Origin: Parazoarcus communis
GTDB lineage: Bacteria > Pseudomonadota > Gammaproteobacteria > Burkholderiales > Rhodocyclaceae
Assembly (NCBI RefSeq): GCF_003111665.1
Contig: NZ_CP022188.1
Span: 2,294,001-2,358,000, forward strand
Direction: 5' to 3'
Length of the DNA: 64,000 nt
The position numbers were made by a program, and so were the translations under genes. Positions 1 through 64,000 of this stretch are shown piece after piece. The notes under the pieces are model-generated. The model was not told the origin of the DNA. It searched no databases and saw only the letters and a program-made list of their open reading frames with translations. Position 1 is the first letter of the stretch. Each line of letters starts with the position of its first letter.

Positions 1-627
1 CCATCTCTGCGCGCCGAACTCGGGCTTGAAGGGAAAACCGTACTCGGTTTTGCGGGCTCGTTTTACGGCTACGAAGGGCTTGATCTGCTGGTTTCCGCAC
101 TTGCCAGCCTGGTTGAGCGATATCCGGACATCCGCTTGCTGCTGGTCGGTGGTGGTGTACAGGAGCAGGCCCTGCGCGAGCAGGCAGCGCGTGAAGGCGT
201 GGCCGATCGCGTCATCTTCACCGGACGGGTGCCGCATAACCGCGTGCAGAAATACTACGAGCTCATCGACGTTCTCGCGTATCCACGCCTGCCGATTCGG
301 CTCACGGAGCTGGTAACGCCGCTCAAGCCGCTGGAGGCGATGGCGCAGGGACGGATGTTTGTCGCCTCAGACGTCGGTGGTCATCGTGAGCTGGTGAAGC
401 ACGGTGAAACCGGCTTCCTGTTCAAGGCCGGCAGCGTCGAGGCGTTGGCGGAGTCGATTGCGCACTTGCTCGATCATCGGGATGTGTGGCCCGCTGTTCG
501 TGCCCAGGCGCGCGCCTTTGTCGAACGCGAGCGGACCTGGGCCAACAGTGTGGCGCGGTATCGCGAGGTTTACCGCAAGGCGTTGGCAACGCGTGGCCGC
601 GAGTCTGTACTTGCCGAGGTGAAATAG
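1..627 (+). CDS. XrtA-associated glycosyltransferase (GT4), C-terminal part
   Basis: The gene is cut by the left edge; 208 codons remain, open from base 1 to TAG at 625-627. The visible part is the C-terminal Rossmann half of a GT-B, GT4-type glycosyltransferase: FAGSFYGYEGLDLL near residue 18, LLLVGGG near 45, and the nucleotide-sugar acceptor segment ending PLKPLEAMAQGR near residue 112. The string LTELVTPLKPLEAM is characteristic of the Daro_2409 family of PEP-CTERM/exosortase A-associated glycosyltransferases. It should act in the cytoplasm on a lipid-linked glycan. The next gene starts 3 bp after the stop, so they are probably co-transcribed. Family call is from recognition, not a search; substrate is unknown. 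Confidence 0.9.
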   Translation, partial: PSLRAELGLEGKTVLGFAGSFYGYEGLDLLVSALASLVERYPDIRLLLVGGGVQEQALREQAAREGVADRVIFTGRVPHNRVQKYYELIDVLAYPRLPIRLTELVTPLKPLEAMAQGRMFVASDVGGHRELVKHGETGFLFKAGSVEALAESIAHLLDHRDVWPAVRAQARAFVERERTWANSVARYREVYRKALATRGRESVLAEVK

Positions 628-630
628 GCC

Positions 631-2559
631 ATGTGCGGCATTCACGGTTTCTATCGTTTTGACGGTGAGCGCGTCGATCCTGCCCAACTCACGGCCATGG
701 GGGACGTTACCCGCCATCGTGGCCCCGATGACGAAGGACAGCATATCGACCGCAATGGGCGCTGTGGCATTGCCATGCGACGCCTGTCCATCATCGATCT
801 TGCCGGCGGGCACCAACCGATCTCCAATGCGGATGACACGCTTTGGGTCGTGTGCAATGGCGAGATCTACAATTTCCGCGAGCTCCGTGCCGAACTGCAG
901 GACCGCGGCTATCGCTTCAAGACCGGGTCGGATAGCGAAGTGTTGCTGCATCTCTATGACGAGATGGGGGACGACTTCGTTCATCGGCTCGATGGCATGT
1001 TCAACTTCGCGCTGTGGGATGCCCGTCGCAAGCGTTTGCTGATCGGACGTGACCATCTCGGCGTAAAGCCGCTCTACGTTCATCAGTCTGCGACCGTGCT
1101 GGGTTTCGCTACCGAGGCCAAGGCCCTGCTGCAGTTGCCGGGCATGCGTACCGAACTCAATCGCGATGTGCTCGGCGATTACCTGCACCTGGGTTACGTG
1201 CCTGCGCCGCACTCGATGTTCAGCGGCATCCGCAAGCTGCCGCCGGCCACCTTGCTGGCGGTGGAGAACGGTGAGGTGCGCGAGTGGCGTTACTGGCGCC
1301 TGCCCGCGACGATCGATCGCAGCGTCTCCGAGGCCGAGTGGGTGGATCGCATCCGAAGCGGAATGGAGTCTGCGGTACATCGGCAGATGGTCAGCGATGT
1401 GCCAATCGGCGCGTTTCTGTCAGGCGGCGTCGATTCCAGCGCGGTGGTTGCCTATATGGCCAAGCATTCCTCGCACCCGATCCGAACTTATGCGATTGGC
1501 TTCGAGGGCGGTGAGGCTGAGCAGCTCTACAACGAGCTGCCCTATGCCCGTCAGGTGGCAAGGCTCTTTGGTACCGAGCACCGCGAGATCGTCGTTAAGC
1601 CGGATGTGGTCGGTCTGCTGCCAAAGCTGCTGTGGCACATGGATGAACCGGTCTCCGATTCCGCGTTCATCACCACCTTTCTGGTGTCTGAGTTTGCCCG
1701 TCAGGACGTCAAGGTGATTCTTTCGGGGGTTGGCGGCGACGAACTGTTCGGCGGCTACCGACGCTATCTTGGTGGTCACTATGTGCGCAAACTGGAACGC
1801 TTGCCGCGCTGGTCGAGAAGGCTGATGTCGCGTGCAGCCGAGCTCATGCCCAGTGACCGTCATTCGAAGGTGCTGAATACCCTGCGTCTGGCCCGGGGCT
1901 TTCTCGCCTCGGCCGAGCTTTCGCCGGATGAGCGTTACCGTCACTACCTGCAGGTGCTCGACCACGAGACTGTGTCGGCGCTGACCGGCGGTCGCAACGG
2001 GTCCAGCGATGCACTCGCTGCTGCGTTCGCTGCTGCAGGTGACGAGGATGCACTCAACCGGATGTTTGCAGTCGACGCCGAAACCCAGTTGCCTGACGAT
2101 CTGTTGATGCTTACAGACAAGATGAGCATGGCTGTATCGCTCGAATGCCGCGTGCCGCTGCTCGATCGCGAGCTGGTTGAGTTGGCAGCAGCCATCCCCG
2201 AGTCCCTGAAGGTAAAGAACGGCCGTCTCAAGCATCTGATGAAGGATGCGCTCTCCGATGTGCTGCCGCCGGACATTCTCGACCGCAAGAAGCGGGGCTT
2301 CGGCACGCCGATGGGAGCCTGGCTCAAGCGTGAGCTTGCCCCAGTGCTGCGCAGGCTGCTCGCAACCGATGTCGTGAGAGACCGTGGCTTGTTCGATCCT
2401 GCGGTGGTGTCCCGCCTCATGGCCGATCATGAGTCTGCCCGTATCGATGGCACCGACGCGCTGCTTGCCCTGATGAACCTGGAAATCTGGAGTCGTCTCT
2501 ACCTTGATGGTCATTCGGTTGATGACGTCACGGCAGAGCTCAAAAGCCATCTCGCATGA
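631..2559 (+). CDS. XrtA/PEP-CTERM system amidotransferase (asparagine synthase family)
   Basis: A 642-residue class II amidotransferase. The ATG gives MCGIHGF, so Cys2 becomes the N-terminal nucleophile of an intact glutaminase domain (residues 2-210), with RHRGPDDEG and CNGEIYN motifs. The synthetase domain has the PP-loop LSGGVDSS near residue 263. Length and sequence fit the exosortase A-associated amidotransferase subgroup (about 630 residues) rather than housekeeping AsnB. Ammonia from glutamine would be used to amidate a carboxylate, plausibly a uronic acid of the exported glycan; that substrate is inference, though it agrees with the sugar dehydrogenase two genes downstream. It overlaps the next gene by 4 nt (ATGA). 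Confidence 0.93.
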   Translation: MCGIHGFYRFDGERVDPAQLTAMGDVTRHRGPDDEGQHIDRNGRCGIAMRRLSIIDLAGGHQPISNADDTLWVVCNGEIYNFRELRAELQDRGYRFKTGSDSEVLLHLYDEMGDDFVHRLDGMFNFALWDARRKRLLIGRDHLGVKPLYVHQSATVLGFATEAKALLQLPGMRTELNRDVLGDYLHLGYVPAPHSMFSGIRKLPPATLLAVENGEVREWRYWRLPATIDRSVSEAEWVDRIRSGMESAVHRQMVSDVPIGAFLSGGVDSSAVVAYMAKHSSHPIRTYAIGFEGGEAEQLYNELPYARQVARLFGTEHREIVVKPDVVGLLPKLLWHMDEPVSDSAFITTFLVSEFARQDVKVILSGVGGDELFGGYRRYLGGHYVRKLERLPRWSRRLMSRAAELMPSDRHSKVLNTLRLARGFLASAELSPDERYRHYLQVLDHETVSALTGGRNGSSDALAAAFAAAGDEDALNRMFAVDAETQLPDDLLMLTDKMSMAVSLECRVPLLDRELVELAAAIPESLKVKNGRLKHLMKDALSDVLPPDILDRKKRGFGTPMGAWLKRELAPVLRRLLATDVVRDRGLFDPAVVSRLMADHESARIDGTDALLALMNLEIWSRLYLDGHSVDDVTAELKSHLA

Positions 2560-3767
2560 AAATTCTCTACGTCTGTCACCGCTTTCCGTTTCCGCCCAAG
2601 CGCGGTGGAAAGATCCGCCCCTTCAACATGATCCGGCATCTGTCGCAGAATCATCAGGTAACGGTGTGCTCGCTGGCGCGTTCCGAGGCTGAAGCTGAAG
2701 AGGGCAGGGGGATCGCACCCCACTGTGAGCGGTTCGAAATGGGGGTGGTGTCGAACCCGATCCAGATGCTGCGCATGGTGGCGCGCTTGCCGACGATGGA
2801 GCCCTCGTCGATGGGCTATTTCTATTCGCCCGACCTTGCGGCCAAGGTCAATGCCCTGCTTGCATCCGAGCAATTCGACCTGATTTTCGTGCATTGTTCG
2901 TCTGTGGCGCAGTACGTCAGCCACGTTCGTGACATTCCCAAGATTCTGGATTTCGGCGACATGGATTCGCAGAAATGGCTTGAGTACGTCAATTACAAGC
3001 CTTTTCCGCTCAAGGCCGGTTACTGGCTTGAAGGCAGCAAGATGGAGCGCGAGGAGAAGCGCCTGGCCCGTCTCTTCAACCTCTGCACCGCCACCACGCG
3101 TGCCGAGTGGGAGACGCTGGAGTCCTACTCCACCGGGGTGTCGTCCGACTGGTTCCCCAACGGCGTCGATGCCGACTTCTTCAAGCCCGATGGTGAGGGC
3201 TATGACTCGGACACCATCAGCTTCATCGGGCGCATGGACTACTACCCGAATCAGGAGGCCATGTTCCGCTTCTGCGAACAGATCTGGCCGCTGCTTCGTG
3301 CCAAACGGCCCGAAATGAAGCTGCTGATCGTGGGCGCCGACCCCATCCCCGCAGTCATCAAGCTGGGTGAGTTGCCCGGTGTCACCGTGACCGGATCCGT
3401 GCCTGACGTGCGTCCCTACATCCTGCGCTCTGCAGCGATGGTCGCGCCGCTCAATATCGCGCGCGGCACCCAGAACAAGATTCTTGAAGCAATGGCGATG
3501 GGCGTGCCCGTGGTGTCGAGCAGCATCGCAGCTGGCGGGGTTGATGCCCAGGGTGAGGAGCATTTCCTCGTCGCCGACACGCCGATGCAGTACGCTGATG
3601 CCATTCTTCGCCTGGTTGAGCAGCCTGCCGAGCGCGAGCGGCTGTCCCGGGCGGGGCGTGAGCGCATGCTTTCGCACCACGCATGGCCGCGTTCGATGGA
3701 ACGCCTTGACGGCATCATTGAGCGCTGCCTGACCGAATTTCGCGGCAACAAGGAAACCAGTCAATGA
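2556..3767 (+). CDS. TIGR03087-type PEP-CTERM/XrtA system glycosyltransferase
   Basis: A 403-residue GT-B glycosyltransferase. The N-terminus MKILYVCHRFPFPPKRGGK is typical of the sugar transferase family TIGR03087, known as the PEP-CTERM/EpsH1-associated transferase. The C-terminal half carries SFIGRMDYYPNQEA (around residue 222) and LEAMAMGVPVVSS (around 310), the donor-binding E-x7-E region. No membrane segment is seen, so it is a cytoplasmic or membrane-peripheral enzyme. ATGA overlaps couple it both to the amidotransferase before it and to the dehydrogenase after it, so all three are one translational unit. The sugar transferred cannot be read from the sequence. A paralogue lies at 11900-13171 on the other strand. 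Confidence 0.9.
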   Translation: MKILYVCHRFPFPPKRGGKIRPFNMIRHLSQNHQVTVCSLARSEAEAEEGRGIAPHCERFEMGVVSNPIQMLRMVARLPTMEPSSMGYFYSPDLAAKVNALLASEQFDLIFVHCSSVAQYVSHVRDIPKILDFGDMDSQKWLEYVNYKPFPLKAGYWLEGSKMEREEKRLARLFNLCTATTRAEWETLESYSTGVSSDWFPNGVDADFFKPDGEGYDSDTISFIGRMDYYPNQEAMFRFCEQIWPLLRAKRPEMKLLIVGADPIPAVIKLGELPGVTVTGSVPDVRPYILRSAAMVAPLNIARGTQNKILEAMAMGVPVVSSSIAAGGVDAQGEEHFLVADTPMQYADAILRLVEQPAERERLSRAGRERMLSHHAWPRSMERLDGIIERCLTEFRGNKETSQ

Positions 3768-5080
3768 AGATCAGTATTTTCGGTTTGGGCTATGTTGGTG
3801 CAGTGTCGCTCGCCTGTCTTGCACGTGATGGGCATCAGGTCATTGGCGTTGATATCGATGCCGCCAAGCTTGCGCTCATCAAGGCGGGTACCACGCCGGT
3901 TGTCGAAGAAGGCATGGTTGATCTCATGCTCAGCGTAGCTGCAAGCGGCCGAGTCAGTGTGACGACCGATGTTCGTCAGGCCGTGCTCGACAGCGACATT
4001 TCGCTGATTTGTGTCGGCACCCCCTCAGCCACCAATGGCAGTCAGGACCAGGGCGCGGTACTTCGTCTGGCAAAGGATCTTGGCCTTGCGATCGCCGACA
4101 AGACCGCTCCGCATGTCCTGGTGTTTCGCTCCACCCTGGTGCCCGGCACGGTCGAAGACGTACTCAAGCCCATCATCGAGGCCGAGTCCGGCAAGCGCGA
4201 TGGCGAGGGCTTCCACCTGTGTTTCCAGCCCGAGTTCCTGCGCGAAGGCTCGTCGATTCGCGACTACGACAAGCCGCCATTCACCGTTGTGGGCGCAAAT
4301 CATCCTTATCCGGCCGAGCGCCTGCGCGAACTTTTCGGCCATCTGCCGTGCAAGTTCCTGCAAACCTCAGTTCGCGCAGCCGAGATGATGAAGTACTGCT
4401 GCAATAACTTCCACGCCCTCAAAATCACGTTTGCGAACGAAACCGCGCGTCTGTGCGACGCCCTCGGCGTCGATGCGTTCGAGGTCATGGATCTGGTCTG
4501 TCAGGACACCCAGCTCAACATTTCGCCGGCCTACCTCAAGCCGGGATTCGCCTTTGGCGGTTCCTGCCTGCCCAAGGATCTGCGCGCAACCAGCTATTTG
4601 GCCAAGACGCACGACGTCGAACTGCCCATGCTCAACGGCATCCTGCAGTCCAACCGCCAGCACATCGACCGTGCCATTGCCAAAGTGCTTGAATCTGGCT
4701 GCCGCAAGGTCGGCATGCTCGGCTTGTCGTTCAAGACCGGTACCGACGATCTGCGCGAAAGCCCTCTGGTGGTGCTGGCCGAGCAGCTCATCGGCAAGGG
4801 CGTGCAATTGGCCATCTATGATCCCGACGTGCAACTGTCGCGCCTGCTCGGGGCCAACCGCCGCTTCATCGAAACCCAGTTGCCGCATATCGGCGACCTG
4901 CTCACCGCCGAACTCGACGCCCTCATCGGCGGCGCCGAAATGCTCATCGTCGGCGTCTCCAGCTCGGCCATTTTCGATGCGCTCGTCACCCACGCGCGGG
5001 CGGACCAGAAAGTGCTTGATCTGGTCAGGTTGCCGGATTCGGACGCGCTGCGGGCGAAGGTCGAAGGACTGTGCTGGTAG
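3764..5080 (+). CDS. Nucleotide sugar dehydrogenase, GDP-mannose 6-dehydrogenase-like
   Basis: A 438-residue NAD-dependent 4-electron nucleotide sugar dehydrogenase. It has the N-terminal NAD fold with FGLGYVG (residues 6-12), the central helix region, the catalytic cysteine in FGGSCLPKDLRA (Cys near residue 267) and a C-terminal UDP-binding-like domain. The MKISIFGLGYVGAVS start and FAFGGSCLPKD segment resemble AlgD (GDP-mannose 6-dehydrogenase) more than Ugd, but UDP-sugar use cannot be excluded. It would supply a uronic acid donor for the glycan. It is translationally coupled (ATGA) to the preceding glycosyltransferase. The amidotransferase two genes upstream could amidate the uronate; that link is inference. 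Confidence 0.9.
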   Translation: MKISIFGLGYVGAVSLACLARDGHQVIGVDIDAAKLALIKAGTTPVVEEGMVDLMLSVAASGRVSVTTDVRQAVLDSDISLICVGTPSATNGSQDQGAVLRLAKDLGLAIADKTAPHVLVFRSTLVPGTVEDVLKPIIEAESGKRDGEGFHLCFQPEFLREGSSIRDYDKPPFTVVGANHPYPAERLRELFGHLPCKFLQTSVRAAEMMKYCCNNFHALKITFANETARLCDALGVDAFEVMDLVCQDTQLNISPAYLKPGFAFGGSCLPKDLRATSYLAKTHDVELPMLNGILQSNRQHIDRAIAKVLESGCRKVGMLGLSFKTGTDDLRESPLVVLAEQLIGKGVQLAIYDPDVQLSRLLGANRRFIETQLPHIGDLLTAELDALIGGAEMLIVGVSSSAIFDALVTHARADQKVLDLVRLPDSDALRAKVEGLCW

Positions 5081-5129
5081 CCGGTTCTCCAGGACAGACC
5101 TCGACGGAAGTGTGCGGAGGGAACTTGCT

Positions 5130-6308
5130 GTGCAACGCGTCCTGACCTTTACGTCGCTCTTCCCAAATCAGGAGCAGCCACGGCACGGAATATTCATTCG
5201 GACCCGTCTGACGAAGCTCCTTGAGAGCGGCGAGGTCGAAGCGCGGGTCGTGGCGCCCGTGCCATGGTTCCCTTTTCGCTCCCGCCAGTTTGGACGTCTT
5301 GCTCGGTATGCGCGCATCCCCCGGGAGGAGGATTCGGGGGGTGTGCACGTCTACCACCCCCGCTTTGTTGCATTACCGGGGCCAGCGGCACGGTTGACGC
5401 CGTTGTCGATGGCTCTGGTGGCTTTGCCACTGATGCGACACATCATCGCTTCCGGCTTTGATTTCGACGTTATCGATGCGCACTACTATTATCCTGACGG
5501 GGTGGCGGCTGCTCTGCTGGCACAGTGGCTGGGAAAGCCCTTGGTGATCACCGCCCGTGGCAGTGACATTACGTACTGGCCAAGCCAGTATCTGCCCCGC
5601 AAGATGATTCTCTGGGCGTCGCGGCAAGCTGCGAGAAACGCAGCCGTCAGCGCGGCGCTGGCGGACGAAATGAAGCAGCTCGGATTCTCTGGTGGGGCGG
5701 CCGCCGTTCTGCGGAACGGAGTTGATACCGAGTTGTTCCATGAGGAGCCTCGCGAATCGGTCCGGAACAGCTTGGGGTTGAGTGGCACTGTAGCGGTGTC
5801 TGTAGGCAACCTTATAGAGTTGAAAGGGCACCATCTGGCGATCGAGGCCCTGCAATACCTGCCCGACGTGAGTCTGATCATTATTGGCGACGGGCCTGAG
5901 GAGGAGCGCCTGAAAGGGCTCGTAAGGCACTACCTGCTGGAATCGCGGGTACGCTTTGTCGGGGTAATCCGGCAGTCCGAGCTCCGAAAGTACTACACGG
6001 CGGCCGATTTATTGATCCTGGCGTCCAGCCGTGAGGGCTGGCCCAACGTATTGCTTGAAGCAATGGCCTGTGGCACGCCGGTAGTGGCGACGCGTGTCTG
6101 GGGAGTACCCGAAATCGTAGGCGCGCCGGAGGCAGGCGTTCTGGTTGACGAGCGCAGTGCCGCTGCATTGGCAGATGGGGTTCGCCGGCTGTTGTGCTCG
6201 CACATTGATCGCCAGCGCACTCGCGCCTACGCAGAGAGGTTCGATTGGGGGGCAACGACGCGGGGGCAGCTCGAAGTGTTCACCGCGGCGTTAAGCGCCA
6301 ACGCGTAA
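5130..6308 (+). CDS. GT4 glycosyltransferase, TuaC-like
   Basis: A 392-residue GT-B glycosyltransferase. The frame is open far upstream inside the dehydrogenase gene, but the protein-like N-terminus (QRVLTFTSLFPNQEQPRHG) begins at GTG 5130, preceded by a GGAGGG ribosome site, so I start there. The N-terminal acceptor domain contains VIDAHYYYPDGVAAALLA; the C-terminal domain has VGNLIELKGHHLAIEAL and VLLEAMACGTPVVAT (near residue 310). Such enzymes, named after teichuronic acid TuaC, are regular members of XrtA loci. It follows the dehydrogenase by 49 bp on the same strand. Donor and acceptor are unknown. Confidence 0.88.
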   Translation: MQRVLTFTSLFPNQEQPRHGIFIRTRLTKLLESGEVEARVVAPVPWFPFRSRQFGRLARYARIPREEDSGGVHVYHPRFVALPGPAARLTPLSMALVALPLMRHIIASGFDFDVIDAHYYYPDGVAAALLAQWLGKPLVITARGSDITYWPSQYLPRKMILWASRQAARNAAVSAALADEMKQLGFSGGAAAVLRNGVDTELFHEEPRESVRNSLGLSGTVAVSVGNLIELKGHHLAIEALQYLPDVSLIIIGDGPEEERLKGLVRHYLLESRVRFVGVIRQSELRKYYTAADLLILASSREGWPNVLLEAMACGTPVVATRVWGVPEIVGAPEAGVLVDERSAAALADGVRRLLCSHIDRQRTRAYAERFDWGATTRGQLEVFTAALSANA

Positions 6309-6502
6309 GGGGTTTAAGATATGCCGGGAATCGTTCTGATCGGGGATTTGAAAAGGTGCTTTCATTGACCTATTGCCCGTTCCAGCGATCACCAAGAACC
6401 GGTTCGCATGTCGGCTGCAGTGCCTGGCGATCGTTGCCGCCCCCTTCCAAACCGGCTGCGGAGGCTGGCGAGATACCGAACATGAACTCGGGTAGGGTGA
6501 AA

Positions 6503-7513
6503 ATGGACTTCAAATCGAAATACACGCGCGTGTGGAAGCACCTCTTCTGGGCCAGCGCATTCCTAACTGTGATTCTCGCCGGTTCGCTTGCCCCGCATTT
6601 CAAGGACTCTGCTGAATTGGTGCGCATGCGCAATGCCCTATTGCTGCAGTCCGAGTCCGCTGTGTACGACTGGACGCCTGCCACGATACCGCAGGGTTTT
6701 GCGCTTGAGACCGCGCCACCGCTTCCCCTGTATGACGAAGCCGTGTCCGTCAACGCGCTGCGGGTAAGCAATGATGACTGGGCTACGGCGCTAAACATCG
6801 GCAGGCACTTGCTCGCTTCTGCGGGGCCTCGGGGGCGTCCGATTCAGTCCGATCTGGCCGACACCTACCGCCGAATCATGGCTAGCAGCGAGGGCTATTG
6901 TGGTGACTATGCAGACAGCTTTACCGGTCTGGCCAATGCGGCCGGTCTGTTCTCCCGTCCCTGGGCGTTTTCGTTCGACGGTTTCGGTGGGCGTGGACAC
7001 ATTTTCAACGAGATCTGGGACAGCCAGCGTTCCCGCTGGATCATGATCGACGTCTTCAACAACTTTTACGTCACTGATGCCGCAGGGGAACCTCTCTCGG
7101 CACTGATGCTCCGGGAGGCACTGCAGCGCGACACGCCAGACCTGAAGCTCGTGGCCGTCAACCCGGATGCTCCCCCTGGCTTCAAGTTTGAACCCAAAGC
7201 GCTTGAGTACTACCGTCGAGGATTGCCCGAGTGGTACATGTGGTGGGGCAACAACGTCTTCGAATACGACGACTCGACATTGGTCCGGGTGTTAGGTAAC
7301 ACACATCGCGCGCTGGAGCAGCTTGGTGGGGTGGTTGCCGGGGTACATCCGCAGATCCGCATACTCGCTTATCGGGACAACCAGCCGCAACGGGAGGCGA
7401 TGGAGCGACTCCGCCTGCGACTGATCGCGATACTTTTCTCTGGCGCGGTGAGTTTCGTCTTGCTGCTGCTCTGGATGTGGAGTCGGCGTCGCGCTACTCG
7501 AGCCTTTGCATGA
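6503..7513 (+). CDS. Membrane-anchored transglutaminase-like protein
   Basis: A 336-residue protein with an N-terminal membrane segment (about residues 14-30, ASAFLTVILAGSLA) and a second near the C-terminus (LRLIAILFSGAVSFVLLLLW), so the middle is predicted periplasmic. The middle has a transglutaminase/cysteine-protease-like triad: Cys133 in EGYCGDYAD, His166 in GRGHIFNEIWD and Asp183 in IMIDVFNNF. I chose ATG 6503 because AGGGTG lies 5 nt upstream; ATG 6482 is the alternative. It sits between a glycosyltransferase and the O-glycosylation ligase, suggesting a role in modifying or cross-linking surface protein or glycan; substrate is unknown. The family call rests on motif pattern only. Confidence 0.72.
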   Translation: MDFKSKYTRVWKHLFWASAFLTVILAGSLAPHFKDSAELVRMRNALLLQSESAVYDWTPATIPQGFALETAPPLPLYDEAVSVNALRVSNDDWATALNIGRHLLASAGPRGRPIQSDLADTYRRIMASSEGYCGDYADSFTGLANAAGLFSRPWAFSFDGFGGRGHIFNEIWDSQRSRWIMIDVFNNFYVTDAAGEPLSALMLREALQRDTPDLKLVAVNPDAPPGFKFEPKALEYYRRGLPEWYMWWGNNVFEYDDSTLVRVLGNTHRALEQLGGVVAGVHPQIRILAYRDNQPQREAMERLRLRLIAILFSGAVSFVLLLLWMWSRRRATRAFA

Positions 7514-7630
7514 GCTCGCCATTCCGCAGCTCCGACTTCCCGGTTCGCGACTCTCGCGCGGAGGGAGCAGGCAACTCAATATGCCTCCACACCAAGATTG
7601 TCCCGGGCGGCCCCGGGGAAGGCAATGCTG

Positions 7631-8938
7631 ATGCGTGACTTACTGATGCTTCTGATCGTTGTTCCAGGGGGCTTGCTCGCGCTTCGCCACCCCTTCGTCG
7701 GCATCATGATGTGGACGTGGATCAGCATGATGAACCCTCATCGTCTGACGTGGGGCTTCATGTACTACGCGCCCGTAGCGATGTTCATTGGCGGCTGCAC
7801 ACTGGTGGGCTTGCTACTCTCACGGGAGAAGCGAAGCCCCTTCGTGGGGGCACCCGCCTGGTGGTTGGTGCTGCTTGTACTTTGGATGTGCGTGACAACA
7901 GCTTTCGCGTTCGACCCCGCCGACAGCATGATTCAGCTTGAACGAGTGCTGAAGATCGACCTCATGGTCCTCGTCACTTTGATGCTTGTGCGTACGAAGC
8001 GCGAGATGATGGCTTTCGCTTGGGTAATTGCACTTTCGATCGCGTTCTATGGCATCAAGGGCGGAATATTCACGCTACTCTCAGGTGGCGGCTCAAGGGT
8101 ATATGGCCCCCTGGGGTCGTATATCGAAGAGAACAACGCGCTGGCAGTGGCGTTGATCGTCGTGATTCCGCTGCTGCGGTTCCTGCAGACGACACTGACG
8201 TCCGTGTGGCAGAAGCATGCCATGACCGTTGCAATGGTCCTGTGCGGCATGTCTGTACTTGGCTCGCATTCCCGCGGGGGACTGCTCGCGATTACTGCAA
8301 TGGTCGCAGTCCTCTGGTGGCGGGGCCGAAACAAGGTACTCACCGGAATCATAGTGCTGATCGCCGGTTCGGCAGCGCTCTCGTTCATGCCGGAGCATTG
8401 GTGGGCGCGTATGGACACGATATCGACCCATGAGGACCAATCTGCAATGGGGCGACTCAATGCTTGGATAATGGCCTTCAATATCGCCAAGGAGAATTTC
8501 TTTGGGGGTGGCTTCAGTATCTACAATAGCTATGTTTATGGGATGTATGCTCCGGACCCAACTCACGTCGTATCGGCGCATAGCATTTATTTTCATATGC
8601 TTGGTGAGCATGGTTTCGTCGGCCTGTTCATTTACCTCGGCCTGTGGATCTCCACATGGTTTGCCGCGAGCGCCCTTCGAAAGCACGGACGACGTCAGGC
8701 AGAGACAGAGTGGTGCGTGGAATTGGGATCGATGGTTCAGGTGTCACTTGTGGGGTTTGCAGTCGGAGGAGCGTTTCTCAGTCTTGCCTACTTCGATTTG
8801 AGCTATAACGTAATGGCCCTCACTGTTGCTGCAAAGGCTTGGATGCATTGCCGAGGTTGGGAGTCAGAACGGGAGTTTCATTCGCCGAGGCGGGTGCTAG
8901 GTCTCCCTCTGTTTTTTGGGGACAAGCTTGCAAGATAG
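7631..8938 (+). CDS. Putative O-glycosylation ligase, exosortase A system-associated
   Basis: A 435-residue polytopic membrane protein of the Wzy/WaaL superfamily. The start MRDLLMLLIVVPGGLLALRH followed by MMWTWISMMNPHRLTWG is diagnostic of the XrtA-associated ligase family (TIGR03097). About ten hydrophobic segments are evident; a periplasmic loop with SAHSIYFHMLGEHGFVGL (near residue 315) holds the conserved His and E-x-G motif of O-antigen ligases. ATG 7631 is preferred over TTG 7598 and ATG 7625 because GGGGAAGG lies 8 nt upstream of it. By family it would transfer a lipid-linked glycan to protein or to another acceptor in the periplasm, probably onto XrtA-sorted proteins. Confidence 0.9.
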   Translation: MRDLLMLLIVVPGGLLALRHPFVGIMMWTWISMMNPHRLTWGFMYYAPVAMFIGGCTLVGLLLSREKRSPFVGAPAWWLVLLVLWMCVTTAFAFDPADSMIQLERVLKIDLMVLVTLMLVRTKREMMAFAWVIALSIAFYGIKGGIFTLLSGGGSRVYGPLGSYIEENNALAVALIVVIPLLRFLQTTLTSVWQKHAMTVAMVLCGMSVLGSHSRGGLLAITAMVAVLWWRGRNKVLTGIIVLIAGSAALSFMPEHWWARMDTISTHEDQSAMGRLNAWIMAFNIAKENFFGGGFSIYNSYVYGMYAPDPTHVVSAHSIYFHMLGEHGFVGLFIYLGLWISTWFAASALRKHGRRQAETEWCVELGSMVQVSLVGFAVGGAFLSLAYFDLSYNVMALTVAAKAWMHCRGWESEREFHSPRRVLGLPLFFGDKLAR

Positions 8939-9061
8939 CGCTTAGCGCATCCGTAACCGCACCAAGAATGCAGAACCGGGCGTAGTGTCGGTGCCAGTCG
9001 GGTTCTACAGCACCGCGTTACGCGAAGTTCGAGGTTCGACAACGCTAGAATGGAGTGCACC

Positions 9062-10627
9062 GTGCAACTCATGAATCTCGGTGCCAAGTGGAAATCAAGA
9101 TATCAGACTTTGATAGGCTGCTACGTAAGTGAGAACCGAAGCGATGCAGGTAGAGCTTTGCGCGGGACAGCGATGTCATGCGCCGCCTTGCTGATCTCGG
9201 TGGCCTCTGGCTCACCCCCATTGACGGATGGGATCGGCGGCATGACGTGTCGCCACTTCGCCACGGACAGCCGGATGGCGTGGCAGCAAAAGGGGGGGGA
9301 CTGGGCCGATGCGCATGGCAAGCCTTATGGCGACGCACCCTATTCGACGGCAAGCTTGGCTCTGGTGCAAGGGCGTCAAGCCGCATATTGGAATGTGACC
9401 GCTCTTGCACAGGCATGGCAAACCGGTTCAGGGCCTTCCGGAGCAATTCTGTTGAGAGCCGTCCCAGGAACGTTATCGGGGGCCGTTAACTTCAACAGTC
9501 GTGAGAACGGAGACGCGTCGGCGCATCCTGAACTGGTTATTGAGCGTGAGGGCGGTGGAACTATCCGGACACATGCGCTCGCCGACGCACATCTTCCTTG
9601 CTCAACGCACGCAGGTGTAGGGCAGAGGCCGGTTTTCCAAGTAGGGGGCGCGACCACGGCAATCTTGATCTTTGGTTTTGACCCCAACGATAAGCGACGA
9701 ATCATAAGGGCGGAGTTGCGCCTAACTACTGACAAGGTCTATGACCGCAGCACATCTATTGGGGTTTATCGACCGACCTTGCCCGGTGAGGCTGAGAAGG
9801 TAACGAATGGGCTCGCTTCGGGTTATCCCCAGGATAGAGGAATCGAAAGCCATCCGGCCGTGGTTTTCGCAGAACGCTTCGAGTCCGCCAACTGGGCGTC
9901 ACGGTGGTCGAGCCATAGTAAGAACGGCACTGCAGAGATCATAAGTCGCGACGAGGCCAACCGTTTCGAGCCGCTTGATGCCAGGGCGTTGAAGGTCACG
10001 GTGCGCAAGGGCAGTGTTCTTGGCTTGAACTCGCTATATCGATTTGACCAGCAGCCCGGCGGTGAACCGGATGCAATGTATTTCCGTTACTACCTGCGTT
10101 TCGGTGAGAGTTGGAATCCAACGCTCGAGGGTGGAAAGCTTCCCGGGTTCGCCGGTACTTACGGTAGGGGAGGGTGGGGAGGACGAAAAGCCAGTGGTGT
10201 CAACGGATGGTCAGCGCGCGGGGCTTTTTTCCGTCTTCATCAGACTGATGCTGTGGGACCTGCCCATAGAAGCATTGGCTCGTATATCTACCACGTGGAT
10301 ACGCCGGAAGATTATGGCAGCATCTGGGGATGGAATAGGGGGCCGACGGGTATCCTCGAGAAGAACCGTTGGTACAGTGTCGAACAGTATGTACGTTTGA
10401 ATACGCCGGGAAAGAACGATGGGGTGATGCGTGCGTGGGTCGACGGGATCCTTGCCTTCGAGAAAGTGGATCTACGTTATCGAGACCTGGCCGACCTGAA
10501 AATCGAAATGCTATGGATGAATGTGTATCACGGTGGTACCAGACCGCCGAATGAGGACCTGGCGCTCTTCATCGATAATTTGGTCATTGCGCGTGAATAT
10601 ATTGGACCACTTTCGGGATCGCGCTGA
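9062..10627 (+). CDS. Secreted polysaccharide lyase-like protein (PL14-type C-terminal domain)
   Basis: About 521 residues. After a hydrophobic stretch (SCAALLISVASG, near residue 42) that may be an unusually late signal sequence, an N-terminal jelly-roll-like domain shows WNVTALAQAWQTG, FNSREN and HPELVI, a pattern of DNRLRE/disaggregatase-related domains. The C-terminal 250 residues (YFRYYLRFGESWNP, GKLPGFAGTYG, GWSARGAFF, MLWMNVYHGG, LFIDNLVIA) look like a PL14/alginate-lyase-type beta-sandwich. It would cleave or bind a uronic-acid glycan outside the cell, matching the sugar dehydrogenase upstream. Start is uncertain: GTG 9062 has GGAG 6 nt before it; ATG 9050 and 9173 are alternatives. 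An 8-G run lies at 9292-9299. Confidence 0.72.
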   Translation: MQLMNLGAKWKSRYQTLIGCYVSENRSDAGRALRGTAMSCAALLISVASGSPPLTDGIGGMTCRHFATDSRMAWQQKGGDWADAHGKPYGDAPYSTASLALVQGRQAAYWNVTALAQAWQTGSGPSGAILLRAVPGTLSGAVNFNSRENGDASAHPELVIEREGGGTIRTHALADAHLPCSTHAGVGQRPVFQVGGATTAILIFGFDPNDKRRIIRAELRLTTDKVYDRSTSIGVYRPTLPGEAEKVTNGLASGYPQDRGIESHPAVVFAERFESANWASRWSSHSKNGTAEIISRDEANRFEPLDARALKVTVRKGSVLGLNSLYRFDQQPGGEPDAMYFRYYLRFGESWNPTLEGGKLPGFAGTYGRGGWGGRKASGVNGWSARGAFFRLHQTDAVGPAHRSIGSYIYHVDTPEDYGSIWGWNRGPTGILEKNRWYSVEQYVRLNTPGKNDGVMRAWVDGILAFEKVDLRYRDLADLKIEMLWMNVYHGGTRPPNEDLALFIDNLVIAREYIGPLSGSR

Positions 10628-10628
10628 C

Positions 10629-11876
10629 GTGAGGCTGGTCGTTAAGAGGGTTGGGTGTGCGCTTTTGTGGGGCATTGGCGCTCTGGCTTCAGTTGCCTGC
10701 GGGCAGCCACCCTCCCACACTTCGACGACTGATGTGGGTTTAACTCAGTTTGAGCGGCAACTCGTCACCATGCCTGCAGACTCCTGGCTCGAAGTTCCAA
10801 ATACTCGAATGATAGACGTTTGCGCTCCCGATCGTTTCGGAGTGCGCGGTATGATGGGATGCGCCGGCATCATCGAGGCGTGGGGCAGTGCGGCATATTC
10901 CACCAATGAACGTGCGATGTATGTATGGGGGGGGGGGCATAACGACTACTGGGGAAACGAGGTCTACAGTTTCGAAGTGAGAGACGGCCGCTGGGCTAGA
11001 CTAACCGATCCGTCGCCAGGCGATCTGGTTAAGGCGTCAGGAGTCGATCCCCTTCCTGATGGCCAGCCAAACTCCCGTCACACGTATGACGGCCTTGAGT
11101 TCATCGATCACTCGGGTCATATGTTTGCGCAGGGTGGAGCAATCTCGCCTGGAGGTCAGGGCAATTCCGTCACGTGGCTTTTTAATGCTGAAACGCGGGG
11201 CTGGCAAAACACCGGAAGCAAAGGGCGTCCGGAGGGATACGGCATTGCTAGTGCCTATGACCAGGCGAGTGGCTCGGTCCTTGCGCGTAGCACGAAGGCA
11301 TTGTGGCACTATCAGGTCGATACGAACGAATGGACACGCTTGATAGACTTCAGCTTTCGTCCTCTTTGGCCACGGTATGAGGTGAGCCGCAGCAAGACGG
11401 GCGAAATTGACACGCGCCGCCGACTTTTCTGGTCGGTGGGCAGCAATGATCTGCTTGTCTGGGATATCGACCAGGGGCGACTCGTTACTGGCGATTGGAT
11501 TACGACAGGTGGCGGCCAGTACACCAATGTACAGAGAGTCAGGCGATCCATAGACCAGTTGTTCGAGTCGGGCGGCGGCAACGTTTACGATTCCCCTGCA
11601 CCGGGATTCGCGTACGACAGCAAGGCGGATCAGTTCGTCGCTTGGACGGGGGGGGCACCACGGATCCTCGATCTGAAATCTAAAAAGTGGCGCACTGGAA
11701 GTGCGGCCGGTGCGCCCGAAGCACAGATACTTAAAGGGACCTTTGGTCGCTGGCGTTATTTACCGAACTATAACGTTTTCATCTTGATCAACGGTGTCAA
11801 GTCGAATGTTTTCTTCTACAAGAACATGTCCGGAGGACCAAGAGTTCCAAAGTCAAAGGCGCTGCCAGGCGGGTAA
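10629..11876 (+). CDS. Kelch/galactose-oxidase-like beta-propeller protein, probably exported
   Basis: About 415 residues starting at GTG 10629, one base after the lyase stop. The N-terminus (CALLWGIGALASVACGQ) is signal-like, with a Cys that could be a weak lipobox (residue -3 is Ser, not the usual Leu/Val). The rest repeats propeller blades: AMYVWGGGHNDYWGNEVYSF, WLFNAETRGWQNTG, ALWHYQVDTNEWTRL, QFVAWTGGAPRILDLKSKKW. Proteins of this type are found beside exopolysaccharide genes and probably bind glycan; I see no galactose-oxidase active-site signature and do not claim an enzyme. An 11-G run (10927-10937) and an 8-G run (11648-11655) lie in frame and could cause slippage. Probably co-translated with the lyase. 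Confidence 0.75.
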   Translation: MRLVVKRVGCALLWGIGALASVACGQPPSHTSTTDVGLTQFERQLVTMPADSWLEVPNTRMIDVCAPDRFGVRGMMGCAGIIEAWGSAAYSTNERAMYVWGGGHNDYWGNEVYSFEVRDGRWARLTDPSPGDLVKASGVDPLPDGQPNSRHTYDGLEFIDHSGHMFAQGGAISPGGQGNSVTWLFNAETRGWQNTGSKGRPEGYGIASAYDQASGSVLARSTKALWHYQVDTNEWTRLIDFSFRPLWPRYEVSRSKTGEIDTRRRLFWSVGSNDLLVWDIDQGRLVTGDWITTGGGQYTNVQRVRRSIDQLFESGGGNVYDSPAPGFAYDSKADQFVAWTGGAPRILDLKSKKWRTGSAAGAPEAQILKGTFGRWRYLPNYNVFILINGVKSNVFFYKNMSGGPRVPKSKALPGG

Positions 11877-11899
11877 AGTGGGGTGCCAGGGGCGCCACC

Positions 11900-13171
11900 C
11901 TACACAAGCGTGCTGCGTGAGTCTGTGACGATCAGCTTCTTCAGGTCGCAAACCATCTTCTCCTGCACGCACCGGGCTTCGTAAAGGTTCTCGAATCGTC
12001 TCCGCCCGGACTGCGCAAGCCGGATTCGCAATGTTTCGTCTGCTGCTAATCGAAGACACGCATCCGCGAATGCCTCCGGAGTGTCGGCAATCAGAATATC
12101 TCGCTCAGGAATCAAGTCCAGCCCCTCAGCTCCGACTGTAGTCGATACTACGGGACGGCCATATGCCAGCGCTTCGAGAATCTTGATCCGGGTGCCGCCG
12201 CCAAATCGGATAGGAGCAATGACAATATCGGCTCGCTCGTAACTGGACTCGACCGAATCCACGTCCCCCGTCACGGTCACGTCGGGCGCGTCCGCAAGGG
12301 CCTGTACTGCAGATGATGGTCCGCGCCCCACGATCTCCAGATGAAATGAGGTGCTGTTGTGCGCGCGGGCTCGCACCAACGGTAGGACTTCTGCGCAAAA
12401 GAATTGAGCCGCATCCTCGTTCGGTTGATACGTCATCGTTCCTAGGAAAAGCAGGTTGATTTGTCCGGATGCGCCTCGAGGAGGCAGTGTGCGCAGCTCA
12501 GGTAAGGAGTTGGGGACAACACAGATTCTCGCCGTGGGGTCTCGGCTGCCGAGACGCTCCGCATCGAGGGTCGAGCAAACGCTAACGCCAGCGGCAACCT
12601 CGAGCGCGCGCATCTCCGTGGCGGCAGTCTCGGCGATGTCCATCTTCATAAGTAAGCGTTGTTCGAAGCCCACCGCGGCGCCCATTGCAGCAAGCTCACG
12701 CTCCTGTGCGACTGATTCGATATCATCGAAGTCGACGAAAATTCTTAAAGTCTTACTTCGCTCAGCATTGAGCAATGCCATCAACAGCTCGAAATTTCGA
12801 AGTCTAAAGCAGAAAATGAGGTCGTACTTATGGCTGGAAATCAGGCTGCGGAGCTTTTCGCGATCGGGGCAGTTCCGCAGGGTTACCATAGGGCGGCCAA
12901 GTGAAAGTAACCGCTTCGCAAAGGTAAGACCAGGCAGTTTCGACGTGTGGGCCCGACTGCTCGGATCGACCGGAACGACTAGCAGGGAACGACAGTGCAT
13001 GCGAATAGCGTCGAACGTCTCGATTCGCCTTATCTGGGCCGGCGTCAGGAGCAGCACCAGATCAACCTGCCCTGCCGCGGAAAGTGCCTCCAGATGTGAC
13101 CATGCGCGCTTCTGAATTCCAGCGCCGTTGGCCAATGGCAAAGTTGCACAAAATAGCAAGAAGGTATGCAT
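11900..13171 (-). CDS. GT4-family glycosyltransferase (TIGR03087-like paralogue)
   Basis: A 423-residue GT-B glycosyltransferase on the minus strand, convergent with the propeller gene. The start MHTFLLFCATLPLANGAG at 13171 gives a normal first beta strand; the frame is open to a TTG at 13225. The C-terminal half has LLFLGTMTYQPNEDAAQFF, DVTVTGDVDSVESSYERAD and IKILEALAYGRPVVST, closely parallel to the enzyme at 2556-3767, so they look like paralogues. It probably adds a sugar to the same or a variant glycan. It is the last gene before an IS3-type remnant, which now separates it from the next glycosyltransferase. Donor unknown. Confidence 0.85.
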   Translation of the reverse strand: MHTFLLFCATLPLANGAGIQKRAWSHLEALSAAGQVDLVLLLTPAQIRRIETFDAIRMHCRSLLVVPVDPSSRAHTSKLPGLTFAKRLLSLGRPMVTLRNCPDREKLRSLISSHKYDLIFCFRLRNFELLMALLNAERSKTLRIFVDFDDIESVAQERELAAMGAAVGFEQRLLMKMDIAETAATEMRALEVAAGVSVCSTLDAERLGSRDPTARICVVPNSLPELRTLPPRGASGQINLLFLGTMTYQPNEDAAQFFCAEVLPLVRARAHNSTSFHLEIVGRGPSSAVQALADAPDVTVTGDVDSVESSYERADIVIAPIRFGGGTRIKILEALAYGRPVVSTTVGAEGLDLIPERDILIADTPEAFADACLRLAADETLRIRLAQSGRRRFENLYEARCVQEKMVCDLKKLIVTDSRSTLV

Positions 13172-13318
13172 GCTGTAGTCGATCTTACTTTCCTGGCTGC
13201 GATGGACTTGCATGATATCAGGCAAGGCGTTGAAGATCTTCGGATGTCATTGCAATCCGAGCACCCAGTTTGAATCGTCCCGGATTTGTGACTCACCCCC
13301 GATTCTTCCAACCACGAG

Positions 13319-14093
13319 TTACCTGAGCCGAATGGCCGGTCGGTCGTTGCCTGACTGGATCTGTACATGCTGCACCGGGGCCAGGTAGCCCAGCGCGAAA
13401 TGCAGTCGTACCTCATTCGATTGACGGTGCCACTTCTTAATGGCGGCGCGCGCCTAAAGGCGGTTGCGAGAGAATTTCATGCACAGGCATTCCTCGCGAA
13501 ACCTGCCGTTGACTCTCTCGTCGGCGCCGTAATGCCAAGGCTCGCCCGGCTGCGACAGCGCCATCTGCAATCGCTCATCGGTCGCCCACTGGAGCAACCG
13601 CGTCGAGACGAACTCCGGGCCGTTGTCCGAGCGGAATGCCTTCGGCGCTCCGCGCTCGCTGATCAAGCGGCTCAAGACCTCGATGCCGCGCCCCGAGCGG
13701 ATGCTGCCCACGACGTCGATCGCCAGCGCCGCGCGGGTGTGCTCATGGATCAGGGTCAGGCTTGAGTTGCTGGCCGTTGGCAGGCTTCACCACGTAAAGC
13801 ACCTGCGCTCGGAGCGCGAAGGTGCTCACCGATTTTTCTTTGCCGTGATCTCCTTCATCACGTCGATCTCCAGATCCCGCTCGGCCAGCCTCTTCTTGAG
13901 TCACGAGTTCTCGGCCTCCAACTGCCGCAGTCGCTCGACCTCGTCCGAGTTCATGCCGCCGAAGCGCTTTCGCCAGGTGTAAATTGTCCGCCCGCTCACG
14001 TCGTGCTTCTTCGAGACCTCCGTGACCGGCGAACGATCAGCCTCCCGCAGGATCTTCGCCAACTGTTCTTCTGCAAAAACGGTTCTTGCGCAT
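13319..14093 (-). pseudogene. IS3-family transposase remnant (OrfA and OrfB fragments)
   Basis: Reading the minus strand, 14093-13826 gives an OrfA-like helix-turn-helix protein (ILREADRSPVTEVSKKH, TIYTWRKRFGGMN, LRQLEAENS, LAERDLEIDVMKE) that has a frameshift near its start and an in-frame TGA just after AENS. Bases 13825-13319 give pieces of the OrfB integrase in more than one frame: LTLIHEHTRAALAIDVVGS, RSDNGPEFVSTRLLQWA, GADERVNGRFREECL and the tail LHFALGYLAPVQHVQ. About the first hundred residues of OrfB are missing between the two. So it is a decayed, non-functional element. I found no convincing terminal inverted repeat or target duplication. Its presence marks recombination within the glycan locus. 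Confidence 0.88.
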
Positions 14094-14343
14094 GGATTCC
14101 TCTTCTTCTCGGAAGCTATCCTCGCAAGTTTCAGCTGGACCGAAAAGCCCGGAGCAGGTCAGGATCAACTCGTGTTGGGCAGCATCCATCGGCTAGCGGT
14201 ATAATTTTTGGCCTAGGTCGCATGCCAGATGCGGTCGCCCGCAATCGCCGCCTTGGCTCATGCCCGGGAGAATTCTCGTGCAGAGCGCCTTTCGCGAGAG
14301 GCTCGTTAGTCAGTATTACGCAACAGGATGAAGGTCGTCATAA

Positions 14344-15681
14344 ATGTCCAGACTTAAACTTTTTACATTGTCACATTTCAGGACTGTACGCGACACGTTG
14401 TCTGGCTATTCGCGATATGCACGTCTCAGGATTTCTGGTCTGGGCGCTGGGTCCTCAGGCGGCCAACAAGGAAACCGACATCTGCTCTTGCTTGCCTGGC
14501 TTTTTCCTCCGACTGTTTCCGGGGGGGTCTATCGCCCTCTTTCATTTGCCCGTCGAGCAGCTGATCTCGGCTGGCAGGTTACGGTCATTGCGGGACCTGA
14601 GCCCGATGTTCCCTCCCATGCTGGGCGTTACCTGCTGGACCGTCTGCCGTCATCGGTTCGGGTGGTGCGCATATCTGAGAGTACGCTGAGACCGAGTTAC
14701 CGCTTTTTCCCATATATCGATGGCGGCTTCGGAAACGTAATCGACACCTTGGAGCGCGCGATCGCTGATGATATCTCCACGCCGTCGCTCATTTTCGCCT
14801 CCGGCCCCCCGTTTCATAATTTTGTCGTCGGTTGGCACTTGTCGCGCCGCCTTAAGAGACCATTAGTCCTCGATTACCGGGACGAGTGGACTCAGTGTCC
14901 TTTTGACTTCGTCGGCCAGGGAAACAGCGATTTCTTTTGGGAGAGGAAATGTCTTGAGCAAGCTTCAAGTGTGGTGTTCACCACGCGTTCCTTTATTGAG
15001 CAGGCCCAAATCGCGTTTCCCGAGGCGGACACGCGAAAGTTCGTTCACATTCCGAACGGATTCGACTTCGATGACCTTAAACAGGTTGCACCCAATGCAA
15101 CGCAGGCCGTTCATCCGCACTACGTATTGCTATCCTTCCTTGGTGCGTTGGGACCGCATACGCCGCCAGACGGATTTCTTGCCGCTGTAAGACGAATGCT
15201 GGCGGTGCATCCCAACTGGCGGGAACGGCTGCGGATACAGTTTGTCGGGGAACGGCACCGTAGCGTCGACCGTATGATAGCCGACAGCGATCTAAGCGAC
15301 ATAATCAGCTTGCGGGATCAGGTTTCCAAGCCAGAAGCGATGGAGATTATGCGTGACTCGAGTGCGCTCATCGCGTTTAATCCCATATCCCTCAGGCGCT
15401 ATATTCCTGGAAAGCTGTTTGACTACATTGCCTCGGGTCGCCCGATTCTCGTGTATGGAGAAGGGGGGGAGGTCGCCTCGATCGTACGTGAGCTTGATGC
15501 AGGTGCAGTCGTGCCTGAGAACGACATCGATCGTCTACGGGAAGCACTGTCAGGTCTTTCTTCAAGGCCGCTGGCGACAGATGAGAGCGAGCGAAAGGAC
15601 TGGTTGAAGCGTCATGAACGGAGTGTTCTCGCAGACCGACTCATCGAGGAGCTCGATAATTTGGTCGCCAAGCGTCACTGA
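14344..15681 (+). CDS. GT4-family glycosyltransferase
   Basis: A 445-residue protein. After a basic 40-residue N-terminal extension the fold starts at HLLLLAWLFPPTVSGGVYRP. Acceptor-domain motif LIFASGPPFHNFVVGWHLSRR and VLDYRDEWTQCPF are typical of GT4 enzymes of the WbuB/fucosyltransferase-like type. C-terminal domain: LSFLGALGPHTPPDGF and PGKLFDYIASGRPILVYG. Isolated on the + strand between the IS remnant and a gene-poor stretch. Two 7-G runs (14521-14527 and 15463-15469) lie in frame. Substrate is unknown. The start ATG lacks a strong ribosome site; later starts would remove part of the basic extension only. Confidence 0.82.
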   Translation: MSRLKLFTLSHFRTVRDTLSGYSRYARLRISGLGAGSSGGQQGNRHLLLLAWLFPPTVSGGVYRPLSFARRAADLGWQVTVIAGPEPDVPSHAGRYLLDRLPSSVRVVRISESTLRPSYRFFPYIDGGFGNVIDTLERAIADDISTPSLIFASGPPFHNFVVGWHLSRRLKRPLVLDYRDEWTQCPFDFVGQGNSDFFWERKCLEQASSVVFTTRSFIEQAQIAFPEADTRKFVHIPNGFDFDDLKQVAPNATQAVHPHYVLLSFLGALGPHTPPDGFLAAVRRMLAVHPNWRERLRIQFVGERHRSVDRMIADSDLSDIISLRDQVSKPEAMEIMRDSSALIAFNPISLRRYIPGKLFDYIASGRPILVYGEGGEVASIVRELDAGAVVPENDIDRLREALSGLSSRPLATDESERKDWLKRHERSVLADRLIEELDNLVAKRH

Positions 15682-16410
15682 CCCGATGATTTGACGACTC
15701 GAAGGCCGCGACATGCAACGTCGCCTACCCGGCCTTCGCTAAGGCACGCCGGGAAGACGTCGCCCCGGAAGCTCGGCACGTTTACGCGGTCGGCGCGATC
15801 GCTGCCTTCGCTTGGCCCTTCTATGCCTTTGCTTCGCTCAATTCTCTTGAATTGCGTCTTGCTGTCGGCCCCCAATGGGATGCGGCGTCTCGGCTGGTGC
15901 CGCGGTTCCGCCTTGGGGGGGGCTCGGCGCCAACCTGCAGTCTCGTGCTGCCCACGCTGATCGCCCGTGGGCGCGTAGCCTCGGCCACCCATGCGGAGCT
16001 GATAGTTCAGCCGATACGTACAGTGGTGCTGGTTGCAGCTGCAATGATCTTCCAGGCGTCGAGAGCTTCGCGATCAAGGTCGCGATGATTTTCGTGCTCT
16101 CCGTGCCTTGCTTCTATCACATCAAGTCGAAATGCCAGCCGACCCACTTTGCGGCGCAGTTCAAGGTGTTGCGGAAGAGCCTGCAGGTTAGCAGATGGGC
16201 AATGGCGGCCCGCTCCTGGTCACGCAGTATCGCGCAGATGGCTCCCTGACACAGAACATCGCACTACTCGGCTTGGTGGCGCTCCTGTGCGCCATCAGCT
16301 GGATTTCTGCAATAATCGTGTCCAAACATACGCTCGCTTGCGACCCCATCGTCAGGCGAACCATCGGTTTCATCCTCAAGCCAAGGCCTTAGTGGAGCGC
16401 TCGTATTCAA
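15682..16410. other. Gene-poor stretch with possible membrane-protein debris
   Basis: No convincing complete gene. On the + strand the frame from 15690 to 16088 is open without an early ATG and reads like a protein with a hydrophobic stretch (HVYAVGAIAAFAWPFYAFAS near 15780), and 16195-16392 encodes one membrane segment. These could be remains of a polysaccharide export or polymerase gene, but I recognise no family. An 8-G run lies at 15915-15922. The glycosyltransferase at 16411 starts 18 bp after the small frame ends. Confidence 0.4.
16195..16392 (+). CDS. Possible small single-pass membrane protein
   Basis: A 65-residue frame with one strong hydrophobic segment (IALLGLVALLCAISWISAIIV, residues 22-42) followed by a basic tail (RRTIGFILKPRP). 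AGG lies about 7 nt before the ATG. It ends 18 bp before the next glycosyltransferase, so it could be co-transcribed, or it could be the surviving C-terminus of a decayed polytopic protein. I recognise no family. Weak call. Confidence 0.25.
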   Translation: MGNGGPLLVTQYRADGSLTQNIALLGLVALLCAISWISAIIVSKHTLACDPIVRRTIGFILKPRP

Positions 16411-17580
16411 ATGAACATGGATAGCTTGAAGCGAATGTCCGAAACTTGCGCGGGGTGCTCCGCAGTCGAACCAGCAGCCGAGCTGGCAGCCCCCAATGAA
16501 ACGACCCGGCGCCGGCGTCTAAAGGTCCTCGTCCTGCCGGACTGGAGCGAGGGCAATCCGTATCAAAACCTGCTCGTCGAATCGCTCCAGCGACGGGGGG
16601 CTCACCTCGAGCTTGCAGACTTTCCCTCGGGCCATTTCGCCTTGAATAGCGCAGTGAACAGGGCAGGGAAAATACGGGTGCTGCACTTGCACTGGATCAA
16701 CGAGCTAATCGCGCCGATTTTCTGGAGCAAGGGCAGGTTTGCGCTCTTGGCAAAACTCGCACTTCTGGCCGCGGATGTATTGGTTGTCCGTTTGCGGGGC
16801 ATAGCCGTGATCTGGACGATCCATAACCTTGTTGCGCACGAAACGCCCAACCGCAACACTGAACTGCGCGCCAGGGGCGTGTTGGCACGGACCTGCAGTC
16901 ACGTCATCCTGCACAGCGAACGAGCGCGACAGCGGGTGGAGGCCGCCTACCGGGTCAAACTGCCGGAAAAAAGCACGATCATCCCGCACGGGAACTACGA
17001 CGGGTGCTATCCCTTCTCGCTTGAGCGTCGCGCAGCTTTTCTGCAACAGCTCGATATCGACGAGCAGAGCGTCGTAGTTCTGTTCTTTGGCGCAATTCGC
17101 CCCTATAAGGGAGTGCCGCAACTGATCAAGGCATTCCGTCAAATCTCCACTCGGAATCTCCGCCTAATTGTGGCCGGCCGCCCGAATTCGAAGCAGTTTG
17201 GGGACGAGATCACGTCTCTGGCTCAAGACGACCAGCGGATCTCCTTGCTCCTTGATTTCGTCGCAAGCGAGGACGTCGCAGCCCTGTTCTCGCTGGCCGA
17301 TGTTGTGGCCCTGCCTTTCGAGAACACCCTGACCTCGGGCTCTGTCACCCTCGCCCTCACTATGGGGAAACCCCTGCTACTGCCTGATGAGGCGCGAGTG
17401 CTCGACGCCGTAACCGAAGATTGCGTGCTCTTCTACGGCTCCGATGAAACCCTGGCAGGTACGCTTCGCACGCTCGACAAGGAAGGACTCGGCTTGATGG
17501 GTCGATCGGCCAGGGTGCTTGCAGATGGGACGCCCTGGGGCAAGGTGGCCGAGCTCACTGAGATCGTGTACCGCGCTTGA
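16411..17580 (+). CDS. GT4-family glycosyltransferase
   Basis: A 389-residue GT-B enzyme. After a variable 35-residue N-terminus it begins LKVLVLPDWSEGNPYQNLL. The acceptor domain contains VLHLHWINE and VIWTIHNLVAHE, the latter a common motif of GT4 mannosyl/glucosyltransferases in exopolysaccharide clusters. The C-terminal domain has VLFFGAIRPYKGVPQLI, with LPFENTLTSGSVTLALTMGKP in the donor region. The canonical E-x7-E is altered (LTSGSVTLALTMGKP), so the donor pocket is divergent. The stop lies 174 bp before the methyltransferase-like gene. No membrane segment. Substrate unknown. Confidence 0.82.
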   Translation: MNMDSLKRMSETCAGCSAVEPAAELAAPNETTRRRRLKVLVLPDWSEGNPYQNLLVESLQRRGAHLELADFPSGHFALNSAVNRAGKIRVLHLHWINELIAPIFWSKGRFALLAKLALLAADVLVVRLRGIAVIWTIHNLVAHETPNRNTELRARGVLARTCSHVILHSERARQRVEAAYRVKLPEKSTIIPHGNYDGCYPFSLERRAAFLQQLDIDEQSVVVLFFGAIRPYKGVPQLIKAFRQISTRNLRLIVAGRPNSKQFGDEITSLAQDDQRISLLLDFVASEDVAALFSLADVVALPFENTLTSGSVTLALTMGKPLLLPDEARVLDAVTEDCVLFYGSDETLAGTLRTLDKEGLGLMGRSARVLADGTPWGKVAELTEIVYRA

Positions 17581-17754
17581 TCACTTGCGTCAAACAACGA
17601 TGGCTTGGCCCCCAAGGACCAACGCTGGCGTCGAACAAGCACTTGAGACGCGATGCCATCCGGTCCATGGTCTTCTGTTACGCTTCTGGCGTCCGTCTAA
17701 CACTTGCCCGACCTTTCCGGTGCCTCAAGAACCTGACATTCAGGAGGATGCTGC

Positions 17755-18522
17755 GTGGACCACCTCACCCTATGGCTGTCGCTACTTACTCTGCTTTCGC
17801 TGGTCGTTCTAGCGGTGAGTGCCTTGATCCTGTACAAGACGCGCAAGGTTCACCTCGCGACGTTTCCACTACTGCAGGACCTTGCAGCCACACGGAGGGA
17901 GACTGAATCGCTGTTCGGGCAGATTCATGCCTTGCTCGCACTCGAGCGCACACTGGCGCTCCCGCACGCGCTACCACCAATGAGGGGCTGGGCAGGTTCT
18001 CCGGACTTCCTCCTCGTTGTAGCGAACGAGGTATTGCGCAGTAAGCCAGCGGTCGTGATGGAATGCAGCTCTGGCGTTTCAACAATTGTTGTTGCTCGCT
18101 GCCTACAGCTCAACGGCAAAGGACACGTTTATAGCCTGGAGCACGACGCCCCTTATGCTGCGAAAACGCGTGATTTGATTCACAGCTATGGGCTTCAGGA
18201 ATGGGCTACCGTTATACATGCACCACTGGAAACCCGTCGGACCGACACGCCATGGTATGCGGAAGACGCCATTCCCGCGAGTCTCGAACCGATTGATATC
18301 CTGGTCGTTGACGGCCCGCCGCAGAACACTGCACCTCTCGCCCGTCTCCCAGCATTAGCTAGACTGCTCCACCGAATGTCAGCTAACGCCGTCGTAATAA
18401 TGGATGACGCAGACCGAGACGACGAAATCGAAATTGTTAAGCGCTGGAAGTCCTTCGTTCCACAATCTACCGAAAGACGACCACACTGTGAAAAGGGCTG
18501 CGCCATTCTACATATGAGCTGA
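17755..18522 (+). CDS. Membrane-anchored class I SAM-dependent methyltransferase-like protein
   Basis: A 255-residue protein starting at GTG 17755, fixed by a strong AGGAGG at 17742-17747. Residues 4-26 form a membrane anchor (LWLSLLTLLSLVVLAVSALIL), followed by a short helical linker. The C-terminal domain is a Rossmann methyltransferase: VVMECSSGVSTIVVA (motif I region, residue 101), HVYSLEHD (motif II acidic residue), PIDILVVDGPP (motif IV) and AVVIMDDADRDDE. The motif I glycine pattern is close to that of the class I MTase_24/FkbM-like group. Likely modifies a glycan sugar at the inner face of the membrane. It is an isolated gene between the glycosyltransferase and the opposite-strand flippase. 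Confidence 0.72.
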   Translation: MDHLTLWLSLLTLLSLVVLAVSALILYKTRKVHLATFPLLQDLAATRRETESLFGQIHALLALERTLALPHALPPMRGWAGSPDFLLVVANEVLRSKPAVVMECSSGVSTIVVARCLQLNGKGHVYSLEHDAPYAAKTRDLIHSYGLQEWATVIHAPLETRRTDTPWYAEDAIPASLEPIDILVVDGPPQNTAPLARLPALARLLHRMSANAVVIMDDADRDDEIEIVKRWKSFVPQSTERRPHCEKGCAILHMS

Positions 18523-18729
18523 CTCGAAGCCTAGGCGCCTCCCAATATCTGGGAATGTGCAAGCGACTAAGGAAGCTCTGATCTACCCGTTTGCAGTGCC
18601 CTGCATGAGGATGATCGGGCGGTGTTCCGAGACCGCATTGCGTGATCGTGCTCAAAACGTCAATCGATCAGGGGTTCCGTTACCCCTAAGTTTACGACTA
18701 TGTGTGTAGACACTTGACGTCTCGTATGG

Positions 18730-20187
18730 TTAACCATTCGAGCCCTTTCTTTTCGTATAGGTGAAAATTGCTCTTGAGATTTCATTTTGTAATGGATGTC
18801 GCGTAAGACGAATAGACATGATCCATGATGCCGCAAAAAGAGCGCCTCCCGCCAAGAGTATCGTAAGCTCGGATAGCCCTGTACCCATGTATACGTCAGC
18901 AAGCCGGGCGATGGCCGGCGCTGCGAGAGTCATTGGAATCAAAAGATAGCTTGGGGAGAGATCTTTGCAGAGCTTTCGAAAAGATAATCCGAATACGTCA
19001 GAGAGAGCTTTTGCATATATGGCTATCGAAGCAATTGTCGGTACGAGCAGTAGTGATACGACTTCGTCAAGCGGGAGCCAGATTGACGTGCAAAGCACCA
19101 CGACTCGTATGGGTAGTAATATTGTTTGAGCGCGCAGGACGACGTCTATTCGGCCGCTGCCAATCAATGCGTCGCTCGCCAAGGAGAAGGGGGTTTGGAA
19201 AAGGGCGTACAAACAGAATAGCGTCGATAGGTGCGCGGACTGTTCCCATTGTTTACCGAAGACGAACAGAATTAACGGTTCTGCCATGAGCGCTAAGAAC
19301 GCAATTAGCGGTGCCGTAATTCCAGTTACATGCACTGTTGCCAGGATGTACATAGATCCCGGGTTCTCGCCTTTTCGTAAGTTCATCGCGAACGCAGGGA
19401 GAAAAACGCTCTGAACTATTCTTAGTAGTTGGCTTAACGCCATTTGTATCAGGCTGTTTGCGCGGCTGTAATAAGCGACTGCAGCAAATCCAAGAGTTCG
19501 GCCGAGTATGAGGTCGGGAGCGCTTGATCCGACCTCTCCGATCAGCGACGTCGCGACGGATTTGTATCCAAAGCTGACTATTTCCTTGGTGCCCTTTAGG
19601 GTCGGCAAGATCATGATATCTCCTCGCCGGATTAGGCTCACAATGATTACGTTACTGATCATGCCCGCGATCGAGCCCCAGGCCATGCTCATATAGCCAA
19701 AGCCGTTAAGTGCGGTCATAACCGTCACGATAGTTTGAATTGCGGTATTCGCTGTCGAAATGATCGCGAGCTTGCCGAACTGCATTTCCCTGCGCAAAAG
19801 GGCCATTACTGGCGACCCGAATGGAAGAATGACGAAGTTAAGGGCGATCAATCCAATGACGTCAGTCACGCCATCCTGTTCGTAGAACGAGGCGATTGAA
19901 TTCCTGGTGGCGAAAAGGAGGGTGGCGAGTGCCCACGAACTGAAAAGTGTGACGGAAAAGGCTGCCCGAATCCGTTCGCGGCTGACTTCCTGCGCTTGGA
20001 TCAGGTATTGGGTTACTCCAAATTCCCGCAATATGTGGGCGAAACCGAGCAAGGCCACGGAAACTGAGAATACCCCTATGTCTTCTGGGGTGAGCAGGCG
20101 AGAGACGATGACAACACTGCCGAAGCTAAGCAGAAAGTTTATCGCTTGGGTTGCACCACTGAATCCTAGGGAGCGTCTGATCGTCAT
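18730..20187 (-). CDS. Lipopolysaccharide/exopolysaccharide flippase (Wzx-like, MOP superfamily)
   Basis: About 485 residues from ATG 20187 (MTIRRSLGFSGATQAINFLL), the standard position for this family; the frame extends to GTG 20235. It is hydrophobic throughout with about 12-14 segments and has the N-terminal signature VVIVSRLLTPEDIGVFSVSVALLG plus LREFGVTQYLIQ. These are typical of the WzxC-like exporters that flip undecaprenyl-linked repeat units across the inner membrane. The segment is visibly AT-richer than the flanking genes, consistent with transfer. It is the only flippase in the window, so it probably serves the glycan made by the nearby glycosyltransferases. Confidence 0.88.
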   Translation of the reverse strand: MTIRRSLGFSGATQAINFLLSFGSVVIVSRLLTPEDIGVFSVSVALLGFAHILREFGVTQYLIQAQEVSRERIRAAFSVTLFSSWALATLLFATRNSIASFYEQDGVTDVIGLIALNFVILPFGSPVMALLRREMQFGKLAIISTANTAIQTIVTVMTALNGFGYMSMAWGSIAGMISNVIIVSLIRRGDIMILPTLKGTKEIVSFGYKSVATSLIGEVGSSAPDLILGRTLGFAAVAYYSRANSLIQMALSQLLRIVQSVFLPAFAMNLRKGENPGSMYILATVHVTGITAPLIAFLALMAEPLILFVFGKQWEQSAHLSTLFCLYALFQTPFSLASDALIGSGRIDVVLRAQTILLPIRVVVLCTSIWLPLDEVVSLLLVPTIASIAIYAKALSDVFGLSFRKLCKDLSPSYLLIPMTLAAPAIARLADVYMGTGLSELTILLAGGALFAASWIMSIRLTRHPLQNEISRAIFTYTKRKGSNG

Positions 20188-20235
20188 TGGTTGTAAGAGG
20201 CTTCTCGTTCTGACCGAGGGCTGAAGTCGGTTCAC

Positions 20236-20707
20236 TTGGGAGTTGTGAGGCAGTACCGGGATGAAGCGACGATGGAAATCTGCGTTGGTGTGATGGTGCC
20301 GGGCGCCGGGGGATCACTTGCGCGGAGTTTCGCACGCGAAAGCGTCGATGTGTTGACCGCATGAGCGATTGCTGTTGGCAAGTCCGAGCAGGGCGCCGCT
20401 CCGCTGTGATATACGTTCATGTGCATGACAATGTGGAGCAGATTTTTGGCGTCTCCCAAGATGCAAGGCTGGACCTGCGAGCTTGTGGCGAACTTTGTCA
20501 CGGGACGTGCGATTACATTCACATATAATCGACGTGGACGCTTCGGCGGCGTTTTTCTATTTTTGGAGCAAGCGTTGGGCACTCAAGAGGTATCGGGCGT
20601 TTTGGAGCAAGCAGGCGGAGCGCGCGCCCCGGGCGGGCAGAAAGGCGGGCGTATGCCATCGCTTCACCTTGTAGTGGGTACTTTTTCTGTCTGCCGAGGA
20701 GGCTGAG
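20236..20707. promoter_or_regulatory. Intergenic region upstream of the XrtA hydrolase pair, with candidate promoter
   Basis: I see no gene here. A perfect -10-like TATAAT lies at 20524-20529 on the + strand, but no good -35 stands 16-18 nt upstream. Downstream of it TTTTGGAGCAAGC occurs twice (20561-20573 and 20600-20612), a 13-nt direct repeat with a 39-nt period. This could be a leader or regulator site for the operon that starts at 20708. Short frames on either strand in this stretch do not resemble known proteins. Confidence 0.4.
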
Positions 20708-21547
20708 GTGGCATTGCTCACCAAGATCGAGGCATTTCACCTGCAAACACCGTTGGGTTTCCGCTTCTGTGTTCTACGGCGCCCCGCGGGCGGCGATCGT
20801 AGCTGCGGCACGATCATTCACGTTCCTGCGTTCGCTGAAGAGTTGAACAAGTCGCGACGCATGATTGCTTTGGCCGCAGACGCCTGGGCGCAGGATGGAT
20901 GGACGGTGTTGCAGATTGACCTCGGTGGGTGCGGCGACAGTGAGGGCGATCTTGCGGATGCGAGATGGGATGGCTGGCTTGACGACGTTCGGTGCGCTCA
21001 TCAGTGGGCACAGGGTCACGGTCAAGGCCCCGTATGGCTATGGGGTTTGCGGCTTGGGGCGCTGCTTGCCAGCGAGGCCGCACAGCGATTCGGTCTTGAC
21101 TGCGGCTTACTGCTTTGGCAGCCGGTCACAAGCGGCAAACAGCACCTGCATCAGTTTCTCCGGCTGTGGACGGGAGCTCAGATAGTGGGTAAAGCCGGCG
21201 TTGCGGAAGAGACCTCCCCTCTGAAGCGGCTGGCGAGGGGCGAACCGGTGGAGGTCGCCGGCTACGAGATTGCGCCCGGACTTGCGCAAGGTTTGGAAGC
21301 GGCGCAGTTTCGCGTAACGGGAACGTCGAAGGGCGTGCATTGGTTTCACGTGTCACCTACTGGGGCAATGCCCTCGTCGCCGGTGTTGGAGCGGCTCCAG
21401 ACGGAATGGCAAGCTGCCGGCGTAGGTCTCCAGGTTCATTCGGCCGTTGGCCCATCTTTTTGGCAGACACAAGAGATCGAGTTGGCACCTGATCTGCTAA
21501 TGCAGTCTCGACAAGCGCTGAGACGGAAGCCGGGGGTGTCGTTGTGA
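20708..21547 (+). CDS. Hydrolase 2, exosortase A system-associated (alpha/beta fold)
   Basis: A 279-residue alpha/beta-hydrolase-fold protein starting at GTG 20708, with GAGGAGG about 5 nt upstream. It contains IIHVPAFAEELNKSRRM and VLQIDLGGCGDSEGD, both typical of the XrtA-associated hydrolase family TIGR03101. The nucleophile elbow reads GLRLG near residue 113-117, with Arg where Ser or Cys is expected, so hydrolysis by the usual mechanism looks unlikely. It overlaps the next gene by GTGA and probably works together with that partner hydrolase. Role unknown; association with PEP-CTERM/exosortase A loci is known from family co-occurrence. Confidence 0.88.
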   Translation: MALLTKIEAFHLQTPLGFRFCVLRRPAGGDRSCGTIIHVPAFAEELNKSRRMIALAADAWAQDGWTVLQIDLGGCGDSEGDLADARWDGWLDDVRCAHQWAQGHGQGPVWLWGLRLGALLASEAAQRFGLDCGLLLWQPVTSGKQHLHQFLRLWTGAQIVGKAGVAEETSPLKRLARGEPVEVAGYEIAPGLAQGLEAAQFRVTGTSKGVHWFHVSPTGAMPSSPVLERLQTEWQAAGVGLQVHSAVGPSFWQTQEIELAPDLLMQSRQALRRKPGVSL

Positions 21548-22440
21548 GTGTGCGTCCGGTCGTGTTCGCCTGCGGTTCCGACCAGCTCATCGGTGTGGCC
21601 CATCTGCCAGACTGTCCATCCAGGGTCGGTGTCGTCGTCGTAGTCGGTGGCCCCCAGTACCGTGTTGGCAGTCATCGCCAGTTCGTCTCCCTGGGGCGTG
21701 CGTTACAGGAAGGAGGTTTTGCATGTCTGCGCTTCGACTACCGGGGCATCGGCGACAGCGTTGCGCCGATGCGCAGTTTTGAGGGCGTTGACGACGACGT
21801 TCGCGCCGCAATTGACGCCTTGATCGACGCCGTCCCTACTGTGGATCACGTCGTGCTGTGGGGTTTATGCGATGGCGCTTCAGCCGCACTGATATATGCG
21901 CCACGGGATGCAAGGGTCTCCGGCGTTATCGCGGTCAATCCTTGGGTGAGAAGTGAGGCCTCGCTGGCAGCGGCCCAACTGAGCCACTACTACAAGGGGC
22001 AGCTACTGTCCCTCAATTTCTGGCGACGACTGCTCGGTGGTGAGATTCGGATCGGTCAATCGATCGCAGGCCTGACCTCGGTGTTAGTGAAGCGGTTCAG
22101 GCCGCGACGTGGAGGGCAATCAGTAGCCACGTTGGCCCAAACTTTCATTGACCGGATGGGGAACGGGTGGCTCAGGATGCGGGGGCGGGTCCTTGTCATC
22201 CTTAGTGGCAATGACCTTACAGCAAGGGAGTTTGCCGATTTATGCCGTACTCAACCCGTGTGGCACGAGGCGGTGATGCCGGGGCCGAATTTCGTCGAAT
22301 TACCTGCAGCGGACCACACATTTTCGAGACGCGAGTGGAAGCGCAGTGTTGAGTTCTTGACCCTGGAGTGGCTGCGCGCGCAGGCGTCGTCGATTTCCGG
22401 TGGAGAGGCGCAGAAGGAAATAACTGAATTGCAAGCTTAG
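21544..22440 (+). CDS. Hydrolase 1, exosortase A system-associated (alpha/beta fold)
   Basis: A 298-residue protein starting at GTG 21544 inside the stop of the preceding gene (GTGA overlap). It has VVVVVGGPQYRVGSHRQFV and CLRFDYRGIGDSVAP, both characteristic of TIGR03100. The nucleophile elbow is GLCDG (Cys109), so a cysteine may replace the usual serine. A late DHTF supplies a plausible catalytic His. It is a cytoplasmic protein with no signal peptide. Its strict pairing with hydrolase 2 suggests a heterodimer or two-step reaction, but no substrate is known. Confidence 0.9.
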   Translation: MSVRPVVFACGSDQLIGVAHLPDCPSRVGVVVVVGGPQYRVGSHRQFVSLGRALQEGGFACLRFDYRGIGDSVAPMRSFEGVDDDVRAAIDALIDAVPTVDHVVLWGLCDGASAALIYAPRDARVSGVIAVNPWVRSEASLAAAQLSHYYKGQLLSLNFWRRLLGGEIRIGQSIAGLTSVLVKRFRPRRGGQSVATLAQTFIDRMGNGWLRMRGRVLVILSGNDLTAREFADLCRTQPVWHEAVMPGPNFVELPAADHTFSRREWKRSVEFLTLEWLRAQASSISGGEAQKEITELQA

Positions 22441-22448
22441 AGGTCGGT

Positions 22449-23393
22449 ATGAGCGTCAAAGGTCTGGTAAGTGTTGTCATCCCCGCATACAACGTTGGGG
22501 CGCATATTTCGGAAGCGATCGACAGCGTTCTGGCACAGGACTACTCCGAGATGGAGCTTGTCGTTGTCGACGATGGCTCCAAGGATGACACAGCTGATGT
22601 GGTTGAGACCCGTTATCCCCAGGTCACGCTGATACGGAAGGCGAACGGCGGAGCAGCAACCGCGCGGAATGCAGGCATTCGCGCAGCACAAGGTGAATTC
22701 ATCGCGTTTCTGGATGCTGACGATATATGGCTGCCAGGGAAGCTTCGGGCTCAGATTGACCATCTCAATGCGTACGCTGAAGTCGGGATGAACTGCACGG
22801 ATTTCGCTCGCTGGGTATCGGACGACCGGGGCGTATTCCCGGACCCTCTTTTGGAGATTCCAGATCAGGGGGGTATGGCCGCAGGCGCTATCGATCAAGA
22901 GCTTTCGGGCTGGGTCTACCACAAACTGCTACTGGACAACTTTGTGTGGACAACAACCGTGGTGATGCGGCGTTCCCTGATCGACAAGATCGGCTTGTAT
23001 GACGAGAGCTTTCGTCTGGGGCAAGACTACGAGTATTTCCTACGTGCTTCACACGAAACCGTTGTGCATCGCCTGTCGCGCGTTTACGCACTCTATCGGC
23101 AGCATGCCGGTAGTGCGACTGCTCGCGGTATCGATTACAACTATGCGGCTCGCGTGATCGAAGGCGCGCGTGCGAAGTGGGGCTTGGCCAGTCCCAATGG
23201 AGAGTGCATTTCGCCCAGGGAGTTCCAGGACCGACTGCACAAGATCCATTTCATGTGCGGCTACGTGTTCTGGCAGCGAGGCAACGCGGCAACTGCATTC
23301 AACGAGTTCAAGCATGCCGTACGCGACAAACCCCTGCACCTGAAATCGTGGGCATATGCTCTATTGACGGGCGCCCGGGCGATCTTCCAGTGA
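22449..23393 (+). CDS. Glycosyltransferase family 2
   Basis: A 314-residue GT-A enzyme preceded by GAGG 5 nt before the ATG. The N-terminal domain is canonical: VSVVIPAYNVGAHISEAI, VVDDGSKDDT, GGAATARNAGI and IAFLDADDIWLPGKL, where DAD is the metal-binding motif. Later GQDYEYFLRAS supplies the usual acceptor-side acidic motif. The C-terminal 80 residues have no membrane segments. It starts 8 bp after hydrolase 1, so the two hydrolases and the two GT2 genes probably form one operon. Sugar unknown. Confidence 0.9.
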   Translation: MSVKGLVSVVIPAYNVGAHISEAIDSVLAQDYSEMELVVVDDGSKDDTADVVETRYPQVTLIRKANGGAATARNAGIRAAQGEFIAFLDADDIWLPGKLRAQIDHLNAYAEVGMNCTDFARWVSDDRGVFPDPLLEIPDQGGMAAGAIDQELSGWVYHKLLLDNFVWTTTVVMRRSLIDKIGLYDESFRLGQDYEYFLRASHETVVHRLSRVYALYRQHAGSATARGIDYNYAARVIEGARAKWGLASPNGECISPREFQDRLHKIHFMCGYVFWQRGNAATAFNEFKHAVRDKPLHLKSWAYALLTGARAIFQ

Positions 23394-23418
23394 CCCGAGC
23401 CTGACCCGGGAGCCCAAC

Positions 23419-24378
23419 ATGCCCGTATTCGGTGTTGTCATTCCATACTATCAGCGACGCGCCGGCGTCCTCGCGGCCGCGCTGAACTCGGTCGCCCGGC
23501 AGGATGTGGGCGTGCCCGTCACTGTTGTAATCGTCGACGACGCCTCGCCAATTGCGGCCGAGACGGAGGTCGAGAAGGTCGAGTTTCCTGGTAATTTCAG
23601 TGTTCAGATCATTCGCCAAGAGAACGCAGGGCCGGGGGCGGCGCGAAATAGAGGGATCGACGCACTTGCTGCGGCCGACTACATTGCTTTTCTGGATTCA
23701 GACGATTCGTGGGCGCCTTATCACCTAGGTTCTGCGCTCACGGCTTTTGAGAATGGGTTCGACTATTACACGGCCGAGACGGAAGAGGCTGGGTCTGGAT
23801 TCAGGTATTTAGCAAACTTTTTCAAGGAGGGGTTGCCCCTCAAACCCGCGGGGTTCGCTTCGTGGGCAGGCGAACTGATGGAGCCCATCATCAATTTCAC
23901 GGTGGCAGGCCCATTTTCTACATCGAGTACATTTGTGGTGCGAAATGACGTGATCGGAACGACGCGTTTCGACAAAGCGTTGCGCACGGCCGGCGAGGAC
24001 GGGTTGTTCCGAACGATGCTTGCAGCGAAGTCACCCCGTACATTGGTTTCCAGCCGAGTGGATGCACTGCTTGGTGAGGGCGTGAACATCTTCAGCGAAG
24101 GGGATTGGGGTAGTCGAGAAGCGACGATGAGAGCGATCTATTTTCTCAGGTCCAGACTGCTCATGAGGCCAGTTGTGGAGAGCTTTCCTGTTGCGAAGGC
24201 CAAAGTTGAGCAGGCCGTCAGGAGCGCGAGAGTCGAGCTTTGCCGCAGCGCAATCGCAAACTTAAGGCGCGGTGATTTTCCTCTTTCGCAGTTTTTCCAA
24301 ATCTGTCGGGCGGATCCTCTACTGCTCTTTAGCGTTACCGGCGCACTGAGTGCAGCGCGACGTGGAAGACGGAGCTAA
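23419..24378 (+). CDS. Glycosyltransferase family 2
   Basis: A 319-residue GT-A enzyme 25 bp after the previous GT2 and preceded by a GGGAG ribosome site. Motifs: FGVVIPYYQRRAGVLAAAL, VIVDDASPIAAET, GPGAARNRGIDAL and IAFLDSDDSWAP, with DSDD as metal-binding motif, and TAGEDGLFRTM as the acceptor-side acidic region. The C-terminus is helical and basic. Sequence differs enough from its neighbour that they are not recent duplicates. Last gene of this + strand operon; the following genes are on the minus strand. Confidence 0.9.
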   Translation: MPVFGVVIPYYQRRAGVLAAALNSVARQDVGVPVTVVIVDDASPIAAETEVEKVEFPGNFSVQIIRQENAGPGAARNRGIDALAAADYIAFLDSDDSWAPYHLGSALTAFENGFDYYTAETEEAGSGFRYLANFFKEGLPLKPAGFASWAGELMEPIINFTVAGPFSTSSTFVVRNDVIGTTRFDKALRTAGEDGLFRTMLAAKSPRTLVSSRVDALLGEGVNIFSEGDWGSREATMRAIYFLRSRLLMRPVVESFPVAKAKVEQAVRSARVELCRSAIANLRRGDFPLSQFFQICRADPLLLFSVTGALSAARRGRRS

Positions 24379-24399
24379 GTCGGGTACGACCGGATCTCG

Positions 24400-26208
24400 C
24401 TACCGGGTATTTCGTGAAGCAGTTCGGTCAAGGAAATCATTGTCATTTGGCCGCTCTGGCGTCGGAAACAGCGCTATAGAGGTGACACTGTAAGGGGTGC
24501 CGGCTTTGATCATGAAGGCCCCGCCCGCGAATGTCGAACCGAGACCAATGCTCGATGGGAACGCCTTTTCTTCTGATTTTGCGGACATATCGGCGGCGGG
24601 ATACTGCTCCAAGCCGCAGTCTCGATGACCTGCTTGGCCGTGAGGGTTCAGATGCTCGATTTGAATCCGTGTGTGTATTTCGAGTTGGTGACTTGTCGTG
24701 ATTGTTCCGCCAGGGATCATAGACAACTCGATTTGCACCCGGGCGTCGACTGTCGACAGCTGTTCTCGGTGAAGTACTGCGTTACGCCCCAGCCTTCCAT
24801 CGAGGAGTCGCCAATCCAGGGCCGCGAGAAGTTTGTTCGCAATATCTTGTCGATTCTGTTTGAACAGGGCTTTGGGTTGCCCTGTTAGCACAATTCGGAC
24901 GCCGTTCTCGTGGGGCGTAAGTTCACACGCATCAAATTCGTCGAGTACGAAGCAGGCGCCTTCGATGACCAGTAGAGGGATCGATCCCGCCAGTGCAGGT
25001 TGCTCAAGGAGTTCCTGGCGCGAGATTCGTATGCCTGGCTGAGCAACCGGTTGGTCATCGCTCGCGCGTAGATGCACGATCACGCCGCCAGCGTACCGGA
25101 ACTCTGCGTCGTCTGCGTTATACGACTGCGGCGGCTGTCCCCGCGTCGAGATCAGGACGTTAAGATCGTCTTTTGTGCGCAGGTATGCGAGACCGGCTGC
25201 TTCGTCGTGAAAGAGCCCTGTGCGAGTGGCAGACCACATGGCAGGTTGCAGTTGGACTGGCAATGGCCGGTTAGTGCGTAGGTGAAGCGCTATCGCGATA
25301 ACCGCTGCAGCCCACGCGTTGTAAACCGACAAATACATGTAAGCGTCCCAACTCGCACGCCCGGACGCGGCTCCCGCGGGGTTGAGCCACAGGAGCCCGT
25401 CCGCGCGTCGCTGGCGTATCAGCCGCCGACATAGTGCTGCAATGGGTTGATCCTCTTCGCTATCCTCAATGCCCATCAGAATCATGCCGGCGATGAGGCA
25501 GGCATCCCCAAACAGCGAATGCGTGCTGCGGCCGAATCCACCTGCGTAGCCTGCAGGGTCCCAGCAGTGCACCAGCCAGTCGAGCAGGCGCCGTGCGTGC
25601 CGCGCCAGTTCGGCATCGTCGTGATACCAGCACGCAAGTGCAGTAAGGAACAGGGCTTTGTGGTGGTATGCGAGTGGGGTGGAGAATCGGCTGCCCGGGT
25701 TTGCGGGAAAGTCGATGAAGCAGCCCTTGGGAGTGGTCCAGCGGTCGAGCAGAGTGCAAAGGCGCCGACTTTCGGTTGCTTTTCGCGCCGGTGGCGCTTC
25801 GATAAGTCGGCAAGCTTGAGCTAGTAGCGACCAGTTGTTCGAAGGGTAGCTGCGACGCAGGGTGCAGCGGTTAATCCCTGCATCGATCAGTGCTTCGTCC
25901 GCGGGAGCAAGCCCGCGCGACTGGCGCACGGTTCGCAGTAGTAGCAGTGCAAACCGGTTGAAGGGCAGGTGCCCCAGGCTGCTCGCGTCGAGCGTGAGCC
26001 AGGCGAGCAGCGCTTGGCGGCCGATGTTCCAATCGTCTTCATCGCCGCATGCAAGTGCAAGCGCTGCACAGACATGGCCATAATGGTCTGATGGGCTGGG
26101 CTTGTTCTCCAGCGGGTCGAAGAGGCCATCGTTTGCACGAATCTGGTTGCGAAGGGCGGCGTTCAGGCCGGTAAGCAGTGTTTCGAGCGCGGTGTTCATG
26201 GGCTTCAT
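24400..26208 (-). CDS. Alpha/alpha-toroid protein resembling heparinase II/III-type lyases
   Basis: About 602 residues. The first ATG in frame is upstream, but ATG 26208 overlaps the stop of the deacetylase gene (ATGA), so I start there. The N-terminal 330 residues are helical repeats with NNWSLLAQACRL, PLAYHHKALFLTALACW and AGGFGRSTHSLFGDAC, resembling the (alpha/alpha) toroid and Asn/His/Arg motifs of heparinase-like lyases. The C-terminal part is beta-rich with VIEGACFVLDEFD. No signal peptide is evident, odd for a secreted lyase. Coupling to the deacetylase suggests joint glycan processing. The family call is by resemblance only; it could also be a non-enzymatic member. Confidence 0.6.
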   Translation of the reverse strand: MKPMNTALETLLTGLNAALRNQIRANDGLFDPLENKPSPSDHYGHVCAALALACGDEDDWNIGRQALLAWLTLDASSLGHLPFNRFALLLLRTVRQSRGLAPADEALIDAGINRCTLRRSYPSNNWSLLAQACRLIEAPPARKATESRRLCTLLDRWTTPKGCFIDFPANPGSRFSTPLAYHHKALFLTALACWYHDDAELARHARRLLDWLVHCWDPAGYAGGFGRSTHSLFGDACLIAGMILMGIEDSEEDQPIAALCRRLIRQRRADGLLWLNPAGAASGRASWDAYMYLSVYNAWAAAVIAIALHLRTNRPLPVQLQPAMWSATRTGLFHDEAAGLAYLRTKDDLNVLISTRGQPPQSYNADDAEFRYAGGVIVHLRASDDQPVAQPGIRISRQELLEQPALAGSIPLLVIEGACFVLDEFDACELTPHENGVRIVLTGQPKALFKQNRQDIANKLLAALDWRLLDGRLGRNAVLHREQLSTVDARVQIELSMIPGGTITTSHQLEIHTRIQIEHLNPHGQAGHRDCGLEQYPAADMSAKSEEKAFPSSIGLGSTFAGGAFMIKAGTPYSVTSIALFPTPERPNDNDFLDRTASRNTR

Positions 26209-27176
26209 CCGCCTGCGCTGTGGGGGAAGACCAGGCTGCGCAGAAGACGTAATGCGAAACGCGAAGGGGTTCTGTCCCATGGCGTGAAACGCGGCAATTC
26301 GTGGAGACCGCTCCGACGATCGGCAGCAGCCGGTCGGGTTGATACGGCGACCTCGAAGCCGGCGCGCGAAACCATGTCGACATGCTCGGCAGCGTAATCC
26401 TTGATAGGCCGACCGTTGGGGTATGCGAAGACGCTGATTGGAGCCTCGAGCAGGGTTTCAAGCTGGTGTTTGCCGGTGCGGATTTCAGCTTCCGCGTCCG
26501 CCTGCGTCTGCTGTGCAAGGATCGGGTGGGTGTGCGTGTGCCCTCCGATCTCCATTCCTGCGGCGTGAAGGGCACGTAGTTGGGCTCGCGTCATCATCAG
26601 GTCGGTGGGCAGCGCTACGCCCATATCGGCAGCAAGGCGCTCGGCGCCGGGCAGGCGTGTCGCCGACGACTGGTACTTGAATCGCCCGATCAGGTCGCTC
26701 ACGAGTGTCAGGCGGTCGGTGTTCGTCCGGAGCTGCCGGATGCCGAGGCCGAGGGATGACAGATCGCAACTGCCCGCCGGGACGCGCCGCGCCACTTCGA
26801 TCAAGACGTCATTGAACATGCAGCCGCCGTTCAGGTAGGCAGTGGCTATGAAGAAAGTTGCCGGCAATCCGGCAGCTTTGAGAATCGGTAGTGCCAGGGT
26901 GTAGTTGTCTGCATAGCCGTCGTCGAACGTGATACATGCGGCACGAGGGGGAAGGCTGCCTTCCTTTAGACGGCTTGCCGCTTCACGTAGCGGCAGAACG
27001 TTGAAATATCGGTGCAACAGGTCGGTGTGCCAGCGGAAGGTGGCAATGTCCGGATCGCCGCGGCGCAGCGGGTCTGGTGCCGGCAGGACGCGGTGGTAGA
27101 TCAGGATGGAGAGCTTGCCGTGCTTGCCGCCCGGGGACGCAACGGAGAGGGCGGTCTTAAACCCTGAAAATGTCAT
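26205..27176 (-). CDS. Polysaccharide deacetylase family protein (NodB/CE4)
   Basis: About 323 residues from ATG 27176; the frame is open further to 27245 but no better start is seen there. CE4 motifs: LSILIYHRV near residue 22, ITFDDGYADN with catalytic and metal Asp85/Asp86, and GGHTHTHPIL with the metal-binding His213 and His217. FAYPNGR and LPRFTPWD complete the barrel. No clear signal peptide, so the cellular location is uncertain. It removes N- or O-acetyl groups from a polymer in related enzymes. It overlaps the toroid gene by 4 nt, and 5' of it lies a divergent secreted TPR protein. Confidence 0.85.
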   Translation of the reverse strand: MTFSGFKTALSVASPGGKHGKLSILIYHRVLPAPDPLRRGDPDIATFRWHTDLLHRYFNVLPLREAASRLKEGSLPPRAACITFDDGYADNYTLALPILKAAGLPATFFIATAYLNGGCMFNDVLIEVARRVPAGSCDLSSLGLGIRQLRTNTDRLTLVSDLIGRFKYQSSATRLPGAERLAADMGVALPTDLMMTRAQLRALHAAGMEIGGHTHTHPILAQQTQADAEAEIRTGKHQLETLLEAPISVFAYPNGRPIKDYAAEHVDMVSRAGFEVAVSTRPAAADRRSGLHELPRFTPWDRTPSRFALRLLRSLVFPHSAGG

Positions 27177-27449
27177 GACTGTACCTAAGGTTGGGCGTTG
27201 TTTCGAACGGTCCGTCAAGGTGATCACCCCGGACCTCCCGGTCACTGCATCGTTTGCGCAACGGAAGCATGCGGTTCTCGGCGAGGGACGGGGATAGGTT
27301 TCTGAATGTATTCGATGTCAGCCGTCGCAGGGGTCATCAGGATAACGGCTATCTGCCAGTGCCTGGGAAGCGTGCGCGTCTATTGTATGATGACCGGAAG
27401 ATTCTGCGGGTACCCACCCATCCCCGCTGCAATTGGTGTTGAACTCAGA

Positions 27450-28109
27450 ATGGATCAGACGATGAAGATGAGTATCCGGCGCATGCTTTCGGGGTTCGTT
27501 TTCTCGGCCCTTCTCGTCGCCGTCAATACGGCGAGCGCCCAAGGCTCGGGTTGTGGCCCCATTACCAGTCGGCCTAGTTTTGGACCATTTGATTACCGTA
27601 CCGCTACCCCTGTTCAGCTCAGGACGGTCGAGGGCTTTCATTTCACCCCCGACGTGGAGATGATGCGACGGGGCAAGTCGACGAGCGTTCTAGCTGCAGA
27701 CATTGCCTACACGTTACGGCATTTCCCCAACCACCATCGGGCGCTGAAGACGATGGGTGACTGGTCGCTCAAGGTTAAGCGGAACCCACCGCCAGGTGGA
27801 GAGGTTACCGTCGAATGTTGGTTTGAGCGCGCCGCGAGATTCGCTCCTGATGATGCGATGGTCAAGACCATACATGGCCTATATTTGCTCAAGCGCAACC
27901 AGCCAAAGGAGGCCGTCGAACAACTTGAGTTGGCACTCGCACAGGCGGGCGAAGATGCCAATGTTCACTACAACCTCGGTTTGGCTTACGCTGATCTGAA
28001 GCAGTATGACAAGGCACTCAGTAGCGCGCACGCCGCTTACAGGCTTGGCTTCCCGCTGCCCGGACTGAAGAACAAGCTCGAGCGCGTCGGAGCCTGGCGC
28101 GAACCCTAG
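27450..28109 (+). CDS. Secreted tetratricopeptide repeat protein
   Basis: About 219 residues. Signal peptide MLSGFVFSALLVAVNTASA ending about residue 30 with cleavage before QG, so periplasmic or exported. The mature part contains three to four TPR-like units; AVEQLELALAQAGEDANVHYNLGLAYADLKQYDKAL is written across residues 150-185 in two helical pairs (short segments shown only in outline). A Cys-rich start (SGCGP) follows the cleavage site. Start chosen at ATG 27450; ATG 27462 and 27468 would also keep the signal. TPR proteins are usual scaffolds in Gram-negative export machines; the partner is unknown. It is divergent from the deacetylase. Confidence 0.72.
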   Translation: MDQTMKMSIRRMLSGFVFSALLVAVNTASAQGSGCGPITSRPSFGPFDYRTATPVQLRTVEGFHFTPDVEMMRRGKSTSVLAADIAYTLRHFPNHHRALKTMGDWSLKVKRNPPPGGEVTVECWFERAARFAPDDAMVKTIHGLYLLKRNQPKEAVEQLELALAQAGEDANVHYNLGLAYADLKQYDKALSSAHAAYRLGFPLPGLKNKLERVGAWREP

Positions 28110-28187
28110 CCGCTCCCTTGCGCTGCTCGACGAATCGAATCGGCAGGAGTCGCGCTTAGGGAGTCGGGCACGACCGTCCTCATTGGG

Positions 28188-28880
28188 CTAGGAAGTTGGC
28201 GGACGAAGCTGAAGGATCGGGCGACGCGAACTACCGCTGACGTGCAAGAAGGGTGGCTGCCCGAGCAGTGAAATCTGCCAGCGGCCTAGCGCTATGAAGG
28301 TGGCGCTGTCGATACGGCGAATCCCAAGGCGCTTATGGGCGGCGAGCGAAGTGGGGTTGAATGCCGAGATGCGGGAAATGCTCCAGCGCACGCCTTGTTC
28401 GGCAAGATGGGTGTTGGCCGCGGTCCAGAGACGCGAAAAGGTCCTACCGATCCGGAAGTCGGGCTCGACGTAGACGTCGTAGTCCCAAGCGCATTGCTCC
28501 GGCGGTACGAGTTCATAGCGGCAGCGCACTTCGTCTTCTTCGTAGGCTTTGTGAGCGAGCCAAAGGAATCCGGCAAAACGCCCGCCTACCTCGGCGACCA
28601 GGCAGGTGGCCCCGTCTGCAAAACGCTTCGCAATGACGGCGGGCGGACGCGGGAAGGTGGCGACGATCGGATCGTCTTTGGTGACATGCCGGATAACACT
28701 CTTCGCGCTTGCGTTCGCCAGGGTGGTGCTGCCTTGGGGTACGGGCTGGGCTACCAGATGATATCGGATGATGTAGGCACGGCCGGCACTTACCCGCCTC
28801 AGGACGTTCGTTGCAAGATAAAGCGTGCCTTCAATCATGCCGAGTTCGCGGTAAACGTTTTTTAGTCGATCTAAGGGCAT
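28188..28880 (-). CDS. GNAT-family acyl/acetyltransferase-like protein
   Basis: A 230-residue protein. The core 100-215 has FAGFLWLAHKAY, WDYDVYVEPDFRIGRTFSRLW and WSISRISAFNPTSLAAHKRLGI, the last matching the acetyl-CoA-binding motif B region of GNAT enzymes. The GxG pyrophosphate loop is RIGRTFS. The N-terminal 70 residues form an extension. It is convergent with the TPR gene and divergent from the carrier protein gene at 29041. With an acyl carrier protein 160 bp away, transfer of an acyl group from ACP instead of CoA is possible, but this is inference. Confidence 0.7.
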   Translation of the reverse strand: MPLDRLKNVYRELGMIEGTLYLATNVLRRVSAGRAYIIRYHLVAQPVPQGSTTLANASAKSVIRHVTKDDPIVATFPRPPAVIAKRFADGATCLVAEVGGRFAGFLWLAHKAYEEDEVRCRYELVPPEQCAWDYDVYVEPDFRIGRTFSRLWTAANTHLAEQGVRWSISRISAFNPTSLAAHKRLGIRRIDSATFIALGRWQISLLGQPPFLHVSGSSRRPILQLRPPTS

Positions 28881-28961
28881 GGTTGTGTGTCGCCTGCACG
28901 GATCACTGAGTTCTCATTAAGATGATGGGACGCCGGCAGGAGCCATTCGTCCCGCGGCGCA

Positions 28962-28967
28962 TATAAT
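28962..28967 (+). promoter_or_regulatory. Candidate -10 box upstream of the acyl carrier protein gene
   Basis: TATAAT stands alone in an otherwise GC-rich intergenic region 74 nt before the TTG start. No convincing -35 hexamer is found at 16-18 nt, so recognition could depend on an activator. Only this sequence match supports the call. Confidence 0.35.
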
Positions 28968-29040
28968 ACTGGCGGAATCCCCTTAGCCTGGCCTGGGACG
29001 ACAGAACGTCCGGCAAACAAAGTGAGAACAGGAGCGTATT

Positions 29041-29289
29041 TTGGAAATCAAGAACGAAGTGCTGGCGATTATTGATGAGGTGCTGAGCCTGGGCGGACGT
29101 GCTAAAGCGTTCACTCTGGACACCCCGCTGCTCGGCGCTGTGCCCGAGCTTGATTCGATGGCGGTGGTGGGCCTCATAAATATGCTGGAAGAGCGTTTCG
29201 GTTTTGTGATCGATGATGACGAAATTGACGGCTCCTCGTTCGCCACAGTGGGGACTCTGGTGGCGTTCGTTGAAGGGAAAATCGTTTAA
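29041..29289 (+). CDS. Acyl carrier protein, exosortase A system-associated
   Basis: An 82-residue acyl carrier protein. The start is TTG 29041, decided by AGGAG about 6 nt upstream and by the family N-terminus. The phosphopantetheine Ser39 lies in PELDSMAV; LLGAVPELDSMA and FGFVIDDDEIDGSSFATV are hallmarks of the exosortase A-associated ACP. It carries acyl or aminoacyl groups as thioesters in the cytoplasm. Normally this gene lies directly next to the AMP-forming ligase and the PLP decarboxylase; here the decarboxylase is convergent 13 bp away and the ligase is 5.6 kb off, so the module has been rearranged. Confidence 0.92.
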   Translation: MEIKNEVLAIIDEVLSLGGRAKAFTLDTPLLGAVPELDSMAVVGLINMLEERFGFVIDDDEIDGSSFATVGTLVAFVEGKIV

Positions 29290-29302
29290 TCGGATCTAGG
29301 GC

Positions 29303-30541
29303 TCAGACCAGCACTTCCATTACCGCCGGATGCCCGAGAAATCCCTGCGGACTGGCACTGGCCCCGTACGCGCCCGACTGATAGATCACCACTAGATCGC
29401 CCGGCTCGGCGGCGGGCAAAGTCATTTTGTCGGCAAGCAGGTCGAGCGGGGTGCACAGCGGCCCGACCACCGAGACGTTTTCGGTGTCTGCCGCTTCCAT
29501 CCGGTTGCCCACGGCGGCCGGATAGTTCTTGCGGATGACCTGGCCGAAGTTGCCCGAGGCTGACAGGTGGTGGTGCAGGCCGCCGTCGGTGACGAGGTAG
29601 GTCTGGCCGCGCGACACTTTCTTGTCGATCACTCTGCTCACGTATAGCCCGGCTTCGCCCACCAGATAACGGCCGAGCTCGATCACGATCTCGGCCTGCG
29701 GCAGGGCAGTGTGGGCCTGGTCCACGATGTCGGCGAGGTTGGCGCCGATCGGGGCGAGGTCGAGGATCTGCTCGCCGGGGAAGTAGGGAATACCGAAGCC
29801 GCCGCCGAGGTTGAGGAACTTGACCGGGGAGGGGGCGTGTTCGGCCAGTTTGCACGCCAGGGCGAAGCTCTTCTGCTGGGCTTCGACGATGGATTCTGGC
29901 TTGAGGTTCTGCGAGCCGGCAAACAGGTGGAAGCCTTCGAATACGAGACCGGCCTTGCCGATTGCGGCCAGCAGCTCGGGCACCTGTTCGGCATCGACGC
30001 CAAACTGCTTGGGCCCGCCGCCCATCTTCATGCCGGAGGACTTGAGCTCGAAGTCGGGGTTCACGCGCACCGCGACGCGCGCGGGCATGCCCAGCTCCTT
30101 GGCCGCGGCGGCCAGCAGTGGCACTTCGCGGAAGGATTCGACGTTGATCAGGATGCCGGCGGCGACGGCCTGGCGCAGTTCGGTTTCGGTCTTGCCGGGG
30201 CCGGCAAAGCTGATCTCCTGCGGATCGGCGCCCGCGTCCAGCGCTACCATCAGCTCGCCGGCGGAGGCGACGTCGATGCCATCGACCAGGGTCGCCATGT
30301 GGCCCACCAGCGCCGGCATCGGGTTGGCCTTCATCGCGTAGTGCAGCTTTACTGCCGGCGGCAGCGCGGCGCGCAGCTGCTGCACACGCGCCGTTAGCAG
30401 GCTGCGGTCGTACGCATAGAAGGGGGTGCGGCCTACGCGTGCGGCGAGGCGGGTAAGGGGAATGCCGCCAACGACGAGTTCGCCTTCATGTGAGGCGAAT
30501 TGCGTCATTGGGGTGTGGGCCGGGGGCTTGCGAGTTTCCAT
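29303..30541 (-). CDS. Pyridoxal-dependent decarboxylase, exosortase A system-associated
   Basis: A 412-residue fold-type III PLP enzyme of the DAPDC/ornithine decarboxylase group. PLP lysine K71 in LHYAMKANP; DVASAGEL, FGVDAEQVPEL, LNLGGGFGIPYFPGE and ELGRYLVGEAGLY are conserved family motifs, and GPLCTPLD (Cys near 353) supplies the partner-subunit active-site residue. The subgroup is that of the XrtA-associated decarboxylases (TIGR03099). It would decarboxylate an amino acid-like substrate, possibly one attached to the ACP at 29041; the substrate is not known. RelE follows on its 5' side by 77 bp. Start could also be ATG 30508. Confidence 0.92.
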   Translation of the reverse strand: METRKPPAHTPMTQFASHEGELVVGGIPLTRLAARVGRTPFYAYDRSLLTARVQQLRAALPPAVKLHYAMKANPMPALVGHMATLVDGIDVASAGELMVALDAGADPQEISFAGPGKTETELRQAVAAGILINVESFREVPLLAAAAKELGMPARVAVRVNPDFELKSSGMKMGGGPKQFGVDAEQVPELLAAIGKAGLVFEGFHLFAGSQNLKPESIVEAQQKSFALACKLAEHAPSPVKFLNLGGGFGIPYFPGEQILDLAPIGANLADIVDQAHTALPQAEIVIELGRYLVGEAGLYVSRVIDKKVSRGQTYLVTDGGLHHHLSASGNFGQVIRKNYPAAVGNRMEAADTENVSVVGPLCTPLDLLADKMTLPAAEPGDLVVIYQSGAYGASASPQGFLGHPAVMEVLV

Positions 30542-30618
30542 GGGCGGGGCAGGTCTCTGGTTTCGATTATTGGGTGTTGGGGCGACTCGTCATTTGCGTG
30601 CCTGTGTTGCGCTATCTG

Positions 30619-30900
30619 CTATCGGGAGGCCGCGGCCCGATAGACTGCGTCGCGCTCGCGTTTGCCTACGGCTACAACAACCACGACGACTTCGATGTCG
30701 CGTACTTCGTACACCAACCGATACCCGGCGCTACGTAGCTTGATCTTGTAGCGATCGGGGTGTCCATGCAAGCGAGCACTGGGCACTCGTGGGCAATCAA
30801 GCCGCTCGGCCAGCTTGCTCTTGAACTGTTCGCGGACGGTTGCATCGAGCTTTTGCCATTCTTTCAGTGCTTCGCGCTTGAAGCTGAGTTCATAGCTCAT
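30619..30900 (-). CDS. relE: RelE/ParE-superfamily toxin
   Basis: A 93-residue protein with the RelE fold: SYELSFKREALKEWQKL, FKSKLAERLDCPRV, DRYKIKLRSAGYRLVYEV and VVVVAVGKRERDAVYRAA. Basic residues on strands 2-4 would contact ribosomal A-site mRNA in RelE family members. It overlaps the antitoxin gene by 11 nt at its start, the usual arrangement. Lies in an insertion between the decarboxylase and the asparagine synthase-like gene of the XrtA module. Confidence 0.9.
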   Translation of the reverse strand: MSYELSFKREALKEWQKLDATVREQFKSKLAERLDCPRVPSARLHGHPDRYKIKLRSAGYRLVYEVRDIEVVVVVVAVGKRERDAVYRAAASR

Positions 30901-31138
30901 CCAGGCTTACCCTGATCTCATCCTGGGCGGCCCGGCTGTCGGCAAGGGCGTTCAGCTCGAGGTCCTCGATGCGGTCGAGCAAGGCCTCGTAGGTTGCCGC
31001 CGGCACGCAGTAAAAGGCGGGCTCGTTCCGGTTGAGAATGGCGACCGGAAAGCCTTCGCCGGCCGCGACGGTACCCATGGGGTTGCGCTTTAGCTCAGAA
31101 ATACTTGCTGTAGTCTGTGACAGAATAATGTGCGCCAT
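30890..31138 (-). CDS. relB: RelB/Phd-type antitoxin
   Basis: An 82-residue antitoxin with an N-terminal DNA-binding/dimer region (TTASISELKRNPMGTVAAG, EPAFYCVPAATYEALLDRI) and an acidic C-terminal tail (AAQDEIRVSLDEL) for toxin binding. The SISELKRNP and AILNRNEPAFYCV strings are typical of the Phd/YefM superfamily that pairs with RelE. It precedes the toxin, giving the order antitoxin-toxin. A palindrome in its promoter (31163-31178) is the likely autoregulatory site. Confidence 0.9.
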   Translation of the reverse strand: MAHIILSQTTASISELKRNPMGTVAAGEGFPVAILNRNEPAFYCVPAATYEALLDRIEDLELNALADSRAAQDEIRVSLDEL

Positions 31139-31162
31139 GATCTTTTCCGGATGCCTTTACTG

Positions 31163-31178
31163 GTGCTAATAGTAGCAC
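31163..31178 (-). promoter_or_regulatory. Candidate operator of relBE overlapping a -10 box
   Basis: Perfect inverted repeat GTGCTA-ATAG-TAGCAC lies 25 nt upstream of the antitoxin start. On the minus strand its arm contains TACTAT, a good -10 hexamer. Toxin-antitoxin complexes usually repress their own promoter by binding such palindromes; binding here is inferred. Confidence 0.55.
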
Positions 31179-31216
31179 TCATAAAGAATCACACAGGAGG
31201 GCCGCGGTGTGAACGT

Positions 31217-33025
31217 TTACCTGTTTGTTTCATGTTCGCGCATCCAGAACTCCATCATCATCAGGATCCACACCATCTCGCCGTAGTAGCCGGGGTGGGC
31301 GGGTAGGTGGATGTTGAGCAGGTCGTCGATGAAGGCCGCCTTCACGATGCCGCGACCGCGAAAACTGCTCAGGGCGTCAGAGGCCAGGGCCTTGAGCCCG
31401 GCGTGCTGGCACGCCCACACGCCAAAGGGTAGGCCGAAGCCGTGCTTCTTTTTGGAGATGATTTCGTCGGGCAGGAAGCCACGCAGGGCTTCCTTGAAGA
31501 ACCAGCGCAGGGTCAGGCGTTTTAGCTTCCATTCCGGCGGCAGGGTGGCGGAAAACGCCAGCAGTTCGTCGCTCAACAGCGGGAAGTCGACGTCAAGGCC
31601 GGCAAGCTGGGTGGTGCCGATGACTTTGGGCAGGTCGTTGTCGGCAAGGGTGTATTTCCAGTCGTAAGCCAGCATGCGGTTGATGTGCGACTTGGCATTG
31701 GTCGCCTGCCAGACTTCGCGCTGTTCGCGTTGCGGCCGGTCGGTGTCTATCCGGGCAAGAAAGTCGGGTTCGAAGACGTTATCCATGCCGAGTCGCACAA
31801 GCATGTTGTACATATGAATGCGGTCTGGCATTGGCACGCGAGCCTGCTCGACATAGCTGACCCCCTTCTTGACGAGCGGAATGCGGTCCATGCCGGGAAG
31901 GGCAAGGCCGGGCTCCAGCAGCCCACGGCGGAGCAGGCCCGGAACGCTGTCGTACCATCCGAACACACGTTGTTTGGCGTAGCGGGTGTTACCACCAAAA
32001 AGCTCATCACCACCATCGCCAGCGAGAATCTTGTCAATGCCGTCTTCGCGCGCACGGGAGGCGCAGATCCACGCGGGCACTGCTGAGGAATTGCCAAAGG
32101 GTTGGTCGTAGTGGGTGGCTACACGGGGGATGCCGTCGAGCAGGTCGTCGGGGGTGACGTAGTATTCGTGGTGCTCGGCGCCGAAGTGTTTGGCCGCGAT
32201 CCGGGCGTATTCCATTTCGTCGTAGCCGCTGGCGTCAAAGCCAATAGAGTAGCTGTGCGCGGGCGCCCCGAGCGTCTTGCACAGCATGCCGGTCACGGTT
32301 GAGCTGTCGGTACCTCCAGACAGGAAGGTGCCGACGTTGTGGCCGGCCGCTTCACGGGTGACGCCGTCCTGGATGATTTGCAGGAATTGCTGTTTGGCTT
32401 CGGTGAAGTCCGGTGCATGCTGCTCGTCGAAGGTGGGCTGCCACCAGCAGATGCACTGTGCACTGCCCGCCTCCCACTTGAGCAGGTGGCCGGCTGGCAA
32501 GCGCGACACGCCTTCGAAGATGGTTGTGGGGGCCGGAATCATGTGAAAAAATAGGTATTCGAACACGGCCTGCGACGAGACTTGCCGGGTCACGCCGGGG
32601 ATGGTGTCGGCACGGTCGGAGAAGTGCAGGGCACCAGCTTGCGCTGCATAGCAAATCGGCCACGTGCCGAAGCGGTCGGTGGCCAGCAACGCGTCACTGC
32701 CGTCGTTGCGGATCAGCACTACGCAGAAACGGCCCCTGACCTGCTGCAAGGCAGCCTCGCCCTGGGTGCAAAATGCCTGCATCCAGGCAGCGGACGGGCC
32801 GCGCAGGGTGTTGACGTCCTGCAGAGCGGGGTCGCTGAAGCGGGGTTCGCCAAGCGCCAGGCATACGTCGCCGCTTTCATTGAATACGCTTAATTTGGGG
32901 TTGCAGCCTACCGTGCCGAGCGGGATGTTCAGGCGGGCAAGGTGAGGCGACAGAGTGGCTGTGGCCAGCGCGTCGGGGGCGCTGCAAAGAATGCCGCTGA
33001 ACTGCTCAAGCACAATGAACTCCAT
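31217..33025 (-). CDS. Asparagine synthase-like protein lacking the glutaminase cysteine
   Basis: A 602-residue asparagine synthetase/beta-lactam-synthetase-type protein. The synthetase half is complete: PP-loop FLSGGTDSS (residues 234-242), YSIGFDASGYDE, ILAGDGGDELFGGN and the C-terminal KKKHGFGLPFGVW. The N-terminal domain keeps the Ntn-like fold (RFCVVLIRNDGSDALLATDRFG) but starts MEFIVLEQ with no Cys2, and no upstream start supplies one. So it probably cannot release ammonia from glutamine; either free ammonia or another amine is the nucleophile, as in beta-lactam synthetase. It lies between RelBE and VapBC within the XrtA acyl-carrier module. Amide formation on a carrier-bound or sugar acid is inference. 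Confidence 0.88.
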   Translation of the reverse strand: MEFIVLEQFSGILCSAPDALATATLSPHLARLNIPLGTVGCNPKLSVFNESGDVCLALGEPRFSDPALQDVNTLRGPSAAWMQAFCTQGEAALQQVRGRFCVVLIRNDGSDALLATDRFGTWPICYAAQAGALHFSDRADTIPGVTRQVSSQAVFEYLFFHMIPAPTTIFEGVSRLPAGHLLKWEAGSAQCICWWQPTFDEQHAPDFTEAKQQFLQIIQDGVTREAAGHNVGTFLSGGTDSSTVTGMLCKTLGAPAHSYSIGFDASGYDEMEYARIAAKHFGAEHHEYYVTPDDLLDGIPRVATHYDQPFGNSSAVPAWICASRAREDGIDKILAGDGGDELFGGNTRYAKQRVFGWYDSVPGLLRRGLLEPGLALPGMDRIPLVKKGVSYVEQARVPMPDRIHMYNMLVRLGMDNVFEPDFLARIDTDRPQREQREVWQATNAKSHINRMLAYDWKYTLADNDLPKVIGTTQLAGLDVDFPLLSDELLAFSATLPPEWKLKRLTLRWFFKEALRGFLPDEIISKKKHGFGLPFGVWACQHAGLKALASDALSSFRGRGIVKAAFIDDLLNIHLPAHPGYYGEMVWILMMMEFWMREHETNR

Positions 33026-33129
33026 GGGGCAGGTGGGCCGGGGTCGGCATCATGATAGGGGAATGGGCGGGCAGGCGCATGACTTGACTGTGCACTCCGT
33101 TTTCGCGAGGTGGAACGCTTGGGCCGATT

Positions 33130-33564
33130 TCAGTCGGCCGCCGCCGATTTTGCTACGGGTTCGGCCCAGTTCTCGATCCGCAGGCCTGCGATACGTTCGA
33201 ATTCACGCGTGTTGTTGGTAACCAGGGTCGCATTCTCGGCGAGCGCATGACACGCAATCCATAGGTCGTTGCCCCCGATCGGCGTTCCTGCAGCCTTGAG
33301 CGCGGTGAACCAAATCGCGTAGTGTTCGGAGAGGGCGCGATTCGTTTCATATTGCACGGGGACCTCGCGACTGAGTTGTTCGAGCTTGCGAAGGGATTCT
33401 TGCTTGCGCGTGCTGCGTTCAGCGCCCTTGAGCAACTCAGCGAAGGTCACAAAGGACATGCACAAGGCGTCGCTCTCATTAAGTGCGTCGACTCGCTCCG
33501 CTACCTCCGGGGGTTTGTTCTTGATGAGGTAGATCAGAATGTTGGTGTCGAGCATGTACTTCAC
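33130..33564 (-). CDS. vapC: VapC-type PIN-domain ribonuclease toxin
   Basis: A 144-residue PIN domain. The acidic residues are D6 (MLDTNILIY), E43 (TFAELLKG), D100 (GGNDLWIA) and N117 (VTNNTREFERI) in place of a fourth acid, the usual VapC pattern. It would cleave RNA with Mg2+. It overlaps its antitoxin by 4 nt. Located just 5' of the asparagine synthase-like gene on the same strand. Confidence 0.92.
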   Translation of the reverse strand: MKYMLDTNILIYLIKNKPPEVAERVDALNESDALCMSFVTFAELLKGAERSTRKQESLRKLEQLSREVPVQYETNRALSEHYAIWFTALKAAGTPIGGNDLWIACHALAENATLVTNNTREFERIAGLRIENWAEPVAKSAAAD

Positions 33565-33815
33565 AGCGGTTCCCTGTCCTGCATCTCCGGTTGATCGTTG
33601 CGGTCGGCTTCGAGTGCGGCGATGAAGTCGACGTCGAAGCCGTCAAGTGCTTCCAGCAAGGCTTGACCCCGATCCGACGGGATTGGATGGATCAGCAGAT
33701 CGCCGTTAGGCGTGCGCGTGATCTCGACTTTGCGCGACTCGAGGCGTAGCTCCAGTGGAATACGGACCGCTTGGCTGTTGCCATTGGTGAAAACTCGGCT
33801 GATCAAGGTGCGCAT
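33561..33815 (-). CDS. vapB: VapB-type antitoxin (AbrB/SpoVT fold)
   Basis: An 84-residue antitoxin. The N-terminal 45 residues form an AbrB swapped-hairpin DNA-binding domain (SRVFTNGNSQAVRIPLELRL, VEITRTPNGDLLI); the acidic tail DFIAALEADRNDQPEMQDRE would wrap VapC. It lies immediately upstream of the toxin with a 4-nt overlap. It is the only gene with this fold in the window. A pair of direct repeats (33831-33853) upstream is a plausible VapB binding site. Confidence 0.92.
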   Translation of the reverse strand: MRTLISRVFTNGNSQAVRIPLELRLESRKVEITRTPNGDLLIHPIPSDRGQALLEALDGFDVDFIAALEADRNDQPEMQDREPL

Positions 33816-33830
33816 GTCTGCCTCCTTTTC

Positions 33831-33853
33831 TGTATGTACTTTAATGTATGTAC
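33831..33853 (-). promoter_or_regulatory. Direct repeats upstream of vapB, candidate operator
   Basis: TGTATGTAC occurs at 33831-33839 and 33845-33853, a 14-nt period that places both copies nearly on one DNA face at 16 nt before the vapB start codon. AbrB-fold antitoxins bind repeated AT-rich half-sites, so this may be the autoregulatory site. Sequence pattern only. Confidence 0.45.
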
Positions 33854-33930
33854 GGTAGACGAATATTGGCAGCCATGCAACGGCCCCGATTCACCCTTTA
33901 CCCGGATTATCGACGCCCCGATCTGCGGCG

Positions 33931-33968
33931 CTTCTTGTAGGGCCGCTCATTCGGCCGCAGGTCGCCGG
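33931..33968. repeat. 38-nt direct repeat, copy 1 (flanks the MNT/HEPN cassette)
   Basis: This copy matches 34783-34820 at 34 of 38 positions by eye, including an identical 21-nt core (33945-33965 = 34797-34817). The two copies lie on either side of the MNT/HEPN pair, with no gene of their own. On the minus strand both read as the same short peptide, GDLRPNERPYKK here and SDLRPNEQPFEK in copy 2, so they may be remnants of one coding tail or a dispersed extragenic repeat. Confidence 0.7.
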
Positions 33969-34005
33969 GACGGTACCTCAGGCTCGTGGCAGCCAGTGAC
34001 ATGCC

Positions 34006-34418
34006 CTATCGCTGGTCCGGGAACCGGTTAGTCAGTGCCATGCTTGCCGAGCTGACAATCTCTCGGGCCAATGCGATGGCATTCTCGACCTCTGAAATTG
34101 GCGGATCTGGGATGTCGGTTGGGTAGCGAAACTCTGTGGCGTAAGGTGGCAGTTCGTCACAGGCGTTACGTAGAGGCTCCATTGACCTATCCAAGGCAAC
34201 GCAGCGTTCGATGAGAAGGCGCAGGTCGTGAGTTTTCGGGATCGTCTCTCCATTTGACGCGAGGATCGCCTTCAGCGCTTTCTCCGCTGCTTGTGGCAGT
34301 GATATGAAGCGGTAGCCGTGTACGGGTCATGGCCGGAGATGAGTTTGCCCGCCGCGCCCAAGTCGTCGCGCGCACGGGCCAGCCACGCGTCTGCCTCCAG
34401 CTTTCGAGGGTCAGGCAT
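34006..34418 (-). pseudogene. HEPN-domain protein, frameshifted
   Basis: The minus frame starting at ATG 34418 (8-nt overlap with the nucleotidyltransferase stop) encodes MPDPRKLEADAWLARARDDL, then YHCHKQ and stops. Shifting frame near 34283-34297 restores the rest of a HEPN domain: AAEKALKAILASNGETIP, THDLRLLIERCVAL, DELPPYATEFRYPTD and a stop at 34006. Expected HEPN text is CHKQAAEKAL, consistent with loss of one GCAG from a tandem pair (4 bp). So this is a broken or slippage-switchable HEPN toxin partner of the upstream MNT protein. Confidence 0.82.
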
Positions 34419-34758
34419 TGAGCTTCTTCCCCTCTGTGAGCGCCCTGTACAGTAGCGATGATCTGACGGAATTCAGCTGGTCAATCTTGGCCCGCGTGCG
34501 AACGATGACGTCACAGGCGACCGGTAACCCGCGAAGCGCCCGATGTACCTGCACGGCGCGTCTGTGCGGAGTCTCGGAGGAGGTTGGCACGATGACAAGG
34601 AGGTCAATGTCGCTTTCAGCCGTGGGTGTTCCCCAGGCGTGCGAGCCGAAAAGGATGATCTGGTGGGGGTTGAGTTGGGAGGAAATGCGCTTTGAGATTT
34701 CGCCGAGGACTTCGCTTGCCAACATGCTGCCTACTCCGATATTCAGTGAGGATTTCAT
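34411..34758 (-). CDS. MNT-type minimal nucleotidyltransferase (antitoxin-like)
   Basis: A 115-residue polymerase-beta-like nucleotidyltransferase. GSHAWGTPTAESDIDLLV (residues 38-54) gives the GS motif and Asp50/Asp52 metal ligands; VACDVIVRT supplies the third acid. Family members modify or neutralise the adjacent HEPN ribonuclease. Gene order MNT-HEPN with an 8-nt overlap is usual. Because the HEPN partner is frameshifted, the antitoxin is either an orphan or the toxin can be restored by slippage. Confidence 0.9.
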   Translation of the reverse strand: MKSSLNIGVGSMLASEVLGEISKRISSQLNPHQIILFGSHAWGTPTAESDIDLLVIVPTSSETPHRRAVQVHRALRGLPVACDVIVRTRAKIDQLNSVRSSLLYRALTEGKKLNA

Positions 34759-34782
34759 CGTATCACTGGTGCGACCAAGCTA

Positions 34783-34820
34783 CTTCTCGAAGGGCTGCTC
34801 ATTCGGCCGCAGGTCGCTGG
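34783..34820. repeat. 38-nt direct repeat, copy 2 (flanks the MNT/HEPN cassette)
   Basis: Partner of 33931-33968 (four mismatches). It lies between the nucleotidyltransferase start and the acyl-CoA ligase stop. Same orientation as copy 1, 852 bp apart. See copy 1 for the peptide reading. Confidence 0.7.
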
Positions 34821-34851
34821 AATGGGCACCGGTGCCCGCATCACCCGTGAC

Positions 34852-34869
34852 GGCGGGTTGAAACCCGCC
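34852..34869. terminator. Perfect 8-bp hairpin at the 3' end of the acyl-CoA ligase gene
   Basis: GGCGGGTT-GA-AACCCGCC forms a perfect 8-bp stem directly after the stop codon of the minus-strand ligase (stop at 34870-34872). There is no T-tract, so it may be an extragenic palindrome or an mRNA 3' stabiliser rather than a classical terminator. Similar short inverted repeats are common in Rhodocyclales genomes (general knowledge, not checked here). Confidence 0.45.
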
Positions 34870-36462
34870 CTACAGCTCGCTTGCCAATGTCTTGCGGTCG
34901 ATTTTGCCGTTGGGGTTGCGTGGCAGCGGGCCATCGCGGACTTCGATGCGTGCAGGCACCATGTAGGCCGGCATGCGGGTGCGGCATTCGGCTTGCAGGG
35001 CGACGAGGTCCATCGTGCGGCCGGGCGGGGGGCTGACGATGACGACAATGGCCTGGCCCAAAGTGTCGTGGGGTATGCCAAAAGCAGCGCATTCGCCGAC
35101 CATTTGCGTGGCGTACAGGATCTCTTCGACTTCGGTCGGGCTGACCCGGTAGCCGGAGGTTTTCATCATCTCGTCACGGCGGCCGATGAAATACAGAAAG
35201 CCTTCTTCGTCGCGGCGCACGTTGTCGCCCGAGAACACCGCCAGTTCGGGGATGACGAGGCCGACCTCGCGCCCGCCCACGCCGGGGGGCAGGGGCTTGT
35301 AGCGCTCGGCGGTTTTCTCGGGATCGTTCCAGTAGCCCATGCCGACCAGGGCACCACGCTGTACCAGTTCGCCGGGTTCGTTGGCGGTGCATTCGGTGCC
35401 GTCTTCGCGCAGTACCAGCACTTCGGCGTTGGGGATGGCCTTGCCGATGGAGTCAGGGCGACGGTCCACTTCTTCGGGGGGCAAGTAGGTCGCGCGAAAT
35501 GCTTCGGTGAGGCCATACATCAAGAACGGTTTGGTGCGCGGCAACGCGGCGCGCAGCTTGCCGAGCGTGTCCAGCGGCATGCGCCCGCCGGTGTTGGCGA
35601 TGTAGCGCAGGTGCTCGGTAATGGTCTCGGGCCATTGCAGTTGCGACAACTGGATCCACAGCGGTGGTACCGCGGTCAGGCCGGTGACCTTTTCCTTGTC
35701 CAGTGCCTTGAGCACGTCACGCGGCATCAGGTAGTTGAGCAGCACCACGCGGGCGCCGGCGTGGAAGGCGGTGGTGAGTTGCGAGAAACCCGCATCGAAA
35801 GACAGTGGCAGCGCGGCGAGCAGGGTGTCGCCGGGACGGTTTTCGAGGTATTGGGCTACGCTTTTGGCGCCAGCAACCATGTTGCGATGGGATAGCACCA
35901 CGCCTTTGGGTCGGCCTGTGCTGCCCGAAGTGTACAGAATGGCGGCCATGTCGGTGTCGATGACGCGGTGGCCGGCAGCGGGCGGTGCGGCCATTACCTC
36001 GGACCAGAGGGTTACCGTGGCGCCAGGCAGGGTGGGCATTGCGGCCGGGGCACTGGTGAGGACGACGTGGCGGAGGTCGTGGCAGGTGGCGAGTGTATCC
36101 TTGAGCGCGGCAAAGCGCTCCGGGCTGGTCACCAGCACACGCACATTGCAGTCTTGCATGATGTAGCCCACTTGCTCGGGCTTCAGGATCGGGTTGACCG
36201 GCACGAACACGCCACCTGCTGCACTGATGCCGAAGGTGGCGACGACGGTTTCGATGCGCTTGTCGAGGTAGATAGCGACGCGTTCGGCGCGGCTTAGCCC
36301 AAGCGAAATCAGCCCGCGGGCACATTGTGTGACGCGTGCTTCCACCTGGGTAAAGCTGAGTGTGTCGGCGCCATGGGTGAGGGCCGGTGCGTCGGGCGCG
36401 CGTTGGGTTGAAGCCAGAACGAGCTGGTGCAGGAGGTGGGTCGCGTTCATGCCGTGTGCCAT
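34870..36462 (-). CDS. Acyl-CoA ligase (AMP-forming), exosortase A system-associated
   Basis: A 530-residue ANL-superfamily adenylating enzyme. A3 motif AILYTSGSTGRPKGVVLSHR, FLMYGLTEAFRATYL (A5), FSGDNVRRDEEGFLYFIGRRDEM (A7-A8) and PRNPNGKIDRKTL (A10 with catalytic Lys near the C-terminus). Family TIGR03098, which travels with the ACP and the PLP decarboxylase in XrtA loci. It activates an acid as acyl-AMP and probably loads it on the ACP at 29041. Which acid is unknown. The start is MAHGM at 36462 or ATG 36450. Divergent from the large O-antigen ligase-like gene. Confidence 0.92.
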   Translation of the reverse strand: MAHGMNATHLLHQLVLASTQRAPDAPALTHGADTLSFTQVEARVTQCARGLISLGLSRAERVAIYLDKRIETVVATFGISAAGGVFVPVNPILKPEQVGYIMQDCNVRVLVTSPERFAALKDTLATCHDLRHVVLTSAPAAMPTLPGATVTLWSEVMAAPPAAGHRVIDTDMAAILYTSGSTGRPKGVVLSHRNMVAGAKSVAQYLENRPGDTLLAALPLSFDAGFSQLTTAFHAGARVVLLNYLMPRDVLKALDKEKVTGLTAVPPLWIQLSQLQWPETITEHLRYIANTGGRMPLDTLGKLRAALPRTKPFLMYGLTEAFRATYLPPEEVDRRPDSIGKAIPNAEVLVLREDGTECTANEPGELVQRGALVGMGYWNDPEKTAERYKPLPPGVGGREVGLVIPELAVFSGDNVRRDEEGFLYFIGRRDEMMKTSGYRVSPTEVEEILYATQMVGECAAFGIPHDTLGQAIVVIVSPPPGRTMDLVALQAECRTRMPAYMVPARIEVRDGPLPRNPNGKIDRKTLASEL

Positions 36463-36573
36463 TAAGTGCTGATTGAATATACTGGTGGTCGAGTCTAGCC
36501 CAAAGTTGCGCCCCGGTTTGAGACATATTTGTGCAGGAACAATGATGAAGTTTGCTCAGTCGAGAGGCCCGGA

Positions 36574-39009
36574 ATGAACCCAGGCAAACGCGTGGCGGCC
36601 ACCGGTCAGGGGCTGGCTGTGCGCAGTGCATGGGGAGGGCTCGCGATGGCCGCCCTTGTTGCGCTGGGCCTGTTTGCAGTCACCCACCCACTGGGCCTGC
36701 TTGTTGGACTGGCATTCGCGCTGGTTCTGCTTGCCTTGATGTCGGTGCGACGCGATGCTTGGCTCGTCTTCGTACCTGCACTCCTGCCGGTGGCCGATCT
36801 GGCCGGGTGGACGGGCGCGATTCACTTTACCGAGAGCGATGCCTTGGTTCTGAGTGCGCTTGCGGTGGGCGGCCTGCGCGAGGCCACGAAACCGAGTGTG
36901 TTGCCCCGCGGCGGGGTCTGGCGGTTTGGCGTGGTGCAGTACGCGCTACTCGGGCTGATGTCGATCAGCTACGCACTGTCGACTGCCTGGCAACCCTTAC
37001 TGGCGGTGGCGTCGGACCCCGGATTGCTTGCAGGGTACTCAACACCGCTCAATGGGTTACGCCTCACCAAGGGATTCGTGTGGGCGCTGCTGTTCCTGCC
37101 CCTGCTTGCATTTGCTCTGCGCGCGCGGCCAGAGCAGGCAACGCGCGCGCTTGTGGCGGGCATGCTGCTGGGGTTGGTGCTGGTGTCGCTTGCTGCGGTG
37201 TGGGAGCGGATGGTTTTTACGGGCTTGACCGACTTTGCCAGCGATTACCGCACTACCGCCCTGTTCTGGGAGATGAACGTAGGGGGCGCAACCCTGGATG
37301 GCTGGCTTGCGTTGACAGTGCCGTTTGCGCTGTGGGCGGTGCTGCAGGTTCGGGACCGGGCGCAGTTGCCGCTGCTGCTGGCGGTGCTGCTGCTGGCCGG
37401 ATACGTCTGTTTCACCACGTTTTCCCGCGGGCTGTATCTTGGCCTGGCTTTCGGTGCTGTGGTGACGGCGCTGCAGACAGCGCGCCACACTGCGCAGCAT
37501 GGGGGCGCTCGGGTCTCCGTGCTGGTGATGCTGGCATGGGGCGCCTTTCTGCTGCCTGTGGGCTGGTTGCTTGCGGGCGTGTTCCAGACTGGCGGCTACC
37601 GCGGCCTTGGCGCGATGCTCGGTGTGGCCCTGGCGGTATTTGCAGTGGCGCCGGTAGTGGCGAGCCTGCCTCGGCGTTCGTTGGGGCATGCAGCGTTGAT
37701 TGCGTTGCTGGGGGTGACGGTCAGCGTGGCGGCGATGTGGTGGATTCCGAAAGGCGTGTATCTGGCCTATGGTTTGAGCGGCGTTTGTTTACTCTGGATG
37801 TTGAGGGCAGAGCCGGTCGGGCGCTTGCTGGCACTGGCGGGCGGCCTGGCAGTAGCCTGCCTTTTGTGGCTGGTGGCGAATGCGGTGCTGGTGACATTGT
37901 ACTGGTCGGAGGGGCAGGGCTTGTGGCCGGCCCTGCTGGCGGCGGGTGCGCTGCTGCTGCCGCTGGGCATGGTCCGGGGCAGGCCTGCTGCGTGCTGGCG
38001 CCCCACGGTTCAGGCATGGGTGGTGGTATTGCTGGTGCTGGGTTGTCTGGCCACGGTGGTCGTAACTTTCAACAGCTATTACGCGAGCAAGCGGTTCGAG
38101 ACCGTGTCGGAGGATCTGGTCGGACGTCTGAAACATTGGGCCTTGTCAGCCTCTTTGCCGCAAAGTGCGGAGGAGCAATGGCTGGGGGTCGGTGTCGGGC
38201 AGTTCGCAGAGCGCTACTTCTGGCGGGTACCGGACGGGATGTATCCGGGCAGCCACCACATCGTCGACGAGGGGGGCAATCGATTTCTACGCATGGGCGG
38301 GCCACGGCACACGCTTGGCTTTGGTGAGTTGTACCGCGCGTCCCAGCGGGTTTCTCCCGGGCTGGCGGCGCCATTGATGTTGTCTTTGCGTGCGCGCGCT
38401 CTGAATGGGGATGGCCGCCTGCATGTCGAGGTGTGTCGCAAGCACCTTCTTTACACTCATGAATGCACCGGAGAGGACTTGAAGGTTCCAGTCGGGCCGG
38501 ACTGGCATCGACTGGATCTCGCCCTCGACGGAGAACGGCTCGGCGGTAGAGGGAGTTGGCTACCGCGGATGACGGTATTCTCGGTGGCAAATGCTGGTCG
38601 TGGTCGGGTTGTGGAGGTGGACGACATCAGCATGTTCGATGCTCAGGGGTTGTCCCTGCTCGACAACGGTGACTTTTCCGCGGCCAGTAATTTCTGGTTC
38701 TTCAGTAGCGACCGCCATCACCTGCCGTGGCATGCCAAAAACCTCTGGCTGCATTATCTTGTGGAGCAGGGCGTGCTGGGTGCTGTGGCCTTCAGTCTGC
38801 TGTGCTTAGCGGCGTTCTACCGGGTAACGGTTGGGCAGGCATCCATGCATGTGCTGGCTCCTCCCGTTGCCGGTGCGCTGGCCGGCTTTTTTGCCGTTGG
38901 GGCGTTTGATAGTTTGCTCGACGCACCGCGTCTGACGCTGCTCGCGTTCCTGATGATGTTTCTTGCGCTCGGGCTGCGAAGAGCTCGTCACATAGGGCCA
39001 TCGACCTGA
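36574..39009 (+). CDS. Very large O-antigen ligase/polymerase-like protein with a jelly-roll-like periplasmic insert
   Basis: About 811 residues. Roughly 12 or more hydrophobic segments occupy residues 15-510 and the C-terminal 70. The Wzy/WaaL core is suggested by FTTFSRGLYLGLAFGAVV and by the loop after residue 540: WLGVGVGQF at the start and LPWHAKNLWLHYLVEQGVLGA at the end, the latter with the conserved His and E-x-G motif. Between these two (about residues 565-720) lies a soluble stretch (PLMLSLRARALNGDGRLHVEV, WHRLDLALDG, VEVDDISMFDAQG) resembling a carbohydrate-binding jelly-roll. It would join or polymerise glycans in the periplasm. ATG 36574 has GAGG about 7 nt upstream. Overlaps convergently with the next gene by 22 nt. 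Confidence 0.75.
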   Translation: MNPGKRVAATGQGLAVRSAWGGLAMAALVALGLFAVTHPLGLLVGLAFALVLLALMSVRRDAWLVFVPALLPVADLAGWTGAIHFTESDALVLSALAVGGLREATKPSVLPRGGVWRFGVVQYALLGLMSISYALSTAWQPLLAVASDPGLLAGYSTPLNGLRLTKGFVWALLFLPLLAFALRARPEQATRALVAGMLLGLVLVSLAAVWERMVFTGLTDFASDYRTTALFWEMNVGGATLDGWLALTVPFALWAVLQVRDRAQLPLLLAVLLLAGYVCFTTFSRGLYLGLAFGAVVTALQTARHTAQHGGARVSVLVMLAWGAFLLPVGWLLAGVFQTGGYRGLGAMLGVALAVFAVAPVVASLPRRSLGHAALIALLGVTVSVAAMWWIPKGVYLAYGLSGVCLLWMLRAEPVGRLLALAGGLAVACLLWLVANAVLVTLYWSEGQGLWPALLAAGALLLPLGMVRGRPAACWRPTVQAWVVVLLVLGCLATVVVTFNSYYASKRFETVSEDLVGRLKHWALSASLPQSAEEQWLGVGVGQFAERYFWRVPDGMYPGSHHIVDEGGNRFLRMGGPRHTLGFGELYRASQRVSPGLAAPLMLSLRARALNGDGRLHVEVCRKHLLYTHECTGEDLKVPVGPDWHRLDLALDGERLGGRGSWLPRMTVFSVANAGRGRVVEVDDISMFDAQGLSLLDNGDFSAASNFWFFSSDRHHLPWHAKNLWLHYLVEQGVLGAVAFSLLCLAAFYRVTVGQASMHVLAPPVAGALAGFFAVGAFDSLLDAPRLTLLAFLMMFLALGLRRARHIGPST

Positions 39010-40166
39010 GTTTCGGTGCTTTGAAAGGCGCCGGGAGTCCATTTTTCTGGCGGTGGCAAGTGCCGCATGCCGCGCGGAAAAGCGAACTCCGCACCGGGTG
39101 CAAGGTGGGGCGGTACTGCGACTTCGACGCGGCCGCGTAACACGGAAGATGGCCCCAGCGTGAGGTCAAGCACGGCGGGGTCGAGCGCGCCCGGTAACAA
39201 AGGGAAGTTGCCGCGGTGATCGCCGGACAGCACCGTGGTGAATGGGCCCAGGCCCACGGTGAGGTTGTTGCGGGTGATGATTTCGGTGCCTTCGGGCAGC
39301 TTGTCCTGCCAGCTACGCACAAACCAGGCGGGACGCCAGCCCTCGTTGATCAGAGTATTGTGCGAGAGCTGCAGGCGGCTATTGGGCCAGCTCGGGCCTT
39401 CGGCGCCAAAGGCCACCACGACCGGATTCTGGCTGCCGGCGCTCTGTCCGATGATGTTGCCGATTAGCACTGCATCGCCAGCGTTGGGTAGGTCGATTTC
39501 GTAGGAAGCTTCGCCGGCGGGGCCGTCGTAAATGAGGTTGTAGCGAAACTCGCTGTGGCGCGCGCGGGACTTTATCAGATGCCCCTCGAAGCCGTTGTGA
39601 AAGCGGCTGCCTTCGATGGTGACGCGGGTGATTCGTCCGACATACAGTAAGTGTGCGAGTCTGGTGCCGCCCCGGGGGGCGTTGCTGAAGACGCTGCTGC
39701 GGATGTGGAGTTCGGCATCGTCAAAGTTGGAGGTAAGGATGCCGTTCTGGTTGTCGTCGAAGATGCAGTTGTCCACCGTCAGCGTGCCGCGCTCGAAACG
39801 GATTCCGGCACCATTGCCATCGGCGACCCGCGTGCCACGAAACTCGATGTTGTCGACGCGGTAGTCGCCGTTGCGAAACACCCAGATCGCCTTGCCCTCG
39901 GCACTCTTTCCGTCAGCCTCCAGCACCGGCCGCCCATCAATACCCCGAATCTCGAGGCGCTTCTGCGTCCATACCGCCACGTCGCCGCTGTAGGTGCCGG
40001 CCCTGATCAGCACCGTATCGCCATCGCGGGCAAGGCGGGCGGCATCGGCGATGCGGGTGATGGGCTCGTTTGGGCCGACGGTGATGACGGCGGCACAAAG
40101 CGAAGTGCTCAGCAGGAGCAGGGTTGGTAGAAGCAGGGCTGGGAGGGGGTGCAGGGAGGTGCTCAC
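38988..40166 (-). CDS. Secreted right-handed parallel beta-helix protein
   Basis: A 392-residue protein with a signal peptide (ALLLPTLLLLSTSLCA, cleavage near residue 25) and a beta-helix of pectate-lyase/NosD type: DGDTVLIRAGTYSGDV, LEIRGIDGRPVLEADG, NGDYRVDNIEFRGTRV, LTVDNCIFDDNQNG and LQLSHNTLINEGW. Such proteins bind or cleave glycans; no lyase catalytic residues can be assigned. The C-terminal ends overlap the large ligase gene. Start is GTG 40166; a distant RBS is weak. It is probably part of the surface glycan system as a periplasmic or secreted enzyme. Confidence 0.78.
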   Translation of the reverse strand: MSTSLHPLPALLLPTLLLLSTSLCAAVITVGPNEPITRIADAARLARDGDTVLIRAGTYSGDVAVWTQKRLEIRGIDGRPVLEADGKSAEGKAIWVFRNGDYRVDNIEFRGTRVADGNGAGIRFERGTLTVDNCIFDDNQNGILTSNFDDAELHIRSSVFSNAPRGGTRLAHLLYVGRITRVTIEGSRFHNGFEGHLIKSRARHSEFRYNLIYDGPAGEASYEIDLPNAGDAVLIGNIIGQSAGSQNPVVVAFGAEGPSWPNSRLQLSHNTLINEGWRPAWFVRSWQDKLPEGTEIITRNNLTVGLGPFTTVLSGDHRGNFPLLPGALDPAVLDLTLGPSSVLRGRVEVAVPPHLAPGAEFAFPRGMRHLPPPEKWTPGAFQSTETQVDGPM

Positions 40167-40169
40167 GGA

Positions 40170-40313
40170 TTAGTCGCCGAGCTCTGCACTGTTGACGCCC
40201 AGGTCCAAGAGCCAGATCTCGATCGCGGTGACGACCGCAAGCAACTTGGAGGAGAACTCGCCCGCTGTAGTTTGGCTAAAGGCGGGCAGGGCTTCCGGGG
40301 CGTAGTTCAACAT
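40170..40313 (-). CDS. 47-residue partner of the nucleotidyltransferase, unknown family
   Basis: A short gene missed by a length-limited ORF search. ATG 40313 lies 7 nt inside the 3' end of the nucleotidyltransferase and the frame ends in TAA at 40170, encoding a 47-residue helical protein: MLNYAPEALPAF, TAGEFSSKLLAVVTAIEIW, LLDLGVNSAELGD. The position is where a HEPN toxin would sit, but 47 residues is too short for a HEPN domain (about 130). It could be a mini-toxin, a regulator or a truncated HEPN. I recognise no family. Confidence 0.5.
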   Translation of the reverse strand: MLNYAPEALPAFSQTTAGEFSSKLLAVVTAIEIWLLDLGVNSAELGD

Positions 40314-40609
40314 TGAAGTCGTTTCCCGGTTTGCCTGGCAGCCTGATGAATGGGCATGTAACCGTTACCGTCATCAATAACGACATCGATTTTCTGGTCG
40401 CCAAGTTGCCACTGCAGTTCGGCTGCAAATCGCGCTGCCATCGCGGACTTGTGTTCGAGCGGATGGTCGACCACGATCATCAGGTCGAGGTCGCCTCCGC
40501 GACGTGCGTCGTCAATCCTCGACCCGAACAGCCAGACGCTCGCTCCTGTTCCGAACTGCTGGTGGGCGGTTTGCAGGATCACCCGGGTTTCCAATGAAGA
40601 AATGCGCAT
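40307..40609 (-). CDS. MNT-like nucleotidyltransferase
   Basis: A 100-residue protein: ASVWLFGSRIDDARRGGDLDLMIVV holds the GS motif (G29, S30) and the two metal Asp (D40, D42); QKIDVVIDD holds the third acid. Short even for an MNT domain. It is a separate nucleotidyltransferase from the one at 34411, not a close copy. It precedes a 47-residue gene with a 7-nt overlap, so the two are co-translated. Confidence 0.85.
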   Translation of the reverse strand: MRISSLETRVILQTAHQQFGTGASVWLFGSRIDDARRGGDLDLMIVVDHPLEHKSAMAARFAAELQWQLGDQKIDVVIDDGNGYMPIHQAARQTGKRLQC

Positions 40610-40662
40610 GGTCTTGTCGTCTGTTAGGGATGCATTGACCTGGCCCCGGTGGTCAGTCGCAA

Positions 40663-42088
<1,426 letters not shown>

Positions 42089-42141
42089 GTTCGCTCTCCT
42101 TGTCTTGATGTTTGCCGGTGAATCCTCCGGCTTCAAAACAA

Positions 42142-42169
42142 ATATAGGGTCGAGGCGAACAGTTTCAAG
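42142..42169 (-). promoter_or_regulatory. Sigma-32-type heat-shock promoter for hsp20
   Basis: On the minus strand CTTGAA (42169-42164) and CCCTATAT (42149-42142) are separated by 14 nt, close to the sigma-32 consensus CTTGAA-N11-16-CCCCATNT. It is 54 nt before the hsp20 start, so heat-shock induction is likely. Confidence 0.8.
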
Positions 42170-42238
42170 TCCCGTGTCGGCCGTGATCGAAAGCGATCCG
42201 GATCAATGGGATGGCAAACACCTGGGCCGCTCGCGGGT

Positions 42239-42673
42239 TCAGGCGGCTTCCGGGCCTGAGAGGTCGACGAAGGTCCAGAAGGCAATCTGTTCGCCGGCCC
42301 AGAAGGCGGCGCTTTCGCGCAGGATGGAGAGCAGGGTTTCGAAGTCTTCGGTGTGACGCTCGCGAAAACTGCCGGCGTGCTCCAGCAACAGGACATGGCC
42401 CTTTGCGGGGCGCCAGCCGAGGTCGCCGAGGCAGTCGGCAAGGGCGTCCCAGTTGTGACCGAACCAGCGCGGAAAATCGAGCACAGTGGCGATGCGGGTC
42501 AGCAGCGCGGCCTTGTCTTCGCAGTCACCCAGATTGATGCGTGCGCAATTGAAACCGATCTGCGATGCGGCGGCGGCAAGGCGTTCGGCGCTGCCCGGTG
42601 GCAAGGGGCGCACGCCGGCGCGGGAGAGGTCTGCGAGGAGTGTGTTCAGGGGCCGGGCGGTGGACGTGCTCAT
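42239..42673 (-). CDS. Barstar-family ribonuclease inhibitor
   Basis: A 144-residue barstar-like protein. Core motifs FPRWFGHNWDALADCLGDLGW and VLLLEHAGSF with acidic loop residues; DLSRAGVRPL and FNCARINLGDCEDKAALLTRI form the preceding strands. It inhibits barnase-type ribonucleases by plugging the active site; the target is almost certainly the ribonuclease at 42670. The ATG overlaps the ribonuclease stop (ATGA). It is the cytoplasmic immunity protein. Confidence 0.9.
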   Translation of the reverse strand: MSTSTARPLNTLLADLSRAGVRPLPPGSAERLAAAASQIGFNCARINLGDCEDKAALLTRIATVLDFPRWFGHNWDALADCLGDLGWRPAKGHVLLLEHAGSFRERHTEDFETLLSILRESAAFWAGEQIAFWTFVDLSGPEAA

Positions 42674-43044
42674 GGGCGGGGCTCGATGCGGCGGAAGCTG
42701 CGGTAATGGTCTGCGGTGTAGTAGAACACTTCGGGTGGCTTGCCGCCGGTCACAATGCGTCTGGCGCCCCGGTCTCGCGCGCCCGGAGTGGGAACGGTGT
42801 ATTCACGATAGTAGCCGCGGGGGCGATCGGGCAGCAGGCGCTCGCGGTTCTGGAAGACCGTGCCGTCCTTGCGGTAGGGGAAGGGGCCGCCATTCTGGAT
42901 GAGACTCAGGGTGGTGATGGCTTCGGGCGGGAGCCCCGACGCGTCGGTGTTCGACCCGGTAGGCGTGCAGGCTGCGAGCAGAAACAGCAGTGGCAGGATG
43001 CGCGCGGCACGCTGCAGTGTGCTCAGGAATGGGGTAAGCGTCAT
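42670..43044 (-). CDS. Exported barnase/RNase Sa-type guanyl ribonuclease
   Basis: A 124-residue protein. Residues 11-26 form a lipoprotein-type signal (LPLLFLLAAC), with Cys26 as the likely lipidation site. The mature part is a microbial RNase N1/T1/Sa domain: NGGPFPYRKDGTVFQNRE, catalytic Glu81 (REYTVPTPG), Arg95/96 (DRGARRIVTGG) and His113 (TADHYRSF). Spacing of the three catalytic residues matches RNase Sa. It overlaps both neighbours by 4 nt, so a TPR/response regulator gene, the ribonuclease and barstar are translated together. Whether it is a secreted toxin or a periplasmic nutrient enzyme is unknown. Confidence 0.88.
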   Translation of the reverse strand: MTLTPFLSTLQRAARILPLLFLLAACTPTGSNTDASGLPPEAITTLSLIQNGGPFPYRKDGTVFQNRERLLPDRPRGYYREYTVPTPGARDRGARRIVTGGKPPEVFYYTADHYRSFRRIEPRP

Positions 43045-44717
43045 TTGCGGGCGTTGGCTCTGCGGAAAAGGGCCGCCTTGTCGGCGCTGTCCATGACCCG
43101 TTCCGGCCGGATGCCATAGCGCTTGATCAGTCCGTGCATGAACTCGGTGATCGCAGACAGGCGGTTGCTGGTGGGCGCGAGCTTGCGTGCGCGCTCGATC
43201 AGTGCCCGCGCCTGCCTGGCGAAGGCCTCGTTCCAGCCCCGGTGCTCGATATGGCGCAGCAGGGCGAGCGCTGCGTTGAACAGCACATGCGGGTTGCCGG
43301 GCATCTTGCGTGCCGCGTTCATCATCTCTGCCACAGCACCGTCGAAGTCACCGGCGTGGGCCTTCTCTGCTCCGACCGAAATCAACTCCTTCACTTCGGT
43401 CTGAATGCGTTGCTCGATTTCCTTCGACAGCTTCTCAAGCCCTCGGGATTTCATCAGCGTGCGGGTGGTTTCCACCGTGCGCTCGTCGGCCGAGGTGCGC
43501 AGGATATTCATCACCATCTCACCGCCTGCATCGCCGAGCTGATGATCGAAGCAGGCCTTGATGAGCTCCTGCTTCAGGCCGACCGACATGTTTGCCGCAC
43601 CGGGGGCGGCCTTGGCCGCGCCGAGCAGGGCTTCACGGGCGCGTGCCGCGTCGCCGGTGTGGCTGTGCAGCATGGCGGTCGACAATGCCTTGCACAGATC
43701 CGCCTTGGGTTGTCCGCCCATGCTGCGGTCGAGGTCGGTGATGGTTGCGCTCGCCGCGTCCACCCGGTTCAGCGCAAGCTGCGCCTGCACGAGGCGGACG
43801 TGGTCTTCGGGGTCGCGAAAGTCCGAGTACTTGCCCTTGCGCACGACCTCCGCCAGGGCCTCTTCGGCTGCTGCAGGGTCGTTGACCGCCAGCGCCAGTG
43901 CACCGACGTGACGCAAACGGGTTACCCGGTAGGGCGAGTGCTCGCTTGCGGTGCGCAGTACGTCGAGCGCAGCTTCCGGGCGGCCGGTATCTTCGCGTAC
44001 CCGCGCCAGCAGGTCATACGCGGCAATGAAGCGATCGTTCTCGGCGATGAGTTCGGTCAGGATCCGGTCCGCTTCCTCGTATTGCTTGCTCAGGAACAGC
44101 GTGCGCGCCAGACCGAGGCGCGCCCAGGGAATGTACTTTCCGCTGAGAATCTCGCGATAGATGGCCTCGGCCTCGGCCATCTGGCCCGAGGACACATGCA
44201 GCTCAGCCTGCAGGCGCATGAAGTCGACAATGTGCTGCGGATAGCTGTCGACGGCCTCCTTGCAATACGCGATCGCGTCCGGCGTATCGCCGATGGCCAT
44301 CAGGCGCCACGCCGGGAGGAAGGCGTCACGTTTGTCGAGCGCACGCATCAGCCGTGCGCGCAGGGCCTCGGCTGCAAGCGGCTTGAGGATGTAGTCGTTG
44401 GGCGACAGCTCGGCAGTGCTCACCACCCGCTCGTAGTTGCGTTCGCCCGTGATCATGACGAACAGCGTATCGAGCGGAATGATCTCGTGGGTGCGCAGGT
44501 CTTCCAGCAGGTGCTGCCCGTCCTGGCCGTCCCCCAGGTTGTATTCGCACAGGATCAGGTCGTAGCGATGCTCGCGCAGGCGCCGCACCGCCATGCCTGC
44601 TGAAACCGCGAACTGCACCTCGGCAAGGCCGATCGAGGACAGCATGGTCCTGAGCTGCGCACGCATGGTGGGCTGGCTTTCGATGACGAGTACGCTGAGT
44701 TGATCCAGTGAGGCCAT
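43041..44717 (-). CDS. Response-regulator receiver/TPR protein with atypical phosphoacceptor site
   Basis: A 558-residue protein. Residues 1-130 form a receiver domain: LSVLVIESQPTMRAQLRTM (Glu13-Ser14 where two acids are usual), YDLILCEYNLGDG (Glu58 at the phosphoacceptor position), VMITGERN (Thr90) and DYILKPL (Lys112). Residues 145-530 are tetratricopeptide-like helices (AEAIYREILSGKYIPWARLGLARTL and similar). The loss of Asp suggests it is not phosphorylated in the normal way or mimics the active state. Its stop overlaps the ribonuclease start by ATGA, so it is co-translated with the ribonuclease and barstar. Confidence 0.88.
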   Translation of the reverse strand: MASLDQLSVLVIESQPTMRAQLRTMLSSIGLAEVQFAVSAGMAVRRLREHRYDLILCEYNLGDGQDGQHLLEDLRTHEIIPLDTLFVMITGERNYERVVSTAELSPNDYILKPLAAEALRARLMRALDKRDAFLPAWRLMAIGDTPDAIAYCKEAVDSYPQHIVDFMRLQAELHVSSGQMAEAEAIYREILSGKYIPWARLGLARTLFLSKQYEEADRILTELIAENDRFIAAYDLLARVREDTGRPEAALDVLRTASEHSPYRVTRLRHVGALALAVNDPAAAEEALAEVVRKGKYSDFRDPEDHVRLVQAQLALNRVDAASATITDLDRSMGGQPKADLCKALSTAMLHSHTGDAARAREALLGAAKAAPGAANMSVGLKQELIKACFDHQLGDAGGEMVMNILRTSADERTVETTRTLMKSRGLEKLSKEIEQRIQTEVKELISVGAEKAHAGDFDGAVAEMMNAARKMPGNPHVLFNAALALLRHIEHRGWNEAFARQARALIERARKLAPTSNRLSAITEFMHGLIKRYGIRPERVMDSADKAALFRRANARK

Positions 44718-44872
44718 GAATGGCGGGGCGTGTTGCGCCCCGGGTCCGTTGATATGCGCTTGGAAATCTTACGGCATTCCGGCGCAAAAGCTTGAGCGAA
44801 TTGCGTCGGAACTGACCTTGATCAGACCGTAGCGCCCGTCCCGACGGTGGCGACGATGTGCGTCGTGCGTCT

Positions 44873-46693
<1,821 letters not shown>

Positions 46694-46763
46694 CGGGAGG
46701 CATTTTAGCTGCAAGGGGGGGCGTAGTGCGGCGTCAGTTTGGCGCCTGCAGCGGGCATCCGGC

Positions 46764-47255
46764 TCACCCGCCGTCGCGGATGCGACCGATTAGCGCCGTC
46801 GTGGAGCGATCAACTTCGAATGGAATCGAATGCACCTTGCCGCCCCAGGCAAGCACCTCGGGGGCGCCGACGATGGCCGCGGGCGCCCAGTCCCCACCCT
46901 TGACCAGAATGGCGGGGTGCGCCGCAAGGATGCGCTCGATCGGCGTGTCCTCGTCGAACCAGGTGACGAGATCGACGCTCTCGAGTGCGGCCATGACGGC
47001 CATCCTGTCTTCCAGCGGGTTGAGCGGGCGGTCATCGCCCTTGCCCAGGCGCTTGACGGAAGCGTCGGTGTTGAGTGCCACCACCATCGCTGCACCCAGT
47101 GCGCGCGCCTGTGCAAGATAGGTCACGTGGCCGCGGTGCAGGATGTCGAAGCAGCCGTTGGTAAAGACCAGCGGTTGCGGCAACTGCGCGCAGCGCGATG
47201 CCAGTGCGTCGGGCGGGCACAGTTTGGATTCGAAAGCGGGGCGGCTGTAGCTCAT
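46764..47255 (-). CDS. rfaE2: D-glycero-beta-D-manno-heptose 1-phosphate adenylyltransferase
   Basis: A 163-residue nucleotidyltransferase: FTNGCFDILHRGHVTYLAQAR carries the HxGH motif (His40, His43), with NTDASVKRLGKGDDRPLN and AALESVDLVTWFDEDTPIERI. It equals the C-terminal domain of the E. coli fused HldE, here separate as is usual in betaproteobacteria. It makes ADP-heptose for the LPS inner core from heptose 1-phosphate. Not part of the XrtA locus. Start MSYSRPA at ATG 47255. Confidence 0.93.
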   Translation of the reverse strand: MSYSRPAFESKLCPPDALASRCAQLPQPLVFTNGCFDILHRGHVTYLAQARALGAAMVVALNTDASVKRLGKGDDRPLNPLEDRMAVMAALESVDLVTWFDEDTPIERILAAHPAILVKGGDWAPAAIVGAPEVLAWGGKVHSIPFEVDRSTTALIGRIRDGG

Positions 47256-47436
47256 GGGTGTCTGACGTGGGGAAGCAGGATGTCGATTGTAAGCGATTGA
47301 CGCAGCCCGGACGGACCCGGTGACCAGGTCAGGTGGAGGAGGGGCCGCCCGGCGCGCGCCGATCGACTAGAATTCTGTGCCCGGGACCGCGGCCTGCGGT
47401 CCTGCCAAGGTGTTTGCGGACAAGGGAGTGAGCAGA

Positions 47437-48000
47437 GTGAAAGGCTGGATGCGCGGGGTGAGACGGATCGCGTCCCCCAATTTCGACGCCCGCCCGGCGG
47501 GGGAGCGGGTTTCCCTGGTCGTCATCCACGCCATCAGCCTGCCGCCCGAGCGTTTCGGTGGCCCCGGCGTGGTTCAACTGTTTACCAATTCACTGGATCC
47601 GGACGAAGACCCGTATTACGCGACGATCAGTCACTTGCGGGTGTCGGCGCATTTTTTCATCCGCCGTGACGGCGAGCTGATCCAGTTCGTTCCCACCGAG
47701 GCCAGGGCCTGGCACGCGGGGGTGTCCAACTGGCGCGGACGAGAACGCTGCAACGATTTTTCGATCGGAATCGAGCTTGAGGGTTGCGACAACCAGGCGT
47801 TCGAAAGCGTGCAATACGATGTGCTTGCTGCGCTGCTGAAGCGCCTGCGGCGGCGTTATCCCGGGGTTGAAATTGCCGGCCATTCGGACATCGCTCCGGG
47901 GCGCAAGACCGACCCGGGGCCTTGCTTTGACTGGGTTCGGGCCGGAATTGTGGCGCCCCTGCAACAGGTCAGTTTTGACAAAAGTCAATCAGATCAATAG
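47437..48000 (+). CDS. ampD: 1,6-anhydro-N-acetylmuramyl-L-alanine amidase
   Basis: About 187 residues from GTG 47437 (VKGWMRGVRRIASPNFDARP), with GGGAG about 8 nt before it; GTG 47428 and ATG 47449 are alternatives. Zinc amidase motifs: VVIHAISLPPE with the first His, AHFFIRRDGELIQFV, AWHAGVSNWRGRERCNDFSIGIELEG and HSDIAPGRKTDPGPCFDW, carrying His, catalytic Lys and metal Asp. It recycles anhydro-muropeptides in the cytoplasm and is linked to AmpC regulation in enterobacteria. It precedes a lytic transglycosylase gene, which makes its substrates. Confidence 0.95.
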   Translation: MKGWMRGVRRIASPNFDARPAGERVSLVVIHAISLPPERFGGPGVVQLFTNSLDPDEDPYYATISHLRVSAHFFIRRDGELIQFVPTEARAWHAGVSNWRGRERCNDFSIGIELEGCDNQAFESVQYDVLAALLKRLRRRYPGVEIAGHSDIAPGRKTDPGPCFDWVRAGIVAPLQQVSFDKSQSDQ

Positions 48001-48285
48001 ACTCCGCGCTCATTGCATTGCAGCATTGTTATAAATCAATCAATTTTCGGTGCGTTGCCGGGGCTCGCTAATGCGACACGGCACTTCAGTCATGGACGTG
48101 CGCACCGCGGGACCGGAGTCTGGTTGCGGCTCTAGTCTTACACCTACTGGCGACCGAACATCTCGCACGGCTTCCTGGCTTACCGGCCATCAAGCCGCCC
48201 CCACACCGGGTGACCTTCCCGGTTTCGTCATGGCTCCTACCTGAGTCTGGCAGCGATGTGTTCCGGCCACAGCACGGAGGACACC
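48001..48285. other. Long 5' intergenic/leader upstream of the lytic transglycosylase
   Basis: 285 bp with no supported gene. The AT-rich start (near 48023-48048) may hold a promoter. Near the 3' end ACCGGG-TGACCTT-CCCGGT (48205-48223) makes a perfect 6-bp hairpin. Several other GC-rich complementary segments exist between 48090 and 48200, so the region could be a structured leader, but I recognise no known riboswitch. Confidence 0.4.
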
Positions 48286-48999
48286 ATGAATCACGCAACG
48301 TCTTTTGAACGCGTCTGGCGCTCTGCCAGTGCAAGTCTGTTTCGTATGGCGCACGGCAGCTTGCTGGCGCTCGGTCTGGTAGCAGTCGTATTCATCGGTT
48401 CCGGCCGTCTCGACGGCGAACAGGCCACTTCCTTCAACGCATTGGTTTCCGAAGCCAACGCAGCAGAAACCCCCGTTGTAGCCGCAGCGCCTGCCGCCAA
48501 GAAGGTCAGCGTCAAGGTCGTCGAAGAAGACGTCACGCTGTCGCGGGAAATGGCCCGCGTACGTGACTGGGTTTCGCGGCGCTACAAGGTGTCGACCGTC
48601 GCCCTCGAGCCCGTGCTGCTGGCGGCAGAGGAGTCGGGGCGGCATGTCGGCATCGATCCGCTGCTGATCGTGGCGGTCATGGCGATTGAGTCAAGCTTCA
48701 ACCCCTTTGCCGAGAGCTCCATGGGCGCGCAGGGCCTGATGCAGGTCATCCCGCGCTTCCACATGGACAAGATCGGTGACGAGCGGGGCGAGGATGCGCT
48801 GTTCGATCCCGAGCTGAACGTGCGTGTCGGCACCCTGGTGCTGCAGGAAGGTCTGCGCCGCTACGGCAGCATGAAGTCCGCGCTGCAGTACTACGGTGGC
48901 GCCCTGAGTGATCCCGCTGCTGCCTATGCCCGCAAGGTCATGGCCATGCAGCAGCGTCTTACCACTGCTGCTGGCCGCAAGTCCGACGGCGCTGCCTGA
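48286..48999 (+). CDS. Lytic transglycosylase, SLT domain
   Basis: A 237-residue protein from ATG 48286 preceded by GGAGG at 5-6 nt. Residues 20-40 contain a membrane/signal segment (LLALGLVAVVFIGSG), a spacer rich in Ala/Pro/Lys follows, and then the SLT domain: DPLLIVAVMAIESSFNPFAES with catalytic Glu135, GAQGLMQVIPRFH, and LQYYGGALSDPAAAYARKVM. It cleaves peptidoglycan to 1,6-anhydromuropeptides in the periplasm. The upstream ampD gene uses such products. The spacer is about 45 residues. Confidence 0.92.
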   Translation: MNHATSFERVWRSASASLFRMAHGSLLALGLVAVVFIGSGRLDGEQATSFNALVSEANAAETPVVAAAPAAKKVSVKVVEEDVTLSREMARVRDWVSRRYKVSTVALEPVLLAAEESGRHVGIDPLLIVAVMAIESSFNPFAESSMGAQGLMQVIPRFHMDKIGDERGEDALFDPELNVRVGTLVLQEGLRRYGSMKSALQYYGGALSDPAAAYARKVMAMQQRLTTAAGRKSDGAA

Positions 49000-49004
49000 G
49001 TCTG

Positions 49005-49025
49005 CAGGCGGGTTCGCCCCGCCTG
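49005..49025. terminator. Hairpin between convergent transglycosylase and aminotransferase genes
   Basis: CAGGCGGG-TTCGC-CCCGCCTG forms a perfect 8-bp stem just after the transglycosylase stop. It lacks a T-tract on both strands, so it may work as a bidirectional 3' structure. Position between converging genes is the main support. Confidence 0.5.
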
Positions 49026-49044
49026 AGGCTGCGGTCTTGGCCGC

Positions 49045-50220
49045 TTAAAGAACCGTACGCATGCGAGCGACTGCCTCAAGCAGTCGCTCGCTTCGCGTTG
49101 TATAGGCGATGCGCAGGTGCTGGCGCGGGCGGTGATGGCCGAAGTCCAGTCCCGGCGTCGCTGCCACGCCGGCCTCTTCAATCAGGCGGCGGGCCAGTTG
49201 CTCGCTGTCCGAGGACAGCGCGGATACGTCCGCATAGATGTAGAAGGCCCCCTGCGGCTCGGTGGCGATATTGAAGCCGAGTTCCCGCAAAGCGGGCACC
49301 AGGGCGTCGCGACGACGTCCGAATTCAAGCCGGCGCGCCTCCAGAATTTCCAGTGTCGCGGGTTCGAATGCCGCCAGTGCAGCGTGCTGTGCCGGGGTCG
49401 AGGCCGAGATGAAGAAATGCTGCGCGAGCTTCTCGATCTCCCGCACATAGGCCTGCGGTGCCACCATCCAGCCCAGACGCCAGCCCGTCATCCCGAAATA
49501 CTTCGAAAAGCTGTTCACCACGAACACGTTGTCCGCCTCGGCCAGTTCCGCCTGTGCCAGCGCGGTTGAACTGTCGACGCCGTAGGTCAGCCCCTGGTAG
49601 ATCTCGTCGACCAGCAGCAGGCCGCCGTGCGCCGTGGTGCTGCGATGAAGCGCCACCAGTTCTTCGCCGGTCAGCAGGGTGCCGGTGGGGTTGGACGGGC
49701 TCGCAACCATCAGCCCTCGGCTACGGGGTCCCCAGGCAGTATTGATCTGTTCGGGCGTCGGCTGATAGCGGGTGGCGGCATCGACCGGCAAGCTCGTTGC
49801 CACGCCCTCGAACGCTCTCACCAGGTGGCGGTTCGACGGGTAGCCGGGGTCCGGCAGCAGCCATTCGTCGCCGGGGTCGGTTGTTGCTGCCAGCGCCAGC
49901 ATCAGGGCGCCTGAGGCGCCTGCGGTGATGATGATGCGCGCGGGCGGGACCTCTGCATTGAACTGAGTGCGGTAGAAGCTGGAAATGGCTTCCCGCAGGC
50001 GGGGCTGTCCGAGGCTGGCCGTGTAGTGCACGTCGCCGCCGGCAATGAATCGACTGGCCGCGTCAATGATCGGTTGAGGGGTGGGGAAGTCGGGCTCGCC
50101 GACCTCCATGTGGATGATGTCCCGTCCCGCAGCTTCCAGTTCGCGTGCGCGGCGCAGCAACTCCATGACATGGAAGGGCTGGATGTCGGACATTCGGCGG
50201 GCGAGTTGCGGGGGCGTCAT
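49045..50220 (-). CDS. PLP-dependent aminotransferase class I/II
   Basis: A 391-residue fold-type I aminotransferase. DIIHMEVGEPDFPTP, TAGASGALMLAL, ASPSNPTGTLL, VDEIYQGLTYG and Lys240 in VNSFSKYFGMTGWRLGW bind PLP; RIAYTTRSERLLEAV holds the substrate-binding Arg. The family includes AspC-like and alanine-type enzymes; specificity is not readable. Transcribed in the same direction as pckG but separated from it by a strong terminator. Start MTPPQLARR at ATG 50220. Confidence 0.93.
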   Translation of the reverse strand: MTPPQLARRMSDIQPFHVMELLRRARELEAAGRDIIHMEVGEPDFPTPQPIIDAASRFIAGGDVHYTASLGQPRLREAISSFYRTQFNAEVPPARIIITAGASGALMLALAATTDPGDEWLLPDPGYPSNRHLVRAFEGVATSLPVDAATRYQPTPEQINTAWGPRSRGLMVASPSNPTGTLLTGEELVALHRSTTAHGGLLLVDEIYQGLTYGVDSSTALAQAELAEADNVFVVNSFSKYFGMTGWRLGWMVAPQAYVREIEKLAQHFFISASTPAQHAALAAFEPATLEILEARRLEFGRRRDALVPALRELGFNIATEPQGAFYIYADVSALSSDSEQLARRLIEEAGVAATPGLDFGHHRPRQHLRIAYTTRSERLLEAVARMRTVL

Positions 50221-50241
50221 CGTTCGTTCCTTGAAAAGAAA

Positions 50242-50265
50242 AAAGCGCCGACGGATCGGCGCTTT
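50242..50265 (-). terminator. Rho-independent terminator of pckG
   Basis: Stem AAAGCGCCGA/TCGGCGCTTT with a 4-nt loop, about 35 nt after the pckG stop. On the minus strand it is followed by TTTTCTTTTC. Typical intrinsic terminator. Confidence 0.9.
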
Positions 50266-50299
50266 GTCGTCCGTGCCGGCCGTGACGGCCGGGATGGAA

Positions 50300-52147
50300 T
50301 CAGTCTGCGTTCATCGCGAGTTCAAACAGTTCGCGCTTGAGCATGAACTGCTTCGGCAGGCGATCCTCGAGTTTGTCGAACCACTCCTTGTGCAGCGCAA
50401 GTTCCTGCTTCCACGCGGCGGTGTCCACTTCGGTCAGGGCGTCGAACTCGGCCTTGCTGACGTCGGCATCGGTCCAGTCGAGGTCCTCGAAGCGCGGCAT
50501 CCAGCCCAGCGCGGTCTCCTTGGCGGCGATGCGACCCTTGCAGCGGTCGACGATCCACTTCAGTACGCGCATGTTCTCGCCGAAGCCGGGCCACATGAAT
50601 TCGCCCTTCTCGTTCATGCGGAACCAGTTCACGCAGAAGATCTTCGGCGTGTTCTCCACAGTGTGACCCATCTTCAGCCAGTGGTTGAAGTAGTCGCCCA
50701 TGTGGTAACCGCAGAACGGCAGCATGGCGAAGGGGTCGCGACGCACCACGCCCTGGGCGCCGAAGGCGGCAGCGGTGGTTTCGGAGCCGAGGGTCGCGGC
50801 CATGTACACGCCGAAGTTCCAGTTGAAGGCCTGGTACACCAGCGGCACCGTGGTGGCGCGACGGCCGCCGAAGATGAATGCCGAGATCGGCACGCCCTCA
50901 GGGTTCTCCCAGTTGTCGTCGATCGAGGGGCACTGACCGGCCGGCGCGGTGAAGCGCGAGTTCGGGTGTGCGGCCTTGCGACCGGTTTCCTTGGCGATTT
51001 CCGGCGTCCAGTCCTTGCCCTGCCAGTCGATCAGGTGCGAGGGCGCTTCCTTGCTCATGCCTTCCCACCACACGTCACCGTCGTCGGTCAGTGCGACGTT
51101 GGTGAAGATGATGTTTTCCTTCAGGGTTGCCATGGCGTTGAAGTTGGTCTTCTCGGACGTGCCTGGGGCAACGCCGAAGAAGCCGGCTTCGGGGTTGATG
51201 GCGTAGAACTTGCCATCCTTGCCGGGCTTGATCCAGGCGATATCGTCGCCGACGGTGGTGATCTTCCAGCCGTTGAAGCTCTTGGGCGGGATCAGCATGG
51301 CAAAGTTGGTCTTGCCACAGGCCGACGGGAAGGCCGCTGCAACATAGGTCTTCTCGCCTTCGGGGCTCTCCACGCCGAGGATCAGCATGTGTTCGGCCAG
51401 CCAGCCTTCGTCGCGCGCCATGGTCGAGGCAATGCGGAGGGCGAAGCACTTCTTGCCCAGCAGGGCGTTGCCGCCGTAGCCCGAACCGTAGGACCAGATT
51501 TCGCGGGTTTCCGGGAAGTGGACGATGTACTTGGTGGTCGGGTTGCACGGCCAGCGGCTGTCTTTCTCGCCGTGGGCGATCGGTGCGCCGACCGAGTGCA
51601 CGCAGGGCACGAACTCGCCGCTGGTGCCGAGTACGTCGAAAACGCCCTTGCCCATGCGCGTCATGGTGCGCATGTTGGTCACGACGTAAGGGCTGTCGGT
51701 GATCTCAATGCCAATGTGGGCGATCGGCGAGCCCAGCGGCCCCATCGAGAACGGCACCACGTACATGGTGCGGCCGTGCATCGAGCCCTTGAACAGATCG
51801 TTCAGGGTGCCGCGCATCTTGGCCGGCTCTTCCCAGTTGTTGGTGGGGCCGGCATCGCCCTTGTCCTTCGAGCAGATGAAGGTGCGGTCTTCGACGCGTG
51901 CCACGTCCGAAGGATCGGAAAATGCGAGGTATGAATTCTTGCGCTTTTCGGGGTTGAGCTTGATCAGCATGCCCGACTCGACCATTTCAGCGCAGAGGCG
52001 GTCGTATTCTTCCTGGGAGCCGTCGCACCACACGACCTGGTCAGGTTCGGTGAGGGTGGCGATCTCCGCGACCCACTTCTTCAGGCCTTCGTGACGGACA
52101 TAATCGGGTGCTGCAGCCAGGGCTGCGTCGGCGAAGCGTTGACTCAT
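50300..52147 (-). CDS. pckG: Phosphoenolpyruvate carboxykinase (GTP)
   Basis: A 615-residue GTP-type [20 protein letters not shown] is the kinase-1a loop specific to GTP enzymes (hypermobile Cys), with VGDDIAWI for the metal site, [18 protein letters not shown] for the Mn site, and FIFGGRR near residue 420. The start is [11 protein letters not shown]. It converts oxaloacetate to PEP for gluconeogenesis. Divergent with maeB, sharing a 380-bp control region. The pair would balance PEP/pyruvate/C4 metabolism on organic acids. Confidence 0.97.
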
Positions 52148-52527
52148 GGCGAAAAGCTCTCCAGTTTGCTGAAGCGAAACCGTTCCCCGTCGGTCGAGCC
52201 CGATCGGTCTCGAAAGGCCTTGCGGCCGGCGGGCGTCAGGCCTGCACAGGGGTCAAGGTTGGCCGCACTATGCATCCTGCAAAACGACTTGCGGAAAATA
52301 CTAGGATAGTCCGCAGCCGATGAAAGCCTAACATTATGCCACGGGTCCCATTTTCCGGAAAATGCCAGCGGTTGAAAATGCTTTTCGCAATGTGAAAACG
52401 CGTTTCACAGGTGTATGCTTGAAAGCTTGCGGCCCGCGCAGTGACCGAAGCTGGGGTTTTTCCGGCGACGGATGCTGCACGCGAGAATCCACAAGAACCA
52501 CAAAACAGACGAGACGGAAGACACATC
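52148..52527. promoter_or_regulatory. Divergent pckG/maeB control region with two inverted repeats
   Basis: No gene is supported here. CATTTTCCGGAAAATG at 52349-52364 is a perfect 16-nt palindrome. GTGAAA-ACGCG-TTTCAC at 52392-52408 is a second inverted repeat resembling LacI-family operators. Toward pckG on the minus strand TAGTAT is a possible -10 at about 52302. They lie between two genes whose flux must be balanced, so they are good operator candidates. The regulator is not in the window. Confidence 0.5.
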
Positions 52528-54801
<2,274 letters not shown>

Positions 54802-54865
54802 CGCCGCCCGGGCCTGTTTTCTCGTCTTCGCGCCTGTGCCATGATGGATTCAGGGGAGGTCGTGC

Positions 54866-56014
54866 ATGGATGAGAAAACAGGGCGGGCAGCGCTCGTATT
54901 GACGGGTGGCGGCGCACGTGCGGCCTATCAGGTCGGCGTGCTGCAGGCCATTCGTCACATTCGCGGCGCGCGTCCCGGAAACCCCTTTCCGATCCTCTGC
55001 GGCACCTCGGCCGGCGGCATCAACGCGACGGCGCTGGCCGTGTATTCGGCCGATTTCAACGCTGCAGTACGCAAGCTCTCGTGGATCTGGCGCAATTTCT
55101 GTGCGAGTCAGGTCTATCGTACCGACGCGGCAGCGCTGCTGGGCTCAGGCGTACGGTGGGGCTCGGCGCTTTTTGCCGGCTGGGCGGTCAGGCAGACGCC
55201 GCGATCCCTTCTCGACAACAGCCCCTTGCGCGCACTGCTGGAGCGCACGCTCGATTTCAGCGCCATCGATCAGGCCATCGACGCCGGGCACCTGCACGCC
55301 GTAAGTGTGACCGTTTCCGGTTATACCTCAGGCGAGAGCCTGGCGTTCTTCTCGGGGCATCCGTCCATTCAACCCTGGCGCCGCGCGCAACGTATCGGCA
55401 CGCGCACGCGCCTCGGGGTGGATCATCTGCTGGCGTCGAGCGCCATACCCTTTGTTTTTCCCGCAGCCAAGATCAATCGCGAGTATTTCGGCGATGGTTC
55501 GATGCGCCAGTTGGCGCCGGTCAGTCCGGCGATCCACCTCGGAGCCGACCGAATACTGGTGATCGGGTCCGGGCGTCTGGCGGAGGAGGGACGGCAGCGG
55601 ACCGAGAGCTATCCGTCCCCGGCGCAGATCGCCGGGCATGCCTTGTCGAGCATCTTTCTCGATGGGCTTGCAGTCGATCTGGAGCGGATGGAGCGCATCA
55701 ACGAGACGCTCGGCGGATTGGATGCAGCGCAGCGCGCCGCAGCAGGCATCAGTCTGAGACCGATCGAAACCCTGGTGATCTCGCCCTCGCAGCGCCTCGA
55801 TGCGATTGCCGGGCACCATCGCGAGTCCCTTCCGCCGCTGTTGCGTGCCGTCCTGCGCGGGCTTGGGGCCATGCGGCGCGAGGGTTCGACCCTGCTGAGC
55901 TACCTGCTGTTCGAGCAGAGCTTCACCCGCGCGCTGATGGACCTTGGCTATCAGGACACACTGGCGCGACGCGATGAAGTCGCAGCATTCCTGCGCCTGG
56001 ACGTCACGGATTGA
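54866..56014 (+). CDS. Patatin-like phospholipase
   Basis: A 382-residue cytoplasmic protein with patatin motifs: oxyanion VLTGGGARAAYQVGVLQ, nucleophile Ser48 in CGTSAGGINA, and catalytic Asp210 in YFGDGSMR. There is a GGGGAGG ribosome site before the ATG. The 170 residues after the Asp form a helical extension as in RssA-like proteins. It hydrolyses acyl esters of membrane lipids in related enzymes. Follows maeB by 64 bp; co-transcription is possible but unlinked in function. Confidence 0.92.
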   Translation: MDEKTGRAALVLTGGGARAAYQVGVLQAIRHIRGARPGNPFPILCGTSAGGINATALAVYSADFNAAVRKLSWIWRNFCASQVYRTDAAALLGSGVRWGSALFAGWAVRQTPRSLLDNSPLRALLERTLDFSAIDQAIDAGHLHAVSVTVSGYTSGESLAFFSGHPSIQPWRRAQRIGTRTRLGVDHLLASSAIPFVFPAAKINREYFGDGSMRQLAPVSPAIHLGADRILVIGSGRLAEEGRQRTESYPSPAQIAGHALSSIFLDGLAVDLERMERINETLGGLDAAQRAAAGISLRPIETLVISPSQRLDAIAGHHRESLPPLLRAVLRGLGAMRREGSTLLSYLLFEQSFTRALMDLGYQDTLARRDEVAAFLRLDVTD

Positions 56015-56104
56015 ACACATCCTTTTTGGCGGGACGGCGACAATTCACGCTCAGATTGCGTCATCTCAACGCGGTGTTCGAGCGTTGATGTAACAATTAA
56101 TCAG

Positions 56105-56166
56105 GCTTTTTTCACAAGACACTTCAAAAAAGCTTGATATCTCCCTATTTTCGTTAAGAATTAACG
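56105..56166 (+). promoter_or_regulatory. AT-rich control region of the pbpG-like gene with two inverted repeats
   Basis: GCTTTTTT (56105-56112) and AAAAAAGC (56126-56133) form a perfect 8-bp inverted repeat; CGTTAA-GAA-TTAACG (56152-56166) is another. TTGATA at about 56134 could be a -35. The region is far more AT-rich than its surroundings and lies directly upstream of 56196, so this is the likely promoter. Confidence 0.5.
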
Positions 56167-56195
56167 TACACGTCGTTTTCGTTCAGAGCCCCACG

Positions 56196-57239
56196 ATGAA
56201 GCCCAGAATTCTCTTTGCCGCGTTACTGTCACTGGTGCTGGTTCATGGCGGACTGAGTCCGGCGCTGGCCGCGTCATCGAAGACAGCTTCGAAGACGACC
56301 TCGGTCACGTCGAGCAAGGCCAGTCAGAAGAAAGCGGTCGCGAAAACGTCGACCCGCAAGGCGAAGCAGTCGACAGCGAAACGCGCGACCAAGAAGGTTG
56401 TGGCGAAACGCAGCGCGCCGGCGGCAGAGGAGTCTGCGGAGCTGGCGCTGGACAGCAAGGGCAATCCGCTGCTCAAGTCTTCCGCCTTCTACGTGGCAAA
56501 CCAGGCGACCGGTGAGGTGCTGCTGGAAAAGAATGGTGGCGCGGTGCTGCCGATTGCGTCGATCACCAAGCTGATGACCGCCATGGTCGTCCTTGAGGCC
56601 AGCCCGAGCCTGTCCGAAGAGCTGAGCATCGATGAGGAAGATATCGATCAGCTCAAGGGAACGGGCTCACGCCTGTCGCTCGGTACGCGCATGACGCGCG
56701 AGGAGCTGCTTCGCCTCGCCCTGATGTCGTCGGAAAACCGGGCAGCGTCGACGCTCGCACGGCACTATCCGGGCGGGCTGCCGGCCTTCGTTAACGCGAT
56801 GAACATCAAGGCGCGTCTGCTGAGCATGACCGATACCCGGTTTCACGACAGCACCGGGCTGAACCCGGCCAACGTCTCCAGTCCGCGAGACCTGGCACGC
56901 CTGGTTGCGGCTGCGTCACGCTATCCCCTGATCCGTGAGTTCTCGACGACCGCAGAGCGCTATGTCGAGGTGCGCGGGCGTCAGCTGCGTTTCGGCAACA
57001 CCAACTCGCTGGTTAAAAACCCCGACTGGGAGATCAGTGTTTCAAAAACGGGATATATCTCCGAGGCCGGGCGCTGTCTGGTCATGCAGGCCTGGATCAA
57101 CCAGCAGCCGGTGGTCATCGTGCTGATGGATTCGGTCGGGCGCTATACCCGCACGGCTGATGCGCAGCGTGTGCGCAAATGGATAGATAGCCGGGCCGCA
57201 GAGCGCGTTGCTGCTGCGCCCAAGGCGAAACAGGGGTAA
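56196..57239 (+). CDS. pbpG: D-alanyl-D-alanine endopeptidase (PBP7-type)
   Basis: A 347-residue serine peptidase of the S11 family. Signal peptide to about residue 26 (LVHGGLSPALA). Residues 27-75 form a Lys/Ser/Thr-rich spacer (pI very high). The catalytic domain has S122-x-x-K125 (ASITKL), S179-x-N181 (SSEN) and KTG (SVSKTGYIS). It cleaves peptidoglycan cross-links in the periplasm. The basic spacer may hold the protein near the wall or membrane. Length agrees with PbpG. Confidence 0.93.
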   Translation: MKPRILFAALLSLVLVHGGLSPALAASSKTASKTTSVTSSKASQKKAVAKTSTRKAKQSTAKRATKKVVAKRSAPAAEESAELALDSKGNPLLKSSAFYVANQATGEVLLEKNGGAVLPIASITKLMTAMVVLEASPSLSEELSIDEEDIDQLKGTGSRLSLGTRMTREELLRLALMSSENRAASTLARHYPGGLPAFVNAMNIKARLLSMTDTRFHDSTGLNPANVSSPRDLARLVAAASRYPLIREFSTTAERYVEVRGRQLRFGNTNSLVKNPDWEISVSKTGYISEAGRCLVMQAWINQQPVVIVLMDSVGRYTRTADAQRVRKWIDSRAAERVAAAPKAKQG

Positions 57240-57247
57240 GGCCGGCA

Positions 57248-57270
57248 GCCCGCCTGAGCCTCCGGCGGGC
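57248..57270. terminator. Hairpin between convergent pbpG and IclR-type genes
   Basis: GCCCGCC (57248-57254) and GGCGGGC (57264-57270) pair in a 7-bp stem with a 9-nt loop, in the 37-bp gap between two converging genes. No T-tract; likely a 3' end structure for one or both. Confidence 0.5.
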
Positions 57271-57276
57271 ACATGC

Positions 57277-58071
57277 TTACTTTGCGATGTAGCCCAGCGA
57301 CCTGGAAATCTCGTTGGCGGTTTCACGCACCAGCGGGGCCCAGTCCGGGTTGAAGCGCTCCGAGGGGGTCGATAGCGACAGGCCGGCGATGAGTTCGCCA
57401 CTGTCGTCGCGAATGCCTGCAGCGATGCAGCGCACGCCGGCTTCGACTTCGTCGAGGTCGAATGCCACCGCATGGCGGCGTACCTTGTCGAGTTCCTTCT
57501 CGAGCGCCGGTGTCGTTGTCAGCGACTCGGGTGTGGACGGGGGCAGGCCGGTGCGACGCGCATAATCGCGTACCTTGTCGATCCCGTCTTCGACCAGGAA
57601 GAGCTTGCCGGTGGCGGTAGTGTGCAGCGGTGCACGGGCTCCGACGATGTGCACCACGCGCACCGAGGAACGGCCGCTCGAAGTGCGTTCCACATAGACG
57701 ATCTCGTCACCTGCGCGGATGCCGAGGTTAACGCTCTCGCCGGTTGCTGCATGCAGCTTGAGCATTGCAGGCATGGCGGTATCACGCAGCGAAATCCGCG
57801 ACTTGACCAGGCTGCCCAGTTCCAGCAGGCGAATCCCGAGACGATAGACACCGGGATCGGAGCGATCGACGAATCCGCTTTGCGTCATTGCACCCAGGAT
57901 GCGGTGTGCCGTCGACGGATGCAGGCCAGTTTCCAGTGCAAGCAACTTGAGCGGCACGGGATCGGCGTGCTCGGCAAGCGTGTCGAGCAATTTCATCATG
58001 CGCTCGATCACCTGGATGGGGTTCTTGGCCTCCGCCGGTGCGGGGGCTTCGTCGATTTTTCTGGCGGACAC
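57277..58071 (-). CDS. IclR-family transcriptional regulator
   Basis: About 264 residues from GTG 58071 (VSARKIDEA), with AGGT 5 nt upstream; the frame remains open to 58332 but that part has low protein character. Winged helix: PIQVIERMMKLLDTLAEHADPV, LKLLALETGLHPSTAHRILG and FVDRSDPGVYRLGIRLLELG. Effector-binding IclR domain: AATGESVNLGIRAGDEIVYVE, HTTATGKLFL and VAFDLDEVEAGVRCIAAGI. It probably controls an unknown catabolic gene. It is divergent from the mrp operon with 443 bp between; targeting that operon is unproven. Confidence 0.92.
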   Translation of the reverse strand: MSARKIDEAPAPAEAKNPIQVIERMMKLLDTLAEHADPVPLKLLALETGLHPSTAHRILGAMTQSGFVDRSDPGVYRLGIRLLELGSLVKSRISLRDTAMPAMLKLHAATGESVNLGIRAGDEIVYVERTSSGRSSVRVVHIVGARAPLHTTATGKLFLVEDGIDKVRDYARRTGLPPSTPESLTTTPALEKELDKVRRHAVAFDLDEVEAGVRCIAAGIRDDSGELIAGLSLSTPSERFNPDWAPLVRETANEISRSLGYIAK

Positions 58072-58514
58072 GTTGACCTGCAGAGTTGCGTAACGCGTGA
58101 ATGGTAACTGCGGGACTCGATTTCGCCTAGTGAAATGAAACAGCAAAAGCTGATAAACAGGGGCTTCACGAGTGATGCCGGGCGACGGGCTGTTGCTGCG
58201 ACTCGATCGCGCGAGCCGAGGCGGGTGCGGAAGCTCCCGCGGAGCGCGCGGGAGCGAAGTTTGCGTTGCAAACTGGCCCCGCAGGGTCCGGTGAGAAGGC
58301 GGGGACAGGGCATGATGAGGCGCATTTCGCACACGATCTGTGGTTCGCCGGGGAACCGCAACGCACGTCCGGTGGTCATTTGCGCTGCTGCCATATGGAA
58401 GCAGCGTTTACCTGCAGATATACTTTTGCTCAATAATGCCCGGCCGGACCGGGTTGTTTTTTGCTCTCGCCATCCGCCCTGCAGTGGAACCGAAGTGATT
58501 TTCCTGGAACCGGA
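58072..58514. promoter_or_regulatory. IclR/mrp intergenic region with leader hairpin and T-tract
   Basis: 443 bp, no supported gene. On the + strand a -10-like TATACT lies at 58419-58424 (weak -35). CCCGG-CCGGA-CCGGG at 58439-58453 is directly followed by TTGTTTTTT (58454-58462), which looks like an intrinsic terminator 52 nt before the mrpA start. Since no gene ends here, it may be an attenuator of the mrp operon. Confidence 0.4.
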
Positions 58515-61367
58515 ATGAGTCTTCTCCTGATCGTGCTCTTGCCCTTCATCGGCGCGCTGCTGCCTGCGCTGATGATCCGCGCCGGGCGCAATGCCTGTGC
58601 GACGGGAACCTTTGTCACCACCCTGCTCGCCTTCGTGGGGCTCATGTCGCACGCGCCTGCGCTGTTTCGCGGCGAGGTGATCCATGCCGGCTGGGAGTGG
58701 CTTCCCGGGCTCGGACTCAACGTCAATTTCTTTCTCGACGGGCTGGGCTTCTTCTTTGCCGGGCTGATTCTCGGCATTGGCATGCTGATCATCGTCTATG
58801 CGCGTTACTACCTGTCGAAAGACGATCCGATGGGCAGTTTCTATACCTACCTGCTGCTCTTTCAGGGGGCAATGGTGGGGATCGTGCTGTCCGACAACAT
58901 CCTGCTCCTGCTCATCTTCTGGGAGCTGACCAGCCTGTCGTCCTTCCTGCTGATCGGGTACTGGAAGCATCTGCCCGAGGGGCGGCAGGGCGCGCGGATG
59001 GCCCTGACGGTGACGGGCGGGGGTGGTCTGGCGATGATTGCCGGGATGCTGATCCTCGGCGATATCGCGGGGTCTTACGACCTGACGGTGATTCTCCAGA
59101 GTAGCGAGGAGATTCAGGCATCACCTTACTATCTGGCGGCGCTGGTGCTGATTCTGGTAGGTTGCTTTACGAAGTCGGCCCAGTTTCCGTTCCATTTCTG
59201 GCTACCGCATGCCATGGCTGCGCCCACGCCGGTGTCGGCCTATCTGCATTCGGCAACGATGGTGAAGGCCGGCCTGTTCCTGATGGCACGCTTGTGGCCG
59301 GTGCTGTCCGGTACGGACGAGTGGTTCTACATCGTTGCGACAACGGGGCTGGTGACGATGCTGCTGGGCGCGTTCATCGCCTTATTCAAGGATGACCTCA
59401 AGGGGCTGCTGGCGTATTCGACCGTCAGTCACCTCGGACTGGTGACGATGCTGTTTGGCTTCGGCACACCGATGGCCGCTACCGCGGCAGTGTTTCACAT
59501 CCTCAACCACGCCACCTTCAAGGCTGCGTTGTTCATGAACGCCGGCATTGTGGACCATGAGGCCGGTACCCGCGATATTCGTCGTCTTGGCGGGCTGATG
59601 AACCTGATGCCAGTCACGGCGACGCTGGCCATGATTGCATCCGCATCGATGGCCGGTCTGCCCTTGCTCAATGGCTTCCTGTCCAAGGAAATGATGTTGC
59701 ACGAGGCCGCGAACACTGAATGGGCCGGGCAGGGCTGGGTGCTGGCAAGTGTTGCGACCCTGGCAGCTTGTTTCTCGGTCGCGTATTCGTTCCGCTATGT
59801 TGCCCATGTATTCTGGGGCAAGGTTCGTGATGACTATCCCCATCGCCCGCACGACCCGCCTGTCGGCATGTGGCTGCCCCCCGCCGTGCTGGTTGCGCTT
59901 GTCATCCTCATAGGGCTATTCCCAGACACGCTGGCAGGCCCGATCGTGGCGCTGGTGTCCCGGGCGGTCACGGGTGGGCAGGTGCTCGATTACCATCTCG
60001 CTCAATGGCATGGCTTTACTGCTGCGCTGGGAATGAGCGTGATTGCGATCGGTGTCGGCACGCTGATGATCCGCGCCTACCCGAAGGTGCGCGCCTTGTG
60101 GAAGGCGGGCCCGCATCCGCAGGCCAAGCGCGTGTTTGACGAACTCATCGCCGCCATCGTCGGCCTGGCACAAGGCATCACGCACGGCTTGCACAACGGT
60201 TCCATGCAGCGCTATCTGGCCCTGATGCTGGCCGCGATGCTGCTTGTCGGTTTCGCCGTCTTCCACGGCAGTAGCCATGCGCTTGGTGAGCGTGTTCTGG
60301 TGCCGGCAACGCCGGTCGCGGTCGTTGGCTGGATCCTGCTGATGGGTTCGTGTGCGGCCGTCGTGGTGATGCACCAGCGGCGACTGCAGGCGCTTGTGGT
60401 CGTGGGCGTGATCGGGCTCATCGTGTCGATCGGCTTCGTCTATCTTTCCGCTCCCGACCTCGCGCTCACGCAGATTTCAGTTGAAGTGGTGACGGTCATC
60501 CTGATGTTGCTGGCCCTGAACTTCCTGCCCAAGCGTTCGCCACGCGAGTCGGCGGCGCCCAGGCGCTGGCGTGATGCGCTGCTCGCGCTGGCTGCCGGTG
60601 GCGGTGTGGGCGGGGCCGCATGGGCCGTGCTCACGCGCGATGCGGAGACCCTGTCGGGCTACTATCTTGAGCAAGCGGTCCCCGGTGGCGGTGGAACCAA
60701 CGTGGTGAACGTCATCCTGGTGGATTTCCGTGGCTTCGATACCTTTGGCGAAATCATCGTGCTGGGTATTGCCGCGCTCGCGATCTTTGCCCTGCTTGAT
60801 GGCTTGATGACCAGCGCTGCAGGTCATCGCCTGCAGGCCTGGCAGCCCGATCAGGCGCGCGCCGCGGACCGGCATCCGATGATGCTTGCGGTCGCGACGC
60901 GGGTGATGCTCCCACTGGCGCTGATGGTCGGCTTCTATGTCTTCCTGCGCGGGCACAATGTGCCTGGCGGTGGCTTCATTGCCGGCCTGGTGGTCGCGGT
61001 GGCGCTGATCGTGCAGTACATGGCCAGTGGTTTTGGCTGGGCTGCGCAACGCATGAAGGTGGACTATCACGCACTGATCGGGGTTGGGGTGCTGATCGCG
61101 GCGGCAACGGGCCTGGGCTCGCTGGTGGTGGGCTACCCGTTCCTGACCAGCACGGCGTGGCACCTGGATCTGCCCCTGCTTGGTGAGCTGCACATTGCCT
61201 CTGCCATGTTCTTCGATACCGGGGTGTTTCTGGTTGTCGTAGGTGCAACCATGCTCGCGCTCGCCAATCTCTCGCGCGTGGGCCGTCATGCCGAACACTT
61301 GCTGGTCAATCGCGAGCCGATGGACGTCGATCCTTCGCGCGTCATGCCTGCCACTGGAGAGCACTGA
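58515..61367 (+). CDS. mrpA: Monovalent cation/H+ antiporter subunit A (MrpA fused with MrpB domain)
   Basis: About 950 residues from ATG 58515 (MSLLLIVLLPFIGALLPAL). The first 500 residues are NuoL-like with FFLDGLGFFFAGLILG, HSATMVKAGLFLMARL and LLAYSTVSHLGLVTML, which hold the Lys/His of the proton path. Later residues 640-750 include a CaCA-like segment (YLSAPDLALTQISVEVV), and the end is an MrpB/MnhB domain (LMVGFYVFLRGHNVPGGGFIAGLVVAVALIVQYM). It is a large polytopic inner-membrane protein. It exports Na+ or K+ in exchange for protons as part of a 6-7 subunit complex. Confidence 0.95.
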   Translation: MSLLLIVLLPFIGALLPALMIRAGRNACATGTFVTTLLAFVGLMSHAPALFRGEVIHAGWEWLPGLGLNVNFFLDGLGFFFAGLILGIGMLIIVYARYYLSKDDPMGSFYTYLLLFQGAMVGIVLSDNILLLLIFWELTSLSSFLLIGYWKHLPEGRQGARMALTVTGGGGLAMIAGMLILGDIAGSYDLTVILQSSEEIQASPYYLAALVLILVGCFTKSAQFPFHFWLPHAMAAPTPVSAYLHSATMVKAGLFLMARLWPVLSGTDEWFYIVATTGLVTMLLGAFIALFKDDLKGLLAYSTVSHLGLVTMLFGFGTPMAATAAVFHILNHATFKAALFMNAGIVDHEAGTRDIRRLGGLMNLMPVTATLAMIASASMAGLPLLNGFLSKEMMLHEAANTEWAGQGWVLASVATLAACFSVAYSFRYVAHVFWGKVRDDYPHRPHDPPVGMWLPPAVLVALVILIGLFPDTLAGPIVALVSRAVTGGQVLDYHLAQWHGFTAALGMSVIAIGVGTLMIRAYPKVRALWKAGPHPQAKRVFDELIAAIVGLAQGITHGLHNGSMQRYLALMLAAMLLVGFAVFHGSSHALGERVLVPATPVAVVGWILLMGSCAAVVVMHQRRLQALVVVGVIGLIVSIGFVYLSAPDLALTQISVEVVTVILMLLALNFLPKRSPRESAAPRRWRDALLALAAGGGVGGAAWAVLTRDAETLSGYYLEQAVPGGGGTNVVNVILVDFRGFDTFGEIIVLGIAALAIFALLDGLMTSAAGHRLQAWQPDQARAADRHPMMLAVATRVMLPLALMVGFYVFLRGHNVPGGGFIAGLVVAVALIVQYMASGFGWAAQRMKVDYHALIGVGVLIAAATGLGSLVVGYPFLTSTAWHLDLPLLGELHIASAMFFDTGVFLVVVGATMLALANLSRVGRHAEHLLVNREPMDVDPSRVMPATGEH

Positions 61368-61368
61368 A

Positions 61369-61755
61369 ATGGAATTTCTTGTGGCGAGTGCCATTGGTGG
61401 CCTGACCTCTGCTGGCGTTTATCTGCTGTTGCGGGCGCGCACGTTTTCTGTCGTGCTCGGTATCGCGCTGTTGTCGTATGCGACCAACGTGTTCCTGTTC
61501 GCGATGGGGCGTCTTGCGCCCAACGCACCCCCGGTGATTTCGAGTCTGGCCGTGTCATACACGGACCCCTTGCCTCAGGCGCTGGTGCTGACTGCCATCG
61601 TCATTTCATTTGGGATGACGGCGGTTCTGGTGGTAATGGCGCTGTGCAGTTATCTCGAGAATGATTCTGATCATATCGATGGTGCGGCTCTGGCCCATGC
61701 AAGCCAGGGTGAGTCTGCGGTGCCGCCGGTGGAAGTGTCGGAGGGCGGACGGTGA
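61369..61755 (+). CDS. mrpC: Na+/H+ antiporter subunit C
   Basis: 128 residues from ATG 61369, one base after mrpA. NuoK-like with three membrane segments: VASAIGGLTSAGVYLLL, FSVVLGIALLSYATNVFLFA and PLPQALVLTAIVISFGMTAVLVV. PLPQALVLTAIVI is the conserved MrpC motif. Overlaps mrpD by GTGA. Confidence 0.95.
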   Translation: MEFLVASAIGGLTSAGVYLLLRARTFSVVLGIALLSYATNVFLFAMGRLAPNAPPVISSLAVSYTDPLPQALVLTAIVISFGMTAVLVVMALCSYLENDSDHIDGAALAHASQGESAVPPVEVSEGGR

Positions 61756-63281
61756 GCCAGTGGATCGTCTTCGCCATCTTGCTGCCGGCCCTGATGGGGC
61801 CGCTGCTCGTACTGGTTGCGCGCTACGACATTGTGCTGGCGCGTGTCTTGTCGGTGGCTACCTGCACCCTCCAGCTTGCGCTGGCAGTCGCGCTGATGCT
61901 CTCGGCGTCCTCCGAGCCGCCGCAGATGTACGCGCTCGGTGACTGGCCTGCGCCTTTTGGCATCGTGCTTGTGCTCGATCGCCTGTCCGCGCTGATGCTG
62001 CTCCTGACTGCGCTGCTGTCGCTGCTGGTGCTGCTGTATGCGATCGGCGGCTGGGATTCGAAGGGGCGTCATTTCCATGCGCTGTGGCAGTTTCAGGTCA
62101 TGGGGATCAACGGCGCATTCCTGACCGGCGACTTCTTCAATCTTTTCGTATTCTTCGAGATCCTGCTGATCGCTTCTTACGGCCTCATGGTCCATGGCGG
62201 CGGCCGTGACCGCATGAGCGCCGGGGTGCAGTATGTGGTTGTCAACCTGGTCGGATCGACGCTGTTCCTGATTTCCGTGGGCCTCATTTACAGCGTGACC
62301 GGTACGCTGAATATGGCGGACCTCGCGCTCAAGGTGCCGGAGCTTGCACAGGGCGATCGCGCGATTCTCAATACGGGCGCGCTGCTCCTGCTCATGGTGT
62401 TCGGCATCAAGGCTGCGCTGGTGCCACTGCACTTCTGGCTGCCCGGTGCCTACTCCAACGCGCCAGCGCCGGTCGCGGCCTTGTTTGCGATCATGACCAA
62501 GGTGGGGGCGTACTCCATCCTGCGGCTGTTTCCGCTGGCCTTCGGCGACGGGGCGGGGCTGTCGTCCGGGCTTGCCGAACCCTGGCTGCTGCCGGCGGCG
62601 CTGATCACACTGGCTTTGGGCATGATCGGTGTGCTGGCGGCGCGCAGCCTGACCCAGCTTGCCAGCTTCGCGGTGATCGGCTCCACCGGAACCCTGATGA
62701 CTGCGGTGGGGCTGTTTTCGCCACAGGCCACCGGCGCGGCCTTGTATTACCTGATGCACTCGACGCTCGCCGCAGCGGTGCTGTTTCTGATTGCGGGAGA
62801 GGTCGCGGTGCGGCGTGCCTGTGCCGACAGGTTGTCGCCCGGTGCCGAGTTCGCCGATCGGGGGGTGTTGGCGGTGTTCTTCTTCATCGCGGCAATCGCG
62901 CTGTGTGGCATGCCGCCGCTGTCCGGCTTCATCGGCAAGCTGATGATCCTCGACAGCGCACGCGCGGCACCCAATGCAGTGTTGATCTGGGCGGTGATCC
63001 TGGTGTCTTCCCTGCTGTGCATCATCGGCTTCGGACGTGCAGGCAGCGCGGTGTTCTGGAAGAACGCGCCGGGTGCGCAGGTGCTGGCGGAGGATTCGCC
63101 GCTCGCGGAGCGTCGATCGGTGCTGCCACTGGTGTCGATTGGCACCCTGCTGGCGGCGCTGGTGCTGTTGACCGCATTCGCCGGGCCTATGATGACCTGG
63201 ATCGAACAGGCTGCAGAGCAGATCTATCATCCCGCGTACTACATTGATGCGGTGATGGGTGAGGCTGGAGGTTACGAATGA
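61752..63281 (+). CDS. mrpD: Na+/H+ antiporter subunit D
   Basis: A 509-residue NuoM/NuoN-like polytopic protein from GTG 61752. Contains VLDRLSALMLLLTALLSLLV, NLFVFFEILLIASYGLMVHG with the conserved Glu, FGIKAALVPLHFWLPGAYS with the Lys and His, and GCGMPPLSGFIGK-type loop (CGMPPLSGFIGKLMI). Works with mrpA in proton translocation. Overlaps both neighbours by 4 nt. Confidence 0.95.
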   Translation: MSQWIVFAILLPALMGPLLVLVARYDIVLARVLSVATCTLQLALAVALMLSASSEPPQMYALGDWPAPFGIVLVLDRLSALMLLLTALLSLLVLLYAIGGWDSKGRHFHALWQFQVMGINGAFLTGDFFNLFVFFEILLIASYGLMVHGGGRDRMSAGVQYVVVNLVGSTLFLISVGLIYSVTGTLNMADLALKVPELAQGDRAILNTGALLLLMVFGIKAALVPLHFWLPGAYSNAPAPVAALFAIMTKVGAYSILRLFPLAFGDGAGLSSGLAEPWLLPAALITLALGMIGVLAARSLTQLASFAVIGSTGTLMTAVGLFSPQATGAALYYLMHSTLAAAVLFLIAGEVAVRRACADRLSPGAEFADRGVLAVFFFIAAIALCGMPPLSGFIGKLMILDSARAAPNAVLIWAVILVSSLLCIIGFGRAGSAVFWKNAPGAQVLAEDSPLAERRSVLPLVSIGTLLAALVLLTAFAGPMMTWIEQAAEQIYHPAYYIDAVMGEAGGYE

Positions 63282-63817
63282 TGGAACATGATACGGAGGC
63301 TCACCAGGCTCAGACGCATCAGGCGAAAGCGTTCAACTGGCTTCCGCACCCGTTGATGACCTTGCTGCTGATCCTGATCTGGGTGTTGCTGCAAAACAGC
63401 CTCAGCCTTGGCAATGTGGTGCTCGGCGTATTCCTTGGGGTGTTGTTTCCGCTGCTGACGTCCGGGTTCTGGCCTGACCGGCCACGTGTGCGCAATTATC
63501 GAAAGGCCGCCGGCTATTTTTTGATCGTGATGGGCGACATCGTGGTCGCCAATATCGAGGTCGCGCGCCTGATCGTGTTTGCCAAGGTGTCGTCACTGCG
63601 GCCGCGCTGGATCTCTGTGCCCTTGGAGCTGACCCAGCCGGAGGCGATCACGCTGCTGGCCGGCACCGTCACGATGACGCCAGGTACCGTCAGTTGCGAC
63701 TTGTCCGCAGATGGTCGCCACCTTCTGGTTCATTGTCTGGACGAACCTGATCCGGACGCTGCCGTGCAGCGTATCAAGACGCGCTATGAGGCGCGGCTGT
63801 TGGAGATATTCGAATGA
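63278..63817 (+). CDS. mrpE: Na+/H+ antiporter subunit E
   Basis: A 179-residue protein. ATG ATG start overlapping the mrpD stop. Two membrane segments (LMTLLLILIWVLLQNSLSLG, VVLGVFLGVLFPLLTSGFW) and the MrpE cytoplasmic domain ending in PEAITLLAGTVTMTPGTVSCDLSADGR, a family hallmark. Overlaps mrpF by 4 nt. Confidence 0.94.
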   Translation: MMEHDTEAHQAQTHQAKAFNWLPHPLMTLLLILIWVLLQNSLSLGNVVLGVFLGVLFPLLTSGFWPDRPRVRNYRKAAGYFLIVMGDIVVANIEVARLIVFAKVSSLRPRWISVPLELTQPEAITLLAGTVTMTPGTVSCDLSADGRHLLVHCLDEPDPDAAVQRIKTRYEARLLEIFE

Positions 63818-64000
63818 TCGAGCATGCCTTGACCTTTGCGTTCGGTGCAATTTCGCTCGCGCTGCTGATGAACCTTTGGTCGGTCGTGCGCGGACCCAGC
63901 ATTCTGGACCGCGTGCTGGTGGTCGACACCATGGTGATCAACGTCATCGCCCTGATCATTCTGTATGGCATCAGTGAAACGACCCCGGTGTATTTCGAGG
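63814..64000 (+). CDS. mrpF: Na+/H+ antiporter subunit F, N-terminal part
   Basis: 62 codons of mrpF from ATG 63814, cut by the right edge. MIEHALTFAFGAISLALLM, VVRGPSILDRVLVVDTMVIN and VIALIILYGIS are typical, with the DRVLxxD signature. The operon surely continues with mrpG beyond the window. Confidence 0.93.
   Translation, partial: MIEHALTFAFGAISLALLMNLWSVVRGPSILDRVLVVDTMVINVIALIILYGISETTPVYFE

Follow-up and report, generated by a model that had tools for sequence, protein, structure and literature searches.

Simple gene pairs of barnase and barstar are widespread and have been described as possibly incipient toxin-immunity units, in the accessible part of a 2012 survey (PMC3482391). Receiver domains that lack the phosphorylatable aspartate form a second described group. 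In aspartate-less receivers, the residue is replaced most often by Glu (26%; PMC4395418). An Asp-to-Glu exchange can mimic phosphorylation, but in the cases covered by the accessible parts of PMC4395418 and PMC12632262 it sometimes activates and sometimes does not, and the latter, a 2025 review, terms the switching of bacterial pseudo-receivers a mystery. A third group consists of response regulators with TPRs, encoded beside a small histidine kinase; no paper was found on this two-component pair in the open-licence PMC literature. Searching the open-licence PMC literature with phrases such as "TPR response regulator" yielded no paper either, and within the available part of PMC3333781, TPR is named in figure legends only.

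Here, a 64-kb stretch of DNA from Parazoarcus communis (the window) is analysed, in which a guanyl ribonuclease gene and a barstar gene follow a gene for a receiver-TPR protein, designated RR-TPR. The RNase-inhibitor pair itself is of a known kind. No paper was found in the open-licence PMC literature on the gene order RR-TPR-RNase-barstar, and the steady linkage of the pair with an altered regulator seems undescribed in the relatives of Azoarcus, Thauera and Zoogloea. The reading towards which we lean is that exported RNase and immunity protein form an autonomous unit, placed in one operon with a kinase-free pseudo-response regulator that has in part a role of its own. The locus provides a well-sampled natural case of a response regulator turned pseudo-receiver, in which the Asp-to-Glu exchange, the absence of the kinase gene and the new partner genes can be followed on one tree; a clade of this tree has since lost the new partner and reverted from Glu to Asp. 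Why a Gram-negative cell should maintain a putatively envelope-anchored guanyl RNase with a cytosolic immunity protein beside aspS and argB is a further question posed by the locus.

Gene organisation in the window

The three minus-strand reading frames were recovered with the positions, lengths and two ATGA overlaps that had been claimed from the sequence without database searches (the sequence-only reading; Table 1). A promoter scan of positions 41500-45200 located no sigma-70-like site 5' of RR-TPR and one before hsp20; between barstar and hsp20, no terminator-like site was found. The hsp20 gene probably lies outside the RR-TPR-RNase-barstar unit.

Table 1. Genes and gene overlaps of the locus, with positions in the 64-kb window.
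Feature	Position	Strand	Basis
RR-TPR, degenerate receiver (~7-129, Glu58 at the phospho-Asp site) and TPR superhelix, 558 aa	43041-44717	-	ORF, Pfam, AlphaFold2
Guanyl ribonuclease of RNase Sa type, 124 aa, with catalytic E/R/R/H; predicted to be a lipoprotein (LAAC)	42670-43044	-	ORF, Pfam, alignment
Barstar-family inhibitor, 144 aa, ~40 residues ahead of the Pfam domain	42239-42673	-	ORF, Pfam, alignment
ATGA overlap RR-TPR/RNase, 4 nt	43041-43044	-	Sequence; start at -4 in 9/54 linked loci
ATGA overlap RNase/barstar, 4 nt	42670-42673	-	Sequence; -4 start available in 67/91 RNase loci
hsp20, conserved downstream neighbour, own promoter-like site	41669-42136	-	Domain search, gene clustering, promoter scan
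argB, conserved gene on the downstream side, marker of the ancestral site	40663-41565	-	Gene clustering across loci
recQ, upstream neighbour in the window genus; aspS there in many other linked loci	44873-46714	-	Pfam, NCBIfam

Some minor elements were noted around these genes. The site 5' of hsp20 (42142-42169, minus strand), flagged as sigma-70-like by the promoter scan, is very near to the sigma-32 heat-shock consensus. A terminator-like hairpin of 11 pairs lies 3' of hsp20 (41619-41644, minus strand). Beside argB, a small nucleotidyltransferase is encoded (40307-40609, minus strand) with sub-cut-off similarity to the MntA antitoxin (E 5e-5). A regulatory RNA was considered and dropped, no Rfam match reaching the gathering score in the window.

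Conservation of the gene order

The RNase was found in 70 and RR-TPR (E <= 1e-40) in 77 of 200 genomes of the order, and in this sample the two stood side by side, as judged by eye, only in the window genome and in G067, both of the same family. Sampling of that family (199 genomes) gave the RNase in 159, RR-TPR in 148 and barstar in 167 genomes. In all genome searches for RR-TPR seven candidates were scored per genome, on which its absences rest; the window genome contained one RR-TPR at 1e-40, with 7 of 67 candidates scored.

Among the matches listed, 62 close orthologues of RR-TPR (at least 45% identity) were present, 52 of which lie directly upstream of an RNase gene on the same strand (assessed by eye), an arrangement called linked below. 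The other ten were unlinked (G250, G301, G367, G391, G269, G270, G212, G247, G289 and G350). A scan of named genomes covered the best 80 of 133 relatives, which overlap with the family sample in organisms and come from another collection. Here, a locus counted as linked if an RNase lay no more than 700 bases from the end of the match: 63 loci were linked, 12 were without RNase in the fetched flank and 5 ended within 700 bases. Barstar was present in all 63 linked loci of these best 80 of 133 relatives. Among the genera with linked loci are Azoarcus, Parazoarcus, Thauera, Aromatoleum, Zoogloea, Denitromonas, Pseudothauera and Cognatazoarcus. The three-gene order, for which the sequence-only reading had proposed a search in relatives, is thus kept across several genera, in 52/62 close orthologues and 63/80 named loci, and is not chance.

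Genomic site of the RNase pair

A set of 100 hand-chosen loci was fetched, and their genes were called and clustered together with those of the window. The set comprised all 51 linked orthologue loci besides the window, the loci of G244 and G296, 10 RR-TPR loci without linked RNase, 20 of the 105 family genomes with unlinked RNase and 17 RNase loci taken from the sample of the order. Neighbouring genes that matched a window gene were named after it, and the others were named by eye from their sequences. The order usual in the family is pilB-pilC-pilD ... fmdB-DUF502-aspS-RNase-barstar-nudB-hsp20-argB, with the aspS cluster in 64/101 loci, and the pair sits in a housekeeping neighbourhood (aspS, nudB, hsp20, argB). 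In the linked branch, RR-TPR is located between aspS and the RNase gene; in the window genus, recQ is the upstream gene in 5/5 loci and RR-TPR, RNase and barstar are kept together.

Other arrangements were also seen. The RNase gene follows aspS directly in L188 and L190, with no RR-TPR match at 1e-40 in either genome. In G212 and G270, RR-TPR comes after aspS and a gene resembling prolyl oligopeptidase, and the RNase pair is found elsewhere, beside argB. Among the 17 RNase loci of other families in the order, the pair comes after aspS in three (L209, L213, L224) and in several others after, for example, a gene resembling malic enzyme or quinone oxidoreductase. Barstar adjoins the RNase gene in 91/91 fetched RNase loci. 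Because of this constancy and of the varied sites without RR-TPR, the RNase-barstar pair is regarded as older than the RR-TPR link; it is a unit of its own, usually without linked RR-TPR.

These arrangements bear on the possibility that RR-TPR is a mere neighbour, which landed between aspS and the RNase gene in an ancestor and shares a transcript with the pair, with no functional tie. Consistent with this are the 105 of 159 RNase-bearing family genomes in which, among the RR-TPR matches listed, no linked RR-TPR was present (54 had one), the location of RR-TPR away from the pair in G212, G270 and G269, and the retention of the pair without an RR-TPR match at 1e-40 in L188 (G294), L189 (G245) and L190 (G387), with seven candidates scored per genome. 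Against it stands an order that is kept across many genera and with differing upstream neighbours, such as recQ or the second RR-TPR gene of two tandem loci (L179, L180). On this evidence, and on that of the clade without the pair treated below, we rate a mere neighbourhood as rather unlikely, while still deserving serious attention.

Spacing and transcription

Relative to the RR-TPR stop, 53 of the 54 linked loci have an in-frame RNase start (ATG, GTG or TTG) between -4 and +116; the 54th is L180, for which the distance was taken from the wrong one of two tandem RR-TPR copies. In a few loci (such as L148, L154, L166, L174 and L175) the RNase frame is open still further upstream. Given this spacing on one strand and the conserved order, RR-TPR, RNase and barstar are likely to be on one transcript.

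A start at -4 of the first junction was found in nine linked loci, namely all five of the window genus, L154, L175, L176 and L179. As it is confined to these nine, the ATGA at this junction is interpreted as a local elaboration of an operon-like order that is itself conserved. The lack of overlap in relatives had been named beforehand as a point against a regulated system; the -4 start is indeed absent in the rest of the 54 loci and is retained in these 9/54.

The receiver domain and the structure of RR-TPR

RR-TPR matched the Pfam family Response_reg with an E-value of 7.3e-16 (58.8 bits, cut-off 30.2) in addition to TPRs; no DNA-binding domain was detected by Pfam. At the phosphorylation site the receiver has Glu58 and in place of the acidic pair Glu13-Ser14, with Thr90 and Lys112 retained. 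By the Pfam match, the structural model and Glu58 it is a receiver fold without phospho-Asp, that is a pseudo-receiver, and it lacks the phospho-Asp with acidic pair and the adjacent cognate histidine kinase of a canonical response regulator. In the AlphaFold2 model (mean pLDDT 88.5), a receiver of alternating strands and helices is followed by a long superhelix of helical repeats. A fold search with this model ranked TPR superhelices first, for example the scaffold of O-GlcNAc transferase, and among the best 50 matches no receiver-TPR structure was found by title. The predicted structure and its TPR-scaffold matches fit a protein-binding scaffold.

The domain resembles the aspartate-less receivers and pseudo-receivers in the accessible text of PMC4395418 and PMC12632262 in its replacement of phospho-Asp by Glu, the loss of the second acidic residue and the retention of Thr and Lys. 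It differs from them in its output, a long TPR superhelix, the term "TPR" being absent from the accessible main text of both papers.

The residue at the phosphosite was followed on a tree of 89 proteins, made with a quick method and midpoint-rooted, with long branches flagged; L227, a short sequence, and three duplicates were omitted from it. The 63 rows of close relatives fall into a single group (support 100). The 54 linked rows have Glu (50), Ser (2), Asn (1) or Asp (1, L166), and the 9 close unlinked rows Glu (6) or Asp (3). The 26 distant paralogues, which are best-scoring loci (among the 30 best) and not a random sample, have Asp in 25 and Glu in one (L059). In the named set (best 80 of 133 relatives), Glu was found in 62 of the 63 linked rows and Asn in one, Asp in 12/12 rows without RNase, and Asp in four and Glu in one of the five cut rows. 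An alignment (A1) of the window protein with 61 of 120 listed homologues was also made.

Histidine kinase genes beside related regulators

The distant paralogues (L036-L061) are homologous to RR-TPR over the full length with 30-38% identity. Among these loci, 17 of 26 (among the 30 best) carry a small histidine kinase gene directly 3' on the same strand, in 13 of the 17 with the start at -4. HATPase_c was found in 4/4 kinases checked and the His box, by pattern, in 14/17. These kinases have a length of ~220-240 aa and, in the four checked by Pfam, no sensor domain. Whereas the paralogues (among the 30 best loci) keep Asp in 25/26 and have the kinase next to the regulator in 17/26, the window has the RNase-barstar pair there; the slot 3' of the regulator thus holds a kinase in many sister genes and RNase with barstar in the window.

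No kinase of the sister family was found in 184 other loci, with the window and all linked loci included (tblastn, seven queries, E 1e-4), some of these loci holding only the RNase pair. One sister-family kinase searched against the window genome gave nothing better than 1.1e-8. A cognate kinase as conserved upstream gene was also considered and rejected: the upstream genes viewed were aspS, prolyl oligopeptidase and nitroreductase, all named by eye, and recQ, identified by Pfam and NCBIfam.

As the phosphosite of the outgroup is Asp, we infer that the kinase was lost rather than gained. Its absence is not peculiar to the linked branch, since 9/26 distant paralogues are without an adjacent kinase as well. 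In view of the missing phospho-Asp and of a sister-family kinase gene not being beside RR-TPR, control of RR-TPR by phosphorylation appears unlikely.

A clade with RR-TPR and without the pair

Together, the 12 named loci without RNase and four loci cut by contig ends make up a single clade (16 rows), which stands next to the window genus. In the family sample, matches to both RNase and barstar are absent in 4/4 genomes of this group. Relatives carrying the TPR gene without the RNase pair had been put forward in advance as evidence against a regulated system; they occur in this single clade (12/80 named loci), and linkage is kept in 63/80. The genomes of the clade (L181-L183 and the 16 named rows) are small and have kept RR-TPR. 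Isolate names suggest termite guts as the presumable source.

All 15 rows examined have Asp at the phosphosite and Thr for Lys112; in place of the first acidic residue, 13 have Ala and 2 have Val. The change from Glu to Asp with pair loss is one event on the tree and is given without statistics, since it occurs in a single clade; the linked L166 also has Asp.

For RR-TPR of this clade, dN/dS ranged from 0.09 to 0.16 in the six closest pairs, with a median of 0.156 over 92 pairs (range 0.092-0.355); among the remaining rows, the six closest pairs gave 0.09-0.15. Eight RR-TPR rows with a stop in the aligned stretch were omitted from this set, and the median of the rest group (0.399) was set aside, as it mixes distant, saturated pairs. 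With ratios comparable to those of the rest, RR-TPR works as a gene without the RNase pair and, judged by dN/dS, is under purifying selection in this clade, which again speaks for a mere neighbour. An acceleration of RR-TPR after pair loss is not claimed. ArgB of the group has diverged more as well (84-90% in 4 genomes, compared to 93-100% in 13), so the faster change of RR-TPR says nothing special.

The RNase and its inhibitor

The ribonuclease matched the Pfam family Ribonuclease (PF00545) with an E-value of 2.5e-24 (86.1 bits, curated cut-off 24) and the inhibitor Barstar (PF01337) with 3.6e-29 (101 bits, curated cut-off 23.4). RNase Sa3 (1mgr) is the nearest solved relative of the enzyme (E 1.4e-30). 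Chains named barnase matched with E-values of 0.026 and weaker and the best chain outside the Sa group with 0.016. Because barnase-named chains match far worse than 1mgr, the enzyme is RNase Sa-like. The RNase Sa type given by the sequence-only reading was therefore correct, and its label "barnase/barstar" is refined to RNase Sa-like enzyme and barstar.

The catalytic Glu, Arg, Arg and His (Glu54, Arg65, Arg69 and His85 in RNase Sa numbering) are present in the window enzyme and in 90/91 aligned RNase loci; three catalytic residues had been claimed before. In barstar, the equivalent of Asp35 was found in 90/91 loci and that of Asp39 in 83/91, with Glu in the other 8; the window protein has both Asp. 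By Pfam cut-offs, adjacency, catalytic residues and Asp35/Asp39, the window pair belongs to the N1/T1 RNases with barstar. With RNase Sa and the barnase-barstar pair it shares the RNase fold family, the catalytic residues, a putative export-type N-terminus and the adjacent barstar with both key Asp. It differs in being a predicted lipoprotein in this branch, in the ~40 extra N-terminal residues of barstar and in the conserved upstream RR-TPR.

Read from the sequence, the N-terminus of the window RNase is a hydrophobic stretch ending in LAAC, with Thr at +2. LAAC is read as a lipobox, and the enzyme is therefore predicted to be a lipoprotein; by the lipoprotein sorting rule, Thr at +2 would direct it to the outer membrane. 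The lipobox pattern occurred in 24/54 linked, 6/20 unlinked and 1/17 other RNases, counts that include some apparently wrong matches and misses, as judged by eye. Since a plain signal peptide is seen in many of the other RNases, lipid anchoring seems to be characteristic of the branch that surrounds the window. A plain secreted nutritional enzyme had been named beforehand as a further point against a regulated system; on this point, the putative export-type N-terminus and the location among aspS, nudB, hsp20 and argB were observed.

A hydrophobic N-terminus with lipobox would argue against action in the own cytosol, as expected of a type II toxin-antitoxin system, and by Pfam the inhibitor matches Barstar only, with no DNA-binding autoregulating domain. 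Both type II toxin-antitoxin function and anti-phage defence were rejected on the putative export-type N-terminus and on the absence of PADLOC matches at 0.01. The locus also differs from polymorphic toxin systems, as the RNase has one domain in 124 aa and there is no large toxin with trafficking domains.

A regulated toxin or stress system had been suggested by the sequence-only reading, in which RR-TPR would sense a signal and release the RNase on its own cell. In favour of such a system are the conserved order and the coupling of a signalling-type protein to a toxin-like enzyme that has its inhibitor next to it. This suggestion is not supported in view of the export-type N-terminus with its lipobox, the receiver without phospho-Asp and acidic pair, the absence of a sister-family kinase gene beside RR-TPR, the separation of RR-TPR and RNase pair in both directions and the lack of a PADLOC match for any of the three proteins; we now consider it highly improbable.

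Slightly less credit still is given to a function in contact or surface competition with neighbours, in which a lipid-anchored RNase with cytosolic immunity would act as a simple toxin-immunity pair. The lipobox in the branch of the window would suit this function, as would the gene order, toxin gene followed by immunity gene, shared with the simple pairs that are proposed as an incipient toxin-immunity order in the accessible part of the 2012 survey (PMC3482391). Compared with those pairs, as described in that part of the survey, the locus has a conserved site beside housekeeping genes and a single-domain RNase of 124 aa without a delivery domain or module, both of which count against competition.

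Proposed role of RR-TPR

In the reading we favour, of an autonomous pair that shares its operon with a pseudo-response regulator, the RNase would be exported, in the branch of the window probably lipid-anchored in the envelope, and would cut RNA after G. Cytosolic barstar would neutralise RNase not yet exported. RR-TPR would descend from a two-component family with a small histidine kinase gene often directly 3'. With no adjacent kinase and Glu for phospho-Asp, it is best read as phosphorylation-independent and is probably a kinase-free pseudo-receiver scaffold, which may reside in a constitutive state. As a TPR scaffold co-produced with the RNase pair, it would have a cellular role of its own, and its effect on the RNase would be at most accessory and lineage-specific.

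Direct control of the RNase by RR-TPR is possible. The linkage is kept although recQ replaces aspS upstream, which hints at a tie tighter than accessory. In the furthest extension of this idea, RR-TPR would have escaped its kinase, exchanged Asp for Glu, gained the RNase pair in the place of the kinase and become a standing controller of the making, export or release of the RNase. We regard this course of events as doubtful; if true, it would represent a new type of RNase-immunity operon.

Two irregular forms of the RR-TPR gene were observed. In L227 (G350), a genome without a listed RNase match, RR-TPR has an early in-frame stop, due to decay or to a sequencing error. In G244 and G296 (L179 and L180), two tandem, diverged RR-TPR genes precede RNase-barstar, and the aligned copy has Ser at the phosphosite.
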